A stretch of 64,000 nucleotides of DNA, taken from NCBI RefSeq assembly GCF_013340305.1, contig NZ_BLVP01000008.1:235408-299407 (forward strand). Direction: 5' to 3'. The notes below the pieces were generated by a model. The model was not told where the DNA came from, ran no database searches, and worked only from the letters and a program-made list of their open reading frames with translations. Origin of the DNA: Desulfovibrio psychrotolerans (lineage in GTDB: Bacteria > Desulfobacterota > Desulfovibrionia > Desulfovibrionales > Desulfovibrionaceae). Position 1 is the first letter of the stretch, and each line of letters begins with the position of its first letter. Positions 1 through 64,000 of this stretch are shown here, piece after piece. A program made the translations under genes and the position numbers.

Positions 1-196
1 TGTCGGACTTGGCTTTTTTCGCAAACTTTTTGAAGTTGGAGTACTGCTCTTCATGACAGTCTGCGCAGGCATCTGTGCCCACATAGGTGGCGGTTGCCGG
101 GGCGGCGGCGGTGTGCCGGGGGGCACTGCAGAACCACAGGGCAAGGGCGACGAGACACAGGAGTAGTGCTTTCTGCTCTGAGAACGTGCGATGCAT
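1..196 (-). CDS. c-type cytochrome, N-terminal fragment
   Basis: Reading leftward from an ATG at 196, 65 codons are visible before the window ends. The protein starts with a Sec-type signal peptide (hydrophobic core LLLCLVALALWF, then an Ala-rich cleavage region) followed by one haem-binding CADCH motif near residue 45. This is how exported multihaem cytochromes of sulfate reducers usually begin, but the number of haems cannot be seen. The start is fixed by GGAGG nine bases upstream. It lies downstream of rlmD on the same strand, across a 165-bp gap that could form structure. The exact family is not identifiable from this fragment. Confidence 0.8.
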   Translation of the reverse strand, partial: MHRTFSEQKALLLCLVALALWFCSAPRHTAAAPATATYVGTDACADCHEEQYSNFKKFAKKAKSD

Positions 197-214
197 GGCG
201 GGCAACCTCCTTCC

Positions 215-299
215 TCTGGGGAATTACGGGTGAGCCGATGAAGGGCCGGGGCAACCGCGGATTACGGTGCCCCGGTGGTTTGCATCTCTGTAGCCCAGA
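215..299 (-). promoter_or_regulatory. Possible structured 5' leader of the cytochrome gene
   Basis: Between rlmD and the cytochrome there is a strong hairpin at 246-275 (arms CCGGGGCA and TGCCCCGG, with a further CCG/CGG inner pairing). It is nested in an outer 6-bp stem (TCTGGG 215-220 with CCCAGA 294-299). In the transcript the outer stem ends just upstream of the cytochrome Shine-Dalgarno. No T-run follows, so it is not a normal terminator. It could be a cis-regulatory leader or an rlmD mRNA end. I could not match it to a known riboswitch class. Confidence 0.35.
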
Positions 300-361
300 A
301 AAGAGGATTCGTCCATAGTCTGCGAAAATCTCTGGCGAATCGGGGTAGGGGCTGGCTGTTT

Positions 362-1768
362 TTACGATTCCTGTCTGTCTGTCAGACGGTGCAGCAGGAC
401 GATATTTTCTATATGCGGAGTGTGCGGGAACAGGTCTACGGGCTGCACCTGCACAATGCGGTAGGCGTGCAGCAGCAGACCTATGTCGCGTGCCTGTGTT
501 GCCGGGTCGCAGGAGATGTGGACAATGCGCTCCGGAGCGCGGGCGGCGATGGCGGCGACCACTTCCGGGTGCATGCCGCTGCGGGGCGGGTCTGTGATGA
601 TGACCTGCGGGTTGCTCTGCTCCTCGCGCATGGTGTGGCGCACGTCGCCAGCTATGAATCGGACGTTGCCCGCGCCGCGGTCTGTTGCGTTTTTGCCGGC
701 GGTGTCCACGGCATCTGCCGTTATCTCGAAACCGGTGACGGCTGCGGAGTGCGCGGCGGCACCCAGAGAGAGGGCTCCCACGCCGCAGTACAGATCCCAC
801 ACCGTTTCCGTGCCGGTGAGCGCAGCCATTTCCAGCGCCTTGGTATACAGGATTTCTGCCGCGCCGGTGTTGGTCTGGAAAAAGGAAGCTGCGCCGCCGA
901 TGCACAGGGTGTGGTCTGTATCGCCGATGTGCAGGGTTTCGTGGAGTTCTGTGGCGCCCTGTACCGTGAGGTCGCGTTCGCCGTAGGCTATCTGCGCTTT
1001 GTCCGCGCGCTCGGAATGTATGAAGGAAGTAAGGCCCGAAAATGCTTGGGCAAGTTCAGTGCCTAGTGCGGCTACTGCGGCATTGCGCCTGTTGCCGGAA
1101 GACCAGTCCGGCGCGGTGATGATCTGCACCATAAGCTGGTTGGTGCGGCGGGTTTCGCGCACCACAAGGAAGCGCAGGTAGCCCTTGCCCTTTTGCGGGT
1201 CGTAGGCGGGCATGGCTTCCTGACGGTTGGCCCATTGGCGGACATGCTGGACAATGGCGGTGGCGCGCTGCGATTGCAGATGGCATTCTTCAATATTGAC
1301 GATGGAATGCGATGCGTAGCGGCGCAGGCCGAGGTGGATGGTGCCGCGGCCTTGCAGGAAGGCGAATTCCATTTTGTTGCGGTAGTGCCGTTCCTGCGGG
1401 GAGGCGATGACCGGGGCAACGGGCACATCTTCCGCCCCGGCGATGCGGCGGATGGAGTCTTCCACAAACCGGCGTTTCCATTCAAGCTGGCCTGAGTAGG
1501 GCAGGTTCTGCCACAGGCAGCCGCCGCACAGCCCGAAATGCTTGCAGAAGGGGGGAATCTCGTCCGGGGCGGGGGTGACGGTGTGCTGGAATGTTGCTTC
1601 GGCAAACCGTTTTTTCACACGGCTGATAGTGGCGCGAACGGTCTGGCCGGGGATGCCGCGGTCTGTGAAGATGACCATGCCTTCGTGGCGGGTGATGGCT
1701 TTGCCGCCTGTGGCAAGGGCGTGGATGGGAAGGTCTAGGGTGTCGCCGGGGGCGATGGGGCTGGACAT
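362..1768 (-). CDS. rlmD: 23S rRNA (uracil-1939-C5)-methyltransferase RlmD
   Basis: A 468-residue TrmA/RlmD-family enzyme that methylates a uracil in 23S rRNA using SAM. An N-terminal TRAM domain (about 5-60) is followed by the 4Fe-4S cysteine pattern (C-KHFGL-CGGC around 75-84). The Rossmann methyltransferase core follows, with DLYCGVGALSL near 316, DPPRSG near 391 and the catalytic-Cys motif SCDPATQARD near 420. Length and motif order are normal. TrmA lacks the TRAM domain and cluster, so RlmD is preferred, although RlmC/RlmCD specificity cannot be excluded. Divergent from the small membrane protein gene at 1964. Confidence 0.9.
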   Translation of the reverse strand: MSSPIAPGDTLDLPIHALATGGKAITRHEGMVIFTDRGIPGQTVRATISRVKKRFAEATFQHTVTPAPDEIPPFCKHFGLCGGCLWQNLPYSGQLEWKRRFVEDSIRRIAGAEDVPVAPVIASPQERHYRNKMEFAFLQGRGTIHLGLRRYASHSIVNIEECHLQSQRATAIVQHVRQWANRQEAMPAYDPQKGKGYLRFLVVRETRRTNQLMVQIITAPDWSSGNRRNAAVAALGTELAQAFSGLTSFIHSERADKAQIAYGERDLTVQGATELHETLHIGDTDHTLCIGGAASFFQTNTGAAEILYTKALEMAALTGTETVWDLYCGVGALSLGAAAHSAAVTGFEITADAVDTAGKNATDRGAGNVRFIAGDVRHTMREEQSNPQVIITDPPRSGMHPEVVAAIAARAPERIVHISCDPATQARDIGLLLHAYRIVQVQPVDLFPHTPHIENIVLLHRLTDRQES

Positions 1769-1963
1769 AGGGGCTCCGTATGTATGGTTGCGCGCAAAAC
1801 TGGTTGCGCGGTCAGTTTGGTTGGGTGAAGGATGCTGGTATTGTTACAGAATTTTTATATTTGTGCGCAAAATCACAAAATGATTCTTGACTTTTCGTGG
1901 TTTTGAGGCAACTACTTTTCCTGTGCCTGACCTAGGAAATGTTTGAGAAAAAGGAGCAGAACC

Positions 1964-2107
1964 ATGCTGGCGGAACTTTTTGACAACATGATGCACTCCA
2001 CCCCGCAGGGCTTTGTGGGTGTGAGCCTTATCTTCATCTACTTCGTGTTCATTGTCTCTGCTGCCTTCTATCGCATCAAGAAGGGCGAGCATCTCGACCA
2101 CCATTAA
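1964..2107 (+). CDS. Small single-pass membrane protein
   Basis: A 47-residue protein: a short polar N-terminus, one strongly hydrophobic helix (about 17-36, rich in F, I, V), then the basic and acidic/His tail YRIKKGEHLDHH. AAAAAGGAG seven bases before the ATG gives it a convincing ribosome-binding site. I do not recognise a family. The architecture resembles small subunits or assembly peptides of membrane complexes (for example CcoQ-like or KdpF-like), but that is only an architectural comparison. It is monocistronic, and a terminator lies about 210 bases downstream. Confidence 0.65.
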   Translation: MLAELFDNMMHSTPQGFVGVSLIFIYFVFIVSAAFYRIKKGEHLDHH

Positions 2108-2320
2108 GCCGTTTCGCCTTCCGCGCCTTTTCGGCTGCCGGTTCTGGGTTGCTTCGTGTGCGCACGGGGCGGAGCAGGCAGGAGAATGAGACGGGCTTTT
2201 CGGCTGTCCTGCATATGGCCGTATCCGTGCTTCTTCCGGAGCGGGTGCTGGCAGGGCTGCTCGTAAGGTTGAATAAGGTGCACGAGCCTTTTGGCTCGCC
2301 GTATATTATTGTTACATGTG

Positions 2321-2354
2321 GCCGCTCCGTTGCAGAACGGGGCGGCTTTTTTTT
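2321..2354 (+). terminator. Rho-independent terminator
   Basis: GC-rich arms GCCGCTCCGTT and AACGGGGCGGC around a GCAG-type loop are followed by eight Ts. It is the first good stop for transcription from the small gene at 1964-2107. The intervening 2108-2320 holds no convincing gene, only a smaller hairpin at about 2284-2298 (GAGCC/GGCTC). The transcript therefore has an unusually long 3' region or contains a small RNA. 2355-2531 shows nothing further. Confidence 0.8.
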
Positions 2355-2531
2355 GTGGTTCCGGGCCAGCCACTGTGCAGAGCCGAAAAGCTGGCGTTGT
2401 CTGCTGCCGGTGCTGCGTGGCGGAAAACAGCGGGGCATGCGGGTCTGCGGCAGGAGGCGGTGTCCGGTAGTGTCCGGGCGTGTCTGGTAGTGCCTGGCAG
2501 GCTCGGCGGTTCACGGTTCAAGGTTCACTGT

Positions 2532-3398
2532 TCAGCCGGAAATGACATCCATCAGGTATTGGCCGTATTCGTTCTTGAGCATGGGGCGGGCCAGTTCCGC
2601 CAGTTCGGAAGCGGAGATGTAGCCCTTGCGGTAGGCAATCTCTTCCACGCAGGCTATTTTGAGTCCCTGCCTGTCCTGAACGGCACGGACAAACGCCGCC
2701 GCCTGATGCAGCGATTCGAAGGTGCCCGTATCCAGCCATGCCACGCCCCGGCCGAGGAGCTGCACATCCAGCCTGCCTTGCTGCAGGTAGACGTTGTTGA
2801 GGTCGGTGATTTCCAGCTCGCCGCGCGCGGACGGGCGGAGCGAGGCGGCGATGTCTGCCACGCGGTTATCATAATAATAGAGGCCGGTCACGGCGTAGCG
2901 GGATTTGGGGTGCGCGGGCTTTTCTTCTATGCTCAGGGCCTTCATGTTCGCATCGAACTCCACAACACCGTAGCGTTCCGGGTCGCGCACCTTGTAGCCG
3001 AAGACGATGCCGCCTTCACGCAGGGTGGCACTGTGCTCCAGCACGGTGGAAAGGCCGTGCCCGTAAAACAGGTTGTCGCCCAGCACAAGGCAGACGGGGG
3101 AGTTGCCGATGAAGTTCCGGCCCAGAATGAAAGCCTGCGCCAGTCCGTCCGGGGAGGGCTGCTCCACATAGGTGAGCGAAAGGCCCAGCTGGCTGCCGTT
3201 GCCGAACATATCCCGGAAGCGGGGCAGGTCTTTGGGGGTGGAGATGATGCAGATTTCCCGTATGCCGGAAAGCATGAGCACCGACAGGGGGTAGTAGATC
3301 ATGGGCTTGTCAAAGACGGGAAGGAGCTGCTTGCACACGCCGTGGGTGATGGGATAGAGGCGGGTGCCCGAGCCGCCCGCGAGGATTATGCCCTTCAT
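2532..3398 (-). CDS. rfbA: Glucose-1-phosphate thymidylyltransferase RfbA/RmlA
   Basis: A 288-residue sugar-nucleotide transferase that makes dTDP-glucose from dTTP and glucose-1-phosphate, the first step of dTDP-L-rhamnose synthesis for surface polysaccharide. The N-terminal nucleotide-binding motif [11 protein letters not shown] (8-18), the [13 protein letters not shown] segment and LGDNLFYG (about 106) are characteristic. Full length for the family. GAGG lies about 7 bases before the ATG. It stands alone here, without rmlB, rmlC or rmlD neighbours, so its partners must be encoded elsewhere. Confidence 0.93.
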
Positions 3399-3461
3399 CA
3401 GGAAACCTCACTTGAATGCCATGTTGTGTGGCGCAACGGGGCGCACGTGAACGGATTCCGT

Positions 3462-3489
3462 AATATACAGAAAGGATTGGGAAATGCAA
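3462..3489 (-). promoter_or_regulatory. Putative sigma-70 promoter of rfbA
   Basis: On the minus strand, TTGCAT and TATATT are separated by 16 bases, about 65 bases upstream of the rfbA start. The -10 matches consensus at five of six positions. It sits just downstream of the dyad at 3509-3563. Confidence 0.5.
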
Positions 3490-3508
3490 AGCGGGGAGAT
3501 TTTTAGGG

Positions 3509-3563
3509 GTCCGGGGAGAATAAGCCTTGGGGGAGGGCTTTGGTGCGGTACTTCTCCCCGGAC
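3509..3563. repeat. 12-bp perfect inverted repeat upstream of rfbA
   Basis: GTCCGGGGAGAA (3509-3520) and its exact complement (3552-3563) flank a smaller dyad (AGCC/GGCT). No T-run follows on either strand, so a terminator is unlikely. It ends about 20 bp from the putative rfbA -35 box, where an operator or a cruciform could act. It lies in the 640-bp gap 3399-4038, which otherwise holds only the direct repeats at 3662 and the rplU leader. Confidence 0.5.
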
Positions 3564-3661
3564 ACGAGATGAGACACACTCAAGTCCCCTATTACACAGT
3601 TTGCAAAGCTTGTCATGCAAAATTTTCTGTAAGGAGTAAATTCTTGCTGACGTCGCGCTGT

Positions 3662-3727
3662 GAATGCTGCGGATGTTGCGAATGAGGTGGATGCTGCGAA
3701 TGAGGTGGATGCTGCGGATGAGGTGGA
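3662..3727. repeat. 18-bp tandem repeat, about 3.5 copies
   Basis: The imperfect unit GAATGAGGTGGATGCTGC is repeated between rfbA and rplU. It can be read in several frames, but no ribosome-binding site or family match supports a protein there. I treat it as a minisatellite. Confidence 0.7.
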
Positions 3728-4038
3728 GGATTATTTTGCGGGATACCACGGGCAGGGAGCCAAGCCGGGGCGGACTGGAAATTGGACAGGGTGTGGTGGG
3801 GAGGGCCGGTTTGGGAACGGGCAGGCGAGGCATTTTCGCTGTGTGTGCGGCGCGTGCAGGGCAGGTATGAAAAACTGCTGCCGGGGGCACTAAACGCTTG
3901 CCAACCATAATGGCCCGTGGTAGTGGAGGCGGTTCACTTTTGGTGACACACAATATTGGAATGCAGCAATTATTTGGGTTGACTTCTCCTGCGGAAAGAA
4001 GGTAAGTCTCCCCTCTCTCTTTCTATGGAGGAATATAT

Positions 4039-4347
4039 ATGTACGCGATCGTCGAAACGGGCGGAAAGCAGTTCCGTGTTGAAGAAGGCGGCAAGATCTT
4101 TGTGGAACTGCTTGCAGCCGAAGCGGGCAGCGAAATCGTTCTTGATAAGGTTCTCATGGTTGGCGGCGACAAGTTTGCCGTGGGCGCTCCCTATGTTGCC
4201 TCCGCAAAGGTGACGGCGGAAGTGCTGGCACATGGCCGTGGCGAGAAGATTGTTGTCTTCAAGAAGCGCCGCCGTCAGGATTCCCGCCGCAAGCAGGGAC
4301 ACCGTCAGGGCTTTACCGCTCTGAAGATTAAGGGTATTCAGGCCTAA
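4039..4347 (+). CDS. rplU: 50S ribosomal protein L21
   Basis: The 102-residue protein of the large ribosomal subunit. It starts [17 protein letters not shown], has the C-terminal basic RNA-binding stretch [16 protein letters not shown] and ends near ALKIKGI, all hallmark L21 features. GGAGG precedes the ATG. It heads the classic rplU-rpmA-obgE order, here extended by proB and thiD. No clear promoter stands out; TTGACT near 3977 lacks a good -10 partner. Confidence 0.97.
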
Positions 4348-4413
4348 TTGCATAGGCCCGTGTTCGGGTCTGGTTTCCGGGCCTTGTAATTTTTTTGTCA
4401 GGAGAGGCTAGTC

Positions 4414-4686
4414 ATGGCACATAAAAAAGCTGGTGGTAGTTCCAGAAACGGACGCGACTCACAGGGACAGCGCCGCGGCATCAAGCGCTACGGCGGTCAG
4501 GTTGTGCTGGCCGGCAACATTCTTGTCCGTCAGGTGGGCACCAAGGTGCACCCCGGCGAGAACGTGGGCATGGGTCGGGACTTCACCCTGTTCGCCAAGG
4601 TTGACGGCGTGGTAAAGTACGAAAAGTACACCCGCAAGAAGAAGATCAAGACCCGCGTGAGCATTGTTCCCGCCGTGGCCGAATAA
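4414..4686 (+). CDS. rpmA: 50S ribosomal protein L27
   Basis: 90 residues beginning [20 protein letters not shown], the typical L27 N-terminus that reaches toward the peptidyl-transferase centre. The body carries the conserved [10 protein letters not shown] and [13 protein letters not shown] segments. GGAG lies upstream of the ATG. It is 66 bp after rplU in the same operon and is followed by a strong terminator, which probably makes obgE expression depend on partial read-through or its own promoter. Confidence 0.97.
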
Positions 4687-4710
4687 GGTCTTTTTCGTAA
4701 TGACAGGACA

Positions 4711-4746
4711 GGGCGAAAGTCGCGTTGCGTCTTTCGCCCTTTTTTT
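4711..4746 (+). terminator. Intrinsic terminator between rpmA and obgE
   Basis: A 9-bp stem GGGCGAAAG/CTTTCGCCC with an 11-base loop is followed by seven Ts. It separates the ribosomal-protein genes from obgE-proB-thiD. Confidence 0.85.
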
Positions 4747-4838
4747 CAGGCGGCCAGAGGCCGCCGCAGTGCTTTTTGCACGGCGGTTTCTCCCCAGGGG
4801 AAACGCCGGGAATTTTTGCAAGGAACGTAGGCAAGATC

Positions 4839-5939
4839 ATGCGCTTTGTGGATGAAGCCACCATAACCGTGCGCGCCGGAAAGGGCGGCAACGGCTGTTT
4901 ATCCTTCCGGAGGGAAAAGTTCATACCCCGCGGCGGCCCGGACGGCGGCGACGGGGGCGCGGGAGGCAATGTATTCCTGCGCGGTTCCTCCAAACTGCTT
5001 TCGCTTTATGACTTCAGGCTCAAGCGCAACTACGCCGCCGAGAACGGGCGCCCGGGACAGGGAAGCCAGATGTTCGGCCGCAAGGGCGAGGATCTGGTCA
5101 TTGACCTGCCTGTGGGGACGCTGGTTTTTGAAATTGGTGAGGACGGGCACGAAACCCTTGTGGCTGACCTGTCCGAGCCTGACACCATGATCCTTATTGC
5201 GGGCGGCGGACGCGGCGGGCACGGCAACGAGTTTTTCAAGTCCTCCACCATGCGGGTGCCCCGCTTTGCGCAGCCCGGTGAAGAGGGTGAGTACAAGCGG
5301 CTGCGGCTGGAACTGAAAATCCTTGCGGATGCGGGGCTGCTCGGCCTGCCCAACGCAGGCAAGTCTACCTTCATATCCAAGGTTTCCGCCGCGCGGCCCA
5401 AGATAGCCAGCTACCCGTTTACCACTATTACTCCCAATCTGGGGGTTATGATTCACGAGGTGGACTCTGAACGGCGGCTTGTTATTGCGGACATTCCGGG
5501 GCTTATCGAAGGTGCGCACGAGGGGCTGGGGCTGGGCATACGGTTTCTCAAGCATGTGGAGCGTACCCGGTTTCTGGTGCATATCCTCAGTGCCGAAGAC
5601 ATTTCGCTGGAAAATCCCTGGGCCGGTTTTGACCTCATCAACGAGGAGCTTGTCCGGTTTGACCCTGTTCTCGGCGAACGCCTGCAGATGCTGGTGATCA
5701 ACAAGATAGACCTTGTGGATGAGGCGTTTCTGGATGCCCTGCGTGAGCAGGCGCAGCAGGACGGCAAGACGGTTCGCTTTGTTTCCGCTCTGCACGGGCA
5801 GGGAATGGAGGAAGTGGTGGAGGAAATGTGGCGCATGCAGGAAGTGCTGGACCGCAATGCCCCCATCAACTCTGCCCGTGAATGGGTGGAGGAGGAAGAA
5901 GACGTGGATGAGGTGGAGGTTATCTGGACCCGTGAGTAA
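4839..5939 (+). CDS. obgE: GTPase ObgE/CgtA
   Basis: A 366-residue essential GTPase of ribosome (50S) assembly and stress signalling. The glycine-rich Obg fold spans about 1-160 (GGPDGGDGGAGG motif). It is followed by the G domain with P-loop GLPNAGKST, switch TTITPNLG, DIPG (G3), NKID (G4) and SAL (G5). The acidic tail EEEEDVDEVEVIW is typical. The ATG at 4839 with AAGGAA upstream begins MRFVDEATITV, matching the family N-terminus; upstream in-frame codons overlap the terminator. Confidence 0.96.
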   Translation: MRFVDEATITVRAGKGGNGCLSFRREKFIPRGGPDGGDGGAGGNVFLRGSSKLLSLYDFRLKRNYAAENGRPGQGSQMFGRKGEDLVIDLPVGTLVFEIGEDGHETLVADLSEPDTMILIAGGGRGGHGNEFFKSSTMRVPRFAQPGEEGEYKRLRLELKILADAGLLGLPNAGKSTFISKVSAARPKIASYPFTTITPNLGVMIHEVDSERRLVIADIPGLIEGAHEGLGLGIRFLKHVERTRFLVHILSAEDISLENPWAGFDLINEELVRFDPVLGERLQMLVINKIDLVDEAFLDALREQAQQDGKTVRFVSALHGQGMEEVVEEMWRMQEVLDRNAPINSAREWVEEEEDVDEVEVIWTRE

Positions 5940-6037
5940 CGGGGGCCTGCCATTGCTCAATCCGTTCCGTTTTGACCCTGCCTGCGGAAAGGGACTTTTC
6001 CGAAAACCAGATAACAGCCAGCCGTACGGGTGTGAAC

Positions 6038-7180
6038 ATGGACTGGAAGCAGGAACGTGAGCGCGTTCTGAATGGCGCGAAGCGGGTGGTTGTGAAAGTG
6101 GGAAGCGCCGTGCTGACCACAGGGCTTGGCGTGGACCTTGCCGTGGTGCGCAGCCTTGCCGGACAGTTGGCCCAGTTGCATGACCGGGGAACCGAGGTGG
6201 TGCTGGTGTCTTCCGGCGCTGTGGCGGCGGGGCGCAACGTGCTGCGCGCGTGCTGCGAGATCAAGGGCATGCCGGATAAGCAGGCTGCTTCCGCCGTGGG
6301 GCAGAGCCGCCTGATGCATTTTTACAACGAGGCGTTTGAGGAGCACGGCAAGCTCTCCGCCCAGATACTGCTTACCAAGGACGATCTGAAAAGCCGCCAC
6401 CGGTTTTTGAACGCCCGCAATACATTTGCCTCCCTGCTGCAATGGCGGGCCATTCCCATCGTCAACGAAAACGACACCGTGGCGGTGCAGGAACTGGAGT
6501 TCGGCGACAACGACAGCCTTGCCTCCCTGCTGATCAATGTGGTGGAAGCGGACCTGTACGTCAATCTTACCTCTGCCTCCGGCGTATACGCCGACAACCC
6601 GGACACTACCGAGAACGCCCGCGTGCTGGACGTTATTGAAGACGTGCATGCCCTGAATCTGGACACCATGTGCGGGGGCAAGACCTCCGTGGGGACAGGC
6701 GGCATGTATTCCAAGCTTCTTGCGGCCCGCCGTGCCGCGCAACTGGGCGTGCCCACGCTCATCCTTTCCGGGCGCGAACCGGACGCCATTGTGCGGGCAT
6801 TTTCCGGCGAGATGCTGGGTACGTGGGTCTGCGCCGAAGCCAAGGCTGTTTCGCGCCGGAAGTTCTGGATGGCCTACAATACCGATCCCGCCGGAGTGCT
6901 TGTGGTGGACGACGGTGCCGTGCGCGCGCTTTCCCAAGGGCACAAGAGCCTGTTGCCCGCTGGTGTGGTGCGCGTGGATGGCAACTTTCAGCGTGGCGCA
7001 CTGGTGCGCGTGACAACCCTTGCGGGGGTGGTGGTGGGTGTGGGGCTGTGCAACTACACGGCGGCGGACCTGCGCAGGGTGCTGGGCATGAAGAGTGCGG
7101 AGCTGAAAGCCGTGCTTGGCGACAACCAGTACCCGGAAGCCATCCATAGAGATAATCTGCTCATGGATGCCGTGGTATAA
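6038..7180 (+). CDS. proB: Glutamate 5-kinase (with PUA domain)
   Basis: A 380-residue enzyme for the first step of proline synthesis, phosphorylating L-glutamate with ATP. The amino-acid-kinase domain (about 15-260) shows VVKVGSAVLT, SSGAVAAGR, NENDTV and GTGGMYSKL. The C-terminal PUA domain spans about 280-360. The ATG at 6038 gives the sequence MDWKQERERV; a GTG two codons upstream is a possible alternative, and the ribosome-binding site is weak. About 100 bp after obgE and probably co-transcribed; no proA is adjacent. Confidence 0.94.
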   Translation: MDWKQERERVLNGAKRVVVKVGSAVLTTGLGVDLAVVRSLAGQLAQLHDRGTEVVLVSSGAVAAGRNVLRACCEIKGMPDKQAASAVGQSRLMHFYNEAFEEHGKLSAQILLTKDDLKSRHRFLNARNTFASLLQWRAIPIVNENDTVAVQELEFGDNDSLASLLINVVEADLYVNLTSASGVYADNPDTTENARVLDVIEDVHALNLDTMCGGKTSVGTGGMYSKLLAARRAAQLGVPTLILSGREPDAIVRAFSGEMLGTWVCAEAKAVSRRKFWMAYNTDPAGVLVVDDGAVRALSQGHKSLLPAGVVRVDGNFQRGALVRVTTLAGVVVGVGLCNYTAADLRRVLGMKSAELKAVLGDNQYPEAIHRDNLLMDAVV

Positions 7181-7217
7181 CGGAATTTTCGGCACCATAT
7201 TCGGAAAAGAGGCAGAC

Positions 7218-8081
7218 ATGCACAACACGGAGCGTTGTACCGGAGAGGGTACGCATGGCGCACAGGCAGCTCATACGCCGCCCTGCGTGCTTACCATTGC
7301 CGGGTCGGACTCGGGAGGCGGTGCGGGCATTCAGGCAGACCTGAAGACCATGACGGTTCTCGGGGGGTACGGCATGAGCGTTATTACCGCGCTGACCGCC
7401 CAGAACGGGCTGGGGGTGACCGGGATACATGCGCCGGAAGCCGATTTTGTTGCCTTGCAGCTTGCGGCGGTGCTGGATGGTTTTCCCGTTGCCGCCGCCA
7501 AGACGGGTATGCTTTTTTCCGCTCCCATCATGGAGGCGGTGGCGGACGCGCTGCAAAAGAGAACCTTCCCTCTGGTGGTGGACCCTGTATCCGTGAGTCA
7601 GAGCGGCCATGCCCTGCTGCGCCCCGATGCGGTGGAGGCGCTTGTTTCGCGCATTCTGCCCCTTGCCGACCTGCTTACCCCAAACCGACCTGAAGCGGAG
7701 ATGCTGGCTTCCATGTCCATCCGCAGCGAAGCCGATGTGCGGGAAGCCATAGCCCGTCTTCTGGATATGGGGGCTGCCGCCGTGCTGTTGAAGGGCGGGC
7801 ACTTTGACGCAGGTGATACGCTGGTGGACTGGCTGGGATTGCCCGGACAGGAGCCTGTGCCCCTGCCCCAGCCAAGGGTGAACACGCCCAACAACCACGG
7901 CACGGGGTGTACCCTTTCCGCCGCGATTGCCACGTGGCTGGCACACGGTTGCAGTATGCAGGAGGCTGTGGTGCGCGCCCAGCAGTACCTGAACCTGTGC
8001 CTGCGTGCCAGTTATGCACCGGGCAAGGGTATTGGCCCGGTGAATCACGCTGCTCCCATTGCGGGCTGCTGGCAGACTTGA
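7218..8081 (+). CDS. thiD: Hydroxymethylpyrimidine/phosphomethylpyrimidine kinase
   Basis: A 287-residue ribokinase-fold enzyme that phosphorylates HMP and HMP-phosphate in thiamine synthesis. Family motifs present are TIAGSDSGGGAGIQADLKT, GGYGMSVITALTAQN, DPVSVSQSGH (substrate region) and NNHGTGCTLSAAIA with the catalytic Asp position of the family replaced by H-G-T-G-C as usual for ThiD. The start at 7218 has GAGG six bases upstream. It begins 37 bp after proB, so it probably belongs to the same operon. Confidence 0.93.
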   Translation: MHNTERCTGEGTHGAQAAHTPPCVLTIAGSDSGGGAGIQADLKTMTVLGGYGMSVITALTAQNGLGVTGIHAPEADFVALQLAAVLDGFPVAAAKTGMLFSAPIMEAVADALQKRTFPLVVDPVSVSQSGHALLRPDAVEALVSRILPLADLLTPNRPEAEMLASMSIRSEADVREAIARLLDMGAAAVLLKGGHFDAGDTLVDWLGLPGQEPVPLPQPRVNTPNNHGTGCTLSAAIATWLAHGCSMQEAVVRAQQYLNLCLRASYAPGKGIGPVNHAAPIAGCWQT

Positions 8082-8085
8082 GACC

Positions 8086-8140
8086 AGATTGCAGCCATAA
8101 TGCAGCCATATTGCAGCCGGGCTGTAGCCAGATTGCAGGC
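8086..8140. repeat. Short direct repeats after thiD
   Basis: TTGCAGCC-type octamers occur about five times in 55 bp downstream of thiD. The rest of 8082-8343 shows no gene or clear terminator. Confidence 0.5.
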
Positions 8141-8343
8141 GGGTTACGGTCGGGAAAGGCGGCGTTGCCCTTTTTCAGGCCGCAGGAGTTTCCGCTGTGC
8201 CGGACAAATGCGCATAGCGGACGCGGCATTATTTTGCGCAACCGGCATCTTGGATTTGTGACCCGATTGGGGTACTGCTGAGGCGTGTCCTGAACAGCAT
8301 TGCCCGAAGCCGGTGCCGCGTGATTCGCAGAACGGAGACCCGC

Positions 8344-9528
8344 ATGACCCATAGCCTGCCCACCCACTTTGCCCCTGCCGAGCGAACCGCTCCGGAAACC
8401 CTGCTGCGGCAGGCCTCGCTGTTTCGTGACAATCCGCTGGTCACATTGCTGGATTCCGTGACGGATCTGGTACTCATCCTAAATTCCACCCGGCAGATCG
8501 TGTATGGCAACAGAAACCTGCTTGAACTGCTGGAGATGGCGGATGCGCGCGAAATAATCGGCCTGCGCCCCGGCGAGCTGTTCCGTTGCGAGCATTCCTG
8601 CACCGAGGCGGGCGGGTGCGGCACATCGGTCCATTGCCGGAGCTGCGGCGCGGTAAAGGTTATCATGTGCGCGCTGGATAACGAACGCGCCGTGGAGGAA
8701 TGCCGCATTACCCAGCGCCGGGGCGACGTTATTCAGGCATATGACCTGAAGGTGGTGGGCAGCCCCATTGTTCTGGATGACCAGCGGTTCATTACCTTTG
8801 CCATCAACGACATAAGCCACGAGAAACGGCGCAGGGCGCTGGAGCGCATCTTCTTTCATGACATTCTGAACACGGCGGGCGGGCTGCGCAATCTGGCGCG
8901 CATGGTGCTGGATGAGGTGCCGGTGAACCTGAAAGACGAAACCCTGCTGCTGCACAAATTCTCCACCGAACTGGTGGAGGAGATTCTTGCGCAGCGGGTG
9001 TTGCTGGCTGCGGAATCCGAGGAGCTGTGCGTGGAGTGCCAGCTTGTGGACGCAGCCGAGTTGCTGCGCACCGTGCGCGACCTGTACGCATCGCACGAGG
9101 TTGCGGAACACCGCAGCATTGTGGTGGAGGCACCGGAGGGATTGGGGCTGGTAACGGACCCCACGCTGCTCAAGCGGGTGCTCTCCAATATGGTCAAGAA
9201 TGCGCTGGAAGCGACGCCCCCTGAAGGAACCGTGCGCATGGTGTGCTGCGGGGTTGGGGACGGAGTGGAATTTCATGTGTTCAATCCCGGCGTGGTGTCT
9301 TTGGAGGCACGCGGCTCCATCTTCCAGCGGTCATTCTCTACCAAGGGCATGGGCAGGGGGCTTGGGACTTACAGCATGAAGCTTCTGACCACCAACTATC
9401 TGAAGGGGCAGGTTTCCTACTCCTCGTGCAATGAGCGGGGGACGTGTTTCAGCCTGATGCTGCCTGCCGTGCTCGGGGTTTCTGATCAGACGGATATCCC
9501 CACTGCGCCGGGAAAATCTGCCGCCTAG
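8344..9528 (+). CDS. PAS-domain sensor histidine kinase (soluble)
   Basis: 394 residues with no membrane segment. The N-terminal PAS domain (about 30-160) carries a cysteine cluster (C82, C86, C92, C98, C101), a PAS variant common in deltaproteobacterial sensors and possibly metal- or redox-sensing. A short HisKA-like helix pair follows, with the probable phosphoacceptor H172 in FFHDILN. The HATPase domain (about 270-385) has NMVKNALEAT and a glycine-rich KGMGRGLGTY lid. The start at 8344 is preferred over a GTG at 8320 because GGAG lies 7 bases before it. The paired regulator follows after 26 bp. Confidence 0.85.
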   Translation: MTHSLPTHFAPAERTAPETLLRQASLFRDNPLVTLLDSVTDLVLILNSTRQIVYGNRNLLELLEMADAREIIGLRPGELFRCEHSCTEAGGCGTSVHCRSCGAVKVIMCALDNERAVEECRITQRRGDVIQAYDLKVVGSPIVLDDQRFITFAINDISHEKRRRALERIFFHDILNTAGGLRNLARMVLDEVPVNLKDETLLLHKFSTELVEEILAQRVLLAAESEELCVECQLVDAAELLRTVRDLYASHEVAEHRSIVVEAPEGLGLVTDPTLLKRVLSNMVKNALEATPPEGTVRMVCCGVGDGVEFHVFNPGVVSLEARGSIFQRSFSTKGMGRGLGTYSMKLLTTNYLKGQVSYSSCNERGTCFSLMLPAVLGVSDQTDIPTAPGKSAA

Positions 9529-9554
9529 AGGGCAACCATCGGGGGGAACAGGTC

Positions 9555-10298
9555 ATGGCATCGCTGCGCATTCTTATAGCCGAAGACGACAAGCTTAGCG
9601 CCACACTGCTCAAAGCCATGCTGGAGGCGGAGGGTCATTCCGTATGTGCCGTTTCCGGCAGCGGCGGTGATGCCGTGGAGGCAGCGCGGCGGCTTGCTCC
9701 TGATGCGGTGCTCATGGATATCTTTCTGCGGGACGAGATGTCCGGGGTGGAGGCGGCGCGGACCATTGTGCGGGACTTGGCCATACCTACCCTTTTTGTC
9801 ACCGGTGCGTCTGACCGGGCACTGCTGGAGCAGGTGGTGGAGAGCGGTGCGCTGGGGCTGATGAAAAAGCCCGTGAGCGCGGACGAGCTGCGTGTGAACC
9901 TGCGCATTCTGCTGCATCATCAGAATCTGAGCCATCGTCTGCGTGTGCAGGCGGCGGAGTTTAAACGCCTGTTCATGCATGCTCCCGTGGGCATGTTTGT
10001 GCGCGATACCGTCGGCAGGCTGCTGGACTGCAATGAGGCGCTTGCCCGCCTGATGGGCTATGATGCCGCCGCCAGCCTGCTTGCCGCTATTCCCGTGGCG
10101 CAGGGGCTGTATCATCCCGACGGCGGGGAGCTGTGCTGCGCAGAGGCGCATGACACCGCGTGCGAGGGGCTGCCGGGGGTACCTGTCCGGTTGCGGCACC
10201 GTGAGGGACGGGCTGTGGCTGCCACGGAATATCGCCCGGTTCTGTCCGGTGTTCCGGCTGACGCGCAGGCATACCTTGCCGTGATCATTCCGCGCTGA
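9555..10298 (+). CDS. REC-PAS response regulator
   Basis: 247 residues. The receiver domain (1-120) has acidic pocket E10-D11-D12, phosphoacceptor D55 in LMDIF, and K109 in MKKPVS. A PAS domain (about 135-245) starts FKRLFMHAPVGMFVRD. There is no DNA-binding or enzymatic output domain, so it probably relays to another protein or modulates the kinase. Cognate of the PAS kinase just upstream. Downstream 10299-10480 contains only short direct repeats (CATAATCCGTCC). Confidence 0.85.
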   Translation: MASLRILIAEDDKLSATLLKAMLEAEGHSVCAVSGSGGDAVEAARRLAPDAVLMDIFLRDEMSGVEAARTIVRDLAIPTLFVTGASDRALLEQVVESGALGLMKKPVSADELRVNLRILLHHQNLSHRLRVQAAEFKRLFMHAPVGMFVRDTVGRLLDCNEALARLMGYDAAASLLAAIPVAQGLYHPDGGELCCAEAHDTACEGLPGVPVRLRHREGRAVAATEYRPVLSGVPADAQAYLAVIIPR

Positions 10299-10480
10299 CG
10301 GTCTGGCCCATAATCCGTCCCCATAATCCGTCCTCACAATTCACTGGCAATCCGCTGGCAATTCGCCGCACATTCCTCCCGGCAAGTACCTCCGTCAATC
10401 CGTTCTGCCGATTTCTTCATCGCGCGCAGGATTCATGTCCTGTTCCGGGACCGCGCCGTGCGTCCGGCGACACCGCGCGC

Positions 10481-10888
10481 CTAGCGCACGAGCCGCGTTT
10501 CAAACTGCGGCGGCTCCATGACCTGCTTTTTGACAGGGCAGCCTTCTACCGTGCGCACAAGGGCGGTTTCATATTCCTGCGGAAAACCGGGCGGCAGGGT
10601 GATAACGGTGGTTATCTTCTGCGCCCGGTATTTTTTGGGGTCCGGGTCGAACTCGCATTCCACGGCAATGGACAGGCCCTCTGCAGAAATGCCCTTACGG
10701 TCGCAGAAACGCTTGGCGAATACGCCCGCGCAGGTGGCCAGCGAGGCAAAGAACAGCTCGAAAGGGGTGGGGGCGCTGTTTTCGCCGCCCTGTTCCGGCT
10801 TCTGGTCCGTGTGGACGCCGAAGCCGCGGATGGTGGCGGAGATACGCATGCCGCCGTCAAACGTGACATTCAGTACGCTATTATCCAT
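10481..10888 (-). CDS. OsmC/Ohr-family protein
   Basis: 135 residues of the OsmC family of thiol-dependent peroxide and organic-hydroperoxide detoxification proteins. The two family cysteines are visible: one in SLATCAGVFAKRF (helix) and one in VEGCPVKKQV. The ENSAPTPFELF segment is typical. The start at 10888 is chosen over the ATG six bases upstream because AAGGA would overlap the latter. Located 45 bp downstream of the MBL hydrolase on the same strand and likely co-transcribed. Confidence 0.85.
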   Translation of the reverse strand: MDNSVLNVTFDGGMRISATIRGFGVHTDQKPEQGGENSAPTPFELFFASLATCAGVFAKRFCDRKGISAEGLSIAVECEFDPDPKKYRAQKITTVITLPPGFPQEYETALVRTVEGCPVKKQVMEPPQFETRLVR

Positions 10889-10933
10889 GATCATTCCTTG
10901 GTCATTGCGTTTGTCGGGAGAGCGTGCTTTCCG

Positions 10934-11680
10934 CTAGCCTATGGTTTCCACGGCGGCGTAACGGGGTTCGTGCAGGGCGATGACGGTATCTGCCATGGAT
11001 TTTACGCGGAGCATGACCTCGTAACTTTCCACCGGATTGATGCAGGTGCCGGGCGGAATGACTTCCATCTCCTTGGCGCGGATTTCCGCAGGGGGATTGA
11101 GATTTTCGTCAATGACGCAGAAGCCGGTTATGGCCACGGTGCCCTGTGCGGTGTCTATGAGGACGCTGAGTCCGCCTTCGGTATGCGCGGGAGTGTGCAC
11201 CACGCGTATGCCGGGCACTATTTCCATCTCCGGCTCGCTGATGGCGCGTATCTGGCCGTTTTCCTCCACATCTTCAATGTAGTCTTCCAGATAGCGGAAA
11301 TCCAGCGGATGCGGGTTGTGGATGCGTTCCAGTTCCTTTTCGTGCACGTAAATCACCGCGTTTTCGCACTTGTAGTCGTTTTCGCAGTGGTCGTTGTGCA
11401 GGTGGGTGTGGATGATGATGTCTATGTCCGCAGGCGCAAGACCGTATTTGGCAAGACCTTCCTCAAAGGTATAGATGGGGCCGCCTATGGCGTTTGCCCT
11501 GTCCTCTGACTTGATGGGTTGCATTTCGCCTGTATCAATGAGGATTTTCTTGTCGCCGCCTTCCACGTACCAGCAGTAGATGGGAATGGTGTAGCTTTTT
11601 CCGTAATCGTGCTGGTAGGTCATCATGCCCTTGTCGAAGACTTTGGTTCCCATGACGATGGGATGGATTTTGTAGTGCAT
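10934..11680 (-). CDS. MBL-fold metallo-hydrolase (AHL-lactonase-like group)
   Basis: 248 residues with the metallo-beta-lactamase metal site HTHLHNDHCEN near 90-100, a further His in VHTPAHTEGG (about 165) and a late His in ALHEPRY. The layout, including the long insertion after the first motif, resembles N-acyl homoserine lactonase-like hydrolases. The substrate cannot be assigned and quorum quenching should not be assumed. GGAG lies 7 bases before the ATG. Forms a probable two-gene unit with the OsmC gene. Confidence 0.85.
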   Translation of the reverse strand: MHYKIHPIVMGTKVFDKGMMTYQHDYGKSYTIPIYCWYVEGGDKKILIDTGEMQPIKSEDRANAIGGPIYTFEEGLAKYGLAPADIDIIIHTHLHNDHCENDYKCENAVIYVHEKELERIHNPHPLDFRYLEDYIEDVEENGQIRAISEPEMEIVPGIRVVHTPAHTEGGLSVLIDTAQGTVAITGFCVIDENLNPPAEIRAKEMEVIPPGTCINPVESYEVMLRVKSMADTVIALHEPRYAAVETIG

Positions 11681-11826
11681 GGCGTTCTCCGTATGGGGTT
11701 TCGGATGGTGCTTGCTGCGGCAGGTGGTTGAAGAGCCGGTGCCGCTGCTGACCGTTTTTGTCGTTTTTCCGGTGCTCTTGGCCGTTGGGAGACTATAAGC
11801 ACTTTGCCGCAGACTGTCATGGTATC

Positions 11827-11852
11827 TCCTCCCGAACCGGGAGGAATTTTTT
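11827..11852 (+). terminator. Hairpin with T-run, orientation puzzling
   Basis: A 7-bp stem TCCTCCC/GGGAGGA with a 5-base loop is followed by six Ts on the plus strand. No plus-strand gene ends here, since the neighbours on both sides are on the minus strand. It may stop antisense transcription. On the minus strand the same hairpin would mask a GGGAGGA ribosome-binding sequence. Confidence 0.45.
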
Positions 11853-11957
11853 ATGAGCGGGAAGCTTGGACGACGCGCCGGGAGAGGGGCGCAGAAAAGT
11901 GACGTTTTGAGCGTGGGGCGGGAGAAACCGTTTCGCGGGCGTATATCGGGATTCCGG

Positions 11958-12452
11958 CTAGTCGAAAGAGCGCCTGCGCGGCAGGAACGTGCTGCGCAGG
12001 AAATGCGGATGGAAGAAGTGGAGGGGGTTTGCCACTATCTTGTCCGGCAGGATGTGATACCAGCGGTAGCCCAGCGCGGCGAAATAGCGGTGTGCCTGTG
12101 CCCTGAAGCCGGTTTCTGTTGCCGCGAGCAGGGCGGCGTCCCGCTGGCAGCGGGAAGAGGATACGGGGCGCAGTATGCGCGGGCTGAATCCGTAGCGGCG
12201 CAGAGTGGCGCGCACCCGCTTGAATTCACGGAAGCGGGAAACCGCGTCTGCCTGACAGAGCAGCACGCCCCAAGCGAAGAGGGCGGAGAGCACCCAGAAG
12301 ATGCCGCCGAGCAACGGATTGCCCGCACCGGTGAGCAGGCGTGCCTCCAGCCCGAAGAACAACGCAAGAAACGCCATACTGATGGTGGTCATATGGGGAA
12401 AAGGGGCTACCCGCACGTAGCGTGAGATCATTTGCATGAACGTGGTACGCAT
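11958..12452 (-). CDS. Uncharacterised small membrane protein
   Basis: 164 residues with two hydrophobic helices (about 20-38 and 46-66) followed by a basic cytoplasm-like region rich in R and H and ending FLPRRRSFD. No domain recognised. The start at 12452 has GGAAG seven bases upstream; twelve upstream in-frame codons lack a site. It lies downstream of the GGDEF gene on the same strand, 124 bp away. Confidence 0.6.
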   Translation of the reverse strand: MRTTFMQMISRYVRVAPFPHMTTISMAFLALFFGLEARLLTGAGNPLLGGIFWVLSALFAWGVLLCQADAVSRFREFKRVRATLRRYGFSPRILRPVSSSRCQRDAALLAATETGFRAQAHRYFAALGYRWYHILPDKIVANPLHFFHPHFLRSTFLPRRRSFD

Positions 12453-12576
12453 GTGTGTCTTCCGTGAGTATAGATGTACGGCAGGCAAAGGGGCGAGTCA
12501 ACCGATTCCGGCGGGGCGGCTTTCGGCCGCATTGCTCCCATTGGCGCGGAAGGTGAGGCGTGGGAATGGCGCGGTG

Positions 12577-14628
12577 TTACCGGAAGATGATTCTGTCGCC
12601 GCCGGAGTTGCGTGCCTCTTGCAGCCGTTTTTCCGCCTTGGCGATGAGGGGGCTTGGCAGCATTTCGGAGGGTGCAAGCTCCGTGGAGTCTGCAATGCCT
12701 GCGGACAGCGTTACGGTGAGGGGGTGGCCGTCTACGTCGAACCGGGCGGCGTCCACATTGGCGCGCACGGTGTCGAGCAGCCCCTTGGCGGCGGTGCGGT
12801 CTGTGCCGGGCATGAGCACTGCGAACTCTTCTCCGCCGAAACGGGCGAGCACGTCCTGCGTGCGCACGGAAGCCTGAAGCACATCGGCAAACTGCTGGAG
12901 CGCCTGCGTGCCTGCAAGGTAGCCGTGGTCTTCGTTTATGGCGGAGAACTGGTCTATTTCCAGCACGGCGATGGCAATGGCGGGGCCGTCATCGCGCAGT
13001 TGCTCGAAGAGTTCGTCTGCCCGGTGGAAGAAATGGCGGCGGTTGGGGATGCCGCTCAAGGCATCTGTGAGCGAGAGTTCGCGCAGTTCCCGCTGGTAGG
13101 CGCGCAGTTGGGTGATGTCGGTCAGGGTTCCTGCCACGCGCAGGGCACTGCCTGTATCGTCTGACTGCACCTGTCCGGCACAGGCTATCCAGCGGTTGTC
13201 ATGCGCGTGTGACGGGAGCTCCATGGATATGGATTCCGCGCCGTCGTGCAGTTTTTCCTTAAGCGCTGCGAACAGGGCCGCTGCTGTTTTGTTGGGGGTG
13301 CTTTCCAGCGCCTCCGGCGTCATCTGCGCAGGTGACGAGGAGATGCCCAGCAGCAGGGAGGCGCGGGCATCGAAATAGAGTTCGCCCTGTTCTATGTTCC
13401 ATTCCCAGTATCCGGCCTGCGAGGCGGAAAGCGCCATGGAGAACCTGTTTTCCGCTGCCGCGAGCCGTTCGCGCATGGAGTCGCGGTGCCTGCGTTCCTG
13501 CCGCAGACGGCGTGAAAAGAGCAGGCCCATGGCGCAGACCAGCAGCGCGGCAGGAACGCCCCATACGGCGGTCTGCACCGGCCAGCTGTGCCATGCGATG
13601 CCCCTGTTTTCCGGCGAATGGATGAAACCGCTCAGGGAATAGCCGGGCTTGGCGAGTCCCAGTTGCACAAAGGTGTCTGCCATGTGCCGGAACCGGCCGG
13701 GGTTCATGTGCCCCACCTCTATCACCGTGGGCATGATGAGTTTCTTCATTTCCTGATACTCAAACCACAGGTGCTCGCGGGTGCGGGGGACGAGCGAGGG
13801 AGGATATTTGGCGATGATGGTGCGGACCATTTCGTCCGGGTGGCCCAGGGCGTATACCCAGCCCCTGAGCGAGGCACGCACGAAACGCTCCACAAGGTCG
13901 GGGTGTTTTTTGACCACGGCTTCGGAGGTGAACAGGCCATCGCCGTAAAAGTCTATGCCGTACCAGACGGGGCGGATGAGTCGGTAAGGAACGTCCGCTT
14001 TTTTAAGAAAATACGGCTGGTTGGAAAGATAGCTGGACAGGGCGTGCACCTTTTTGTGCAGGATGCCGTCCATGGTGAAGGTGGATGGCACGATTTCCAC
14101 CTTGTCCAGCGTGAGTCCTTCGTACATGAGCAGGGCGTACATTTCTGCATCGCTCTCCAGATCGCCCATTTCCAGCTTGCGTCCCGCCAGATCCTGCGGG
14201 GTGAAGATGCCCGAATCCGCGCGCACGAGCATGGTGGATGCCGAGTGCTGGAAGATGGTGGCAAGGGCCACTACGGGCTGACCACGCAGGCGGGCGAGCA
14301 GCATTTCCGAGCCGCCCACGCAGAATTCCGCGTTGCCCTGCAGTATCTGGTTCAGGGGAACGATGCCGGGGCCGCCCTCCAGAATGGTGACATCCAGCCC
14401 TTCCTCTGCATAGTAGCCGTTTTCTTTGGCAGCGTAGTATCCGGCAAATTCGAACTGGTTCTGCCAGTGCAGTTGCAGGGTGACTTTGCGGGGAGCCGCA
14501 TGGGCGGCGGTTGCGGCGAGCAGGAAAATGCAGAGCAGCATGGCAAGGCTGCATGTACACCACACGGCGGGACGACAGGGGAGAGCGGAACAGAGGAGGT
14601 GTGCCGGGGGCTGCATGTGTGAACGCAT
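12577..14628 (-). CDS. NMT1/THI5-like sensor diguanylate cyclase
   Basis: 683 residues. A signal peptide is followed by a periplasmic NMT1/THI5-type ligand-binding domain (about 45-310; starts TLQLHWQNQFEFAGYYAA, a fold used by pyrimidine, sulfonate and related ABC-transporter binding proteins). One membrane helix follows (about 352-372), then a PAS domain (about 395-520) and a GGDEF domain (about 530-683) with intact FGGEEFAVL and SGIPNRRHFF. It should synthesise cyclic di-GMP in response to a periplasmic ligand. The ligand is unknown. An active cyclase is inferred from the intact motif. Confidence 0.88.
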   Translation of the reverse strand: MRSHMQPPAHLLCSALPCRPAVWCTCSLAMLLCIFLLAATAAHAAPRKVTLQLHWQNQFEFAGYYAAKENGYYAEEGLDVTILEGGPGIVPLNQILQGNAEFCVGGSEMLLARLRGQPVVALATIFQHSASTMLVRADSGIFTPQDLAGRKLEMGDLESDAEMYALLMYEGLTLDKVEIVPSTFTMDGILHKKVHALSSYLSNQPYFLKKADVPYRLIRPVWYGIDFYGDGLFTSEAVVKKHPDLVERFVRASLRGWVYALGHPDEMVRTIIAKYPPSLVPRTREHLWFEYQEMKKLIMPTVIEVGHMNPGRFRHMADTFVQLGLAKPGYSLSGFIHSPENRGIAWHSWPVQTAVWGVPAALLVCAMGLLFSRRLRQERRHRDSMRERLAAAENRFSMALSASQAGYWEWNIEQGELYFDARASLLLGISSSPAQMTPEALESTPNKTAAALFAALKEKLHDGAESISMELPSHAHDNRWIACAGQVQSDDTGSALRVAGTLTDITQLRAYQRELRELSLTDALSGIPNRRHFFHRADELFEQLRDDGPAIAIAVLEIDQFSAINEDHGYLAGTQALQQFADVLQASVRTQDVLARFGGEEFAVLMPGTDRTAAKGLLDTVRANVDAARFDVDGHPLTVTLSAGIADSTELAPSEMLPSPLIAKAEKRLQEARNSGGDRIIFR

Positions 14629-14843
14629 GGCTGGGTCTGCCTTGTTGCTGATCGCTGTAGGACGGGCAACCGGATTGTTCTGGCCGCCCGGGTCATCTGT
14701 ATTGGTGAGGAAGACCGAAATGTCTGAAATCTAAAGGTGCCGTCATACTGCTGTGCCGACAGCGGCTTGACGCCGGGAACGGCATTGGCACCAGCATCGG
14801 CGCCCGTAGAGGCTCCGGCAGTGGTACCGGTAGAATGATACCG

Positions 14844-14872
14844 AATGTATGATGCTGCTGAAAAAGTGTCAA
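14844..14872 (-). promoter_or_regulatory. Promoter of the NMT1-GGDEF gene
   Basis: Minus-strand TTGACA and TACATT with 17-bp spacing give a near-consensus sigma-70 promoter and a leader of about 210 bases. The rest of the divergent gap 14629-15028 shows a GC-rich leader with CCGGTACC-type dyads but no gene. Confidence 0.6.
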
Positions 14873-15028
14873 CGCGATTAGGATTATATGTGGCCAGCCT
14901 GACGTCATTTTTCTGTCCGGTGCGGCTATTCGCGGGTTGGGCCTGGCATCGGGCGTGAGATCGGATCGGACGCCGGACTTGACGCGCACTGAATGCATGG
15001 TATTGCACAAGAGAAAAAGAGGTGGTTC

Positions 15029-15367
15029 ATGCAGGTTTCCATGCGGCAGGAATATCTGAGGATGCGCTTGCAGGCGGGTATGGCCGACCAGCGGCTGGTG
15101 TGCGTGGACCCGGAAGCGATAACCCTGCATGAAAACGCGCTTTCTCTGCTCAAGCAGGCGGCGGAGCAGGTGGCTGCGGAAGCCCGTGTGACGCCGGAGG
15201 TTATTCACGACAGGCTGTTTGAGTTTGTTTTCCGGCTGGAACCTTCCGGGAGCCTGCTGCTGGTGCTGGCTGTTCCTGAGCGGGATGTGGAGATGAATGT
15301 GGAGCTGCCTTCCGGGCTGTGGAAGGAAGTATCGCCTCCCCGCAGCAGAGAGCGGGAAGGGGCGTGA
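15029..15367 (+). CDS. Uncharacterised conserved-looking cytosolic protein
   Basis: 112 residues, mixed alpha/beta by composition, with no signal peptide, membrane segment or recognisable motif. The start at 15029 has AGAGGTGG five bases upstream; ATG codons at 14993 and 15041 are alternatives. It ends 58 bases before darP, suggesting a two-gene operon. Function unknown. Confidence 0.55.
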   Translation: MQVSMRQEYLRMRLQAGMADQRLVCVDPEAITLHENALSLLKQAAEQVAAEARVTPEVIHDRLFEFVFRLEPSGSLLLVLAVPERDVEMNVELPSGLWKEVSPPRSREREGA

Positions 15368-15425
15368 TGCTGCGGCACTGGACGGGCGGCGGCTTGTGGA
15401 GTACATGCCGGGCACGGGAGGAATG

Positions 15426-15965
15426 ATGACCAAAGACACAGACAGGCGCGAGACGGAGTTTTCCACAGGAGTGGGGGCTGACGATGAACTGGGACTGAGC
15501 CGTTCTGAAATGAAACGGCGCAGCACCGCGCGCCAGAAGATAGGCGAGGAGCTTGCGCACATGCCCATGACCGCTGTGCGTTCGTTCGGGCTTTCTGATG
15601 AGATTGTCCGCGCTTTTGAGGACTATCATAAAGCGAACCGGAACGAGGCGCGCCGGAGGCAGATGCAGTTCATAGGCAAGCTGCTGCGTGAAGCGGATAC
15701 GGCGGAGATTGAGGCCCGGCTGAATGAACACCGGGATGCGCGGTCACTGGCAACGGCGGACTTTCATCATCTGGAGCGCATGCGCGATGCCCTGATGGGG
15801 GAAGAACCCGGCGCGCTGGACGAGGTGCTTGCCGCCTACCCTGCCGCCGATATGCAGCACCTGCGGCAGCTTGTGCGCAACGGGCGCAAGGAAATTGCCG
15901 CCGGAAAGCCCCCCCGTTCCGCGCGCACCCTGTTCCGCTATTTACGGGAACTGGAGGAGGCGTAA
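15426..15965 (+). CDS. darP: Ribosome-associated protein DarP/YjgA family
   Basis: 179 residues of the YjgA/DarP family, which associates with late 50S ribosomal assembly intermediates. Visible family segments are LSRSEMKRRSTARQKIGEEL near the N-terminus and a C-terminal helical region with ARTLFRYLREL. The start is either 15423 or 15426; the latter gives four bases from GGGAGG, so I use it. Length is close to that of the E. coli protein. Confidence 0.82.
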   Translation: MTKDTDRRETEFSTGVGADDELGLSRSEMKRRSTARQKIGEELAHMPMTAVRSFGLSDEIVRAFEDYHKANRNEARRRQMQFIGKLLREADTAEIEARLNEHRDARSLATADFHHLERMRDALMGEEPGALDEVLAAYPAADMQHLRQLVRNGRKEIAAGKPPRSARTLFRYLRELEEA

Positions 15966-16001
15966 GGGCTGCTCGCCTTTGCCCGACAGAATGACTGAAA
16001 C

Positions 16002-16048
16002 GCCCCCGGCGGCCCGTATGTTCGGGCTGCCGGGGGCTTGTTGTTTTT
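16002..16048 (+). terminator. Intrinsic terminator after darP
   Basis: A long GC stem (GCCCCCGGC.GCCC with its complement, 16002-16037) around a short loop is followed by a T-rich run. It may also help stop the converging glutamate-synthase-like gene from the other side. Confidence 0.8.
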
Positions 16049-16153
16049 CGGGCGTCTTTCTATGGCACCGCTTCCGGGCTGGTCCGGGTGGAGAGCCGCG
16101 GGCGGTGCATTCTTCTGCGGTCATGCAGGCAGACCGCAGTGCGCCATGGTATC

Positions 16154-17797
16154 CTACCGCATGGTCAGGATGCGGCGTGCGCTTTCGTCATACATATCGG
16201 TGATGAAGGGAACCTTGGTTTCCGCTTCCGTCTCGCGGTTGGCAGAGGCGATGTCGTCGCGGGAAATCTGATCCAGCGAGAACTTGCGCACGCCTGCCAG
16301 CAACTGCTGCAGTGCGGCGGAGAGCTTGTCCACCATGCACCACATGGCAACGGCACCCAGCGGCAGGTTTGCCATTTCGGCTGCGCCCACCTTCTTCTTC
16401 ACGTCCTGGTAGCCCACGAAGATTTCTTCCGGGGTGGAGCCGTACTTGGAAACGGCGGCGGGCAGCGAGCTCCAGTTGCCGTTGACCTTGGCGCGGCGGT
16501 CGGGGAAGAGGGCTCCTTCAATGTTGGAGCCGAGGAAGCCGGGAATCATCATCGCTCTGCCCATGCACACCAGCTTGGTGAAGGGAGCGCCGATGGCGAG
16601 TGCCTTGAAGATGTCCGGCCCCTTGGCGAAGCCGCCCGCGAAGGAGAGGTCCACCACCTTTTTGCCCTGCGAGGCGAGCAGAGCGGCATATTCGTAAGCC
16701 TTTGCGTGCAGCAGGATGGAGGGAACGCCCCATGTTTCCATCATGTTCCACGGGCTCATGCCCGTGCCGCCGCCGGAACCGTCGATGGTGAGCAGGTCCA
16801 GTTCCGCATCGGTGGCGAAGCGCAGCGCCATGGCGAGGGCTTCCATGCCGTAGGAACCGGTCTTCAGCGAAATGCGCTTGAAGCCCAGCGAACGCAGGTA
16901 GGCAACGGAGTTCATGAACTCGGCGCGTACCTTTTCCACGGAATCAAGGTTGGTGTAGCCGAGGCGGCTGTGGCGGGCAAAGCTCTTGATGGCACCCTTT
17001 GCAAAGCTTTCCTGCACTTCGGCCAGTTCCGGGTCGGGGTCCACAAGGTAGCCGCGCTTTTTGAGGAACAGGGCGTAGTCAAGGCTGGTCACCTCGATTT
17101 CGCCGCCGATGTTCTTGGCACCCTGACCCCACTTGAGTTCGATGATGACCTTGTCGCCGTACTTCTGGGCCACGTATTCGGCAACGCCGTTGCGGGTGTC
17201 TTCCACGTTCAGCTGCACGATGATGGCACCGTAGCCGTCGTAGTAGCGCAGGTAGGTGTCTATGCGGCGTTCCAGTTCGGGGGCCTTGGTGATCTTGCCG
17301 TTGGCGAGTTCCGCCTCGCGGTCCACGCCCACCACGTTTTCGCCGATGACTATGGGAGCGCCCACAAGGGCACAGCCGGCGGCAAAGGAGTCCCAGTACT
17401 TGGCGGCGATGAAGGTGGAACCCAGCGCGCCGGTCATGAAGGGAACCTTGACCTTGGTCTTTTCTTTGGCACCGAAAGAGGTTTCAAGGCTTACGTCGGT
17501 GAAGAGCACATCGCCGTTGCTGGCTTTGCCGTTGTCCACCTTGCCGGTGGCACCGAAGCTGTTGCCCTGAATGCGCAGGGAATTGTAGCTCACGCCCACG
17601 TGGGTGGTGTTGCCGCTGCCTGCGGTGACCACGCCGAAATCGCGGGGGTAGAGCACTTCGCGGCCGCGCATGCTGGAAAGCCACGTTTCACACTTTCCCT
17701 GACAGTCTGCCCGGCACAGGGTGCACAGGCCGGATTCGATAGCGTTGCCACGGTTGGCGGTGCCCAGAACATCGTTGGATTTGGACCACTGAAACAT
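16154..17797 (-). CDS. FMN-binding glutamate synthase-like protein
   Basis: 547 residues matching the FMN-binding central domain of glutamate synthase as a stand-alone protein. Hallmarks are LKWGQGAKNIGGEI, LTIDGSGGGTGMSPW and the CMGRAMMIPG region. A cysteine-rich N-terminus (CTLCRADCQGKC, about 20-31) may bind a cluster or metal. It lacks the glutaminase domain and has no gltD partner nearby, so its amino donor and electron donor are unclear; it may not make glutamate at all. The start at 17797 has GGAGG seven bases upstream. Confidence 0.85.
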   Translation of the reverse strand: MFQWSKSNDVLGTANRGNAIESGLCTLCRADCQGKCETWLSSMRGREVLYPRDFGVVTAGSGNTTHVGVSYNSLRIQGNSFGATGKVDNGKASNGDVLFTDVSLETSFGAKEKTKVKVPFMTGALGSTFIAAKYWDSFAAGCALVGAPIVIGENVVGVDREAELANGKITKAPELERRIDTYLRYYDGYGAIIVQLNVEDTRNGVAEYVAQKYGDKVIIELKWGQGAKNIGGEIEVTSLDYALFLKKRGYLVDPDPELAEVQESFAKGAIKSFARHSRLGYTNLDSVEKVRAEFMNSVAYLRSLGFKRISLKTGSYGMEALAMALRFATDAELDLLTIDGSGGGTGMSPWNMMETWGVPSILLHAKAYEYAALLASQGKKVVDLSFAGGFAKGPDIFKALAIGAPFTKLVCMGRAMMIPGFLGSNIEGALFPDRRAKVNGNWSSLPAAVSKYGSTPEEIFVGYQDVKKKVGAAEMANLPLGAVAMWCMVDKLSAALQQLLAGVRKFSLDQISRDDIASANRETEAETKVPFITDMYDESARRILTMR

Positions 17798-17862
17798 TAT
17801 GCCTCCGAAAGTGAGTGTATGGTAGGTGTATGTCGTGTCTGCGTATATATGAGCGGGGTTCA

Positions 17863-17890
17863 CAATTATGTGATTGCGCAGGTATGTCAA
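17863..17890 (-). promoter_or_regulatory. Promoter with overlapping palindrome for the FMN enzyme
   Basis: Minus-strand TTGACA with a 16-bp spacer to TAATTG. The palindrome CACATAATTGTG (17861-17872) covers the -10, a natural site for a repressor. TSS would lie about 60 bases before the start codon. Confidence 0.5.
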
Positions 17891-18041
17891 CTACAATTTT
17901 GTCGTTTGAAGGGGGAGGTGCAGGAGGGGTAATCCGCATACAAATACAAAATTGTGCATTGCCCGCAAAAGCGATAGGAGGACTCCGTCCTTTCGTGGCA
18001 GAGACTGCCATAAGCGGAAAGGGTAGCGTACCGGAGGGGGA

Positions 18042-19142
18042 CTAGGCGGGGCGTTCTTCCGGGGTTCTGGCGACCACGGCCACATGGACGCTGCCCGCTC
18101 CTGCCTGAAGCAGTACCTGTGTTGCTGCCGCGATGGTGGAACCTGTGGTCATGATGTCGTCTACCAGCAGGATGTGCATGCCTGCCAGCCGCTCCGGGTG
18201 CGGGGCGGCAAAGGCGTTGCGCAGGTTGCGTTGCCGCTCCTGCCGGGAAAGCCCTATCTGGTGGGGGGTGGCGACGGGGCGCAGCAGCAGGTTCGGTTGC
18301 AGGGGAATGTTCAGGGCTTTGACCATGAGGCGCGCAAGCTCCAGCGTCTGATTGTAGCCGCGCTCCGCGAGGCGCGCCGGATGCAGGGGGACGGGAATGA
18401 TGACCTGCGGCGGGCAGTGGGCAGGCGTTGGCTGCACGGCGGCTGACGCTTCCGTGCCGTTTGCGCAGCAGCCGTTATTGGTGCTGTGCCTGCCGTGCCC
18501 TTCATGTTTGGCATGTCCGGCATGTCCGGCATATCCGGCATATCCGGTATGTTCGGCGTGTATACGGCCATGTGCGCTGCCAAAGCGGGCAGCCACGCGT
18601 CCGGCAAGCAGGGAGCCGAACACCGGCCCAAGTTCCAGCGCACCGTGGAATTTGAAGCGCAGGATGCTGTGCCGCAGAGTGCCTTCGTACGCACCGCAAA
18701 AGGTGAGGGTGTGCCATGGCGGCGGGGCGGCAAGGCAGGCGGAACACGGGGTGACGGGCAGGGATTCCTGCGCGAAAAGAAGGCCGCAACGGGAGCAGTA
18801 CCCGCCGGAGCGGGGGCGGAGAGCATGGGCGCAGTCGGGGCAGAGCGGGGGCAGGGTGGCATTAGCCGGAAGGCTGCCTTTTCCGCATGGCGTTGTGTCT
18901 TCCGAATAGCCAGCCGTGCCGCCTTCCATGCTGTCAGTCATGTTGCCAGTCATGCCGTCAGTCATGCTGCTTTCCATACCGTCAGCCATGTTGTCATATG
19001 GCTCGTATGCGGGGCACGCCTTGCCGCAGACCGTGCAGCGTGTGCCGCACAGGAGGGCCATGCGGCGCAGCAGGTGGCGCAGCGGGTGGCGCGACAGGGA
19101 GCGTAGCAGGGCGGGTAACGGGCGGCGCAGAGGCGCAGGCAC
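18042..19142 (-). CDS. comF: ComF-family phosphoribosyltransferase with repeat insertions
   Basis: 366 residues, longer than usual ComF proteins (about 220-250). The zinc-finger cysteines CTVCGKAC and CPDC/CSRC frame an inserted Met/Thr/Asp/Gly repeat (about 50-80). The PRTase domain carries VIIPVPLHPARLAERGYNQ and the PRPP motif LLVDDIMTTGST. A second insertion of Gly/His/Tyr-Ala tripeptides lies at about 185-215. Both insertions correspond to DNA repeats (18503-18556 and 18925-18999). The start is GTG at 19142, four bases after the flavoprotein stop. Family members take part in DNA uptake or nucleotide salvage. Confidence 0.88.
   Translation of the reverse strand: MPAPLRRPLPALLRSLSRHPLRHLLRRMALLCGTRCTVCGKACPAYEPYDNMADGMESSMTDGMTGNMTDSMEGGTAGYSEDTTPCGKGSLPANATLPPLCPDCAHALRPRSGGYCSRCGLLFAQESLPVTPCSACLAAPPPWHTLTFCGAYEGTLRHSILRFKFHGALELGPVFGSLLAGRVAARFGSAHGRIHAEHTGYAGYAGHAGHAKHEGHGRHSTNNGCCANGTEASAAVQPTPAHCPPQVIIPVPLHPARLAERGYNQTLELARLMVKALNIPLQPNLLLRPVATPHQIGLSRQERQRNLRNAFAAPHPERLAGMHILLVDDIMTTGSTIAAATQVLLQAGAGSVHVAVVARTPEERPA
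18503..18556. repeat. 9-bp tandem repeat inside comF (6 units)
   Basis: Units of the type CATGTCCGG or CATATCCGG are repeated six times, keeping the comF frame and encoding Gly-Tyr-Ala/Gly-His-Ala triplets. Confidence 0.85.
18925..18999. repeat. 12-bp imperfect tandem repeat inside comF
   Basis: About six degenerate units around CAGTCATGCTGT encode four-residue steps (Met-Thr-Asp/Gly) between the zinc-finger half-sites of ComF. The frame is kept. Confidence 0.7.
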
Positions 19143-19146
19143 GGAA

Positions 19147-19815
19147 CTATCCCTGCGCTGCCGCAGCAGTGTCCGCCGCCGGTGCGGAAAGCAGGGAGAG
19201 GCACGCTTCCCTGCCCATGGCGTGCAGGCTGTTTCTGGCGTCCTCGTTTTCGCGCAGCTCCTGCGGGCCGTCCATGCCGTAGAAGAGCAACGGCTCCTGC
19301 AGGACGAAGTTGAACGGCCTGAGGAAGCACTTCAGCGTGAGGATGCTGCCCTCGAACAGTTTTTCGCCGCGCGGGCGTGCTCCGGCCATGGCGAGATAGG
19401 CCTTGCGCTCCGGCAGGTCCAGCATGGCCCGGTCACCGGACTGGTGCCGCATCCAGAAGCACTGGCAGCGGTCGATGAAGGTTTTGAAGTGCGAAGGCAC
19501 ATGGTAGAAATAGACGGGCGAGGCAAAGAACAGCACGGGAGACTGCAACAGCATGCGGAACAACTCGCCGCTCTGGTCTTCCTTTTCTAGAAAGCAGGCC
19601 TTGGAAGGGTCGTGCTCGCACCGCTGGCAGGAAACGCAGTGGTGTACATCGTAATGACGCAGGAGCACCAGCCGGGTTCTGCATCCCGCCGCCTCTGCGC
19701 CATCGAGAAAGAGGCGGCAGGCGTGGTCGCTGTTGCCGCCCGCGCGGGGGCTGCACGACACGGCCACAACCTGCGGAGGGCCGCTCTGTTCAGGTGAGGT
19801 CTTTTTCGTTTCCAT
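19147..19815 (-). CDS. Iron-sulfur flavoprotein (Isf-like, flavodoxin fold)
   Basis: 222 residues of the NADPH-dependent FMN reductase superfamily. FMN-phosphate loop SCSPRAGGNSD near 20-30. The compact cysteine motif C-x2-C-x2-C-x7-C (starting CVSCQRC near 60) is the 4Fe-4S signature of Isf proteins. The second flavin-binding segment is SPVYFYHVPSHFKTFIDR. Isf proteins pass electrons between ferredoxin-like donors and acceptors in anaerobes, including O2/H2O2 reduction. Starts inside the last codons of the TusA-like gene (26-bp overlap, different frame), with AAGGA upstream; comF follows after 4 bases. Confidence 0.85.
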   Translation of the reverse strand: METKKTSPEQSGPPQVVAVSCSPRAGGNSDHACRLFLDGAEAAGCRTRLVLLRHYDVHHCVSCQRCEHDPSKACFLEKEDQSGELFRMLLQSPVLFFASPVYFYHVPSHFKTFIDRCQCFWMRHQSGDRAMLDLPERKAYLAMAGARPRGEKLFEGSILTLKCFLRPFNFVLQEPLLFYGMDGPQELRENEDARNSLHAMGREACLSLLSAPAADTAAAAQG

Positions 19816-20101
19816 TATCTCTGTCCTTGCCGGGCGGCGGAGAAGCTGCGGGAAGGCGTCTTGTGCATTGCGCCCGCAATCCGCCTTCCGGCCCGTCGTG
19901 CATTGAGAGGGCCATGTCCCACCGCGGTTCTATGTGCAGCGCATGTTCCACCTGCGGGGCCGCGTCCTGCGCCACGAGAAAGGCTATGCTCGCTCCTTTG
20001 TGAAAGCGGAGATACCAACTTATCTCCAGGCTCACGCCTCAGCATTTGTTCCGCAGGTCAATGACGGTCTGGTCAGCCTGTACTGCTTCTGCCGGTGTCA
20101 T
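19790..20101 (-). CDS. TusA-like sulfurtransferase, probable selenoprotein (in-frame UGA)
   Basis: From the ATG at 20101 (AGGAGG seven bases upstream), 104 codons are open except for one TGA at 20039-20041 (codon 21). Read through, the protein gives VIDLRNKC-U-GVSLEISWYL followed by a second strand/helix and AQCTRR, the layout of the TusA/SirA fold. In TusA the motif is D-L-R-G-x-x-C-P; counting from the Asp, the UGA falls exactly on the catalytic Cys. A perfect 7-bp hairpin follows the UGA (20000-20035). UGA decoding is supported independently by fdhA2 in this window. It sits 17 bp after an MBL gene and overlaps an iron-sulfur flavoprotein gene. Alternative: a 20-codon leader peptide plus pseudogene. 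Confidence 0.72.
20000..20035 (-). promoter_or_regulatory. SECIS-like hairpin of the TusA-like gene
   Basis: Just after the UGA, arms GGAGATA and TATCTCC enclose the loop AGUUGG. An outer stem GUGAG/UUCAC lies across a small internal loop. The apical loop starts about 19 bases after the UGA and contains GU, in line with bacterial SECIS elements that recruit SelB. Not proven functionally. Confidence 0.6.
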
Positions 20102-20118
20102 GTTTGCGCCTCCTGCCG

Positions 20119-20760
20119 TCAGCGGATGAATTCCGTGAAGAACGGGTTGTTCAGGCGCTCATCGCCCACAGAGGTTTCCGGGCCGTGCCCGGAGAAGACC
20201 ACGGTTTCTTCCGGCAGGGTGAAAATTTTGCGCGTAACGGATTTGGTCAGGTCCGGCATACTGCCGCCGGGAAAATCCGTGCGCCCTATGGAGCGGTAGA
20301 AAAGCAGGTCGCCCACGAAGACGGCCGGGACGCCCAAGCCGTCCGGGAAGAAAAAGGACAGGCTGCCCGGCGTGTGCCCGGGGGTGTGCAGCACCGAACA
20401 GGGAAGCCCCATGAAGGTGTATTCGCCTTCATCAATGGTTTCGTAGGCGAAGGGGGTAACTTTGGGGAAGCCCCACATGCCGCCGGAACCGAGTTCGGAG
20501 TCGAGCATGTAGGCATCCTTGGCGCAGGCAAGAATGGGCGCGCCCGTGGCGGCGTGCAGTGCCTGATTGCCGTAGATATGGTCAAAATGCAGGTGCGTGT
20601 TCAGGATGTGGGTGAGGGTGAGGTTGTTCGCCTTCAGAAAAGCCACCACCTCTGCGGGGTCGCCGCCGGGGTCCACGGCAACGGCGAGGGTGCCGCTCCA
20701 CGCGACGTGGCAGTTGGTGTCCAGCGGACCGAGAGGAAAGCTGCGTATCTGCATGATCAT
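20119..20760 (-). CDS. MBL-fold metallo-hydrolase, glyoxalase II-like
   Basis: 213 residues with the complete metal-binding set: THLHFDH near 55, HTPGHTPGS near 123, VGDLLF near 150 and SGHGPETSVGDER near 190. This is the YcbL/GloB-like group, which includes thioester hydrolases and persulfide dioxygenases; specificity cannot be told from sequence alone. Its ATG overlaps the nitroreductase stop (ATGA) and the TusA-like gene follows after 17 bp, hinting at a role in sulfur or thiol chemistry. Confidence 0.87.
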   Translation of the reverse strand: MIMQIRSFPLGPLDTNCHVAWSGTLAVAVDPGGDPAEVVAFLKANNLTLTHILNTHLHFDHIYGNQALHAATGAPILACAKDAYMLDSELGSGGMWGFPKVTPFAYETIDEGEYTFMGLPCSVLHTPGHTPGSLSFFFPDGLGVPAVFVGDLLFYRSIGRTDFPGGSMPDLTKSVTRKIFTLPEETVVFSGHGPETSVGDERLNNPFFTEFIR

Positions 20761-21317
20761 TTCTCCAGCATGTAGGCTTCAAGCGGGTTGCGGTCGGCAA
20801 CGCCCGGCTGGGCGGGATGCCCTGTGGCAAGAAAGGTGATGAATTCGTAGTCGCTTTCGGAGAGGTTCAGGGCGGCGAGCACCTGCGGGGCATTGTTCAT
20901 CATCTGTCCCAGCCATACCGTGCCCAGCCCCAGTGCGTGGGCCGCCAGCATCATGTTCTGCAGGCAGGCGCCCGCGGCCTGATGGTCCTTGAACGGGTGA
21001 TAGGTGGCTGTGCGGTCCAGAAACAGGCCGATAAGGACCGGGGCGGCAAGGACGATGTGGCTGTATTTGGTGAGCGTGGACAGCGTGTGTACGCGTGCGT
21101 CCCCCTTGCGTATGACCAGAAAGCGGAAGGGCTGGTTGTTCAGTCCGCTGGGTGCCCAGCGACCTGCCTCCAGAATGGCGGTAACAGCCTCCTCGGAAAC
21201 GGGGTCTTCCGTAAACTTGCGGATGCTGCGGCGCTCCTGAATGGCGCGAAGAACGGCCTTGGCATCAGGATATTCCGGGGAAGGGCCAAATGAATTGCCG
21301 GGGGGATGGACGGACAT
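20757..21317 (-). CDS. Nitroreductase-family flavoprotein
   Basis: 186 residues with the FMN-binding nitroreductase pattern: RRSIRKFTEDPVS near 29, WAPSGLNNQPF near 54, a conserved mid-protein helix and GLGTVWLGQM near 133. The reaction is probably NAD(P)H-dependent reduction of an unknown substrate. The ATG at 21317 has AGGAGC upstream. First gene of a compact minus-strand set running through the MBL hydrolase, TusA-like protein, Isf and ComF, all with overlaps or gaps under 20 bp. Confidence 0.87.
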   Translation of the reverse strand: MSVHPPGNSFGPSPEYPDAKAVLRAIQERRSIRKFTEDPVSEEAVTAILEAGRWAPSGLNNQPFRFLVIRKGDARVHTLSTLTKYSHIVLAAPVLIGLFLDRTATYHPFKDHQAAGACLQNMMLAAHALGLGTVWLGQMMNNAPQVLAALNLSESDYEFITFLATGHPAQPGVADRNPLEAYMLEK

Positions 21318-21394
21318 GCATGCTCCTGTGTGCGGTCGTCGCGTTGCGCCGTGCGTGGCACGGGCCGTGCGGCAACGCGGTATAGGTTGTGCTA

Positions 21395-21510
21395 CCGCAT
21401 AGAGACGGAGGATGCAATACAGACGGGGAGGATGCAAGGCATAGAGGGGAGACGCTAGGCAGAGAGGGCGGACGCAAGACATAGGGGGCGGACGCAAGGC
21501 GCGCGGGGCG
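21395..21510. repeat. Degenerate 18-21-bp tandem repeat
   Basis: Units of the form ACATAGGGGGCGGACGCAAG recur about five times between the divergent nitroreductase and GGDEF-TPR genes. No clear promoter is visible in the gap 21318-21608. Confidence 0.6.
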
Positions 21511-21608
21511 GATGATTGCCGGGACACAGGCAGTGCTCCCGCGTGGCGTGGCTGCGGGTTCCTTCTCCGGGGCTTCCCATTCGCCGTGCGAGAATGTATA
21601 CCTGCCGC

Positions 21609-24071
21609 ATGAAGGCGCAACAGCACATCTCCTGCGGCATTCGGACCATACTCACCCGGCACGATCTCATTACCTATGAGCATCTTCTTGCCGATGCCGT
21701 GAGCCGGTTTCTTACCTACAAATCGTACAGCCTCTATTTTCCCAAGGGGAAGCACAATCCGCAGCCCGTATGGGATTCGCAGGACAGAAAGCTCCTGCTG
21801 CCGCTGACCCTGCAGGGACGGCTGCTGGGGGTTTTTGTGGCGCGCGGCGTTTCCATGCGCGCCCGCAAGAGCATGATGGACGTGCTGCCCGGACTGGGTG
21901 AGCTGGCACTGGAAAAGGTGCAGCTTTACAAGCTGAGCATTACCGACCCGGCCACCGGGCTGTTCACGCGGCAGCACATGGAGCAGGCCCTGTGCCGCGA
22001 GACGGAACGCATACGCGATTGTTTTAAGCCTGCGGGCGAAGGCGGTTGCGAGTTTAACGGCCATGCGGAGCAGGGAAGCTACAGCGCATGCATGGGCGTT
22101 ATCTCCTTTACGCTCACATCGTTGCGCACGGTCATGCGTGACTATGGCTATCTGTTTGCCGACGAGCTTGCCGCAAGGTTGGCGGACGTGCTGGGCGAGT
22201 GCGCGCCGCAGCAGGCACTGGCCGCGCGTACCGGCGACTTTGAATACACCCTGTTCATTCCCTGCGGCACGTCTTCCTCCTGCCGCAGGATAGCCAAGGA
22301 TGCGGTGCGCGCCATGCGGGCGGTGCGCATGGTGCATGAGCTGACCGATGACCACGTGGGCGTGGGGGTGTGCGCCGGATACGCCACGTATCCGCAGGAT
22401 TTTGAAGGGCCGTTGTTCGGCCTTGCGGTGGAAGAACAGGCCCGGCAGCTCCTGCGCAAGGCCCGCATTGCGGCGGGCATAGCAGGCGAACGCAATCTGG
22501 GCGAGGCCACGGGCCATGTCATGGGCTACAACCGCATTCTGGTGGAAGGCGGTAAGGTGGTGGAAACCATGCCCATGAGCCGGGTTATGGTCAGCCTCGG
22601 GCGTTCTATGGGCGCACGCGAGGGCGCGCGTTATTCCGTATGGTCCACGGACTACCGGTCGCACCGCATGGCCACGGGTGCCCAAGGCGAGGCGAACGGC
22701 GGTGAAGGGCTTGCGGAGCCCGTCTCTGCTGAGGGCACAGAGCCTAAGTCTCCCCTGTACAAGGGGGAGATTGTGCTCATGGAGGTGCGCGAAAGCCAGT
22801 CGCAGGCCGAGGTGATGCACCTTGGCGACCCCACATGGGCCATTGAGCCGGGTGACCGCATCACGCTGATGCCTGAAGAAGACGGCATTGCCGCTGCCCC
22901 GCAGGGCGAGACGGCGCATCTGGACCCATTGACCGGGCTGCTGCGCCACAGGGATTTTTTGGCCCGGTTTGCCCGTGAGCGCGAGCAGTGCGACCGCTTT
23001 GCGCTGGCACTGGTGCGGCTGACCGGCGCGGAACGGGTACAGGGCGAGCGGACCCCCCATGCCGAGCAGCTTGTGGCCGAATCGGCCGAGGTGTGCCGTT
23101 CCATTCTTGGTGATGACGTTGTAGGCGGGCGTTACGGGCTGAATTCGCTTATCTATTTTCACGCCGGGGCCGTGCCGGACCATATGCGCGAACGGTACAC
23201 CCGGCTGTGCGAGACACTGGACTCCCGGCTGGACATTGAGGCGGCGGTGGGGGTGGCGTGTCATCCCTTCCTCAACTACCGCAGGGCGGACAGTCTGGAA
23301 AACTGCCTGAAGGCGCTGGAATACGCCATGCTCTGTCCCAAGCCCCGCGTGGGGGTCATGGATTCGCTGGCGCTGAACATCAGCGCGGATAAGCTGTATT
23401 CGCGCGGTGATACCTTTGATGCCATTGAGGAATACAAGCGTGCCCTGCTGGCGGATGCAGACAACACCATGGCGTGGAATTCGCTGGGGGTGTGCTATGC
23501 CGGACTGGGCAGGCCGCAGGAGGCCAGAAAGCAGTTTGAGGAGGCACTTGCCCGTAACCGCAAGGATGTGATGGCGCTCTATAATCTCGGCAACGTCTGC
23601 CACACCATGGGCGAACTGAAAGAGGCGCAGACCTATTACCGCAAGTGCCTCAAGCAGCATCCCGGCCATTTTTTTGCCCTGATCCGTCTGGGGCAGCTTT
23701 CGGAGGCGGAACGCAAGTACGGCATGGCCCGTCAGTATTACAACCGTGCGGCCAAGCTGGAAGAGAATCAGGGAATTGTGCAGCGGTATCTGGCCCGCCT
23801 GTGCATGCGGCAGGGGCGCACGGACGAGGCGCGCGAATGCCTGCATCAGGCGCTAATTCACAATCCGCAGGATGCCGTGGCCCTGCAGCTTATGGCCAAA
23901 CTCTATCTGGACGGCGGCGAAGACCCTGAAATAGCGGAAGTTCTTGCCCGTCAGGCAGCGGCGTTGCGGCCGGACATGAAATCGGCGTGGCTGGAGCTTG
24001 CCCGTGCGTTTGAGGCGCGGGGGCGGCATCAGGACGCGCGCGAGGCCCTGTATAAAGCCGGTGCACTGTAA
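21609..24071 (+). CDS. Double degenerate GGDEF protein with C-terminal TPR repeats
   Basis: About 820 residues, cytosolic. Two GGDEF-like domains are recognisable (TDPATGLFTRQHME near 115; LDPLTGLLRHRDFL near 470). Their signature sites read RTGDFEY and VGGRYGLN instead of GGDEF, so neither should be catalytic. The C-terminal third (about 610-820) is a TPR array of roughly six repeats with the W-x2-LG-x2-Y pattern, for protein binding. It may act as a c-di-GMP-independent scaffold or receptor. The start is uncertain (21594 or 21609, weak ribosome-binding site). The transporter gene follows after 12 bp. Confidence 0.78.
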   Translation: MKAQQHISCGIRTILTRHDLITYEHLLADAVSRFLTYKSYSLYFPKGKHNPQPVWDSQDRKLLLPLTLQGRLLGVFVARGVSMRARKSMMDVLPGLGELALEKVQLYKLSITDPATGLFTRQHMEQALCRETERIRDCFKPAGEGGCEFNGHAEQGSYSACMGVISFTLTSLRTVMRDYGYLFADELAARLADVLGECAPQQALAARTGDFEYTLFIPCGTSSSCRRIAKDAVRAMRAVRMVHELTDDHVGVGVCAGYATYPQDFEGPLFGLAVEEQARQLLRKARIAAGIAGERNLGEATGHVMGYNRILVEGGKVVETMPMSRVMVSLGRSMGAREGARYSVWSTDYRSHRMATGAQGEANGGEGLAEPVSAEGTEPKSPLYKGEIVLMEVRESQSQAEVMHLGDPTWAIEPGDRITLMPEEDGIAAAPQGETAHLDPLTGLLRHRDFLARFAREREQCDRFALALVRLTGAERVQGERTPHAEQLVAESAEVCRSILGDDVVGGRYGLNSLIYFHAGAVPDHMRERYTRLCETLDSRLDIEAAVGVACHPFLNYRRADSLENCLKALEYAMLCPKPRVGVMDSLALNISADKLYSRGDTFDAIEEYKRALLADADNTMAWNSLGVCYAGLGRPQEARKQFEEALARNRKDVMALYNLGNVCHTMGELKEAQTYYRKCLKQHPGHFFALIRLGQLSEAERKYGMARQYYNRAAKLEENQGIVQRYLARLCMRQGRTDEARECLHQALIHNPQDAVALQLMAKLYLDGGEDPEIAEVLARQAAALRPDMKSAWLELARAFEARGRHQDAREALYKAGAL

Positions 24072-24083
24072 CAGGCCAACGTC

Positions 24084-25007
24084 ATGAAACACACACATCC
24101 TTCTCTTGCCTCCGGGCTGCCCACCGGACCGCTGCTGCGCGTGCTGGCGGGCGGCACCATGATCAGTTTCGCCGCCGTGTTCGTCAAGCTGGTGGACGTG
24201 GGGCCGAGCGCCTCTGCCTTTTACCGTGTGTTTTTCGGCGGCATGGCATTGCTGCTCATCGCCCTTGCGCGGGGCGAGAAGATGCGCGTGCGGCACGGCA
24301 TATGGGGCATGGTGCTGGGCGCGGGGTTCTTCTTCGCGCTGGACCTTGAGGCGTGGCACCGTTCCATCCTGTATATCGGGCCGGGGCTTGCCACCATTCT
24401 GGGCAATTTTCAGGTCTTCATCCTCGCTTTCATAGGCGCGGCGGTGTTCCGCGAACGCATTTCCCTGCGGCTCATGGCCGCGCTGCCCCTTGCGCTGGGC
24501 GGCATGTGGCTGCTGCTGGACATTGACCCGAGCGGGCTTGCGGAAGGAACGGTGCCGGGCGTGGTGTTCGGCCTGCTCACGGCCGTGTTCTATGCCTGCT
24601 ACATCCTTACGCTGCGCCGGTCGCAGGGGGTGGAGGGCAAGCTGCCCCTCATTATGAACATGGCGGTTATCTCATTGACCACAGCCGTGTTCTGCGGTTC
24701 TTTTAACCTGATGAGCGGCGGGTCCTTTGCCATTCCCACCCTGGGCGACGGCGGCTACCTTGTGGCATACGGTCTGCTCTGTCAGGGGCTGGGGTGGGTG
24801 CTGCTTTCTTCCGCCCTGCCCAAGCTGCCCGCCTCTGTGGCGGGACTGCTCATGCTTATTCAGCCCACGCTCTCCTTTGTATGGGATATTCTCATTTTCG
24901 ACCGTCCCACAGGCCCCATGGGGGTGCTGGGCGCATGCATGGCCATTGCGGCAATCGGCATGGGCATTGCCGGGCAGCAGGCCGTGCAGCGGAAGATGGT
25001 GAAGTGA
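24084..25007 (+). CDS. EamA/DMT-superfamily transporter
   Basis: 307 residues with about ten hydrophobic helices in two EamA repeats (about 20-150 and 165-300), typical of drug/metabolite transporters. Second-repeat features include GVVFGLLTAVFYACYI. The substrate cannot be inferred. It begins 12 bp after the GGDEF-TPR gene and 43 bp before cbiD, so it may be carried on the cobalamin operon transcript. Confidence 0.9.
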   Translation: MKHTHPSLASGLPTGPLLRVLAGGTMISFAAVFVKLVDVGPSASAFYRVFFGGMALLLIALARGEKMRVRHGIWGMVLGAGFFFALDLEAWHRSILYIGPGLATILGNFQVFILAFIGAAVFRERISLRLMAALPLALGGMWLLLDIDPSGLAEGTVPGVVFGLLTAVFYACYILTLRRSQGVEGKLPLIMNMAVISLTTAVFCGSFNLMSGGSFAIPTLGDGGYLVAYGLLCQGLGWVLLSSALPKLPASVAGLLMLIQPTLSFVWDILIFDRPTGPMGVLGACMAIAAIGMGIAGQQAVQRKMVK

Positions 25008-25050
25008 CCCGCCCTGCGGAAGCGGCGGTTACCCGTAGCGGAACCGGAAC

Positions 25051-26271
25051 ATGACTCCTTATCCCGATACCAGCCGGCAGCACGAAGCCGCCATGCAGGC
25101 AGGGCTTCGCGAGGGCTTTACCACGGGCACGGCTGCCTCTGCCGCTGCCGCTGCGGCCCTGCGCCTGCTGCTGACCGGGAAGGAGGCCGCGTGTGTGAAC
25201 GTGGCCCTGCCGCCCTTTCCTGCCCATGAGGGTGAAGTCGTGCGCAGGCTGGATGTTGCCGTGGCCTTTTGCAGGCTGGAGAATGCGGGAGGCGCGCGCA
25301 GTGCCGTGGCGGGGGTTGTGAAGGACGGCGGGGATGACCCGGACGCCACCCATGGAGCCATGATTGAGGCGCATGTGTGCCTGTCGCAGGGGGGAGAATA
25401 CGGAGATTCGCCTGATTTTCCAGATTCGGAAGCCGCCCCGGCGCGGGCGGGAGTGCCCGGACTGATTACGTTGGAAGGAGGGACGGGCGTGGGCCGTGTG
25501 ACCCTGCCGGGGCTGCCTGTGCCCGTGGGCGAGGCCGCCATTAACCCGCAGCCGAGATTGCAGATTGCCGCCGCCGTGGAAGAGGAGTGCCGTGCCGCAG
25601 GCTACGCGGGCCGGGTGCGCGTGCGCATTGTGGTTCCGGACGGGGCTGAGCGTGCCCGGCATACGCTGAACGGCAGGCTGGGCATTGTGGGCGGCATATC
25701 CGTTCTGGGAACACGGGGCACGGTGAAGCCGTTCAGCCACAGTTCGTGGCGGGCCACCATAACGCAGGGCATGGACGTTGCGCGGGCTGCCGGATGCGGC
25801 GGCATAGGGCTTTCCACGGGCAGGCGCAGTGAGCGGCTGCTCATGGGGGTGTATCCCCTGTGGCCGGAGAGGGCCTTTATTCAGGCGGCGGATTTTGTGG
25901 CTTTTTCACTCGGGCAGGCTGCTGCCAGAGGGTTTGAGCACATTGCGTGGGGATGTTTTTTTGGTAAGCTGGTCAAGCTGGCGCAGGGCCACGCCTATAC
26001 CCACGCCCAGACCGCGCCGCTGGATTTTGCGCTGCTGGCCGGATGGTGCGCAGACGCGGGGCTGCGGGCAGGTGCCGTGCGGGAGGTGGCAGCCGCCAAC
26101 ACCGCGCGGCAGGTGCTGGAGATAGTGGAGCGTGAAGGGGCGCTGCAGCAGGTGCTGCCGCCCGTGACGGAACGGGCGCGGAAGTGCGCGCGGCACTGGA
26201 CAGGCGGCACGGATGTGGCGGTGCATGTGTTTGATTTTGACGGCAGGCTGCTGACGCAGGTTGTGGCCTGA
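25051..26271 (+). CDS. cbiD: Cobalt-precorrin-5B (C1)-methyltransferase CbiD
   Basis: 406 residues. CbiD methylates C1 of the corrin ring in the anaerobic cobalamin pathway using SAM. The N-terminal GFTTGTAASAAAAAA, the central GGISVLGTRGTVKPFSH and the downstream CGGIGLSTGRRSE are the family signature. Normal length. GGAAC precedes the ATG. The TGA stop lies at the first base of a 10-bp tandem repeat. Next genes: fused cbiE-cbiT and cobM. Confidence 0.94.
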   Translation: MTPYPDTSRQHEAAMQAGLREGFTTGTAASAAAAAALRLLLTGKEAACVNVALPPFPAHEGEVVRRLDVAVAFCRLENAGGARSAVAGVVKDGGDDPDATHGAMIEAHVCLSQGGEYGDSPDFPDSEAAPARAGVPGLITLEGGTGVGRVTLPGLPVPVGEAAINPQPRLQIAAAVEEECRAAGYAGRVRVRIVVPDGAERARHTLNGRLGIVGGISVLGTRGTVKPFSHSSWRATITQGMDVARAAGCGGIGLSTGRRSERLLMGVYPLWPERAFIQAADFVAFSLGQAAARGFEHIAWGCFFGKLVKLAQGHAYTHAQTAPLDFALLAGWCADAGLRAGAVREVAAANTARQVLEIVEREGALQQVLPPVTERARKCARHWTGGTDVAVHVFDFDGRLLTQVVA

Positions 26272-26370
26272 CGCGGCCCGATGCGGTCTGACGCGGCCCG
26301 ATGCGGCCTGACGCGGCCTGATGCGGCCTGACGCGGCCCGATGCGGCCTGACGCGGCCTGATGCGGCCTG
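26271..26370. repeat. Ten 10-bp tandem units between cbiD and cobL
   Basis: Alternating ACGCGGCCYG and ATGCGGCCTG units (a 20-bp higher-order repeat, five copies) start at the cbiD stop codon. No spacers, so not CRISPR. 26371-26558 after it holds only the cobL ribosome-binding region. Confidence 0.95.
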
Positions 26371-26558
26371 ACGCCCGGCACGCATGGTGCCCGCCCGGAC
26401 ATCTGTCTGGCCCGGAATGGTATCCGGCGCAGAAGTTTATCGTGCCCGGCATGCACTCTGACGACGGTGCCGTGTGCGTAGCGTGTGTATCTGGGACGTG
26501 TCGTGCGTGTCCGGATACGTGCCGGGAACAGGTGTTTCCAAGCAAGGAAGGTGATGCC

Positions 26559-27767
26559 ATGTCCATTCATGTGGTGGGGCTGGGGATGGACCCCGACCTG
26601 CTTCCGGAGCAGCACGCTGCCGTTATTGACGGCGCGCAGGTGCTGGTGGGCGGCAGGCGTCAGCTTGCGCAGTATGACGATCATCCCGCCGAGAAGATTG
26701 TGGTGACCGCCCCGTTGCGGGACGTGCTGGACGCCATTGCCAAGGGCGAGGGCCGGGGGCGCGAGGTGGTGGTGCTGGCGGACGGCGATCCGTTGTTCTT
26801 CGGCATCGGTGCCCGTCTGGTGGAAGAATTCGGGCCGGAAGGGGTGCAGGTGTACTCCAATGTGACCTCGCTGCAGGCGGCGGCTGCCCGCGCCAAGGTG
26901 CCGTGGCAGACAGTGCAGGCGGTATCGCTGCACGGGCGCGATGACTGGCGGCCCCTGTTCGGCGCGTTGCGGCACGGCGACTGGGTGGGGGTGCTCACGG
27001 ATGAGAGGAATATTCCCGCGGCCATTGCCCAGCGTCTGCTGGAGCGGGGGGCGGACTGGTTTGCCATGTGGGTGTTTGAGAATCTGGGGGCGGAGGACGA
27101 ACGCTTTGACCGCTACGCCCTGACCGAGGCCGGAGACAGGAATTTTTCGCCGCTCAATCTGGTGCTGCTGGAGCGGACGGGGCGCGCGGAGAGGATGCTG
27201 CGCCTTGGCGTGCCGGACGGCGAGTATGTTTCGGACCGGGGCCTCATCACCAAGTGGCCCGTGCGCGCGGCGGGCATTGCCGCCCTTGGGCCGGAGCCGG
27301 ACAACGTGGTCTGGGACCTTGGAGCCGGATGCGGTTCCGTGGGGCTGGAAACCTGTGCGCTGCTGCACAACGGCGAGGTGTATGCCGTGGAGCGCAACGC
27401 CGGACGCGTGTCCATGATACGCGAGAACCGCAGGCGGTTCGGCGCGCTTGCGCTTGAGGTGGTGCACGGCACCATGCCCGGCTGTCTTGCCGACCTGCCG
27501 GACCCGCACCGGGTGTTTATAGGCGGCGGACTGGCCAGCGATGCCGCCCTGCTGGATGCCGTGTGTTCGCGCCTGCTCTCCGGCGGACGGCTGGTGGTGC
27601 ACTGCGTGCTGCTGGCAACGCTGGAACGGGTGCGCGCCCATGTGGGTGCTCTGGGATGGAGTGCCGAAATCACCATGCTGCACGCCGCCGTTTCGTCGCC
27701 GCTGGCAGGCGATGTGCGGCTGGAAGGCATGAATCCGGTGTTTATCATTACCGTGGACAAGCCGTAG
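26559..27767 (+). CDS. cobL: Precorrin-6Y C5,15-methyltransferase (decarboxylating), CbiE-CbiT fusion
   Basis: 402 residues. The N-terminal CbiE-like tetrapyrrole methyltransferase (about 1-200) has VVGLGMDPDLL and VLADGDPLFFGIG. The C-terminal CbiT domain (about 215-395) has the SAM site WDLGAGCGSVGLE. Together they methylate C5 and C15 and decarboxylate the acetate side chain at C12. The ATG at 26559 has AAGGAAGG upstream. Flanked by cbiD and cobM, each gap holding tandem repeats. Confidence 0.94.
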   Translation: MSIHVVGLGMDPDLLPEQHAAVIDGAQVLVGGRRQLAQYDDHPAEKIVVTAPLRDVLDAIAKGEGRGREVVVLADGDPLFFGIGARLVEEFGPEGVQVYSNVTSLQAAAARAKVPWQTVQAVSLHGRDDWRPLFGALRHGDWVGVLTDERNIPAAIAQRLLERGADWFAMWVFENLGAEDERFDRYALTEAGDRNFSPLNLVLLERTGRAERMLRLGVPDGEYVSDRGLITKWPVRAAGIAALGPEPDNVVWDLGAGCGSVGLETCALLHNGEVYAVERNAGRVSMIRENRRRFGALALEVVHGTMPGCLADLPDPHRVFIGGGLASDAALLDAVCSRLLSGGRLVVHCVLLATLERVRAHVGALGWSAEITMLHAAVSSPLAGDVRLEGMNPVFIITVDKP

Positions 27768-27770
27768 CCG

Positions 27771-27831
27771 CAGGAACCGGCAGGAATTCGGCAGGAACCG
27801 GCAGGAACCGGTAGGAACTGGCAGGAATCGG
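27771..27831. repeat. 10-bp tandem repeat between cobL and cobM
   Basis: About six units of CAGGAACCGG with small changes follow the cobL stop codon. Confidence 0.9.
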
Positions 27832-27900
27832 CGTGGCATTTACGGTGGTCTTTTGAACAGGTAACCCTTCGCGCGGTCGGCGCGGGATTCGGAAAACAGC

Positions 27901-28992
27901 ATGACGCAGCAGGATGCAGGCAGGGCACAGCAGGATGCTGGCAATCCAGCCATGACGGTTCAGGCCCAGACGGCTCAGACCCAGACGGCCCGGACCCTAA
28001 AGGCTCAGGCCCGGACGGCCCGGACCCGGACGGATGACGGCGCAGACAGGGGGGCATCTCCTGCCGCTGCTGTCGATTCTCCCGTGTGCCGCGCGGAGGT
28101 GGCGCATGGGGGCGGAGCCGGACAGGACACGGACGGTGCGGCATTGCCCGGAGGGAAGGCGGACCGCGTGGGAGAGACGCAGGAGCCGGAACGGGTGGCG
28201 GTGTGGTTTGTGGGAGCCGGTCCCGGCGACCCTGAGCTGATAACGGTGAAGGGGCAGCGGCTTATTGCCGGGGCCGATCTGGTGCTTTACGCCGGTTCGC
28301 TGGTGCCGCCCGCCATAGTGGCGCAGGCGCGGGCGGATGCCGTGGTTGTGGATTCCGCTCCCATGAATCTGCAAGAAACTCATTCCGTTATGATGGAAAC
28401 CGTGAGGCGCGGCGGCATGGTGGCGCGGGTGCACACGGGCGACCCTTCCCTGTACGGGGCCATACGTGAACAGATACGGCTTCTGGAGGCGGAAGGGGTT
28501 CGCTGTGCCGTGGTGCCGGGCGTGAGCGCAGGGTTTGCCGCCGCAGCCGCAGCCGCTGCATCGCTGACGGTGCCGGAGCGGTCGCAGTCGCTGATCATTA
28601 CCCGGCTGGAGGGGCGCACCCCCGTGCCGGATACGGAAAAATTGCGTGATATGGCCCGCCACCGCTGCGCCATGGCCATCTATCTTTCCGCAGCAAATGC
28701 GCAGGGGGTAGCGGATGAACTGCGGGCGGGCGGGCTGGAAGAGGCCACTCCCGTTATTGCGGCCTACCGGGTGGGCTGGCCAGACCAGCGCATTGTGCGC
28801 GCAACGCTGGGTACGCTGTGCGAGGCTGTGCGCGGGCACGGGCTGACGCGGCAGACGGTTTTTCTTGTGCTGCCGGGAGAGGACGGTTCCGAGCGGTTTT
28901 CCAAGCTGTACGACCCGGAGTTTTTGCACGGGTTCAGAGGGGAAAACGGGCCGGAAGGGGACTTTGGCGCTATAGGCGGGGGGGACGAATAA
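27901..28992 (+). CDS. cobM: Precorrin-4 C11-methyltransferase CobM/CbiF with repeat N-terminus
   Basis: 363 residues, about 100 longer than usual. The catalytic tetrapyrrole methyltransferase starts near residue 98 (VWFVGAGPGDPELITVKG) and contains HTGDPSLYGA and VVPGVSAGFAAAAA. The first about 95 residues are low-complexity Gln/Thr/Ala/Arg, encoded by repeats such as CAGACGGCCCGGACC. The ATG at 27901 has GGAAAA upstream. No good internal start with a ribosome-binding site is visible close to residue 98, so the tail is probably translated. Confidence 0.9.
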   Translation: MTQQDAGRAQQDAGNPAMTVQAQTAQTQTARTLKAQARTARTRTDDGADRGASPAAAVDSPVCRAEVAHGGGAGQDTDGAALPGGKADRVGETQEPERVAVWFVGAGPGDPELITVKGQRLIAGADLVLYAGSLVPPAIVAQARADAVVVDSAPMNLQETHSVMMETVRRGGMVARVHTGDPSLYGAIREQIRLLEAEGVRCAVVPGVSAGFAAAAAAAASLTVPERSQSLIITRLEGRTPVPDTEKLRDMARHRCAMAIYLSAANAQGVADELRAGGLEEATPVIAAYRVGWPDQRIVRATLGTLCEAVRGHGLTRQTVFLVLPGEDGSERFSKLYDPEFLHGFRGENGPEGDFGAIGGGDE

Positions 28993-29000
28993 CCCGCGTC

Positions 29001-29030
29001 TTGCCACGGGCTTTGTATTTCTGTTACCAT
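29001..29030 (+). promoter_or_regulatory. Possible promoter of the 4Fe-4S protein gene
   Basis: TTGCCA with an 18-bp spacer to TACCAT lies about 60 bp before the start codon. Read-through from cobM is also possible. Confidence 0.35.
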
Positions 29031-29089
29031 ACCTGCACTTACCTTTCGTCCGCGTCGAGGGACCACACACAACGAAAGGAAGGTGCCAC

Positions 29090-30043
29090 ATGCCGCTGTT
29101 TGAGCGCGTGCTGGAACGTATTGCCGATCCTGCAACGGTGCAGTTCTACCGCGAGTTCCGCAAACGGGAACACTATTCTTTTGCCGAATTTCTGCACGGC
29201 TATTTCTACCTGCGGTTTCCCTATTTCTATATCGGCGTGGGCAAGGGACACCATCCCCTTGCGCGGTATCTGAGCGATCCGTTGTGCTGGCTGGCGGAAC
29301 GGCTGGGCCTGTGGAAGCCCGGAGCTTTTGCCCGGCCTAAGGGAACCGGAGGGTTTGCAGACACCTACCACGGCAAGACGCTGCGTACCGAGTCTACCCG
29401 CAAGCTCATACGCGTGAACCGAGAGATAGCGCTGCCCGATCTGGAAAAGGTGCTGCCCTACAGCATGGCCAAGGATATTATCCTGCGCAATCCGGACCAT
29501 ATTGCCGTGTTCGACTGCCCCTGCCGGGTGAACAGCGATAACCCCTGTCTGCCGCTGGACGTGTGCCTTATCGTGGGCGAGCCGTTTGTGTCCTTTCTGG
29601 AACTGCACCACGCCAACAACGCCCGCCGTGTTTCGCCTGAGGAGGCGGTGGGCATAGTGGAGGCCAGCAACAGGCGCGGGCACGTCTCTCATGCGTTTTT
29701 CAAGGAAGCCATGCTGGGCCGGTACTACGCCATATGCAACTGCTGCGCGTGCTGCTGCGGGGCCATGAAGGCGCACTTTAGCGGGGTGCCCATGCTAGAG
29801 GCTTCCGGCTATCTGGCGGTGGTTGACGCCGATGCCTGCGTAGGGTGCGGCAAGTGTGCGAAGAAATGCCAGTTTTCCGCTATCTCCCTGCAAGATGGTC
29901 TGGCCGTGGTGGACGCGGAAGCCTGCATGGGCTGCGGTGTGTGTCGTTTCCAGTGCGCCAAGGATGCCATAGGGCTTGTGCGTAACGATGCCGCAAGCGA
30001 GCCGCTGGAGATAGACGAGCTGGTTGCCCGCAGGGCGGCCTGA
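29090..30043 (+). CDS. 4Fe-4S protein with two ferredoxin clusters
   Basis: 317 residues. The N-terminal 190 residues carry cysteine motifs CPCR and CLPLDVC and a CNCCACCCG run near 222. A C-terminal 2[4Fe-4S] ferredoxin module (about 245-300) reads CVGCGKCAKKC and CMGCGVCRFQC. AAGGAAGG precedes the ATG. I do not recognise the N-terminal domain; the protein is probably an electron carrier or a cluster-dependent oxidoreductase subunit. Between the cobalamin genes and mobB, and convergent with mobB. Confidence 0.8.
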   Translation: MPLFERVLERIADPATVQFYREFRKREHYSFAEFLHGYFYLRFPYFYIGVGKGHHPLARYLSDPLCWLAERLGLWKPGAFARPKGTGGFADTYHGKTLRTESTRKLIRVNREIALPDLEKVLPYSMAKDIILRNPDHIAVFDCPCRVNSDNPCLPLDVCLIVGEPFVSFLELHHANNARRVSPEEAVGIVEASNRRGHVSHAFFKEAMLGRYYAICNCCACCCGAMKAHFSGVPMLEASGYLAVVDADACVGCGKCAKKCQFSAISLQDGLAVVDAEACMGCGVCRFQCAKDAIGLVRNDAASEPLEIDELVARRAA

Positions 30044-30087
30044 GTTTCCGGCAGGGGCGGAGCGATGTAATTCATCCGGGATGACGC

Positions 30088-30125
30088 AACCGGCGCGCAG
30101 CCATGTGCTGCGCGCCGGTTCTGGT
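30088..30125 (+). terminator. Hairpin between convergent genes
   Basis: A 13-bp perfect stem AACCGGCGCGCAG and its complement with a 7-base loop is followed by CTGGTTTT. It stops the ferredoxin transcript; the reverse side lacks Ts but may still block mobB transcripts. Confidence 0.65.
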
Positions 30126-30139
30126 TTTCGGCAGGGGGA

Positions 30140-30850
30140 TCAGTCTTTGAAGGTGATGGTGACTTCGCCGGGGGAGTAGCCTTTCAGCTCTTTGAGCATG
30201 CCCTGAATGCTGGAGCGGACGATGCGGGCCACAAAGGGGTTCAGCCCTATGGGGGAGCCGTTGACCGTGATGTGGAATCCGTGGTCGTCCACGCTTTTGC
30301 AGTCGGCTGGGGAGCCTTTGCCCTTGACGATGCGGCGGGCGATGGCGGCACAGTCTTCGGCATCGCATGCGCCGCAGTCCAGCCCCGGCAGCATGAAGGC
30401 GCGTTCTTCCACCAGCGCGGCCAGTTTTTCCAGCGTTTCCTCTCGGTAGGATTTGAGGTAGGGGGCGGCCACATCCCCGTAGGTTGCCAGCGCGAGGCCC
30501 CGGTCCAGGTCTTCCGCCTCTGATGCGGAATTAAGGCAGAGGATGCGCGGCAGCCACGTGAGGTCTTTGCCGCCCTCTACCAGCAGGATATCTGCCTGCA
30601 CCAGCGGCAGGAGGTCTATGAGGTACTTCTTTTCGCCCCAGAACACGGCTGCCTCTTCCGGGCCGAGGCCGATGACAGTGCGGTTTTGGCCCGCGAAGGT
30701 GGCTGTGTCCGTACCTTCCTTGTCCAGTCCGTGGTGGGTGAATTTGGCAATGGCAACCCGCTTGCCGCGCGCTTCAAGCGCATCCGCGAGCTTGGCGGTG
30801 AGTGTGGTTTTGCCTGATTTCTTGTAGCCGACTATGCTGACAGCTTGCAT
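30140..30850 (-). CDS. mobB: Molybdopterin-guanine dinucleotide biosynthesis protein MobB with Fe-S tail
   Basis: 236 residues. The N-terminal P-loop NTPase (about 1-150) has VGYKKSGKTTLTAKL and KFTHHGLDKEGTDT, as in MobB, which aids synthesis of the guanine-dinucleotide form of the Mo/W cofactor. The C-terminal part has the pattern LDCGACDAEDC followed by a later Cys, a 4Fe-4S-type (Fes) domain. Its place directly after three formate dehydrogenase genes' strand and next to two of the operons fits cofactor supply for them. GGAG lies 7 bases before the ATG. Confidence 0.88.
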   Translation of the reverse strand: MQAVSIVGYKKSGKTTLTAKLADALEARGKRVAIAKFTHHGLDKEGTDTATFAGQNRTVIGLGPEEAAVFWGEKKYLIDLLPLVQADILLVEGGKDLTWLPRILCLNSASEAEDLDRGLALATYGDVAAPYLKSYREETLEKLAALVEERAFMLPGLDCGACDAEDCAAIARRIVKGKGSPADCKSVDDHGFHITVNGSPIGLNPFVARIVRSSIQGMLKELKGYSPGEVTITFKD

Positions 30851-30957
30851 GGGGATTCTCCTGTGGTTGTTCGCCCTTTAGCGTATCATTGATTGCTGCC
30901 GGAAGGAAAGGGGCTGCGGGTGTTTCCCGCAGGGATTGGAGCGGAAGGTTTTGGTAC

Positions 30958-30996
30958 AAAAAGGAGCCGCCTGCGTCGGGTGTGAACGCAGGCGGC
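30958..30996 (-). terminator. Distal hairpin downstream of fdhB1
   Basis: Minus-strand stem GCCGCCTGCGT/ACGCAGGCGGC with a 9-base loop, then TCCTTTTTG. The same structure recurs at 35427-35466 after fdhB2. It lies upstream of mobB, so it could act as an attenuator for mobB as well as a second terminator. Confidence 0.7.
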
Positions 30997-31032
30997 AGGG
31001 ATGGGGTCTCCGAGATTTCTCAACGGAGGTTC

Positions 31033-31115
31033 CTGCATCGTGGGTGAGAGATGCAGTAAAGACGGGCAGATATAAATTTTAGGTGCGGCGCACGGATGCC
31101 CTTTCCGTGCGCCGC
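31033..31115 (-). other. Multi-hairpin element after fdhB1, also present after fdhB2
   Basis: Two more perfect hairpins (CTGCATC/GATGCAG at 31033-31056; GCGGCGCACGG/CCGTGCGCCGC at 31085-31115) lie between the two terminators. The counterpart at about 35505-35590 differs mainly in paired changes and loops. It could be a small RNA, a cis-regulatory leader of the downstream gene (mobB or the small gene-fdhA1), or retained 3' structure. Confidence 0.45.
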
Positions 31116-31158
31116 GGGAAACGTACCGCGCACTGTGAGACCGCTGTCGATACGTTGC

Positions 31159-31209
31159 AAAAAACACCTGTTCCGGCGGACCTGCGGGAGTAAGCCCGCC
31201 GGAGAGGTG
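31159..31209 (-). terminator. Intrinsic terminator immediately after fdhB1
   Basis: The arms CACCT.TCCGGCGG and CCGCCGGA..AGGTG end in six Ts (minus strand), starting three bases past the fdhB1 stop codon. Confidence 0.85.
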
Positions 31210-31212
31210 TTT

Positions 31213-31932
31213 TTAACTGCGTTTCATGTCGCTTCTGCCCATGATGCGCGCAAACATCTGCTTGCGGTTCATGAGTTGCGGGCTTGCGTCCGCCACAGCC
31301 TTTTCGAAGTAGTCCACCGGGTTCTGCTGGAAGAGGTAGACCACGCGGGTATCGTGGGGGTTGCCCAGCACCGCGTTGGGATACTGCTTCTTGACCGCGG
31401 CAAGACGTTCTTCCGCAAGGGCCATCATTTCATCTTCATCGCCAAAGCTCATGGTGCCCGTGGGGCAGGAGAGGACGCAGGCAGGCTTTTTGCCGTTCTG
31501 CACCCTGTCCAGACACATGTCGCATTTGGAGATGAGCTTTGTTTCGGGGTCCACGCGCGGAATGTCGTAGGGACATGCCGTGCGCACACCTTCGCCGTCC
31601 ACCAGCTTGGTGTATTCGGTGAAGATGACGGCACCGGTAAGCTCGTCCTGAATGACGGCGCGTTCATCGTCTATCTGCGCCTGATACATGCAGGGCGGTT
31701 CGGTGCAGTGGCGGCACTGTTCCGGGAAGAACAGCCAGTCCACCTTGCCTTTCACCACCACCTCGGTGAAACGGACCAGTTTAAGGGTAGTGAAGGAGAG
31801 GTCGCGCGGGTTCTGATGCGAACCCCAGTTGACCGTTTGCTCTGCGGGCAGCTTTTTCCATTGTTTGCAGGCTATCTGACAGCCGCGGCAAGCCGTGCAA
31901 CGGGTAAGGTCTATAAAGAACTTCTTGGCCAT
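31213..31932 (-). CDS. fdhB: Formate dehydrogenase iron-sulfur subunit FdhB (copy 1)
   Basis: 239 residues of a four-cluster ferredoxin subunit. Cysteine motifs are CTACRGCQIAC (12-22), CRHCTEPPC (about 74), CPYD with KCDMC (about 120-140) and CVLSCPTG (about 150). It receives electrons from FdhA and passes them on, in Desulfovibrio normally to periplasmic cytochrome c3. It has no signal peptide and no C-terminal membrane helix, so it should be co-exported with FdhA by the Tat system as a soluble dimer. Starts 3 bases after fdhA1. Only about three residues differ from copy 2. Confidence 0.93.
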   Translation of the reverse strand: MAKKFFIDLTRCTACRGCQIACKQWKKLPAEQTVNWGSHQNPRDLSFTTLKLVRFTEVVVKGKVDWLFFPEQCRHCTEPPCMYQAQIDDERAVIQDELTGAVIFTEYTKLVDGEGVRTACPYDIPRVDPETKLISKCDMCLDRVQNGKKPACVLSCPTGTMSFGDEDEMMALAEERLAAVKKQYPNAVLGNPHDTRVVYLFQQNPVDYFEKAVADASPQLMNRKQMFARIMGRSDMKRS

Positions 31933-31935
31933 GGC

Positions 31936-34900
31936 TTACGCTCCCTGCTTCTTTCTGACATTGACCATGAACGCCTTGCTCTCCGGTATGCCGGTGTTGG
32001 GGTCGCCCACGGAGGGGGTGAGGAGGTTGGCGGAATCTCCGCCGTTTTTAGGTTCTACCCAGCCATAGTGCCAAGGCATGCCGATCATATGCACGGTGTT
32101 GCCCTGCACCTTGAACGGCTTGATGCGCTTGGTGACGATGGCTACGCAGTCCACTTCGCCTCGCAGGCTGGTTACGGTGACCATCTCGCCACCGACGATG
32201 CCGCGTAGCTTAGCCAGTTCTTCACTTATTTCGCAGAACATCTGTGGTTCGGCCTCAATGAGCCAGCCTTGGAAGCGGGTCATAAGACCAGTCTGCCAGT
32301 GTTCGGTAAGACGGTAGGTGGTGCCCACGAACGGGAAGCGCGGGTCGCACACGGCGTGCTCGTCGCCTGCTATCTTGAAGGCCGTGGGGTTGTTCAGCTG
32401 CCCGGAGAAGGGGTTATCCTTAATGGGGCATTCCATGGGTTCGTAGTGTTCCGGGAACGGTCCTTCCTGTCTGCCGGGGCCGAAAACATGGCCGAACCCG
32501 TGCTGCTGCATGATGAACGGGTGTCTGGTGCCGGGATCCCATGGTCCATCGGGAACGTCACCCTCCCATTTACCATCTACCCACTGCACCACGGTTTTCT
32601 GCGGTGCGTAAGGCTTGCCGGTAGCATCGCACGAAGCGCGGTTGTAGAGGATGCGGCGGTTTACCGGCCAGCACCAAGACCAGTTGGGGTACAGGCCTAT
32701 GTTTGCCTGCATCTCTGTCTGGGTTTTGTCGCGGCGGGCAGCCATGTTGCCGTTATCCGTGTACGAGCCGGTGTAGAGCCAGTTCCCCGCACAGGTGGAA
32801 CCATCGTCCGTGAGGAAAGCAAAGGCCGGAACCTGTTGTCCCTTCTTGAAGGACTTGCCGTTTACCTCTGTATCTTTGAGGAAGTAGCCGTTGATGAGCT
32901 TGGCAGCTTTGTGCGGGTCGAAGTGCCCGTGGTGGTTCTGCCAGTCCGCCGTGTTCACTCCCAGAATGGGATGGGGGAACGCGCCGCCTTCAATGCGGTA
33001 GAGTTCGCGGATTTTTTCCATCAGTCCAAGGATGATGTCGCCATCGGGCTTGGTATCCGCATACGGCTTGGGACCTTCGTAGCGCCACTGCATCCAGCGG
33101 CCCGAGTTGGTGATGGAACCTTCCTTCTCAACGGAAACGGCACAGGGCAGGAAGAAGACCTCTGTCTTGATCTTGGCGGGGTCCATGCCCGGCCCCTTCC
33201 AGAAGGAGCCTGTCTCGTTTTCGAAGATGTTGACGTTTACCATCCAGTCCAGCTGCCCCATAGACTCGCGGGTTCTGTTGGCGTTGGCACCGCCGCACGC
33301 GGGGTTCTGTCCCCATGCGAAGAAGCCTTTGAACTGGCCCTTCAGCATTTTGTCGAACATGCCCAGCCAGAAGTAGTCGGTTATGGGCTTGTGGGCGTCT
33401 ACCTTGGGCAGCCAGTTGTATGCTTCATCCAGCGTGGACGAGGGATACATGGCTTTAAGCAGACTGGCGAGGTATTTGGGTTTGTTGCCCCACCAGTTGG
33501 CGGACATGGGGTCCTTGCTGACGGGGGTGTTATTCTTGTTGTAGTCTGCAAGGGTGGGCCACTTGGAGTTGGGCACGGCCAGATAGCCGGGGATGATGTG
33601 CGCCAGCAGCGCCTGGTCCGTGGATCCCTGCACGTTTGATTCGCCGCGCATGGCATTTACGCCGCCGCCCGCAACGCCGATGTTGCCCAGCAGCAGCTGG
33701 ATGATGGACATGGTACGGATGTTCTGCACGCCCACCGTGTGCTGCGTCCAGCCCATGGCGTACATGATGGTGCCCGCTTTATCCTGCTTGCCCGTGGCGG
33801 CGTAGGCCTTGTAGACCTTGAGCAGGTCTTCCTTGGGAGTGCCGGTGGTGGAGGAAACCCTATCCAGCGTGTAGCGCTTGTAGTGTTCCTTCATCAGGTT
33901 GTACACGCAACGCGGGTTCTTGAGCGTGACATCACGCTTGGGAACGCCGTTTTCATCCATCTCGTAGGCCCAGGTGGATTTGTCGTAGGTGGCCGTTTTG
34001 GGATCAAACCCGGAGAACAGGCCGTTGCGGAAGGAATAGCCCTTGCCCACCACGAAAGCAGCGTTTGTATTGTTGACAACATATTCCTTAAAAATAAGGT
34101 TGTTATCAAGGATGTACTTGATCATGCCGCCAAGGAAGGCAATGTCTGTGCCGGAACGGAGCGGGGCGTAGATATCACACTTGGTGGATGTGCGGGTAAA
34201 GCGGGGGTCTACGTGGATGACCGTTGCTCCCTTATCCTTGGCGCGGAGCACCCACTTGAAGGAGATGGGGTGGTTTTCCGCAGCGTTGCTGCCCATGACC
34301 AAGATACAGTCACTGTTCTTAAGGTCGATCCAGTGGTTGGTCATGGCACCGCGCCCGAACGATTCTGCCAGTGCGGCAACGGTGGAACTGTGGCAAAGCC
34401 GTGCCTGATGTTCCACGTACACGAGGCCGAGGCTTCTGAGGAAGGTCTGGTATATCCAGCATTCCTCGTTATCCATTGCGGCGGAGCCTACGGAAGCGAT
34501 GGCGTCCGTGCGGTTGATGACTTCACCTTTGTCGTTCTTCAGGAAGAAGGCCTCGTCACGGGTTTTCTTCACCCGTTTGGCGATCTGCTCGTAGGCCCAT
34601 TCCCATGAAACGGGAGTCCATTCATTGCTGTAGGGCGCGCGGTACAGGGGGGTGGCGGGGCGTTTATCGTTTTCTGCAAGCTGCCAGATGGATGCGCCCT
34701 TGGCACACAGTGCGCCTTCGTTAATGGGATGGTCCGGATCGCCTTCCACGTTTATGGCGCGCCCCTGACCGTCTTTAGCCGTGTGCACCAGAAGACCGCA
34801 CCCGACCGCACAGTAGCAACAGACGGATGTTGTCTGCTTGGCCCAGTTCAGCTTGAGCAGCTGCGCCCGTGCTGCGGTGGGCTTAAGACTCAGCCCCAGC

Positions 34901-34968
34901 CCGCCAAAGGCGCTGACCGTGACCGCTCCGGCTGAAAGTTTGAGAAATTGCCTGCGAGAGACTGACAT
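31936..34968 (-). CDS. fdhA: Formate dehydrogenase catalytic subunit FdhA, Cys form (copy 1)
   Basis: 1010 residues of the Mo/W-bis-PGD formate dehydrogenase family. A twin-arginine signal (SVSRRQFLKLSAG) is followed by a 4Fe-4S site near 50-57 with a fourth Cys at 88. The catalytic residue is Cys192 in QARLCHSST (TGC). It oxidises formate to CO2 in the periplasm. Preceded by a 79-residue small gene (26 bases away) and followed by fdhB. Compared with copy 2, the N-terminal fifth is nearly identical and the centre and C-terminus are more diverged. In this copy the hairpin after the active-site codon is lost. Confidence 0.95.
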   Translation of the reverse strand: MSVSRRQFLKLSAGAVTVSAFGGLGLSLKPTAARAQLLKLNWAKQTTSVCCYCAVGCGLLVHTAKDGQGRAINVEGDPDHPINEGALCAKGASIWQLAENDKRPATPLYRAPYSNEWTPVSWEWAYEQIAKRVKKTRDEAFFLKNDKGEVINRTDAIASVGSAAMDNEECWIYQTFLRSLGLVYVEHQARLCHSSTVAALAESFGRGAMTNHWIDLKNSDCILVMGSNAAENHPISFKWVLRAKDKGATVIHVDPRFTRTSTKCDIYAPLRSGTDIAFLGGMIKYILDNNLIFKEYVVNNTNAAFVVGKGYSFRNGLFSGFDPKTATYDKSTWAYEMDENGVPKRDVTLKNPRCVYNLMKEHYKRYTLDRVSSTTGTPKEDLLKVYKAYAATGKQDKAGTIMYAMGWTQHTVGVQNIRTMSIIQLLLGNIGVAGGGVNAMRGESNVQGSTDQALLAHIIPGYLAVPNSKWPTLADYNKNNTPVSKDPMSANWWGNKPKYLASLLKAMYPSSTLDEAYNWLPKVDAHKPITDYFWLGMFDKMLKGQFKGFFAWGQNPACGGANANRTRESMGQLDWMVNVNIFENETGSFWKGPGMDPAKIKTEVFFLPCAVSVEKEGSITNSGRWMQWRYEGPKPYADTKPDGDIILGLMEKIRELYRIEGGAFPHPILGVNTADWQNHHGHFDPHKAAKLINGYFLKDTEVNGKSFKKGQQVPAFAFLTDDGSTCAGNWLYTGSYTDNGNMAARRDKTQTEMQANIGLYPNWSWCWPVNRRILYNRASCDATGKPYAPQKTVVQWVDGKWEGDVPDGPWDPGTRHPFIMQQHGFGHVFGPGRQEGPFPEHYEPMECPIKDNPFSGQLNNPTAFKIAGDEHAVCDPRFPFVGTTYRLTEHWQTGLMTRFQGWLIEAEPQMFCEISEELAKLRGIVGGEMVTVTSLRGEVDCVAIVTKRIKPFKVQGNTVHMIGMPWHYGWVEPKNGGDSANLLTPSVGDPNTGIPESKAFMVNVRKKQGA

Positions 34969-34994
34969 TCTGCCTCCTTAGAATTGTTGCGGGT

Positions 34995-35234
34995 CTACCT
35001 TCCCCGAATCTCGCGACCAAGCGTCACAAGAAGCCCATACCCGGAAACCGCCGGCAACGATTCCACCCGTCCGAACGGAGTCCGGGCGGGAGAGTGCGGT
35101 TTGGCCCTGCGCTGCACGGGAGCAAGCGCCATAACGCCTGCCCGCTCTTCGCAGGGAGCAAGGTCGTGTCCGAGTCCGGAAAAGGGGAGAGTAAACGCCT
35201 GTAGCGTTGTGCCTTGTAACAATCTGTCCATCAT
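34995..35234 (-). CDS. Small FDH-associated protein, copy 1
   Basis: 79 residues, start MMDRLLQG with GAGGAG six bases upstream, stop 26 bases before fdhA1. The core LPFSGLGHDLAP and the C-terminal LVTLGREIRGR are shared with copies at 39467 and 49125. Between this copy and the third, several codons of the C-terminal motif differ synonymously, which argues for translation and selection. No Tat motif, no membrane helix, basic and Arg-rich. Function unknown; the position suggests an assembly, chaperone or leader role for FdhA. I do not know a described family for it. Confidence 0.7.
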   Translation of the reverse strand: MMDRLLQGTTLQAFTLPFSGLGHDLAPCEERAGVMALAPVQRRAKPHSPARTPFGRVESLPAVSGYGLLVTLGREIRGR

Positions 35235-35426
35235 CCACTCCTCACACCGTTTCCTGCGCAGGGGAGCGACAGGAATAAATATAGCATGTTAGGTGATTAT
35301 CTTCTGGAGGAGAGTGGGGCAACCGAACGTGCCTTGTAGCATGTCTGACACATTGGGTATTGTGGATTTCTATCCATTCCATTTGTTTGACTGATTTGGC
35401 GATGTGTGTTGCGCACGTTTTGGCAC

Positions 35427-35466
35427 AAAAAAAGGGCCGCCTGCGTCGGGTGTGAACGCAGGCGGC
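35427..35466 (-). terminator. Distal hairpin downstream of fdhB2
   Basis: The same GCCGCCTGCGT/ACGCAGGCGGC stem, here followed by CC and seven Ts on the minus strand, a stronger terminator than copy 1. It lies about 190 bp upstream of the copy-1 small gene. 35235-35426 contains no other gene; TATATT near 35277 is a possible -10. Confidence 0.75.
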
Positions 35467-35630
35467 AGGGATGGGGTCTCCGGGATTTCTCGACGGAGGT
35501 TCCTGCATCGTGAGTGAGGGATGCAGTAAAGACGGGCAGGGATGAAATTTTGGGGTGCGGCGCGCGGATGCCCTTTCCGCGCGCCGCGGGAAACGTACCG
35601 TGCGCTGTGAGACCGCTGTCGATACGTTGC

Positions 35631-35681
35631 AAAAAACACCTGTTCCGGCGGACCTGCGGGAGTAAGCCCGCCGGAGAGGTG
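35631..35681 (-). terminator. Intrinsic terminator immediately after fdhB2
   Basis: Identical in structure to the terminator after fdhB1, with six Ts on the minus strand. Confidence 0.85.
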
Positions 35682-35684
35682 TTT

Positions 35685-36404
35685 TTAACTGCGTTTCATG
35701 TCGCTTCTGCCCATGATGCGCGCAAACATCTGCTTGCGGTTCATGAGTTGCGGGCTTGCGTCCGCCACAGCCTTTTCGAAGTAGTCCACCGGGTTCTGCT
35801 GGAAGAGGTAGACCACGCGGGTATCGTGGGGGTTGCCCAGCACCGCGTTGGGATACTGCTTCTTGACCGCGGCAAGACGTTCTTCCGCAAGGGCCATCAT
35901 TTCATCTTCATCGCCAAAGCTCATGGTGCCCGTGGGGCAGGAGAGGACGCAGGCAGGCTTTTTGCCGTTCTGCACTCTGTCCAGACACATGTCGCATTTG
36001 GAGATGAGTTTGGTTTCGGGGTCCACGCGCGGGATGTCGTAGGGGCATGCCGTGCGCACACCTTCGCCGTCCACCAGCTTGGTGTATTCGGTGAAGATGA
36101 CAGCACCGGTAAGCTCATCCTGAATGACGGCGCGTTCATCGTCTATCTGCGCCTGATACATGCAGGGCGGTTCGGTGCAGTGGCGACACTGTTCCGGGAA
36201 GAACAGCCAGTCCACTTTGCCCTTCATCACCACTTCGGTGAAGCGGACCAGTTTAAGGGTGGTGAAGGAAAGGTCGCGCGGGTTCTGGTGCGAACCCCAG
36301 TTGACTGTTTCCTCCGCAGGCAGCTTTTTCCATTGTTTGCAGGCTATCTGGCAGCCGCGGCAAGCCGTGCAACGGGTAAGGTCTACAAAGAACTTCTTAG
36401 CCAT
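35685..36404 (-). CDS. fdhB: Formate dehydrogenase iron-sulfur subunit FdhB (copy 2)
   Basis: 239 residues, nearly identical to copy 1 (differences seen at about residues 7, 32 and 60). Same four cysteine motifs for four 4Fe-4S clusters, same terminator three bases after the stop. The much lower divergence than in the partner fdhA genes points to recent gene conversion or strong constraint. Starts 3 bases after fdhA2. Confidence 0.93.
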   Translation of the reverse strand: MAKKFFVDLTRCTACRGCQIACKQWKKLPAEETVNWGSHQNPRDLSFTTLKLVRFTEVVMKGKVDWLFFPEQCRHCTEPPCMYQAQIDDERAVIQDELTGAVIFTEYTKLVDGEGVRTACPYDIPRVDPETKLISKCDMCLDRVQNGKKPACVLSCPTGTMSFGDEDEMMALAEERLAAVKKQYPNAVLGNPHDTRVVYLFQQNPVDYFEKAVADASPQLMNRKQMFARIMGRSDMKRS

Positions 36405-36407
36405 GGC

Positions 36408-39400
36408 TTACGCTCCCTGCTTCTTTCTCACGTTAACCATGAACGCCTTGCTCTCCGGTATACCGGTGTTGGGGTCGCCCACGGAGGGGGTGAGGAGGTT
36501 GGCGGAATCTCCGCCGTTCTTGGGGGTGGTCCAGCCGTAATGCCAGGGCAGGCCGACCATATGAACTTCGCTGCCCAGCACCTTGAACGGTTTGATGCGC
36601 TTGGTGACAATGGCAACGCAGTCCAGTTCGCCGCGCAGGCTGGCGACCTTGACCAGTTCGCCGTTTTCTATGCCGCGCAGTTTGGCCAGTTCTTCGCTTA
36701 TTTCGCAGAAGAGCTGCGGTTCTGTTTCCAGCAGCCAAGGCGTGTTGCGGGTCATGTGGCCCGTCTGCCAGTGCTCGGTCACGCGGTAGGTGGTGCCGAT
36801 GAACGGGAAGCGCGGGTCGCACACGGCGTGCTCATCGCCTGCGATCTTGAAGGCCGTGGGGTTATGCAGCTGACCGGAGAAGGGGTTGTCCTTGACCGGG
36901 CATTCCAGCGGTTCATAGTGTTCCGGGAACGGACCTTCTTCACGGCCGGGGCCGTAGAGCTGACCGTAGCCGTGGGCCACCATGATGAAGGGGTTCTTCT
37001 CGCCGGGCTTCCAGCCGCCGTCCGGCACGTCGCCCACCCACTTTTCGCCGTCCCATTCGATGACGGACTTTGCAGGGGCGTAGGGCTTGCCTTCCGGTGT
37101 TACCGACGCGCGGTTGTACAGGATGCGGCGGTTTACGGGCCATGTCCACGACCAGTTGGGGTACAGGCCTATCTTGGCCTGCGCCTCGGTCTGGTTTTTG
37201 TCGCGGCGGGCAGCCATGTTGCCGTTGTCCGTGTAGGAACCGCTGTATATCCAGTTGCCGCTGCAGGTGGAGCCGTCGTCCGTGAGGAAGGCGAAGCTGG
37301 GAACCTGCTGGCCCTTGGTGAAGGTCTTTCCGTTTACCTCGGCATCTTTGAGGAAGTAACCGTTGATGAGCTTGGCCACACGGTGCGGATCGAAATGGCC
37401 GTGATGGTCCTGCCAGTCCGCCGTGTTGAGAGCCATGACCGGATGCGGGAACGCGCCGCCTTCTATGCGGTAGAGTTCACGAATCTTTTCGGCCAGTTCA
37501 AGGATGATGTCGCCGTCAGGCTTGGTCTCTGCGTACGGCTTGGGCCCAACATAGCGCCATTGCATCAGGCGGCCGGAGTTGGAGATGGAGCCTTCCTTTT
37601 CTATGGCGACTGCGCAGGGCAGGAAGAAGACTTCCGTCTTAATCTTGGCAGGGTCCATGCCCGGTCCCTTCCAGAAGGAGCCGGTTTCGTTGTCAAAGAT
37701 GTTGACGTTTACCATCCAGTCCAGCTGGCCCATGGCCTCGCGGGTCTTGTTGGCGTTGGCACCGCTGCACGCGGGGTTTTGGCCCCATGCGAAGAAGCCC
37801 TTGAACTGGCCCTTCAGCATTTTGTCGAACATGCCCATCCAGAAGTACTGGGTAACGGGCTTGTGCGCGTCCAGCTTGGGCAGCCATTTATAGGCGTCTT
37901 CCAGCGTTGCCGCGGGATACAGGGCCTTGAGCAGGCTGGCAACGTACTTGGGCTTGTTGCCCCACCAGTTGGCGGACAGGGGGTCCTTGCTGACGGGAGT
38001 ATTGTTTTTGTTGTAGTCCGCAAGGGTGGGCCACTTGGAGGTGGGCACACCCAGATAGCCGGGAATGATGTGCGCCAGCAGCGCCTGGTCTGTGGAACCC
38101 TGCACGTTGGCTTCGCCGCGCAGGGCGTTCACGCCGCCGCCTGCCACGCCGATGTTGCCCAGCAGCAGCTGGATGATGGCCATGGCGCGGATGTTCTGCA
38201 CGCCCACGGAGTGCTGGGTCCAGCCCATGGCGTACATGATGGTGCCTGCCTTGTCCTGCTTGCCCGTGGCGGCATAGGCCTTGTAGACCTTGAGCAGGTC
38301 TTCCTTGGGGGTGCCGGTGATGGAGGATACCTTGTCCAGCGTGTAACGCTTGTAGTGTTCCTTCATCAGGTTGTACACGCAGCGCGGGTTCTTGAGGGTG
38401 GCGTCTTTCTTCGGAACGCCGTTCTCATCGGTTTCGTACTTCCATTTGGTCTTGTCGTAGGAAGACGTGGCGGGGTTGAACCCGGAGAACAGGCCGTTAC
38501 GGAAGGAGTAGTCCTTGCCCACGATGAACGAAGCGTTGGTGTAGTTGATCATGTACTCCCTGAAGAACAGTTCGTTATCCAGAATGTACTTGATCATGCC
38601 GCCAAGGAAGGGGATGTCCGCCCCGGAACGGATGGGGGCGTAAATATCACACTTGGTGGATGTGCGGGTGTAGCGGGGGTCTACATGGATGAGGGTTGCG
38701 CCCGCATCCTTTGCCTTGAGCACCCACTTGAAGGAGATGGGATGGTTTTCGGCAGCGTTGCTGCCCATTATCAGAATGCAATCACTGTTCTTGAGGTCGA
38801 TCCAGTGGTTGGTCATCGCGCCGCGTCCGAACGACTCTGCCAGAGCCGCTACAGTTGCGCTGTGTCAGATCCGCGCCTGGTGCTCTATGTACACCAGGCC
38901 GAGGCTTCTGAGAAATGCCTGATATATCCAGCATTCCTCGTTATCCATTGCGGCGGAGCCTACGGAGGCCATGGCGTCCGTACGGTTGATGACTTCGCCT
39001 TTGTCGTTCTTCAGGAAAAATGCCTCGTCACGGGTTTTTTTCACCCGCTTGGCGATCTGCTCGTATGCCCATTCCCATGAAACGGGGGTCCACTTATCAC
39101 TGTAAGGGGCGCGGTACAGGGGGGTGGAAATGCGCTTGTCATTTTCTGCAAGCTGCCAGATGGAAGCGCCCTTGGCGCAGAGTGCGCCTTCGTTGATGGG
39201 ATGGTCCGGATCGCCTTCCACGTTTATGGCGCGCCCCTGACCGTCTTTAGCCGTGTGCACCAGAAGGCCGCACCCGACGGAACAGTAACAACAGACGGAC
39301 GTTGTCTGCTTGGCCCAGTTCAGCTTGAGCAGCTGCGCCCGGGCTTCGGTGGGCTTAAGGCTCAGGCCCAGCCCGCCGAAGGCGGTGGCTGTGGCGGCTC

Positions 39401-39440
39401 CGGCCGAAAGCTTGAGAAATTGTCTGCGAGAGACTGACAT
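36408..39440 (-). CDS. fdhA: Formate dehydrogenase catalytic subunit FdhA, selenocysteine form (copy 2)
   Basis: 1010 residues when the TGA at 38865-38867 is read as selenocysteine (residue 192, QARI-U-HSAT). Without recoding it would be two fragments split exactly at the active site, so this is a selenoprotein and not a pseudogene. Tat signal, 4Fe-4S site and pterin-binding domains as in copy 1. The two flanking FdhA proteins of this locus have Cys at the same position. Sec enzymes of this family are generally faster and more oxygen-sensitive. A 9-bp hairpin follows the TGA. Automated callers would truncate this gene. Confidence 0.95.
38830..38850 (-). promoter_or_regulatory. SECIS-like hairpin in fdhA2
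   Basis: Arms AGCGGCTCT and AGAGTCGTT (with G-U pairs) around loop GGC, 15-17 bases after the UGA. The aligned segments in fdhA1 and fdhA3 carry changes that break the stem, as expected where Cys needs no SECIS. Confidence 0.65.
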
Positions 39441-39466
39441 TCTGCCTCCTTAGAATTGTTGCGGAT

Positions 39467-39703
39467 CTACCTTCCCCGAATCTCGCGACCAAGCGTCACG
39501 AGAAGTTCATACCCGGAAACCGCCGGCAACGACTCCGCGCGTCCGAACGGTGTCCGGGCGTGTGGATGCGGTACAACCCTGCGCCGTGCGGGAACAAGCG
39601 CCATAACGCTTGCCCGCTCCGTGCATGGAGCAAGGTCGTGTCCGAGTCCGGAAAAGGGGAGACCTGTTGCCCCGGCAAGCGCGGGACGATCTGCGTGGCC
39701 CAT
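39467..39703 (-). CDS. Small FDH-associated protein, copy 2
   Basis: 78 residues with AGAGGT seven bases before the ATG and the stop 26 bases before fdhA2. Shares LPFSGLGHDLAP, RTPFGR, ESLPAVSGY and LVTLGREIRGR with copy 1. The first about 14 residues are unrelated to copy 1, because the duplicated DNA ends inside the gene. The region outside the conserved segments is basic and variable. Confidence 0.7.
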   Translation of the reverse strand: MGHADRPALAGATGLPFSGLGHDLAPCTERASVMALVPARRRVVPHPHARTPFGRAESLPAVSGYELLVTLGREIRGR

Positions 39704-39839
39704 ACCGTCTACCTCTGCCTTTTCCGAATGCGTTGAACATTCATCGATACGGAAAGAGGCTTTTTATATGTTTGCTGAATACCTGATTGGGAGAGTGTGG
39801 ACAAAGAATGGCGGCTTCTCTTTGAGTTGGCACTATGTG

Positions 39840-39867
39840 CAATAAAATATACTTACATTTTAGATTG
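39840..39867. promoter_or_regulatory. AT-rich inverted repeat between fdh operon 2 and the efflux genes
   Basis: CAATAAAAT and ATTTTAGATTG form a dyad with an 8-base centre, about 140 bp upstream of the copy-2 small gene. A plausible regulator site; the regulator is unknown. It lies in the divergent gap 39704-40070. Confidence 0.4.
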
Positions 39868-39967
39868 TTGCGGCGTGCTCTGTAGATCTTAATCAAGGTT
39901 TGGCACAGCAAGGGCGAAGAATCGGTCATTGCCTGCCTGCGGGCGGCGATTTTTTTGAGAGACGGTG

Positions 39968-40022
39968 TTGACAGAGGCGGGCGGCTGTAGCATATGTCTC
40001 GAGCAATCATTAGCATGCTAAT
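39968..40022 (+). promoter_or_regulatory. Promoter and palindromic operator of the RND efflux operon
   Basis: TTGACA (39968-39973) with a 17-bp spacer to CATATG is followed by the perfect 14-bp palindrome ATTAGCATGCTAAT (40009-40022), just past the expected start of transcription. MarR-family repressors bind such sites, and a MarR gene ends this operon. Confidence 0.6.
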
Positions 40023-40070
40023 TATTGTTTCAAACACATTTCGCCGAAAGGCTTTGAGAGGTTTGCATAC

Positions 40071-41288
40071 ATGCTTGGAATGAATAGAATTTTGAAGGGT
40101 GTTTTGCTGGGCGCAACCCTTGTTTCCGCGTTCTCTCTTGCCGGTTGCGGCGAGGAAAAAGCCGGTGCGCAGTTGCAGGGACCGCCGCCCGCGCCCGTGC
40201 GCGCCGCCGTGCTGGAGCGGAAGGATGTTCCCCTGCGCTATGAGTATGTGGGCCAGACGGAAGGTTCCCGGTCGGTGGAGGTAAGGGCCCGTGTTCAGGG
40301 ACTGCTGCTCAAGCGGACCTATCGTGAAGGGGCCTTTGTGCGCGAAGGCGATGTGCTGTTTCTCATCGATCCCGAAAAATACCGGGCATCTTCCGCCCAG
40401 ACAGGCGGCGAGCTTGCGGCCCTGCGTGCCAAGCTGGAACAGACCCGGCTGGAGCATAACCGCATAAGCGACCTGTTTGCCAAGGGTGTGGTAAGCGCCA
40501 AGGAACGCGATGATGCCTTTGCCGCCTACGACTCCGCCAAAGCCAATGTGGCAGCTGCGGAAGCCAAGATGCAGTCCGAACAGCTGGACCTTGGCTACAC
40601 ACAGGTGCGCGCGCCCATTTCCGGCATAACCAGTCAGGAAGTGCGTTCCGAAGGCAGCCTGATTACCACGGACAGCGCAGGCAGCCTGCTGACAACCATT
40701 ACCCAGCTGGACCCGCTGTACGTGAACTTTGCCATTCCCGGCACGGAATCCATGCAGGTGCGCCGTCAGGCGCAGGAAGGCAAGGTGGTTGTGCCCGCCG
40801 AAGGCTATTCCGTGCGCCTGAAACTGGCGGACGGTTCTGTCTTTGAACAGGCGGGAAGGCTGACCTTTGAGGATCGTTATGTGGACCCTTCCACCGGGTC
40901 CATCCGCGCCCGTGCGGAAATTTCCAACGTTAAGGCGCAGGTGCTGCCCGGCGAGTTTGTTCGGGTGCTGCTGGATGGCGCGCTGATGAAAGACGCCATT
41001 GTCATTCCGGAACGCGCGGTGCTGTTCAGCCAGAACGGGCCCATGGTGTACGTGATTGGCGAGGGCGACGTGGCCGAACTGCGGCCCGTGACTCTGGGGC
41101 AGGGCGTTACCGGCGGTCTGGTGGTGGAATCCGGGCTTGAGGCGGGCCAGCGTATTGTGGTGGACGGCATCATGAAGGTGCGCCCCGGTGGGGCCGTATC
41201 CGTGATACCGGAACCTGAAGCGGGCGGGGAAGGCAAGCCCGTGGCCGCCGGCAAGGAACAGTCTGCCGGTAACGGGGGCGTGAACTGA
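40071..41288 (+). CDS. RND efflux periplasmic adaptor (AcrA/MexA-like) lipoprotein
   Basis: 405 residues. A lipoprotein signal ends in LAGC (Cys near 26). The membrane-fusion protein layout is visible: barrel-sandwich halves around [19 protein letters not shown] and [16 protein letters not shown], a coiled-coil hairpin between them (about 105-165) and a beta-barrel domain. It links the inner-membrane pump to an outer-membrane TolC-type channel, which is not encoded here. Its stop overlaps the pump ATG by one base. Confidence 0.93.
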
Positions 41289-44200
41289 TGTTTTCCCGCT
41301 TTTTCATAACCCGGCCGGTCTTTGCCACCGTGGTCTCGCTGATCATTGTGCTGGCGGGCCTGCTTTCCATGCGTATTCTGCCTGTGGCGGAATTTCCTGA
41401 AATCGTTCCGCCGGAAGTGAGCGTTTCTGCCACATATTCCGGTGCCAGTGCCGAAGTTATTGCCCAGACCGTGGCCGCGCCGCTGGAGCAGAAGATTAAC
41501 GGTGTGGAAAACATGCTGTACATGCGTTCGGTGAACTCCGGCGACGGCACGCTTTCTCTTACCGTTACTTTTGAGGTGGGCTCGGACGCTGACCAGAACA
41601 CCATTAACGTGAACAACCGTGTGCAGGCCGCGCTTGCCTCGCTGCCTGCCGAAGTGCGCGCCATGGGCGTGACGGTGAGCAAGAAGTCTTCCAGCCTGCT
41701 GCAGGTGGTCATGCTCACGTCCGATGACGGGCGCTATGACCCCGTGTACATGAGCAACTATGCGCTGGTGAACATTATCGACGAGCTGAAGCGTCTGCCC
41801 GGCGTGGGTGACGCCGCCGTGTTCGGCGCGCAGGACTATTCCATGCGCGTGTGGCTGAGGCCCGACCGGCTGGCGCAACTGGAACTGACCCCGGCGGATA
41901 TTGCCGCCGCCATTGAGGAGCAGAACGCGCAGTTCGCTGCCGGAGCCATTGGCCGTAATCCCCTGCCGGAGCCGGTGGAGCTGAGCTACACCCTGACCAC
42001 GCAGGGCCGTATGACGGACGTGGAGCAGTTCGGCAACATCATCCTGCGCGCCAATCAGGATGGAACCATTCTGCGCCTGAAGGACGTGGCGCGGCTGGAA
42101 CTGGGTGCGCAGAGCTATTCGCTGAAGGCCAAAAGGTCCGGCCTGCCCGCCGTGGCCATGGGCATTTATCTTTCCCCCGGTGCCAACGCGCTGGAGGTGG
42201 GCGACCGGGTTGTTGCCAAGATGCAGGAATTGCAGGGCAGGTTCCCGGACGGCATAACCTATTCCATTCCCTACGACACAACGACCTTTGTGCGCATATC
42301 CGTGGAAGAGGTGACGCATACCCTGTTTGAGGCGTTTATATTGGTTTTTGCCATTATCTTCCTGTTTTTGCAGAACTGGCGGGCCACGATTATTCCATGC
42401 CTTGCGGTGCCTGTTTCCGTTATCGGCACCTTTGCGGGCATGTATCTGCTGGGCTTTTCCATTAACACGCTCACACTGTTCGGCCTTGTGCTGGCCATAG
42501 GCATAGTGGTGGATGACGCCATTGTGGTTATTGAAAACGTGGAACGCATAATGACCACGGAGCACCTGCCGCCCATGGAAGCCACCATAAAGGCCATGAA
42601 CGAGGTTTCCGGCGCGGTGGTGGCCATTGTGCTGGTGCTCTGCTCGGTGTTCATTCCTGTCGCCTTTATGGGCGGGCTTGCCGGGGAGATGTACAAGCAG
42701 TTTGCGGTGACCATTGCCGTTTCGGTTATCATCTCCGGTATTGTGGCGCTTACGCTCACGCCCGCCCTGTGCGCGCTGCTGCTCAAGCCGGGGCACCCCA
42801 CCCCGATTGCGCCGCTGCAGGCCTTTAACCGGTTTTTCGACAGGCTTACCGACCGGTATACCGCCGGAGTGCGCCTGCTGCTGCGCCGTTCTTCTCTGGC
42901 ACTTGCCCTGTTCGGGGTTATTATTGCCTGCACGTGGTCGCTGTTTCAGACCGTGCCTTCGCAGCTTGTGCCCAACGAAGACAAGGGCAACCTCATAGCC
43001 GTGGCCATGCTGCCGGACGGGGCTTCCCTTTCCCGCACAGAGGCCACCATGAAGCAACTGGACGATATTACCGGCTCCATTCCCGCCGTCAGGGACACCA
43101 TAAGCCTGACCGGGCTGGACCTGATTTCCGGTACCAACAAGAGCAACGTGGGCACCAGCTTTGTTACCCTTAAGCCGTGGAGCGAGCGCAAGGGCGAGGG
43201 AGATTCTTCCTTCGACATCGTGAAGCAGGTGTTCGGCCGTGGCATGGGCATACTGGACGGGTTTATCATCGCCTTTAACATGCCGCCCATATCCGGCATG
43301 AGCAACACGGGCGGATTTGAAGGGTATCTGCAAAGCAGGGGCGGCGGCAGTCTGGAAGAACTGGGCAGGCAGACGGACGCCCTTGTGGCGGCGGCTGCCG
43401 GACGGCCTGAACTGGGGCGCGTGAGCACCACGTACAGTACCCGTTCCCCCCAGCTGGACGTGCAGCTTGACCGTGAAAAGGCCAAGGCCATGGGGGTGCC
43501 GGTGAGCCGAGTATTCCAGACCATGCAGGCCACCTTCGGCACCATGTACGTGAACGACTTCAACAAACTGGGGCGTACCTTCCGCGTGCAGGTGCAGTCG
43601 GAAGGGGAGTACCGGAGCAAGCCTGATGACCTGAGCAAGGTGTTCGTACGGTCGGACACCGGGGAAATGGTTCCCCTGCTTGCGCTGGTAACGGTGCGGC
43701 AGACCACGGGGCCGGAAGTGGTGGAGCGGTTTAACGTCTTCCCCGCCGCCAAGCTGGTGGGCGAGCCGGCTCCCGGCTACAGTTCCGGTCAGGCTCTTGC
43801 GGCCATGCAGGAACTGGTGCGCGACAACCTGCCCGATGACTATGTGCTGGCGTGGACCGGTTCTGCCTATCAGGAACAGGCCACAGGCGGTACCTCGTTC
43901 ATGGTCTTTGTGCTGGGGCTGCTGATGGTGTTTCTCATCCTCGCGGCACAGTACGAAAGCTGGAGCCTGCCTCTCTCCGTCATTCTGGTGGTGCCTTTTG
44001 CCCTGTTCGGCGCCATATCGGCCAACTGGATGCGCGGGCTTTCCAATGACGTGTATTTTCAGATTGCGCTGATCACGCTCATAGGGCTGGCTTCCAAGAA
44101 CGCCATCCTCATCGTGGAGTTTGCCGTACAGTTGCACCGTGCGGGCAAAAGCTACATGGAGGCGGCGGCAGAGGCGGCACGGCTGCGCTTCAGGCCCATT

Positions 44201-44464
44201 ATCATGACATCGCTGGCGTTCATTCTGGGCGTGGTTCCGCTGGCTATCAGTTCCGGAGCGGGTGCCAACAGCCGTCATTCCATAGGAACCAGTGTTATCG
44301 GCGGGATGCTGGCGGCGACCTTTATTGCCACCTTCTTCATTCCCGCGTTTTTCAGGGGCGTTTCGCTGCTTACCAGCGGCAAGGCGCGCCACGAGGAAAA
44401 GGGCCGAATCGCGGAAGAGGCGGCACTGCCCGCGCCCGCGCACAATGATGAACACCATGCGTAA
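41288..44464 (+). CDS. RND multidrug efflux pump (AcrB/MexB-like, HAE1 family)
   Basis: 1058 residues with twelve predicted membrane helices and two large periplasmic loops. It begins [18 protein letters not shown], the typical HAE1 start. The proton-relay Asp pair is in [13 protein letters not shown] (about 410) and the matching Lys in [13 protein letters not shown] proton-driven exporter of hydrophobic compounds, solvents or dyes; the substrates cannot be inferred. A GC hairpin without Ts (44471-44502) separates it from marR. Confidence 0.95.
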
Positions 44465-44557
44465 CCGCGTCTGCCGCCCCCTTCCCTCCGGGAGCGGGGG
44501 CGGCACTGCGCTTTTCAGGAGCGTCAGGTTTCGATATATCCAGTTCAGGAGCAAGCC

Positions 44558-45091
44558 ATGAAAGACTGTGCACAGATGAGAAGGCAGAGGTTCCGCCCCC
44601 GCTACGGCAAAAGCAAGCTGGGGCTTACCATCTCGGAAATTTCGCGCGAACTGCGCTCGCTGTTTGATGCGAAGTTCAAGGAACACGGGGTGAGCAATGC
44701 CCGCTGGATTGTGCTGTGGGCCTTGCAGGAACTGGCGGAGCCTATCTCGCAGAAACGGCTGGCGAACTTGCTGGGCATAGAAGGCCCCACCCTTGTCCGC
44801 ATGCTGGACAGGCTGGAAGAGGACGGTCTGGTGCGCCGCACGCCCTCTGAACAGGACAGGCGGGTAAACCTGGTGGAACTGTGTGCCAAGGCGGACCCGC
44901 TGCTGGACAAGATGTTCGTCATCTGCTGCGAAGTGGAAGAGAGCCTGTACGCGGATATTGACGAAGCGGACCTGATTAAGGCGCACGAGGTGCTGTTGAA
45001 AATGCGTGACCGGGTCTTTGAGCTGAGCGGGAAGGACCGCGCCGATCTCATCGATTTCGGGCACAGCGCATCCGACCCGTCAGGGAGCTGA
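44558..45091 (+). CDS. MarR-family transcriptional regulator
   Basis: 177 residues with a winged helix (about 60-120; QKRLANLLGIEGPTLVRMLDRLEEDGLVRR, where the recognition helix and wing are recognisable, and DRR in the wing). Probable repressor of the upstream adaptor-pump operon, releasing DNA when a ligand binds; the palindrome at 40009-40022 is the likely target. Located 93 bp after the pump gene on the same strand. Confidence 0.88.
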   Translation: MKDCAQMRRQRFRPRYGKSKLGLTISEISRELRSLFDAKFKEHGVSNARWIVLWALQELAEPISQKRLANLLGIEGPTLVRMLDRLEEDGLVRRTPSEQDRRVNLVELCAKADPLLDKMFVICCEVEESLYADIDEADLIKAHEVLLKMRDRVFELSGKDRADLIDFGHSASDPSGS

Positions 45092-45303
45092 CGAACCCTG
45101 CTTTTTCGAAAAATACATTCCCCGTACAGCCGAGCCTGAAGGCATACAAGGAATTTCCCTTGCTGATGCGGGGGCGGAATGCGGGGTGCGTCTTCAGCCG
45201 CTGGCGATTCGCTGAGCCTGACGGATGCAGAGGGCAGAGCGGGCACGGTTTCCTGCCCGCCTGAGCAGGCGACATCTCAAGAACGCGTTATCATCAATAC
45301 AGA

Positions 45304-45338
45304 GGGCCGCAGGCGAGTGACGCCTGCGGCCCGTTTTT
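45304..45338 (+). terminator. Terminator between marR and fdhB3
   Basis: 12-bp perfect stem GGGCCGCAGGCG and its complement with a 5-base loop, then GTTTTT on the plus strand. The reverse side has only TCTGT, but the hairpin may still serve the convergent fdhB3. Confidence 0.85.
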
Positions 45339-45354
45339 CTGTTGCGGAGGGGGG

Positions 45355-46065
45355 TTATGCCCGCTGCTTGCCCATGATGCGCGCGAACATTTGTTTGCGG
45401 TTCATCAGGCGCGGGGTCATGTCCACCACGGCGCGGTCAAAGAAGGTGAGCGGGTCGTGGTGGAAGAGGTATACCACGCGCACGTCGTGGGGGTTGCCCA
45501 GCACGGCGGTGGGGTATTTCTTCTGCACTTCCGCGAGCCGGGCCTGTGCCAGTTCCATCATCTCGTCCTCTTCGCCAAAGTTCATGGTGCCCGTGGGGCA
45601 GGTGTGCACGCAGGCGGGCTTCATGTCGTTCTGCACGCGGTCTATGCACATGTCGCACTTGGTGATGAGCTTGGTTTCCGGGTCCTGACGCGGAATATCA
45701 TACGGGCAGGCGGCACGGACGCCTTCATAATCCAGCCCGCGTGTTTTGTCGGTGTAGAGCACGGCTCCTGTCATGGGGTCCTGCAATATGGCGGTGGGAT
45801 CGTCCAGATCGCCCATGCCCTTGCAGGGGGGCACCACACAGTGCCGGCACTGTTCCGGGAAGAACAGCCAGTCCAGTTTGCCGTCGTGCACCACCTCGGT
45901 GAAGCGCACCAGCCGGATGGTCTCGTGGCTCAGGTCCGGGGGATTCTGGTGCGAACCGGTGTTGACGGTTTTTTCCGCGGGCAGCTTTTTCCATTGCTTG
46001 CAGGCTACCTGACAGCCCCGGCAGGCGGTGCAGCGGGTGAGGTCGACAAAGAATTTCTTGGCCAT
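45355..46065 (-). CDS. fdhB: Formate dehydrogenase iron-sulfur subunit FdhB (copy 3)
   Basis: 236 residues, the same four-cluster cysteine plan as copies 1 and 2 (CTACRGCQVAC, CRHCVVPPC, CPYD/KCDMC, CVHTCPTG) but clearly more diverged. It ends KQRA and lacks the C-terminal SDMKRS of the others. Starts 3 bases after fdhA3. It lacks the multi-hairpin element found after copies 1 and 2, so it is an older paralogue and not part of the tandem duplication. Confidence 0.92.
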   Translation of the reverse strand: MAKKFFVDLTRCTACRGCQVACKQWKKLPAEKTVNTGSHQNPPDLSHETIRLVRFTEVVHDGKLDWLFFPEQCRHCVVPPCKGMGDLDDPTAILQDPMTGAVLYTDKTRGLDYEGVRAACPYDIPRQDPETKLITKCDMCIDRVQNDMKPACVHTCPTGTMNFGEEDEMMELAQARLAEVQKKYPTAVLGNPHDVRVVYLFHHDPLTFFDRAVVDMTPRLMNRKQMFARIMGKQRA

Positions 46066-46068
46066 GGA

Positions 46069-49000
46069 TTATGCTCCCTCTATCTTCATGACGTTAACCA
46101 TGAAGGCCTTAGTTTCCGGTATGCCGGTATTGGGGTCGCCCACGGAGGGGCTGAGCAGGTTGGCGGAATCGCCTCCGTCCACGGGGGTGTGCCAGCCGAA
46201 CTGCCACGGCAGCCCCACCAGATGCACGGTTTTGCCCTGCACGATATAGGGCTGGATGCGCTTGGTGACCATGGCCACCGCCTCCACCTCGCCGCGCAGG
46301 CTGTACACGCGGATTTTTTCTCCGTTGGCTATGCTCTTTTCAGCCGCCAGCTCCTCACTCATTTCGCAGAAGAGCTGCGGTTCCGCTTCTACCAGCCAGC
46401 CCACATGGCGGGTCATCAGGCCGGTCTGCCAGTGTTCCGTCATGCGGTAGGTGGTGCACACGATGGGATAGCGCGGATCGGCCACGGCCTTTTCTTCCGA
46501 ATGGATCTGGTAGGCCACGGGGTTGTGCAGCTGGCCCGAGAAGGGATGCCGCTTGATGGGGCCTTCCATGGGTTCGTAGTGTTCCGGGAAGGGCCCGTCC
46601 ACCCTGCCTGGGCCGAAGAGCTGTGCGTGGCCGTGCTGGGTCATGATGAAAGGATGCTTCTCGCCGGGTTTCCATCCGCCATCGGGCACGTCGCCTGCCC
46701 ATTTGTCGCCTGTCCACTGAATGACGGCGCGCTTGGGGTCCCACGGAACGCCTGCGGCGTTTACCGAGGCCCGGTTGTACAGTATGCGCCGGTTGGCGGG
46801 CCATGCCCATGCCCAGTTAGGATACAGCTGAATGGCGGCCTGTTCCGGTGTCTGTGTGCTGTCGCGCCGGGCGGCCATGTTGCCGTCGTCCGTGTAGGAG
46901 CCGGTATAGAGCCAGTTGCCGGAGCAGGTGGAACCGTCTGCCGTAAGGAAGGCGAAGCCCGGAACCTGCTGGCCCTTCTTGAAGCTCCTGCCGCCCACCT
47001 CAGCATCCTTGAGGAAGTAGCCGTTGATCAGGCGGGCCACCTTGTTCGCATCGTATTCCCCGTGCTGGTTCTTCCAGTCCACGGTGTTCAGGTTGACCAC
47101 GGGGTGCGGCAGCGCGCCGCCCTCTGCCCGGTAGAGGTCTTTTATCTTCTCCATGAGTTGGAGCATGATGTCGCCGTCCGGCTTGGTGCCGGGGCGCGGG
47201 CTGGGCCCGGCATAGCGCCACTGCATCCAGCGGCCGGAGTTGGTCACCGAGCCTTCCTTTTCCACCGAGACGCAGCAGGGCAGCATGAAGACTTCCGTTT
47301 TTATCTTGCCGGGCTGCATGCCCGGCCCGCGCCAGAACGAGCCGGATTCGTTATCAAAGATGTTTACGTTAACCATCCAGTCCAGCTTGGTCATGGCCTC
47401 GCGGTTTTTGCCCGCGTTGGCACCGCCGCATGCGGGGTTCTGCCCCCACACGAACAGGCCGTTGAGCTTGCCGTTGTATATCTTGTCCCACAGGCCGAGC
47501 CACATGTATTCCGTGATCTTGGTATCGCCGTCCAGTTTGGGCAGCCAGTTGTAGGCATCGTCAAGGCTGGCGGTGGGATACATGGCCTTGAGCAGGCTGG
47601 CCAGATACTTGGGCTTGTTGCTCCACCAGTTGGCGGACATGGGGTCATTGCTGGCCGGGGTGTTTGCCGCGTTGTAGGCTTCCAGCGTCTGCCAGTGGGA
47701 GGCGGGAGTGGCCATGTAGCCGGGCAGGTCCTGCGCCAGCAGGCTGTTGTCCGTGGAGCCCTGCACGTTGGATTCGCCGCGCAGCGCGTTCACGCCGCCG
47801 CCTGCCACGCCTATGTTGCCCAGCAGGAGCTGGATCATGGACATGGCGCGTATGTTCTGCACGCCCACGGTGTGCTGTGTCCAGCCCATGGCGTAGAGGA
47901 TGGTGGCTGCCTTGTCGGGCTTGCCGGTGGCACAGAACGTCTCGTACACCTTAAGGATATCGGCTTTGGGAGTGCCGGTGGTGGCGGAGACGGCTTCCAC
48001 CGTGTAACGTTTGTAGTGTTCGCGCATCAGGTTCAGTACGCAGCGCGGGTTCTTGAATGTGGGGTCGCGCAGGGGAACGCCGTCCGCGTCTTTCTTGAAC
48101 GCCCATTTGGTCTGGTCGTAGCTTTCCGCGCGGGCGTTAAAGCCTGAGAACAGGCCGCTGCGGAAGGAGTAGCCGGAATCCACCACAAAGGCGGCGTTGG
48201 TGTAATTGGCTACGTATTCCTTGAAATACAGCTCGTTATCCAGAATATACTTCATCATGCCGCCAAGGAAGGCGATGTCTGTTCCGGCACGCAGCTTGGC
48301 GTAGATGTCCGCCTTGGCGGAGGTGCGGGTGTAGCGGGGGTCCACATGAATGAGGGGCGCGCCGCGCTTCATGGCCTCTGTGACCCATTTGAAGGAAATG
48401 GGGTGGCATTCTGCCGCGTTGCCGCCCATGACCAGCACCACATCGCTGTTAGCTATGTCGTTCCAGTGGTTGGTCATGGCGCCGCGTCCGTAGCTTTCTG
48501 CCAGCGCGCTCACGGTGGAGCTGTGGCAGATGCGGGCCTGATGCTCAATGTACACGAGACCCAGTGCGCGCATGACGGCCTGAAGGGTCCAGCATTCTTC
48601 GTTGTCCAGCGCGGCGGAACCTATGTGGCCTATGGTTTCCAGACGGTTCACGGTGGCGCCCTTGGCATCGCGGGCGATGAGAGAGGCGTCGCGGGTTTTC
48701 TTCACCCGTTTGGCGATTTCCGTGAGTGCCCAGTCCCATGAGACCGGCTTCCATTCGTTGCTGTAAGGCGCACGGTAAAGGGGGGAATTCAGGCGGCGCT
48801 CGTTTTCGGCAAGCTGCCATATGGAGGCACCCTTGGAGCAGAGTGCGCCGGCGTTAACGGGATGGTCCGGGTCGCCTTCTATATTGATGGCGCGCCCCTG
48901 CCCGTCTTTGGACGTGCAGACGATGAGCCCGCATCCCACGGCACAGTAACAGCATATGGAGGTTGTGCGTTTGGCCCAGTTCAGCTTGAGCAGCTGCGCC

Positions 49001-49101
49001 CGGGCGACGGCGGGTGCCAGACTTACTCCCAGCCCGCCGAACGCGGCAACAGTGGCCGCGCCTGCCGAGAGTTTGAGAAAGTTTCTGCGTGAGACTGTCA
49101 T
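46069..49101 (-). CDS. fdhA: Formate dehydrogenase catalytic subunit FdhA, Cys form (copy 3)
   Basis: 1010 residues from the ATG at 49101 (AGGAGG upstream), which gives the Tat signal TVSRRNFLKLSAG; a longer in-frame extension upstream covers the small gene. 4Fe-4S cysteines at 50-57 and 88; catalytic Cys192 in QARICHSST (TGC). Same fold and length as copies 1 and 2 but much more diverged. Separated from them by the efflux operon. Three isoenzymes may differ in metal (Mo or W), selenium dependence or expression. Confidence 0.95.
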   Translation of the reverse strand: MTVSRRNFLKLSAGAATVAAFGGLGVSLAPAVARAQLLKLNWAKRTTSICCYCAVGCGLIVCTSKDGQGRAINIEGDPDHPVNAGALCSKGASIWQLAENERRLNSPLYRAPYSNEWKPVSWDWALTEIAKRVKKTRDASLIARDAKGATVNRLETIGHIGSAALDNEECWTLQAVMRALGLVYIEHQARICHSSTVSALAESYGRGAMTNHWNDIANSDVVLVMGGNAAECHPISFKWVTEAMKRGAPLIHVDPRYTRTSAKADIYAKLRAGTDIAFLGGMMKYILDNELYFKEYVANYTNAAFVVDSGYSFRSGLFSGFNARAESYDQTKWAFKKDADGVPLRDPTFKNPRCVLNLMREHYKRYTVEAVSATTGTPKADILKVYETFCATGKPDKAATILYAMGWTQHTVGVQNIRAMSMIQLLLGNIGVAGGGVNALRGESNVQGSTDNSLLAQDLPGYMATPASHWQTLEAYNAANTPASNDPMSANWWSNKPKYLASLLKAMYPTASLDDAYNWLPKLDGDTKITEYMWLGLWDKIYNGKLNGLFVWGQNPACGGANAGKNREAMTKLDWMVNVNIFDNESGSFWRGPGMQPGKIKTEVFMLPCCVSVEKEGSVTNSGRWMQWRYAGPSPRPGTKPDGDIMLQLMEKIKDLYRAEGGALPHPVVNLNTVDWKNQHGEYDANKVARLINGYFLKDAEVGGRSFKKGQQVPGFAFLTADGSTCSGNWLYTGSYTDDGNMAARRDSTQTPEQAAIQLYPNWAWAWPANRRILYNRASVNAAGVPWDPKRAVIQWTGDKWAGDVPDGGWKPGEKHPFIMTQHGHAQLFGPGRVDGPFPEHYEPMEGPIKRHPFSGQLHNPVAYQIHSEEKAVADPRYPIVCTTYRMTEHWQTGLMTRHVGWLVEAEPQLFCEMSEELAAEKSIANGEKIRVYSLRGEVEAVAMVTKRIQPYIVQGKTVHLVGLPWQFGWHTPVDGGDSANLLSPSVGDPNTGIPETKAFMVNVMKIEGA

Positions 49102-49124
49102 TCTGCCTCCTGACGTGGAGATGG

Positions 49125-49346
49125 TTAGCGTCCCCTGATTTCGCGACCCAATGCCACGAGCAACCTGAATCCATAAAAAGGGGGAACAGCGGTAATGTTC
49201 CGTCCGGAATAGCCCGGTGCCTTCCGGCGGGGGAGCACACGCCTCCAGCAAAGCTGCGCAGCGCGCCGCCGTACCGGGGCAAGGCTTATGCCCAGACCGG
49301 AAAAGGGTAGCGCAAGGCTGTGTGCGGGTGATGAAACCTGTTGCAT
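49125..49346 (-). CDS. Small FDH-associated protein, copy 3
   Basis: 73 residues, start with AGGAAAAC before the ATG, stop 23 bases before fdhA3. Shares LPFSGLG, LAP and the terminal ALGREIRGR with copies 1 and 2 although most of the middle differs. The C-terminal motif uses different synonymous codons (for example GAA/GAG, ATC/ATT, CGC/AGG), indicating protein-level selection. Function unknown. Confidence 0.68.
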   Translation of the reverse strand: MQQVSSPAHSLALPFSGLGISLAPVRRRAAQLCWRRVLPRRKAPGYSGRNITAVPPFYGFRLLVALGREIRGR

Positions 49347-49758
49347 GTTTTCCTGCCTTTAGGTGAGGCCGTCTGAACAGAAAGACGGATTACCACTATC
49401 CGGTATAGACGAATGCAGGGAACAGGGAAAGGGGGCAGAGGGAAAAAATAACAATGTATCGGAGAAAAAGTCGGGTGCCGGGTGGCAAGGGCTGTCGTTT
49501 TTCCGTTTTTTCGATTGAAACATGCGGAGTTTGCCGGAGAAGCGGGCAGAGGCAGGGCGGATGAGAACGGGGAAGCAGGCTGGCTGCGGTGAGATATTGT
49601 TATTCGCAGGGCGTTCACGGGCGGACTGAAGCGGGAGGGCGCACCGCTCTGTCCCGCTCTATCCCGCTCTGTCCCGGTTGTTCAGGGCTGCGGCAGGTGG
49701 TGCGCAAAGAGGGCCCGGCAGGGGGCGGCATGCAGCAGCGGGCTTTGAATATGGTCTG
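49347..49758. other. Intergenic region upstream of fdh operon 3, with short repeat
   Basis: 412 bp without a convincing gene. Near 49452-49460 the minus strand has GATACATTGTTATT, a possible -10 region for the fdh operon, but no clear -35. At 49643-49680 three 11-bp units of CCCGCTCTGT(C) form a short tandem repeat. No inverted terminal repeats that would mark an insertion sequence were seen. Confidence 0.5.
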
Positions 49759-50679
49759 TCAGGAGGCAGGGGTGTCGTATTCCGGCACAAGGTCGCACAG
49801 GTAGCGGACCAGCGTGTCGAAGATGTCGCCGGAGGGATGGTTGTAGCGAAATTCCAGCTCTTTCAGGTAGAGGGGAAAGCGCTGGGGAGTAACGCCCTTG
49901 AAGCGCTTGAGGCGCTGCTCTGCAAAGGCCCAGAAGGAGCCTTCAGCAGTGTGCTCCGGAACTTCGCCGCGACGGATGTATTGGTAGGGGAGCGAATCGT
50001 CGCCGCAGAATACCAGCGTGTCGTAATGGCGGTAGCGGTTGGTGTGGACTATGTACCCGTTGCGGTGCATGGCAAGGTGGAAGCTGTGGTTGAAGTGGAA
50101 CACCGTTTCTGCGGAGATGCCGGAAACAAGGTCGATGAACACCCAGCCGTTACGCTCCAGAATGCCGAAGACGGGGATGGCGGTGCGGGAAGATTCCCGC
50201 GGGATGCCGGTGAGCTTTTTGCCTTTAAGATAGATGCCCAGTCCCGTTTCCGGCCCGAACATCTGGGCTGCGTCCATGGCGTGAGCCATGATGGCGAACC
50301 GGATGGTGGTGACCGCCTTGTAAGCCGCATTGTAGGAAAGATCCAGTTCGGAAGCCAGCTCGTGCACGTTCTTTTCCCGTGCGAACAGGTCCACGATTCG
50401 CAGCCATGTGAGGGGCGGAAGGTTGCCGTTGTTTATCCAGCGGCCGCTGAGTTCCTGAAAGGTGTAGCGGCATTCCGCGCAGCGGTAGCGGCCTGCGGAA
50501 AGGGTGTAGTGCCGGGGTGCACGGCAGCGCGGACAGAACCGCTGGTGCGATGGCCAGCAATGCGAGAGAAGGTATTCCCGCGCCCGCTCCTCGTTCCGGG
50601 CCGTATCGCCGGAAAGGGAAATGCCGTGTGCAGTGGCGGCGGGCGGTCCGCCGGTGCGTATGTCATGCCTGTTCTGCAT
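49759..50679 (-). CDS. ISXO2/IS1595-type transposase-derived protein lacking catalytic residues
   Basis: 306 residues. An N-terminal zinc ribbon (CPRC and CAEC, about 48-70) and a helix-turn-helix-like region precede the ISXO2-like DDE fold (about 135-295). Where active members have DE-x-Y-x-GGK this protein has LGIYLKGKK; where they have TD-x-x-x-x-Y it has TNRYRHY; the third acidic/Asn site before FW is also altered. It should not transpose. No terminal repeats flank it. GAGGGG precedes the ATG, which lies 7 bases after the thioredoxin stop, so it is co-transcribed and probably domesticated. Confidence 0.8.
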   Translation of the reverse strand: MQNRHDIRTGGPPAATAHGISLSGDTARNEERAREYLLSHCWPSHQRFCPRCRAPRHYTLSAGRYRCAECRYTFQELSGRWINNGNLPPLTWLRIVDLFAREKNVHELASELDLSYNAAYKAVTTIRFAIMAHAMDAAQMFGPETGLGIYLKGKKLTGIPRESSRTAIPVFGILERNGWVFIDLVSGISAETVFHFNHSFHLAMHRNGYIVHTNRYRHYDTLVFCGDDSLPYQYIRRGEVPEHTAEGSFWAFAEQRLKRFKGVTPQRFPLYLKELEFRYNHPSGDIFDTLVRYLCDLVPEYDTPAS

Positions 50680-50686
50680 GTGCCCC

Positions 50687-51256
50687 TCACAGCGCCGGAA
50701 GCCCGGCGGCTTCCAGAACGCGCTGGAGAAAGGCCGGGGCGGCGTTTTCGATGGACCCTGTGTAACGCATCAGCAGGCGCAGGGCTCCTGCTTTATCTCT
50801 GACCACAACCAGAAAGGTGGGAACGGGAGGGGAACCCACAAGGCTGTGCAGGGCCAGGTCCGGGTCCGGGAACAGCGCATAGGAAAGGGAATGCCGTTCG
50901 GCATAGCGGGCAGTGAGGGCGGCGTCATCGCCCGCCGCAATGCCCGCAAGCCGCACCGCGCCGGAGAGCCCCCGTGCGTGCAGCAGTTCGTTCAGCTGCT
51001 GCAGGTCCGGCCCTTCTGCCTGACAAGGGCCGCAGAACCAGCTGTATACGTTGAGGATGACAACGGATTCCGGAAGAGACGAGAGCATGAGGGGGCCATC
51101 GGGGAGCGCTTGCCCGGACGCCGCGGAGGGGCCTGCTCCCGGCACGGTGACCGGAGCGGGCAGGGGCAGGTCCGGAAAGGGGGAGGCAGCCCCCTGTTGC
51201 AGGTGGCACAGCGTGAGCAGCAGGACAAGATGCAGGATGCACGGGAGGTTGCGCAT
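50687..51256 (-). CDS. Periplasmic TlpA-like thioredoxin-fold protein
   Basis: 189 residues. Signal peptide (core CILHLVLLLTLC), then a thioredoxin-like domain (about 55-185) with WFCGPCQAEGPDL, an intact CxxC redox site, and the cis-Pro loop SPPVPTFLVV. A likely thiol-disulfide reductase in the periplasm, for example for cytochrome maturation or cluster proteins. Divergent from the binding-lipoprotein gene at 51421; the transposase-derived gene follows. Confidence 0.85.
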   Translation of the reverse strand: MRNLPCILHLVLLLTLCHLQQGAASPFPDLPLPAPVTVPGAGPSAASGQALPDGPLMLSSLPESVVILNVYSWFCGPCQAEGPDLQQLNELLHARGLSGAVRLAGIAAGDDAALTARYAERHSLSYALFPDPDLALHSLVGSPPVPTFLVVVRDKAGALRLLMRYTGSIENAAPAFLQRVLEAAGLPAL

Positions 51257-51342
51257 GGATTCCCTCGGTGGTGAACGTTAGCATATGGTAGGCACATAGT
51301 GCCCGCAAGGCAATGCCTTTTTCCGTTCGGGTATGTCGTGGC

Positions 51343-51371
51343 TTGCAGTTATCTGTGCGACAATGTAGGAA
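51343..51371 (+). promoter_or_regulatory. Possible promoter of the sensor operon
   Basis: TTGCAG with a 17-bp spacer to TAGGAA, ending about 50 bp before the lipoprotein start. The -10 is weak. Confidence 0.3.
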
Positions 51372-51420
51372 TATGCAGGCGTCTGGGCGGGAACGGCAAT
51401 CTGATGGCCAAGGGGGTTCC

Positions 51421-52704
51421 ATGTCGCGTTCGGCAGTTCTTGTGTGCATACTCTGCCTGCTGCTTGCAGCCTGCGGCAGGGACGATGCGTTCGTCTCTGA
51501 CGAGGACGGAACAAGCGGCGTTTCCGAAAGCCATATCCGTCTCGGCTCCTCCCTTCCCCTGACCGGGCACGCCAGTTATCTCGGAATGCAGACCCTGCGC
51601 GGGGCATTGAGTTACATCCACTTTGTCAACGACACAGGCGGTGTGCACGGCAGACGCATTGAACTGCAGGCACTGGATGACGGCTACGACCCCCCACGCT
51701 GCCTTGCCAATACCCAGAGCCTTATCATTGAGGGTGATATCTTTGCCCTGTTCGGGTATGTGGGCACCCCCACCACCATGCGCATTCTGCCGCTGGTGGA
51801 CGAAGTGCGCATTCCCCTGCTGGGCATGTTCACAGGTGCCAACGGGTTGCGCACGCCCTTCAACCGCTACGTCATAAACGTGCGGGCATCGTACTATCAG
51901 GAAACAGGAGCCGCCGTGCGGCATCTTGTGCAGGACCTTGGTCTGCGGCGCATCGCTGTGTTTTATCAGTACGATGCCTACGGGTTTGACGGGCTTACCG
52001 GGGCGGAACTGGCGTTGCGCGAACTGGGGCTGGCCCCGGTGGCGCGCGGTTCCTACATGCGCGGCACCAACGATGTGACCGAAGGGTTGAAGCGCATCGT
52101 GGAGGCACAGCCCGAGGCGGTGATTATGGTGGGCACCTATGAGCCGTGCGCGGAGTTCATCCGCAGGGCGGACTCGGAAGGGCTGCGCGCCGTGTTTTAC
52201 AATCTTTCTTTTGTGGGCGGCGAGGAGCTTGCGCGGCGGCTGCCCCCGAACCTGCAAAGCCCGGTCTTGCTCTCGCTGGTTGTGCCGCCCCCTTCCGCGC
52301 CGGAAGCACCCCGCATAATGGGCGCGGCACTGGAGTATGTGAAGCATCTCAAGGAGTTTTTCCCGGAGGAACACCCCAACGCCGTGGGGCTGGAAGGGTA
52401 CATAAACGCGCTGGTTCTGGTGGAGGGGCTGCGCAGGGCTGGGCCGGAACTGACCCGCGAAGGGTTTATAGACGCCATTGAATCCATGCACGACTTTTCG
52501 CTGGGGGGCGATGTGAGCGTCTCGTTCAGTCCCGATGATCATCAGGGCATGGAGGCGGTGTATTTTACCGTGCTGCACAACGGCAATTTTGAACTGGTGG
52601 ACGACTTCCGCTCCCTTGCGTTTTTCCCCGACGGATACCATGCAGAGAAGATTCATGCCGGCAACGGCACCGTGCCCGGTCTGGGCGAAGCGGGGTTGCC
52701 GTAA
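51421..52704 (+). CDS. Periplasmic-binding lipoprotein (Leu/Ile/Val-binding type)
   Basis: 427 residues. A lipoprotein signal ends LLLAACG (Cys near 17). The mature part is a type-1 periplasmic-binding fold like amino-acid receptors: IRLGSSLPLTGHASYLG near 39, GYVGTPTTMRILPLVDE and the second lobe with VYFTVLHNGNFELV. No ABC permease genes are near; the next gene is a sensor kinase, overlapping by one base. So it most likely presents a ligand to the kinase instead of feeding a transporter. The start at 51421 has AAGGGGG upstream; longer starts at 51373 are possible. Confidence 0.85.
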   Translation: MSRSAVLVCILCLLLAACGRDDAFVSDEDGTSGVSESHIRLGSSLPLTGHASYLGMQTLRGALSYIHFVNDTGGVHGRRIELQALDDGYDPPRCLANTQSLIIEGDIFALFGYVGTPTTMRILPLVDEVRIPLLGMFTGANGLRTPFNRYVINVRASYYQETGAAVRHLVQDLGLRRIAVFYQYDAYGFDGLTGAELALRELGLAPVARGSYMRGTNDVTEGLKRIVEAQPEAVIMVGTYEPCAEFIRRADSEGLRAVFYNLSFVGGEELARRLPPNLQSPVLLSLVVPPPSAPEAPRIMGAALEYVKHLKEFFPEEHPNAVGLEGYINALVLVEGLRRAGPELTREGFIDAIESMHDFSLGGDVSVSFSPDDHQGMEAVYFTVLHNGNFELVDDFRSLAFFPDGYHAEKIHAGNGTVPGLGEAGLP

Positions 52705-54731
52705 TGCTCAGGCCGCTCGCCAAACTGAACCTGAAGAACAAGTTCTTTACGTACATTCTTGCCGTCATACTCATCATAAGCTGTGTCATAGCCCTTCTGG
52801 CCCGCTGGATTCTGGTCTCCGGCCTTACGCAGGAGCTGGAACTGCGCGGAACCGCCGTGGCGCAGAGCGTGGCGGCGCGGGGGGCTTCGTTCATCCTGGA
52901 GGAGAACATTCCCGAACTGCTGGGGCTTATCTTTGACGAGAAGCAGCTCCGGGAGCGCAAGCTGCTGGTGGACTATATCTACGTGGAGAACGTGGACGGG
53001 CTGGTGCTCTGCCATACGTTCACCCGCCCGTTTCCGCCGCAGTTGCAGGGAGCCAACCCGTTGGGCGAAACAGCCCAGAAGAGCGTGCGGCTGGTGCGGG
53101 TGGGGCAGCAGGAAGCCTATGACATTGCCGTGCCCGCCAGAGAGGGGCTTTACCGCATAGGCACTGTGCATGTGGGCCTTTCCAAGGAGCATATAGACAG
53201 CCTCGTGGGCAAGCTGCGGGTGATGTTTCTCGGGTTCATCTCCGCCATTATCATTATCACCTTCTACGTTTCGCACCGGCTGGCGAACTACATATCCCTT
53301 CCGGTCGTGCGGCTGACCAAGATTTCCGACGATCTTTCGCGGGGCAATTTTGACAGCGCGGGCATTCTGGACCTGCCGGACGATGAGTGGAAGATGTCCG
53401 ACTGCCCCGCTTTTTCCGACTCCGACATGCCGTGCTGGCACTTTGACGACCAGATGCGTTCCGGGCGGCTGCAGCAGGAGGGAGCTTCGCAGCGCAGGTG
53501 CCGCACTTGCGTCTTCTACCGCAAGCGGGAGGGCGGGGACGAGGTGGCGCAGCTGACGGATTCGTTCCGCAACATGGTATGGTCCATCCGGCTGTACCGC
53601 CGCCGCCTCAGCGAATCGGAAAACACCTACCGCTCCCTGTTCAACAGCGGACCGGACCCCATATTCGTTGTGGACTGCAACACCCAGCGTGTGCTGGACG
53701 CCAACCCGCGCGCGGAAGAGGTTTACGGCTTTTCACGGGCAGAGCTTGTGGGCATGGAGTTTGCCCGGCTGGGACCTGTGCATGCCCGCGAGTGCTTCCG
53801 TCAGTTTGCGGACGGCGATGTGGCGGACTGCGTGCGCACACCCCGTGTTATCCACCACCGCAAGAGCGGTGTGCCCATGTTTGTGAACGTGAACGCCTGC
53901 CCTATCAGCTACCGGGGGCGTCCCGCCATCATCGTGGCAGCCACCGATGTGACCGAAATGGTGGAGAAGGACGCGCAGCTTATTCAGGCTTCCAAGATGA
54001 AGTCGCTGGGCGAAATGTCCGCAGGGGTGGCGCATGAACTGAACCAGCCGCTCAACGCCATACGCATGGGCAGCGATTTTTTGGCCATGACGCTGGAGGG
54101 GGGGCAGTCCATTCCCCCCGGGCAGTTTCATCAGGTGGTAACGGAGATAAGCGCGCAGGTTGACCGGGCTTCCGGCATTATCAACACCCTGCGGTCATTC
54201 GGGCGCAAGGCGGACCTTTTTGACGAGGACGTGAATCTGAACGATACCGTTCAATCCGTGACATCGCTGATACACAGACAGTTTTTGCTGCATCAGGTGG
54301 ACATAAAACTGGAACTTACCGATCCGTTGCCGATGGTGACAGCGCAGGACAACAGATTGCAGCAGGTTCTCTTCAATCTGGTGACCAATGCCCGCGATGC
54401 CATTACGGAATGCAGGCAGGGGCAGGAACATCCGCCACGTGGGCGCATAGTGGTGCGTACCTTTGTGGAGCGGGACAAAGTATGCCTTTCCGTTACCGAC
54501 AACGGAACGGGTATCCCCAAGGACGTGATGGACAAGGTGTTTGAGCCGTTTTTCACCACCAAGGTCACGGGCGAGGGCATGGGGCTGGGGCTTGCCATTT
54601 CGTACGGCATAGTGCGAGATTACAACGGTGATATAGGCATTCGGAGTAAGGAAGGCGAGGGCACCACCTTTACCCTGCGCTTTCCCCGTACCCCCGGCGC
54701 AACGGGGGAGGCACAGGGAGGAAAGGTGTAA
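52704..54731 (+). CDS. Membrane sensor histidine kinase with Cys-rich HAMP-PAS linker
   Basis: 675 residues. Membrane helices at about 15-38 and 172-192 flank a periplasmic sensor region. A HAMP domain (about 190-220) leads to an insert with four cysteines (C234, C244, C266, C269), possibly a metal or Fe-S site. PAS (about 307-420). HisKA with H444 in GVAHELNQPLNAIRMG, then HATPase (NLVTNARDAI, DNGTGIP, GEGMGLGLAIS). Tightly coupled to the binding lipoprotein before and the REC-STAS gene after (one-base overlaps). Confidence 0.92.
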   Translation: MLRPLAKLNLKNKFFTYILAVILIISCVIALLARWILVSGLTQELELRGTAVAQSVAARGASFILEENIPELLGLIFDEKQLRERKLLVDYIYVENVDGLVLCHTFTRPFPPQLQGANPLGETAQKSVRLVRVGQQEAYDIAVPAREGLYRIGTVHVGLSKEHIDSLVGKLRVMFLGFISAIIIITFYVSHRLANYISLPVVRLTKISDDLSRGNFDSAGILDLPDDEWKMSDCPAFSDSDMPCWHFDDQMRSGRLQQEGASQRRCRTCVFYRKREGGDEVAQLTDSFRNMVWSIRLYRRRLSESENTYRSLFNSGPDPIFVVDCNTQRVLDANPRAEEVYGFSRAELVGMEFARLGPVHARECFRQFADGDVADCVRTPRVIHHRKSGVPMFVNVNACPISYRGRPAIIVAATDVTEMVEKDAQLIQASKMKSLGEMSAGVAHELNQPLNAIRMGSDFLAMTLEGGQSIPPGQFHQVVTEISAQVDRASGIINTLRSFGRKADLFDEDVNLNDTVQSVTSLIHRQFLLHQVDIKLELTDPLPMVTAQDNRLQQVLFNLVTNARDAITECRQGQEHPPRGRIVVRTFVERDKVCLSVTDNGTGIPKDVMDKVFEPFFTTKVTGEGMGLGLAISYGIVRDYNGDIGIRSKEGEGTTFTLRFPRTPGATGEAQGGKV

Positions 54732-55435
54732 TGCGTATTCTGGTCATTGATGATGAACTGCCTACCCTGAAGATGTTTGTCCTCATTCTGAACGCCATGG
54801 GGCATGAGGTGCTTACGGCGGAGTCCGGCGAACAGGGGCTGGAGGTTATGCGCGCCGAAAAGCCGCCGCTGGTGCTCACAGATATCAAAATGCCGGGCAT
54901 GGACGGCATAGAGGTGCTGCGCAAGATTAAGGAAGAGAATCAGGCAACGGAGGTTATTGTCATTACCGGGCATGGTGACATGGACCTTGCCATAAAGGCG
55001 CTTAATCTGGACGCGACCGACTTTATCAACAAGCCCGTCCGGCGCGAGGCTTTGCAGGGAGCGCTTTCCCGTGCTGAAGAACGCATGCAGCTCAAACATG
55101 ACAAGGCGGTGGCGCTGAATATTTTTCTGCGCGAGGACGCGGCGGTCATTGCCGTGCGGGGCAGCCTTTCCACCGCCTCCGAATCTGCACTCAAGGATGC
55201 CTTCCGCCATGCCAGCCGTTCCCGCGTGAACATTATTCTGGATTTTGCGGAGAACACATCCATAAACGGCGCAGCCATTGCCGTGCTGGCGGACTGTATA
55301 CGCAGCGCACGGGCAGACGGCTGCCGCATCGCCATGGCGGGGCTTTCTGACAACTTCCGGCAGGTGCTGGACGTGATGGGTATTTCGCGGCAGGTCACGG
55401 CCTTCCGCAGGCTGGAGGATGTGGTTTTTCCCTGA
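54731..55435 (+). CDS. REC-STAS response regulator
   Basis: 234 residues. Receiver domain (1-120) with D7-D8, phosphoacceptor D51 (LTDIKMPGMDG) and K103 in NKPVRRE. A STAS domain (about 130-230) resembles anti-sigma-factor antagonists. Output is therefore probably protein binding (partner switching) and not DNA binding; a Ser/Thr kinase or anti-sigma partner would be encoded elsewhere. Its ATG overlaps the kinase stop. Confidence 0.88.
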   Translation: MRILVIDDELPTLKMFVLILNAMGHEVLTAESGEQGLEVMRAEKPPLVLTDIKMPGMDGIEVLRKIKEENQATEVIVITGHGDMDLAIKALNLDATDFINKPVRREALQGALSRAEERMQLKHDKAVALNIFLREDAAVIAVRGSLSTASESALKDAFRHASRSRVNIILDFAENTSINGAAIAVLADCIRSARADGCRIAMAGLSDNFRQVLDVMGISRQVTAFRRLEDVVFP

Positions 55436-55477
55436 CGTGGCTCTTCATCACTCTTTGTCACGCTTCATCAATATCCT

Positions 55478-57427
55478 TCACTGTTCATCACAGAATTGAT
55501 CAGGGGTGGCAGGGCAGGTGGCGTTGCCTTCCTGCGTGATGCGCAGGGCGTTTTTGCCGGACTGCTTTATGGTGTACATGGCTTTGTCCGCGCAGCGCAG
55601 TACCTCGGAAACGGAACTGCCGTGGTCCGGGTACAGGCAGCCGCCGATGCTCGCCCCTATGCGCAGGGGCGTTTCCTCCCACAGATAGGGCGCGTTCAGT
55701 TCTTCCAGCAGGGTGCGCCCGGTGCGGTAGAGCGTTTCCATGTCTGCTATATCCCACAGCACCACCACGAATTCATCCCCGCCCATGCGGGCGGCAATGT
55801 CCGCCTCCCGCACGCGCCCGCGCAGGCGCTTTGCCACTTCGCGCAGCAGGGTGTCGCCCGCATCATGTCCGTAGGTATCGTTGATGGGCTTGAAGCCGTC
55901 CAGATCGATGAACAGCACTCCCAGCTTTTCGCCGGAGCGTTTTGCCTGCGCGATCATACGCTCGAAGGAGGCTTCCATCTGCGCCCGGTTATCGAGTCCG
56001 GTAAGGGGATCGGTGGACGCACGCAGCGAAAGTTCCAGCGCGGAGAGCTTCTTTTCCGTGATGTCCATGGCAATGCCCTCTAAAAAGGCGATGCGGCCCG
56101 ATATATCCGCAACACCGCGCAGGCTGAGGGCAACCCATATGGTCTGCCCGTCGCGGCGGCGAATCTGCACCTCGTGCCCCTGCAGGGAATCTGATTCGGC
56201 AAGTTGGGCCAGCATGACGGCGCGCAGTTCCGGTTGCACCCAGTGCTCGGCGGCTATGTTGTGCACTGCTGCAAGCATCTCTTCCGGCGTATCGTAGCCG
56301 TAGAGCCGCGCCATGGCGGGGTTTGCGTCCAGAAAAACGCCCTCGCTCGTGGAGGTGAATATGCCTTCCACGGCGGACATGAAGATATTGCGGTAGCGCT
56401 CCTCGGCCCTGCGCAGGGCTTCTTCCATACGCTTGCGGGCGGTGATGTCTATGACAGCACCCACAATGCCCATGATGCTGCCTGATTTGCTGAACAGGGT
56501 TTCCTTGTAGATAAGGCTTGTGCGTGGCGGCACAGTGCTCTGCCATGTGGTTTCCATGCGTATGGAGGCCTTGCCCCGGGCGTGCAGCAGGGTTCTGTCG
56601 CTCTGTTCCTGATGGGTGGCAATCTCCGCAGGGAGAATGGCCAAGGGCTGCTGCCCCACAATGGCCTCGCGGGGCAGACCGGCAAGGGTGCAGAATTCGT
56701 CGTTCACCAGCGTGAAGATGCCTTCCGTATTTCTGACGAAGACCGGAATGGGCATGGCGTCTATGACGGCCTGAAGATAGTCGCGGCTTTCCGCGATACG
56801 CTGTTCGGCCCGCTTGATGGTGGTTACGTCCTGCGCGGAGCATTCGATGAACCCTGCCTCCTGATGCAGGGTGGCGGAGACGATGGCTTCGAAGGTGGAA
56901 CCGTCGCGTCGCCGCAGGCTGACGGGAAAGGCGGAGACCTTGCCTGTTCTGAGCAGAGCGTCTGTCAGGGCTTCCCGCGCTTCGGGCTGCACGTAGGCTA
57001 GGCGCGGAATGCCGAAGGCCATAAGCTCGCGCGGGGAGGAGTAGCCCATAAGTTCTGCCCCGGTCTGGTTCACGGAGATGAACCGGTCGCCGTCCAGCGA
57101 GGTGCGGAAAATGGCCACCAGCGCCAAGTTGTACAGTTCCTTGTAACTTTCCTTGGCGGCGTGCAGTTCGCGTTGTGCCTCTTCGTTTTGCCTGAGGGTT
57201 TCGCGTAGTTTGGCGGAGATGTTTCTGTGCGTACGCAGCCGCTGCACGGTCAGCAGCAGGCCGATGATTGCCAGAAGAAGCAGCAGGGACAGGGTTATGC
57301 CCTTCGCATCCCCCTGTGCATAGAGCAGGGCATCGTCCGCCCGCGCCATTCCGGCAAGACAGGCATTGGCAGCAAGGCCGGCAGTGGCGGCAACGGGCGC
57401 AAGGCGTGGCAGATATGGGAATGGCAT
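55478..57427 (-). CDS. Membrane-bound multi-PAS diguanylate cyclase
   Basis: 649 residues. One or two N-terminal hydrophobic segments (about 10-30; LSLLLLLAIIGLLLTVQRL near 45-65). Three PAS domains (about 95-215, 220-340, 345-470). GGDEF domain (about 480-635) with intact MGGDEFVVVL and TDPLTGLDNRAQME. Produces cyclic di-GMP under unknown signals. The start at 57427 has AGAGGT upstream. Convergent with the REC-STAS gene; the shared 42-bp gap holds CTTCATCAC repeats. No EAL domain. Confidence 0.9.
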   Translation of the reverse strand: MPFPYLPRLAPVAATAGLAANACLAGMARADDALLYAQGDAKGITLSLLLLLAIIGLLLTVQRLRTHRNISAKLRETLRQNEEAQRELHAAKESYKELYNLALVAIFRTSLDGDRFISVNQTGAELMGYSSPRELMAFGIPRLAYVQPEAREALTDALLRTGKVSAFPVSLRRRDGSTFEAIVSATLHQEAGFIECSAQDVTTIKRAEQRIAESRDYLQAVIDAMPIPVFVRNTEGIFTLVNDEFCTLAGLPREAIVGQQPLAILPAEIATHQEQSDRTLLHARGKASIRMETTWQSTVPPRTSLIYKETLFSKSGSIMGIVGAVIDITARKRMEEALRRAEERYRNIFMSAVEGIFTSTSEGVFLDANPAMARLYGYDTPEEMLAAVHNIAAEHWVQPELRAVMLAQLAESDSLQGHEVQIRRRDGQTIWVALSLRGVADISGRIAFLEGIAMDITEKKLSALELSLRASTDPLTGLDNRAQMEASFERMIAQAKRSGEKLGVLFIDLDGFKPINDTYGHDAGDTLLREVAKRLRGRVREADIAARMGGDEFVVVLWDIADMETLYRTGRTLLEELNAPYLWEETPLRIGASIGGCLYPDHGSSVSEVLRCADKAMYTIKQSGKNALRITQEGNATCPATPDQFCDEQ

Positions 57428-57522
57428 GGAACCTCTGTAGGCTGGAGGTGTACGCATGCATCCTTGCAGAAACAGATGGGAATGACAATGATAGCCCAAG
57501 AGAAAGACCGGCACGCGGCGAT

Positions 57523-57555
57523 AAAAACCCGCCCTCCAAAGGCTCGAAGGGCGGG
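57523..57555 (-). terminator. Terminator of the haem operon
   Basis: Minus-strand stem CCCGCCCT/AGGGCGGG with a 12-base loop, followed by five Ts, 60 bases after the ahbA stop. Confidence 0.85.
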
Positions 57556-57614
57556 CTGCAGTAACTGTCATAGCCGTAGTAACCGTCGTAACAGTGGTAA
57601 TCGGCGGTGTTTTA

Positions 57615-58088
57615 TTATTCGTCGAGGTTGAAGTCCACCTTGATCTTATACAGCCGCTTGGCGGGCAGGTTCAGAATCTCAATGCCCGTTTTGGCGGATA
57701 TGGCATCCAGCGTGGAGCATACCGTATCCCAGTTGGGCCCGATGAAGGTGAACCAGATGTTGAAGTCGTGGTCGCGCAGGTAGTTGTGGGTTACGCCGGG
57801 GTGGCTGTTCACCTCTGCCACGAATGCGTCCATCTTTTCCGGGGGCACCTTGGCGGCGCACAGGGTGGAGCGCCAGCCCAGCCCCTTGGAGTTGAAGTTG
57901 GCCCCCATGCGGCGCACGATCTTGCGTTCCTTCATGGAGCGCACGCGGGCAAGGGCTTCTGATTCGGTAAGGCCTACCGCATCGCCTATGACTTTGTAGG
58001 GGCGGGGTTCCACCGGAAAGCCGGATTGGATGATGGTGAGAATTTTGCGGTCCAGCGCGTCGAGCGTTGCATCCGTCTGGCGGGTCAT
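57615..58088 (-). CDS. ahbA: Siroheme decarboxylase subunit (AhbA/AhbB, Lrp/AsnC-like)
   Basis: 157 residues: an Lrp/AsnC-like helix-turn-helix half (LDALDRKILTIIQSGFPVEPRPY) and a C-terminal ferredoxin-like domain with HPGVTHNYLRDHDFNIWFT. Its position next to ahbC-hemB-ahbD identifies it as a siroheme decarboxylase subunit, which with its partner removes two carboxyl groups of siroheme to give didecarboxysiroheme. Which of the two paralogues (A or B) it is remains uncertain; the other is not in this window. Start at 58088 (GAGG upstream). Confidence 0.85.
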   Translation of the reverse strand: MTRQTDATLDALDRKILTIIQSGFPVEPRPYKVIGDAVGLTESEALARVRSMKERKIVRRMGANFNSKGLGWRSTLCAAKVPPEKMDAFVAEVNSHPGVTHNYLRDHDFNIWFTFIGPNWDTVCSTLDAISAKTGIEILNLPAKRLYKIKVDFNLDE

Positions 58089-58114
58089 GGCTGCCTCGTT
58101 TGCTTGGGGTTCAA

Positions 58115-59497
58115 TCAGCCGCGCTTGCGCGGATTGTAGCTGCACAGCGGTTCTTCCGCCATGTGCGAGCCTTTCATGGAATAGCCGCGCGCACGGCAGC
58201 CGCCGCACACGTTGTGGTATTCGCACACGCCGCACTTGCCTTCATATTCTTCCTTGGTGCGGAACTGCCGGAAGGGTTCGGACGAGCGCCAGATTTCCGG
58301 GAAGGGAGTGGTGCGCACGTTGCCGCAGTCCAGCTCAAGGTAGCCGCACGGCTGCACCTGACCCACGTGCGAGATGAAGCAGAACCCCGTGCCGCCGAGG
58401 CAGCCCCTTGTGAAGGCGTCCATGCCGAAGTTTTCCGGCGTGACGGGAATGCCTTCCTCGCGCGCCCGCTGGCGCATGATGCGGTAGTAGTGGGGGGCAC
58501 ATGTGGCCTTGAGGTGCATATCGGTGGTTTTGCGGAAGTCGTAGAACCAGTTGAGCACCTCTTCGTACTCTTCTGCCGTTATGACCTCTGCGCCCATCTG
58601 GGCGGCGCGCCCGGTGGGAACCAGCAGGAAGATGTGCCACGCCGCCGCGCCGAGCGACTCGCACAACTTGAAGATATCCTTGAAGTAGGGAAGGTTCTGG
58701 CGGGTGACCGTGGTGTTTATCTGGAACTCTATGCCTGCGTCCTTCAGGTACTGGATGCCGCGCATGGAGGCCTGAAACGCGCCGGGAACGCCCCTGAAGT
58801 CGTCATGGAATTCTTCGCCGGGGCCGTCTATGGAGATGGAGCAGCGCTGAACGCCCGATTCCTTCATCATCTGCGCCGTTTCCGGCGTGATGAGGGTGCC
58901 GTTGGGCGACATGACGCAGCGCAGGCCCTTTGCCGTGGCATAGGCCACAAGCTCGTACACGTCCTTGCGCATCATGGGGTCGCCGCCGGTGAAGATGATG
59001 ATGGGGTTGCCCACCTGCGGAAAGGTATCGATAAGCGCCTTGGCTTCTTCTGTGGAGAGTTCGCCGGGGTAGGGTTCCTCGTGCGCCTCTGCACGGCAGT
59101 GCTTGCAGGCAAGGTTGCAGGAGCGGGTTACTTCCCAGGCGATGAGCTTGCAGGCGGGGGTTCCGTCTTCCAGCGTGCGGGCCTTCATGCCGGCAAGGCC
59201 GCCGGCATGGGCTGCGCCGCCCGGATGTCCTTGGGGACGCCCTTGGGGATGCCCCTGAGGATGTCCTGCGGACTGTGCACCCTGATGTCCGTCCTGATGC
59301 CCGCCGAACTGCGCCTGCGCGTGTCCCGCAAACTGGCTGGCCGCATGCCCGCCCTGCTGCCGGGCGTGGTGCCCGCCGCAGCCGCTGCCGTCCGGCCCCT
59401 TATGTTTGCCGCAGCACACGTGCTCGCGTTTCTGTTCCGCGCCCGAAGCTTCTTTGTCGTGGCCGCAGCCGCAACCGGATTCGTTCTGATCGTGCAT
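58115..59497 (-). CDS. ahbD: AhbD, radical-SAM haem synthase, with His-rich N-terminal tail
   Basis: 460 residues. The core (about 110-460) is a radical-SAM/SPASM enzyme: SAM-cluster motif C-x3-C-x2-C in SCNLACKHC, GGDPMMR, and a C-terminal cysteine array (CGVCEYHNVCGGC). It decarboxylates two propionates of iron-coproporphyrin III to give haem b. The first about 105 residues are an unusual Gly/His/Gln-rich tail with CGC, CC and HPQGHPQG repeats, which could store or sense a metal. Begins one base after hemB ends. Confidence 0.9.
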   Translation of the reverse strand: MHDQNESGCGCGHDKEASGAEQKREHVCCGKHKGPDGSGCGGHHARQQGGHAASQFAGHAQAQFGGHQDGHQGAQSAGHPQGHPQGRPQGHPGGAAHAGGLAGMKARTLEDGTPACKLIAWEVTRSCNLACKHCRAEAHEEPYPGELSTEEAKALIDTFPQVGNPIIIFTGGDPMMRKDVYELVAYATAKGLRCVMSPNGTLITPETAQMMKESGVQRCSISIDGPGEEFHDDFRGVPGAFQASMRGIQYLKDAGIEFQINTTVTRQNLPYFKDIFKLCESLGAAAWHIFLLVPTGRAAQMGAEVITAEEYEEVLNWFYDFRKTTDMHLKATCAPHYYRIMRQRAREEGIPVTPENFGMDAFTRGCLGGTGFCFISHVGQVQPCGYLELDCGNVRTTPFPEIWRSSEPFRQFRTKEEYEGKCGVCEYHNVCGGCRARGYSMKGSHMAEEPLCSYNPRKRG

Positions 59498-59498
59498 G

Positions 59499-60491
59499 TT
59501 ACTTCACCAGCCCCCGCTCAAGCAGGTCTTCGGTAAAATAGGAAATAATAATGTCCGCTCCGGCGCGCTTAATGCCCAGCAGCGATTCCAGCGCAACGGC
59601 ATCGCCGTTTACCCAGCCGTTTGCGGCGGCGGCCATGATCATGGAATACTCGCCGCTCACCTGATAGGCGGCAACGGGCAGATCAAATTCGTCCCGCACC
59701 ATGCGGATGATGTCCAGATACGGACCCGCAGGCTTTACCATGAGGAAGTCTGCCTCTTCCAGCACGTCTGCCGTTGCTTCGCGCAGGGCCTCGCGGCTGT
59801 TGGCGGGGTCCATCTGGTAGGTCTTGCGGTCGCCGAACTGCGGAGCAGACTCCGCCGCCTCGCGGAACGGACCGTAAAAGGCCGAGGCGTATTTCACCGC
59901 GTAGGACATGACGGGAACTTCCGTAAAGCCCGCTTCATCCAGTGCCTCGCGTATAGCCATGACACGCCCGTCCATCATGTCGGAAGGGGCCACGATATCC
60001 GCGCCCGCCTCGGCATGGGAAACCGCCGTGCGTGCCAGAAGCTCCAGCGTGGCGTCGTTTTCCACGGTGGCTATGCCGCGTTCCTTGCGTACCAGTCCGC
60101 AATGGCCGTGGTCGGTATATTCGCACAGGCATACGTCGGTAATCACTACCAGTTCAGGCCAGCGCTGCTTGCACAGCCGCACCGCGCGCTGCACTATGCC
60201 GTCCTGCGCGTAGCCTTCCGTGCCTGCGGGGTCTTTCTTTTTGGGAATGCCGAAGAGAATGATGCCGCGCAGGCCGTTCTTCACGGCCTTGCCGACCTGT
60301 TTTTCGAATTCCTGCAACGAAAGCTGGAACTGCCCCGGCATGGAGGAGATGGGCTTGCGGAAGGTTGCGTCCCCGGTATCCACCACGAAATACGGCATGA
60401 TGAGATCCTGCGCGCGCAGTTCGTTTTCCCTGACCATTTCGCGGAGTGCGGCGGTGCGGCGCAGACGCCGCCCACGGAAGAATTCTGCCAC
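59499..60491 (-). CDS. hemB: Porphobilinogen synthase (delta-aminolevulinate dehydratase)
   Basis: 330 residues. Condenses two 5-aminolevulinate molecules to porphobilinogen. Active-site lysines lie in [13 protein letters not shown] and [10 protein letters not shown]; the zinc-type cysteines [14 protein letters not shown] are present, indicating the Zn-dependent class. Normal length. Its place inside the ahb operon ties early and late tetrapyrrole steps together. Confidence 0.95.
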
Positions 60492-60651
60492 GTATCGGCT
60501 CCTTGGCGTGTTGGTGTTCCGGGCGGGAGTTCAGTCCGCAGGCTGCGGAACACGCAGGGGCTGTTCTGTTGTTTGCGTTCCAAAGGGCACCGGCGGGCAG
60601 GGAAGCGGATTCCTCTACCCGCCGGCGGCGCAGTGCATCGGATATACCGCC

Positions 60652-61836
60652 CTATTCGGGGCGGATTTCGTCGTCGGTAAGGTAGCAGGCGGGGTCGTGC
60701 GCCCACTCATCGCCAAAGTAGGCTTCCGCACGGGCGCGGAAGTTGCCTCCGCAGATGTTCAGGAAGCGGCAGGTGGCGCAACGGCCCTTCACGTACTGCT
60801 TCTTGTCCTTGAGCTTGGCGAGCAGTTCAATGTTCGGGTCGTCCCATATTTCCGAGAAGGGGCGCTCCAGCACGTTGCCGAACACCTTTTCCCGCCAGAA
60901 CTGGTCGGGGTGCACGGAGCCGTCCCAGCTTATGCAGCCTATACCGCGCCCGGAGCTGTTGCCTTCGTTGAACTGCAGCAGTTCAAACACTTCCGCCGCG
61001 CGCTTGGGGTCTTCCTTCAGCATGCGCATCCACACGTAGGGGCCGTCTGCGTGGTTGTCCACGGTGAGCACTTCCTTGGGGTGGCCGGCATCGTGCAGGG
61101 CGCGGGTGCGGTCCATAATCAGGTCCAGCATGACGCGGGTTTCCTGATGATCCAGGTCTTCCTTGATCAGTTCAGAGCCGCGCCCGGAATAGACCAGATG
61201 GTAGAAACAGATGCGGGGAACTTCCAGTTCCTTCACCAGATCAAAAATTTTGGGCACTTCCGGAGCATTGCGCTTGTTGATGGTGAAGCGCAGGCCCACC
61301 TTCAGGCCTTCGGCCTTACAGTTTTCAATGCCTTCCAGCGCCTTTTTGAAGGAGTTGGGCACGCCGCGGAACTTGTTGTGCACCTCTTCCATGCCGTCCA
61401 GCGAGATGCCCACGTAGGAGAGGCCCACTTCTTTCAGTTCCTTGGCCTTCTGCTTGGTGATGAGCGTGCCGTTGGTGGAGATAACAGCGCGCATGCCCTG
61501 ATCGGTGGCGAATTTCGCCAGCTCCACAAGGTCCTGCCGCACCAGCGGTTCGCCGCCGGAGAAGAGCATGACCGGTGCGCCGTACTGGGCGAGGTCGCGG
61601 ATGATTTCCTTGCCCTTTTCCGTGCTGATGGCGTCTTTGCCTTCCGGTTCCACCGCGTGGGCGTAACAGTGGACACACTTGAGATTGCAGCGCTGCGTCA
61701 TGTTCCAGACGACAACAGGCTTCTTGTCGGCGGAAAACTGGAGCAGGTGGGAGGGGAGCTTCCCGGAATGGCGACCGTAGCGCAGTGCGTCAGACGGTTC
61801 TACCTGACCACAGTAGAGTTTGGAAATACCGATCAT
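60652..61836 (-). CDS. ahbC: AhbC, 12,18-didecarboxysiroheme deacetylase (radical SAM)
   Basis: 394 residues. Starts MIGISKLYCGQVEPSDALRYG; radical-SAM motif CNLKCVHC near 49; GGEPLVR; SPASM-type C-terminal cysteines CATCRFLNICGGNFR. Removes the acetate side chains of didecarboxysiroheme to give iron-coproporphyrin III, the AhbD substrate. AAGGAG precedes the ATG at 61836. First gene of the ahbC-hemB-ahbD-ahbA operon. Related to NirJ of haem d1 synthesis, but no nir genes are here. Confidence 0.92.
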   Translation of the reverse strand: MIGISKLYCGQVEPSDALRYGRHSGKLPSHLLQFSADKKPVVVWNMTQRCNLKCVHCYAHAVEPEGKDAISTEKGKEIIRDLAQYGAPVMLFSGGEPLVRQDLVELAKFATDQGMRAVISTNGTLITKQKAKELKEVGLSYVGISLDGMEEVHNKFRGVPNSFKKALEGIENCKAEGLKVGLRFTINKRNAPEVPKIFDLVKELEVPRICFYHLVYSGRGSELIKEDLDHQETRVMLDLIMDRTRALHDAGHPKEVLTVDNHADGPYVWMRMLKEDPKRAAEVFELLQFNEGNSSGRGIGCISWDGSVHPDQFWREKVFGNVLERPFSEIWDDPNIELLAKLKDKKQYVKGRCATCRFLNICGGNFRARAEAYFGDEWAHDPACYLTDDEIRPE

Positions 61837-61956
61837 CGTAACTCCTTATACATGCTGGATGGGAGCCGCAGGTCCGGCCGCCGCGCGGACAACGCATCGG
61901 CGGCGGGCGGGCCTCCCTCCGTAAACACGGGGATGCGCGAAAAAGCCCCGTCAGGC

Positions 61957-61984
61957 AATATAACGTCTATAATGCCCTTGGCAA
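61957..61984 (-). promoter_or_regulatory. Promoter of the haem operon
   Basis: Minus-strand TTGCCA, 16-bp spacer, TATATT. Leader about 115 bases. A TATAAT at 61968-61973 on the plus strand is a possible -10 for the divergent glycosyltransferase. The remainder of 61837-62152 is GC-rich with small dyads but no gene. Confidence 0.55.
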
Positions 61985-62152
61985 GTGCGCCGCCGGGACG
62001 GGAAAATCCCGGTGGGCATGCGCGGGCCGACCGGACGGGCTTTCACCTGTACCAGACTCCGCAGGGCAGGGCAAAGGCTTTTCCCGCCCCGCGTTACGGG
62101 CGCACGGGCACATGCCCTTTTCATTCTGGGCGGTTGGCGTTACAGGGTATGC

Positions 62153-63364
62153 ATGACCGCAAATACCGTCAGAGTGCTGCATGTGGCAGGCAGCCTTGGA
62201 ACCGGAGGAACGGAAAAGGTGATGCAGCTTTTTGCCGCGCATCTGGACCGCACCCGGTTTCAGACCGCCGTGCTTGCCGCAGAGGACGGCCCGCGGGGTG
62301 CACTGCTGCGCGAGGCAGGCATTCCCACCTTTGTGGGGGCGGACGCGGGCAGGGTGCTGGAGCGGTTCGGCCCGCAGGTGGTGCATGTACACCGGGCGGG
62401 CTGGGCAGAGCCGGAGGCGCTGCGGCCCCTGCGGCTTTACCGGCGTAACGCCCTGCGTGCGGGCAGGCGGGTGGTGCTGGTGGAAACCAACGTCTTCGGC
62501 AGGCACGACCCCTCGCCGGGAGCGGCGGACATTGACGCCACACTCTTCGTTTCGCATTTCTGCGCAAGGCGGTATGCGGCGGAACACGGCATTGCCACGG
62601 TGCCGCCGCGCTACCATGTGGTCTACAATCCTGTGGATACCGACTTTTTTGCAGACCATACACCTGCACCGGAAGAGAGGGATTATGCCCGGCCTGTCAT
62701 AGGGCGTATTTCCCGGCCCGACCCCGGCAAGTGGTCGCCGCTGGCGCTGGATTTTCTGCCGCCCGTGGTGCGCGCCCTGCCGCAGTGCCGTTACCGCATC
62801 ATCGGCGGCATTGAGCAGGCGAGACGGTTTGTGACGGAAAACAATCTTGCCGACCATGTGGAATTTCTGCCGCCTGTGCTTACGGAGGCGGGTCTTGCGG
62901 CGTTTTTCAATTCCGTATCGTTGCTGGCGCACGCCAATGACGCGGGAGAGAGCTTCGGGCTGGTCATTGCGGAAGCCATGGCCTGCGGGTTGCCCGTTGT
63001 CACGCATCCGGCACGGGGTATGCGGGATAATGCCCAACTGGAACTGGTGGAGCACGGCGTAACCGGGCTGGTGGCGGACACGGCTGAGGAGTATGCGCAG
63101 GCGGTGCTGTGGCTGCTGCGGAATCCGGATGAGGCACGCCGTATGGGAAGTGCGGGCAGAGACAAGGCCCGGCGGCTGTTCCGGGTGCGCACCGTAACAG
63201 CGCAGCTTGAGGCGGTGTATTGTTCACTGCTCTTTCCGGCGGCGGGTGGCGGGCAGGCCAAGCATGCCGGGCAGGCCGGGCATGCCGGGCAGGCCGGACA
63301 GGGCGTACGGGCCTCGGACAGCAGGGAAGACGGCGCGGAGCCTTTGCGAGGGAGTGGGCTATGA
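62153..63364 (+). CDS. Glycosyltransferase family 4-like protein
   Basis: 403 residues with GT-B fold features: N-terminal VLHVAGSLGTGGTEKVMQLF, hinge RYHVVYNPVDTDFF, and the C-terminal donor site GESFGLVIAEAMACGLPVV. Likely adds sugars in envelope or capsular polysaccharide synthesis. The C-terminus carries a Gly/Gln/His-Ala repeat (18-bp DNA units CATGCCGGGCAGGCCGGG, 63251-63300) past the catalytic domain. Start at 62153; the upstream in-frame stretch lacks a ribosome-binding site. Its stop overlaps the next start by four bases (ATGA). Confidence 0.88.
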   Translation: MTANTVRVLHVAGSLGTGGTEKVMQLFAAHLDRTRFQTAVLAAEDGPRGALLREAGIPTFVGADAGRVLERFGPQVVHVHRAGWAEPEALRPLRLYRRNALRAGRRVVLVETNVFGRHDPSPGAADIDATLFVSHFCARRYAAEHGIATVPPRYHVVYNPVDTDFFADHTPAPEERDYARPVIGRISRPDPGKWSPLALDFLPPVVRALPQCRYRIIGGIEQARRFVTENNLADHVEFLPPVLTEAGLAAFFNSVSLLAHANDAGESFGLVIAEAMACGLPVVTHPARGMRDNAQLELVEHGVTGLVADTAEEYAQAVLWLLRNPDEARRMGSAGRDKARRLFRVRTVTAQLEAVYCSLLFPAAGGGQAKHAGQAGHAGQAGQGVRASDSREDGAEPLRGSGL

Positions 63365-64000
63365 TACGTGATCTGCTGCATGCGTATACCGCTGCGGTAC
63401 TGCCGTTCAGGCTGGGAGCGGCTGTCCTGCCTGCGGCAGAACCGCAGGCATTGCAGACACAGGCCATGCTCGCGGGACGCGTGCGGCAGGCGTTGCGCGT
63501 GGCAGAGCGTGCGGGCAGGCCCCATTTCCTGCTGCTGGGGGCGGGTGACGGGCTGCTGGCCGATGCCCTTGCCGACACGTTGCCGGACGGCGTGACCATG
63601 ACCGTTGTGGAGTTGCAGCCGGAGCGTGTACGGCAGGCCATGCAGCAGGGGCGGCTCGGCTGGTGGCAGCGTGCGGGCAGGCACCGGCTGGTGGCGGATG
63701 CCTCTCCATGGGCAGTGCTGGTGCTGCTGGCGCAGGCGGGTCTGGACCCACGCGCGGCGACTATGATGCTGCATCCGCAGTTGCCGGAAGATGAGCGGGA
63801 GTCCCTTCGCCGGTGGCAGAGGCTGTTTGCGGGGGCGCATGCCGTATTCTGCTGTGCGGACCATCAATTGGGCCATGCTGCGGACAATGAATCGGGCCAT
63901 ACAGCGGGGCACCCATTGAGCCATACGGCGAGTTTGACATTGGGACTTATCGTGCACCCCGATGAGCCGGGGCTGGAAGATTTTTTTGCACAGGTTCCCG
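63361..64000 (+). CDS. Uncharacterised protein with Rossmann-like motif, truncated by window end
   Basis: ATG at 63361 overlaps the glycosyltransferase stop; 213 codons run open to the end. Residues about 55-75 read FLLLGAGDGLLADALAD, a nucleotide/SAM-binding-like glycine motif, followed by VVELQPERV, as in methyltransferases. A repeat of His/Gly-containing segments (about 165-190; DNA 63855-63925) interrupts the fold. Probably a polysaccharide-related enzyme working with the glycosyltransferase, but the family is not assigned. Confidence 0.65.
   Translation, partial: MIRDLLHAYTAAVLPFRLGAAVLPAAEPQALQTQAMLAGRVRQALRVAERAGRPHFLLLGAGDGLLADALADTLPDGVTMTVVELQPERVRQAMQQGRLGWWQRAGRHRLVADASPWAVLVLLAQAGLDPRAATMMLHPQLPEDERESLRRWQRLFAGAHAVFCCADHQLGHAADNESGHTAGHPLSHTASLTLGLIVHPDEPGLEDFFAQVP

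Follow-up and report, generated by a model that had tools for sequence, protein, structure and literature searches.

The window, by which we mean the whole 64,000-nucleotide stretch of Desulfovibrio psychrotolerans DNA analysed here, carries on its minus strand a putative selenoprotein gene at 19790..20101. The gene runs from an ATG at 20101-20099 to a terminal TGA at 19792-19790, its sole internal TGA is codon 21 (20041..20039, minus strand), and the product comprises 103 residues, Sec included. A single TGA at codon 21 of an otherwise open frame is what a preliminary description of this DNA had reported, and this is borne out, as is the strong ribosome-binding site claimed there, AGGAGG at 20109..20114 on the minus strand, separated by a 7-nt spacer from the ATG. 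Read on the plus strand the same interval gives an unrelated frame, and that reading was dropped. Around the UGA the protein would read D15-L-R-N-K-C20-U21-G, which places Sec21 six residues past Asp15, the spacing claimed from the Asp of D-L-R, and directly beside a Cys (codon 20042..20044, minus strand) with which it forms a C-U pair. Under the standard code only an 81-residue ORF is obtained, starting from a GTG just past the UGA, in line with the fragment predicted for standard gene callers. Downstream of the UGA, at 20008..20027 on the minus strand, lies a SECIS-like hairpin of 7 bp (8 with a U-G pair) that reads GGAGATA / AGUUGG / UAUCUCC from 20027 to 20008, with AGUUGG as its loop and 18 nt from UGA to loop. 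This is the 7-bp hairpin that had been placed within 20000-20035, and its first base is, as had been said, the 12th after the UGA.

Directly downstream, on the same strand, is a gene for an iron-sulfur-flavoprotein-like FMN reductase (19147..19815; PF03358, E 2.1e-15) with the motif CX2CX2CX7C; this gene starts at an ATG inside the selenoprotein gene, with which it shares 26 nt. Directly upstream, also on the minus strand, an MBL-fold hydrolase gene of the YcbL/glyoxalase II-like type (20119..20760; PF00753, E 2.3e-27) ends 17 nt ahead of the selenoprotein gene, and upstream of it in turn lies a nitroreductase-family gene (20757..21317, minus strand; PF00881, E 6.2e-30, scanned as 20757-21320 with one extra codon). 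Because of the overlap on one side and the 17-nt gap on the other, the flavoprotein, selenoprotein and MBL genes are probably one operon. The operon was overlooked in the preliminary description, as were the adjacent Cys20 and the wide family to which the gene belongs.

The window also holds two formate dehydrogenase alpha genes, both on the minus strand. One, fdhA (36408-39440), contains one UGA at 38865-38867; the second (31936-34968) is 86% identical to it and has Cys at the UGA site. At the level of sequence this pair is an internal example of the same UGA/Cys exchange that we describe below. The earlier statement that the organism "demonstrably" decodes UGA as Sec in this gene is too strong, since it is the decoding machinery and the comparison with the Cys copy that speak for it.

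Conservation of the UGA and of the decoding machinery

A search with the translated selenoprotein across 149 genomes, that of the window and those of relatives, gave matches in 81 (the window's own counted), and all 81 were read, 23 of them from the search coordinates (for these the motif regular expressions gave no match in 20 cases and a wrong match in 3). The column of codon 21 is TGA in 80 of the 81, and in those 80 it is never TAA or TAG. An Asp stands six residues before U in all 80 UGA-containing homologues and a Cys directly before it in 79; in the remaining one, locus L100 in genome G001, Gly precedes Sec. Among the 79 proteins of the family alignment and profile (A1, from which L069 and L095 were left out for their long tails) the residue after U is G in 60, H in 14, R in 3 and A in 1, the last row having T as part of a C-P-C-T form. 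The objection, raised earlier, that homologues might have unrelated residues or stops here is not borne out, relatives keeping the UGA or, among paralogues, showing Cys. Nor was a loss of conservation seen downstream of the UGA, where each of the 15 pairs chosen has a lower pN than pS.

The exchange of Sec for Cys, which had been proposed as a check on homologues, is seen in paralogues. Re-searching 20 genomes with the profile yielded 18 lower-scoring, stop-free paralogues (L133, L149, L151, L153-L161 and L244-L249), all of which were read. Each has Cys in the UGA column (18/18), for example DLREVC-C-GLVPAI, within the motif x-C-G-[LTM]-[VIM]-P. In HHalign, 12 of these paralogues score 98.6% against the UGA family, with Cys exactly in the Sec column; the paralogues differ in lacking the UGA and in the position of Cys20, which is variable there (C, T, V, M, K or A). 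One of them, L133, was scanned against Pfam and gave no match. A rarer case is the orthologue in G142, the one among the 81 matches that has C-P-C-T instead of C-U-G, its new Cys being offset by one residue. In this assembly, which is 85% complete, we found no SelA and no SelB above the cut-off, and the two same-genus genomes G096 and G144 have SelA and SelB and keep the UGA. The loss of the UGA alongside absent SelA and SelB is suggestive of a Sec/Cys exchange, with the reservation that at 85% completeness the absence of both proteins may be an assembly gap.

More broadly, SelA is present in 77 of the 80 UGA genomes (in G139 as a fragment only). The three without it, G035, G141 and G148, are 84, 77 and 63% complete, and each has SelB above the cut-off. 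SelA does occur without the selenoprotein: in the 149-genome search, 48 of 125 SelA-bearing genomes have no match to it. In the window's own genome selA, selB and a tRNA-Sec (79.4 bits, cut-off 47) are all found, contrary to the possibility, raised earlier, that the machinery might be missing from it. In the window itself Rfam at its gathering thresholds returned nothing and ARAGORN no tRNA.

Could the UGA simply be a stop, ending a 20-residue leader after which translation reinitiates two codons later or further on? Start-type codons do occur in suitable places: two codons past the UGA there is GTG in 42 of the 80 and TTG in 9, and in 12 of the 80 an ATG falls among the first 12 codons. However, at the position two codons past the UGA 29 of the 80 have no start-type codon and none has ATG, the stop is always TGA and never TAA or TAG in all 80, the paralogues carry Cys in its column, and both the upstream D-x-x-x-x-C motif and the hairpin are conserved, all of which counts against a plain stop. 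We therefore regard this explanation as very improbable indeed.

The family is common in the class. Its profile matches 155 of 297 genomes drawn from the class, two of them via the stop-free relative only, and among the class matches listed 149 of 150 have at least one in-frame TGA, the exception being G142. Five further class-matching genomes, re-searched, gave three with a UGA copy and two with only the stop-free relative. A draw from the phylum gave matches in 6 of 395 genomes, all within the window's own family. Cultured environmental members that hold the gene include Fundidesulfovibrio agrisoli (L194), Solidesulfovibrio alcoholivorans (L193) and Pseudodesulfovibrio pelocollis (L208). Scanning the DNA of one genome per species for a pattern gave 50 stretches, 47 of which read as the selenoprotein family, the records being labelled Desulfovibrio-type bacteria or unclassified delta- or Proteobacteria bins; the other three (Chitinophagaceae, Sungiibacteriota and Prevotella) have no features of the family and were taken as chance. 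Since the scan is incomplete, the known holders G005 and G079 being among the genomes that it missed, it does not prove that the family is absent elsewhere. Viral contigs gave no match to one family pattern. Two loci of a single genus look degenerate, L142 (in G231) with an extra in-frame TAA and L152 (in G207) with a diverged motif; the stop-free paralogue is retained in both genomes.

The hairpin downstream of the UGA

Across the family, the 45 bases from the UGA onwards can be aligned gap-free. As coded here, the published bacterial SECIS model of PMC13188914 (a loop of 3-9 nt, a stem of 4-16 bp, G in the first two loop bases, a spacing of 16-37 nt and -7.5 kcal/mol) agrees at all four coded criteria with the window site, which has 8 bp, a 6-nt loop with G second, 18 nt and -9.0. 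In a folding check, which had been suggested earlier, 62 bases of the window taken alone do not stand out (z -1.65), 12 of 200 shuffles folding equally well. Family-wide the SECIS model fits 62 of the 80 Sec-UGA sites and fails at 18. As controls we took the terminal UGAs of these genes, of which it fits 12 of 56, shuffled sequences (95 of 800) and TGAs picked at random (100 of 796). When synonymous codons are re-drawn, the hairpin energy of the window is matched by 0.65% of 2000 draws, and that of four other members by 1.0, 10.3, 1.25 and 9.5%; the result is thus weak in two of the five members by energy (9.5 and 10.3%) and in three of the five by paired bases (11-51%).

Covariation was assessed on the 76 distinct sequences (A2) among the 80 hairpins. 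Over all 76, pairing in the 7-bp stem reaches 85.0% (shuffles, 79.0%), and two of the stems slid along the alignment as controls covary about equally, with a score of 0.214 at +2 against 0.205 for the true stem and 38 doubly changed cells at -2 against 36. For the 76 distinct sequences taken as one set RNAalifold predicts no pair, since part of the family forms a different stem. A clear hairpin emerges only once the set is split into 60 and 16 sequences (A3 and A4) on the 5' arm, a division made after the alignment had been seen. In the 60 the stem is 96.4% paired, compared with 89.7% in shuffles and 66.7% in the best slid control, and RNAalifold finds six pairs. Pairs 16-33, 17-32, 18-31, 19-30 and 20-29 form in 60 of 60 sequences. 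Pair 19-30 is A-U in 29, G-C in 21 and G-U in 10, with 21 compensatory changes, and at pair 15-34 both sides are changed in 6; two of the five measures on this subset do not stand out, being equalled or exceeded in 105 and 44 of 500 shuffles. In the other 16 sequences the stem has 6 bp and the loop 4 bases; pairing is 91.7% and covariation weak (28 of 500 or more).

Since the stem also encodes protein (E-[IV]-x-W-[YH]-L), we permuted codons within each amino acid, such that Tyr, His and Arg codons were swapped only among sequences with the same residue. The set consisted of the 58 distinct sequences among 61 that share the GAG-[AG]T arm, and the procedure controls for the protein, not for shared ancestry. 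At pair 19-30 (n=58) we observe 0 mismatches where 9.07 are expected, and none of 20,000 permutations is as low. On the evidence of the column and of the covariation, reinitiation, a plain stop and read-through by another residue were all set aside. Our reading of these alignments is that the UGA-interrupted gene is almost certainly a selenoprotein gene: SelB would bind the hairpin, which starts 11 nt past the UGA, and the UGA would be decoded as Sec.

Predicted fold and the relation to TusA

The preliminary description called the protein TusA-like. On the side of sequence we find little of this. The Pfam TusA model PF01206 matches 0 of 79 members at E 1, NCBIfam gives no meaningful match among the same 79 (best E 0.077), and a sequence search of the PDB with the family profile returns nothing credible (best E 0.077). 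HHalign scores the family against a local TusA/YedF set at 1.5% (pairwise P 0.014) and the Cys paralogue at 20.6% (P 0.00022), the set being 24 fragments from local PF01206 loci, many of them YedF-like and one a wrong-frame pick (L225). Weak as both alignments are, each sets the U column against the Cys of TusA. We saw no CPxP in the selenoprotein family, which has C-U-G in its place. By every one of these sequence tests, then, the selenoprotein is not a member of the TusA family.

On the side of structure, an AlphaFold2 model made from 43 sequences (alignment A5, the window plus 42 of 47 loci, with L182, L186, L188, L198 and L210 left out) has a mean pLDDT of 84.5 and a pTM of 0.69, with block means of 92-96 over residues 11-80. 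Its predicted elements are a strand at 12-15, a helix at 23-33, a strand at 38-43, a helix at 45-57 and strands at 61-67 and 75-81, in the order b-a-b-a-b-b, and Sec21 falls just ahead of the helix at 23-33. Foldseek against the PDB gives no match that reaches E 0.001, and the first is SpoVS at E 0.0063. The TusA-family structures 3hz7, 3lvj, 3lvk, 8k1r and 1dcj are found with probability 0.94-1.00 and E 0.017-0.17; the TusA/SirA matches at probability 1.00 lie at E 0.017-0.026, below SpoVS and an Alba-type protein in rank, and structures of Alba, IF3 and methyltransferases come at ranks similar to those of TusA. Single-domain TusA-family structures give a TM score (target) of 0.60-0.65.

The likeness to TusA/SirA (PF01206; E. 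coli TusA/YhhP 3lvj and 1dcj; SirA-like 3hz7) would lie in the predicted b-a-b-a-b-b order, in a similar size and in a putative reactive residue six past an Asp and just before helix 1; the differences are the missing Pfam match, C-U-G rather than CPxP, the adjacent Cys, and Sec rather than Cys. The label "TusA-like" has partial support, in the predicted order of elements and in the TusA structures among the Foldseek matches, but the silent Pfam model, the HHalign score and the lack of CPxP do not support it. Likewise the claim that UGA replaces the catalytic cysteine holds with respect to the Cys paralogue and by residue count, whereas homology to TusA is not proven. YedF (TIGR03527), as described in the part of PMC5322559 available to us, resembles our protein in being selenium-linked and in having a TusA-type domain, and differs in its two domains (TusA and DsrE), in having Cys and not Sec, in its CPxP motif and in its locus. 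In the window's genome there is one TusA-domain match, L112 (G000:C1:179159-179353), a YedF-like TusA+DsrE protein with CPQP.

To summarize the model, the product is likely a small single-domain b-a-b-a-b-b protein whose Sec sits in the loop ahead of helix 1, at the place of the reactive Cys in TusA, and it may well both adopt a TusA fold and act as proteins of that fold do. That Sec decoding in a new family and a TusA-type fold both hold appears to us probable, a judgement that does not extend to the relay role discussed next.

Discussion

What might a small protein with an adjacent Cys and Sec do in such an operon? We searched six-frame fragments of the 81 loci with profile HMMs for both neighbours, with limits of 400 nt on the same strand downstream and 500 nt upstream. 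The flavoprotein lies directly downstream of the selenoprotein gene in 73 of the 81 loci; the MBL hydrolase lies directly upstream in 62 and some 1.1-1.2 kb away on that side in another 7; in 3 no MBL gene was found nearby, and in 1 the contig ends. These counts are partly self-referring, because the HMMs were built from 51 and 55 sequences that come mostly from the same loci. Eight of the 81 loci (L050, L052, L059, L062, L076, L086, L097 and L098) have neither flavoprotein nor MBL neighbour. In L050, L052 and L076 a small ORF ending in IYFDKL lies upstream of the selenoprotein gene. The C-P-C-T form in G142 retains both neighbours. All 51 seed flavoproteins contain CX2CX2CX(n)C, which we take to be the compact motif of iron-sulfur flavoproteins, and by its sequence the downstream neighbour is a flavodoxin-like domain with a compact Cys motif, that is, a putative iron-sulfur flavoprotein. 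For the MBL protein the nearest PDB matches are 7ev5, 2xf4 (hydroxyacylglutathione hydrolase) and 2zwr.

The reading that we favour, from the operon and the motif, is that Cys20-Sec21 is a redox relay serving the flavoprotein, and we consider its chances about even. In such a relay Sec21 would pair with the adjoining Cys20, and the two would shuttle between the selenol/thiol and the selenenylsulfide state. The iron-sulfur flavoprotein from the next gene downstream would return the oxidised pair to its reduced state. Electrons would then pass from the pair to a substrate that is either oxidised or a sulfane-sulfur compound, and the upstream MBL hydrolase may take part in other steps on this substrate. 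Mammalian thioredoxin reductase offers a familiar parallel, its C-terminal GCUG containing an adjacent Cys and Sec that are reduced by the flavoprotein. There the Cys-Sec pair sits on the flavoprotein's own C-terminus, whereas here it is on a separate small protein.

The protein could instead be a Sec-containing carrier of sulfur or selenium, in which Sec or Cys20 ferries sulfane sulfur or selenium from the neighbours to an acceptor in the manner of TusA, and not electrons. The TusA-type order of elements, the presence of TusA and TsuB among the structural matches and the weak HHalign alignment that sets the U column on the TusA Cys all lean this way, as does the distant similarity of the MBL neighbour to ETHE1 (4chl, E 6.1e-15). 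Yet the MBL protein is closer to YcbL/glyoxalase II-type structures than to ETHE1, the evidence of CPxP, Pfam and HHalign runs against a TusA relationship, and a flavoprotein partner together with an adjacent C-U pair suggests redox chemistry. We hold a carrier role to be rather improbable.

A further possibility is that the C-U pair is a ligand for a soft metal or metalloid such as mercury or arsenic. In the part of PMC13188914 available to us the C-U families SaoL, SaoC, SaoB, MbdU and HgcA are linked to metals, some of them by name; the conserved neighbours found here, however, are a flavoprotein and an MBL hydrolase, and we think metal binding unlikely. The C-U selenoproteins SaoC, SaoL, MbdU, KCU-star and HgcA have the vicinal Cys-Sec in common with our protein, and none of the C-U selenoproteins in the table of PMC13188914 is entered as TusA/SirA.

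Returning to the redox relay, one may tentatively envisage a complete selenol redox system, with a TusA-fold Cys-Sec protein, its own iron-sulfur flavoprotein as reductant and a glyoxalase II-like hydrolase as partner, although we would not ourselves expect this fuller scheme to hold as stated.

The family appears to have gone undescribed so far. The table published in May 2026 counts 119 prokaryotic selenoprotein families and subfamilies (PMC13188914); our family is missing from it, and it has no TusA/SirA entry. The parts available to us of PMC9312934, PMC1794560, PMC2398784, PMC1914089, PMC4607533 and PMC5322559 contain no sign of the family. The deep-Sep scan (PMC12013277), in the part available, covers two Desulfovibrionia genomes, one of them a Desulfomicrobium, with no new family reported there; our G130, equal in length to that Desulfomicrobium genome, holds the gene. 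No description turned up in the papers that our literature search covered, and an earlier mention is possible. Such a gene is easily missed, since the standard code gives only a fragment and the Pfam and NCBIfam models do not cover the family.

The selenoprotein is a member of a seemingly undescribed family of the window's class of sulfate reducers, and this family, common as it is there, appears to add to the 119 already catalogued. It offers a natural Cys paralogue, a rare Sec-less orthologue and, in the iron-sulfur flavoprotein, a testable partner. If the proposed selenol system is real, it would take on in these sulfate reducers, for its substrate, the role that a low-molecular thiol or the thioredoxin/thioredoxin reductase couple has elsewhere.
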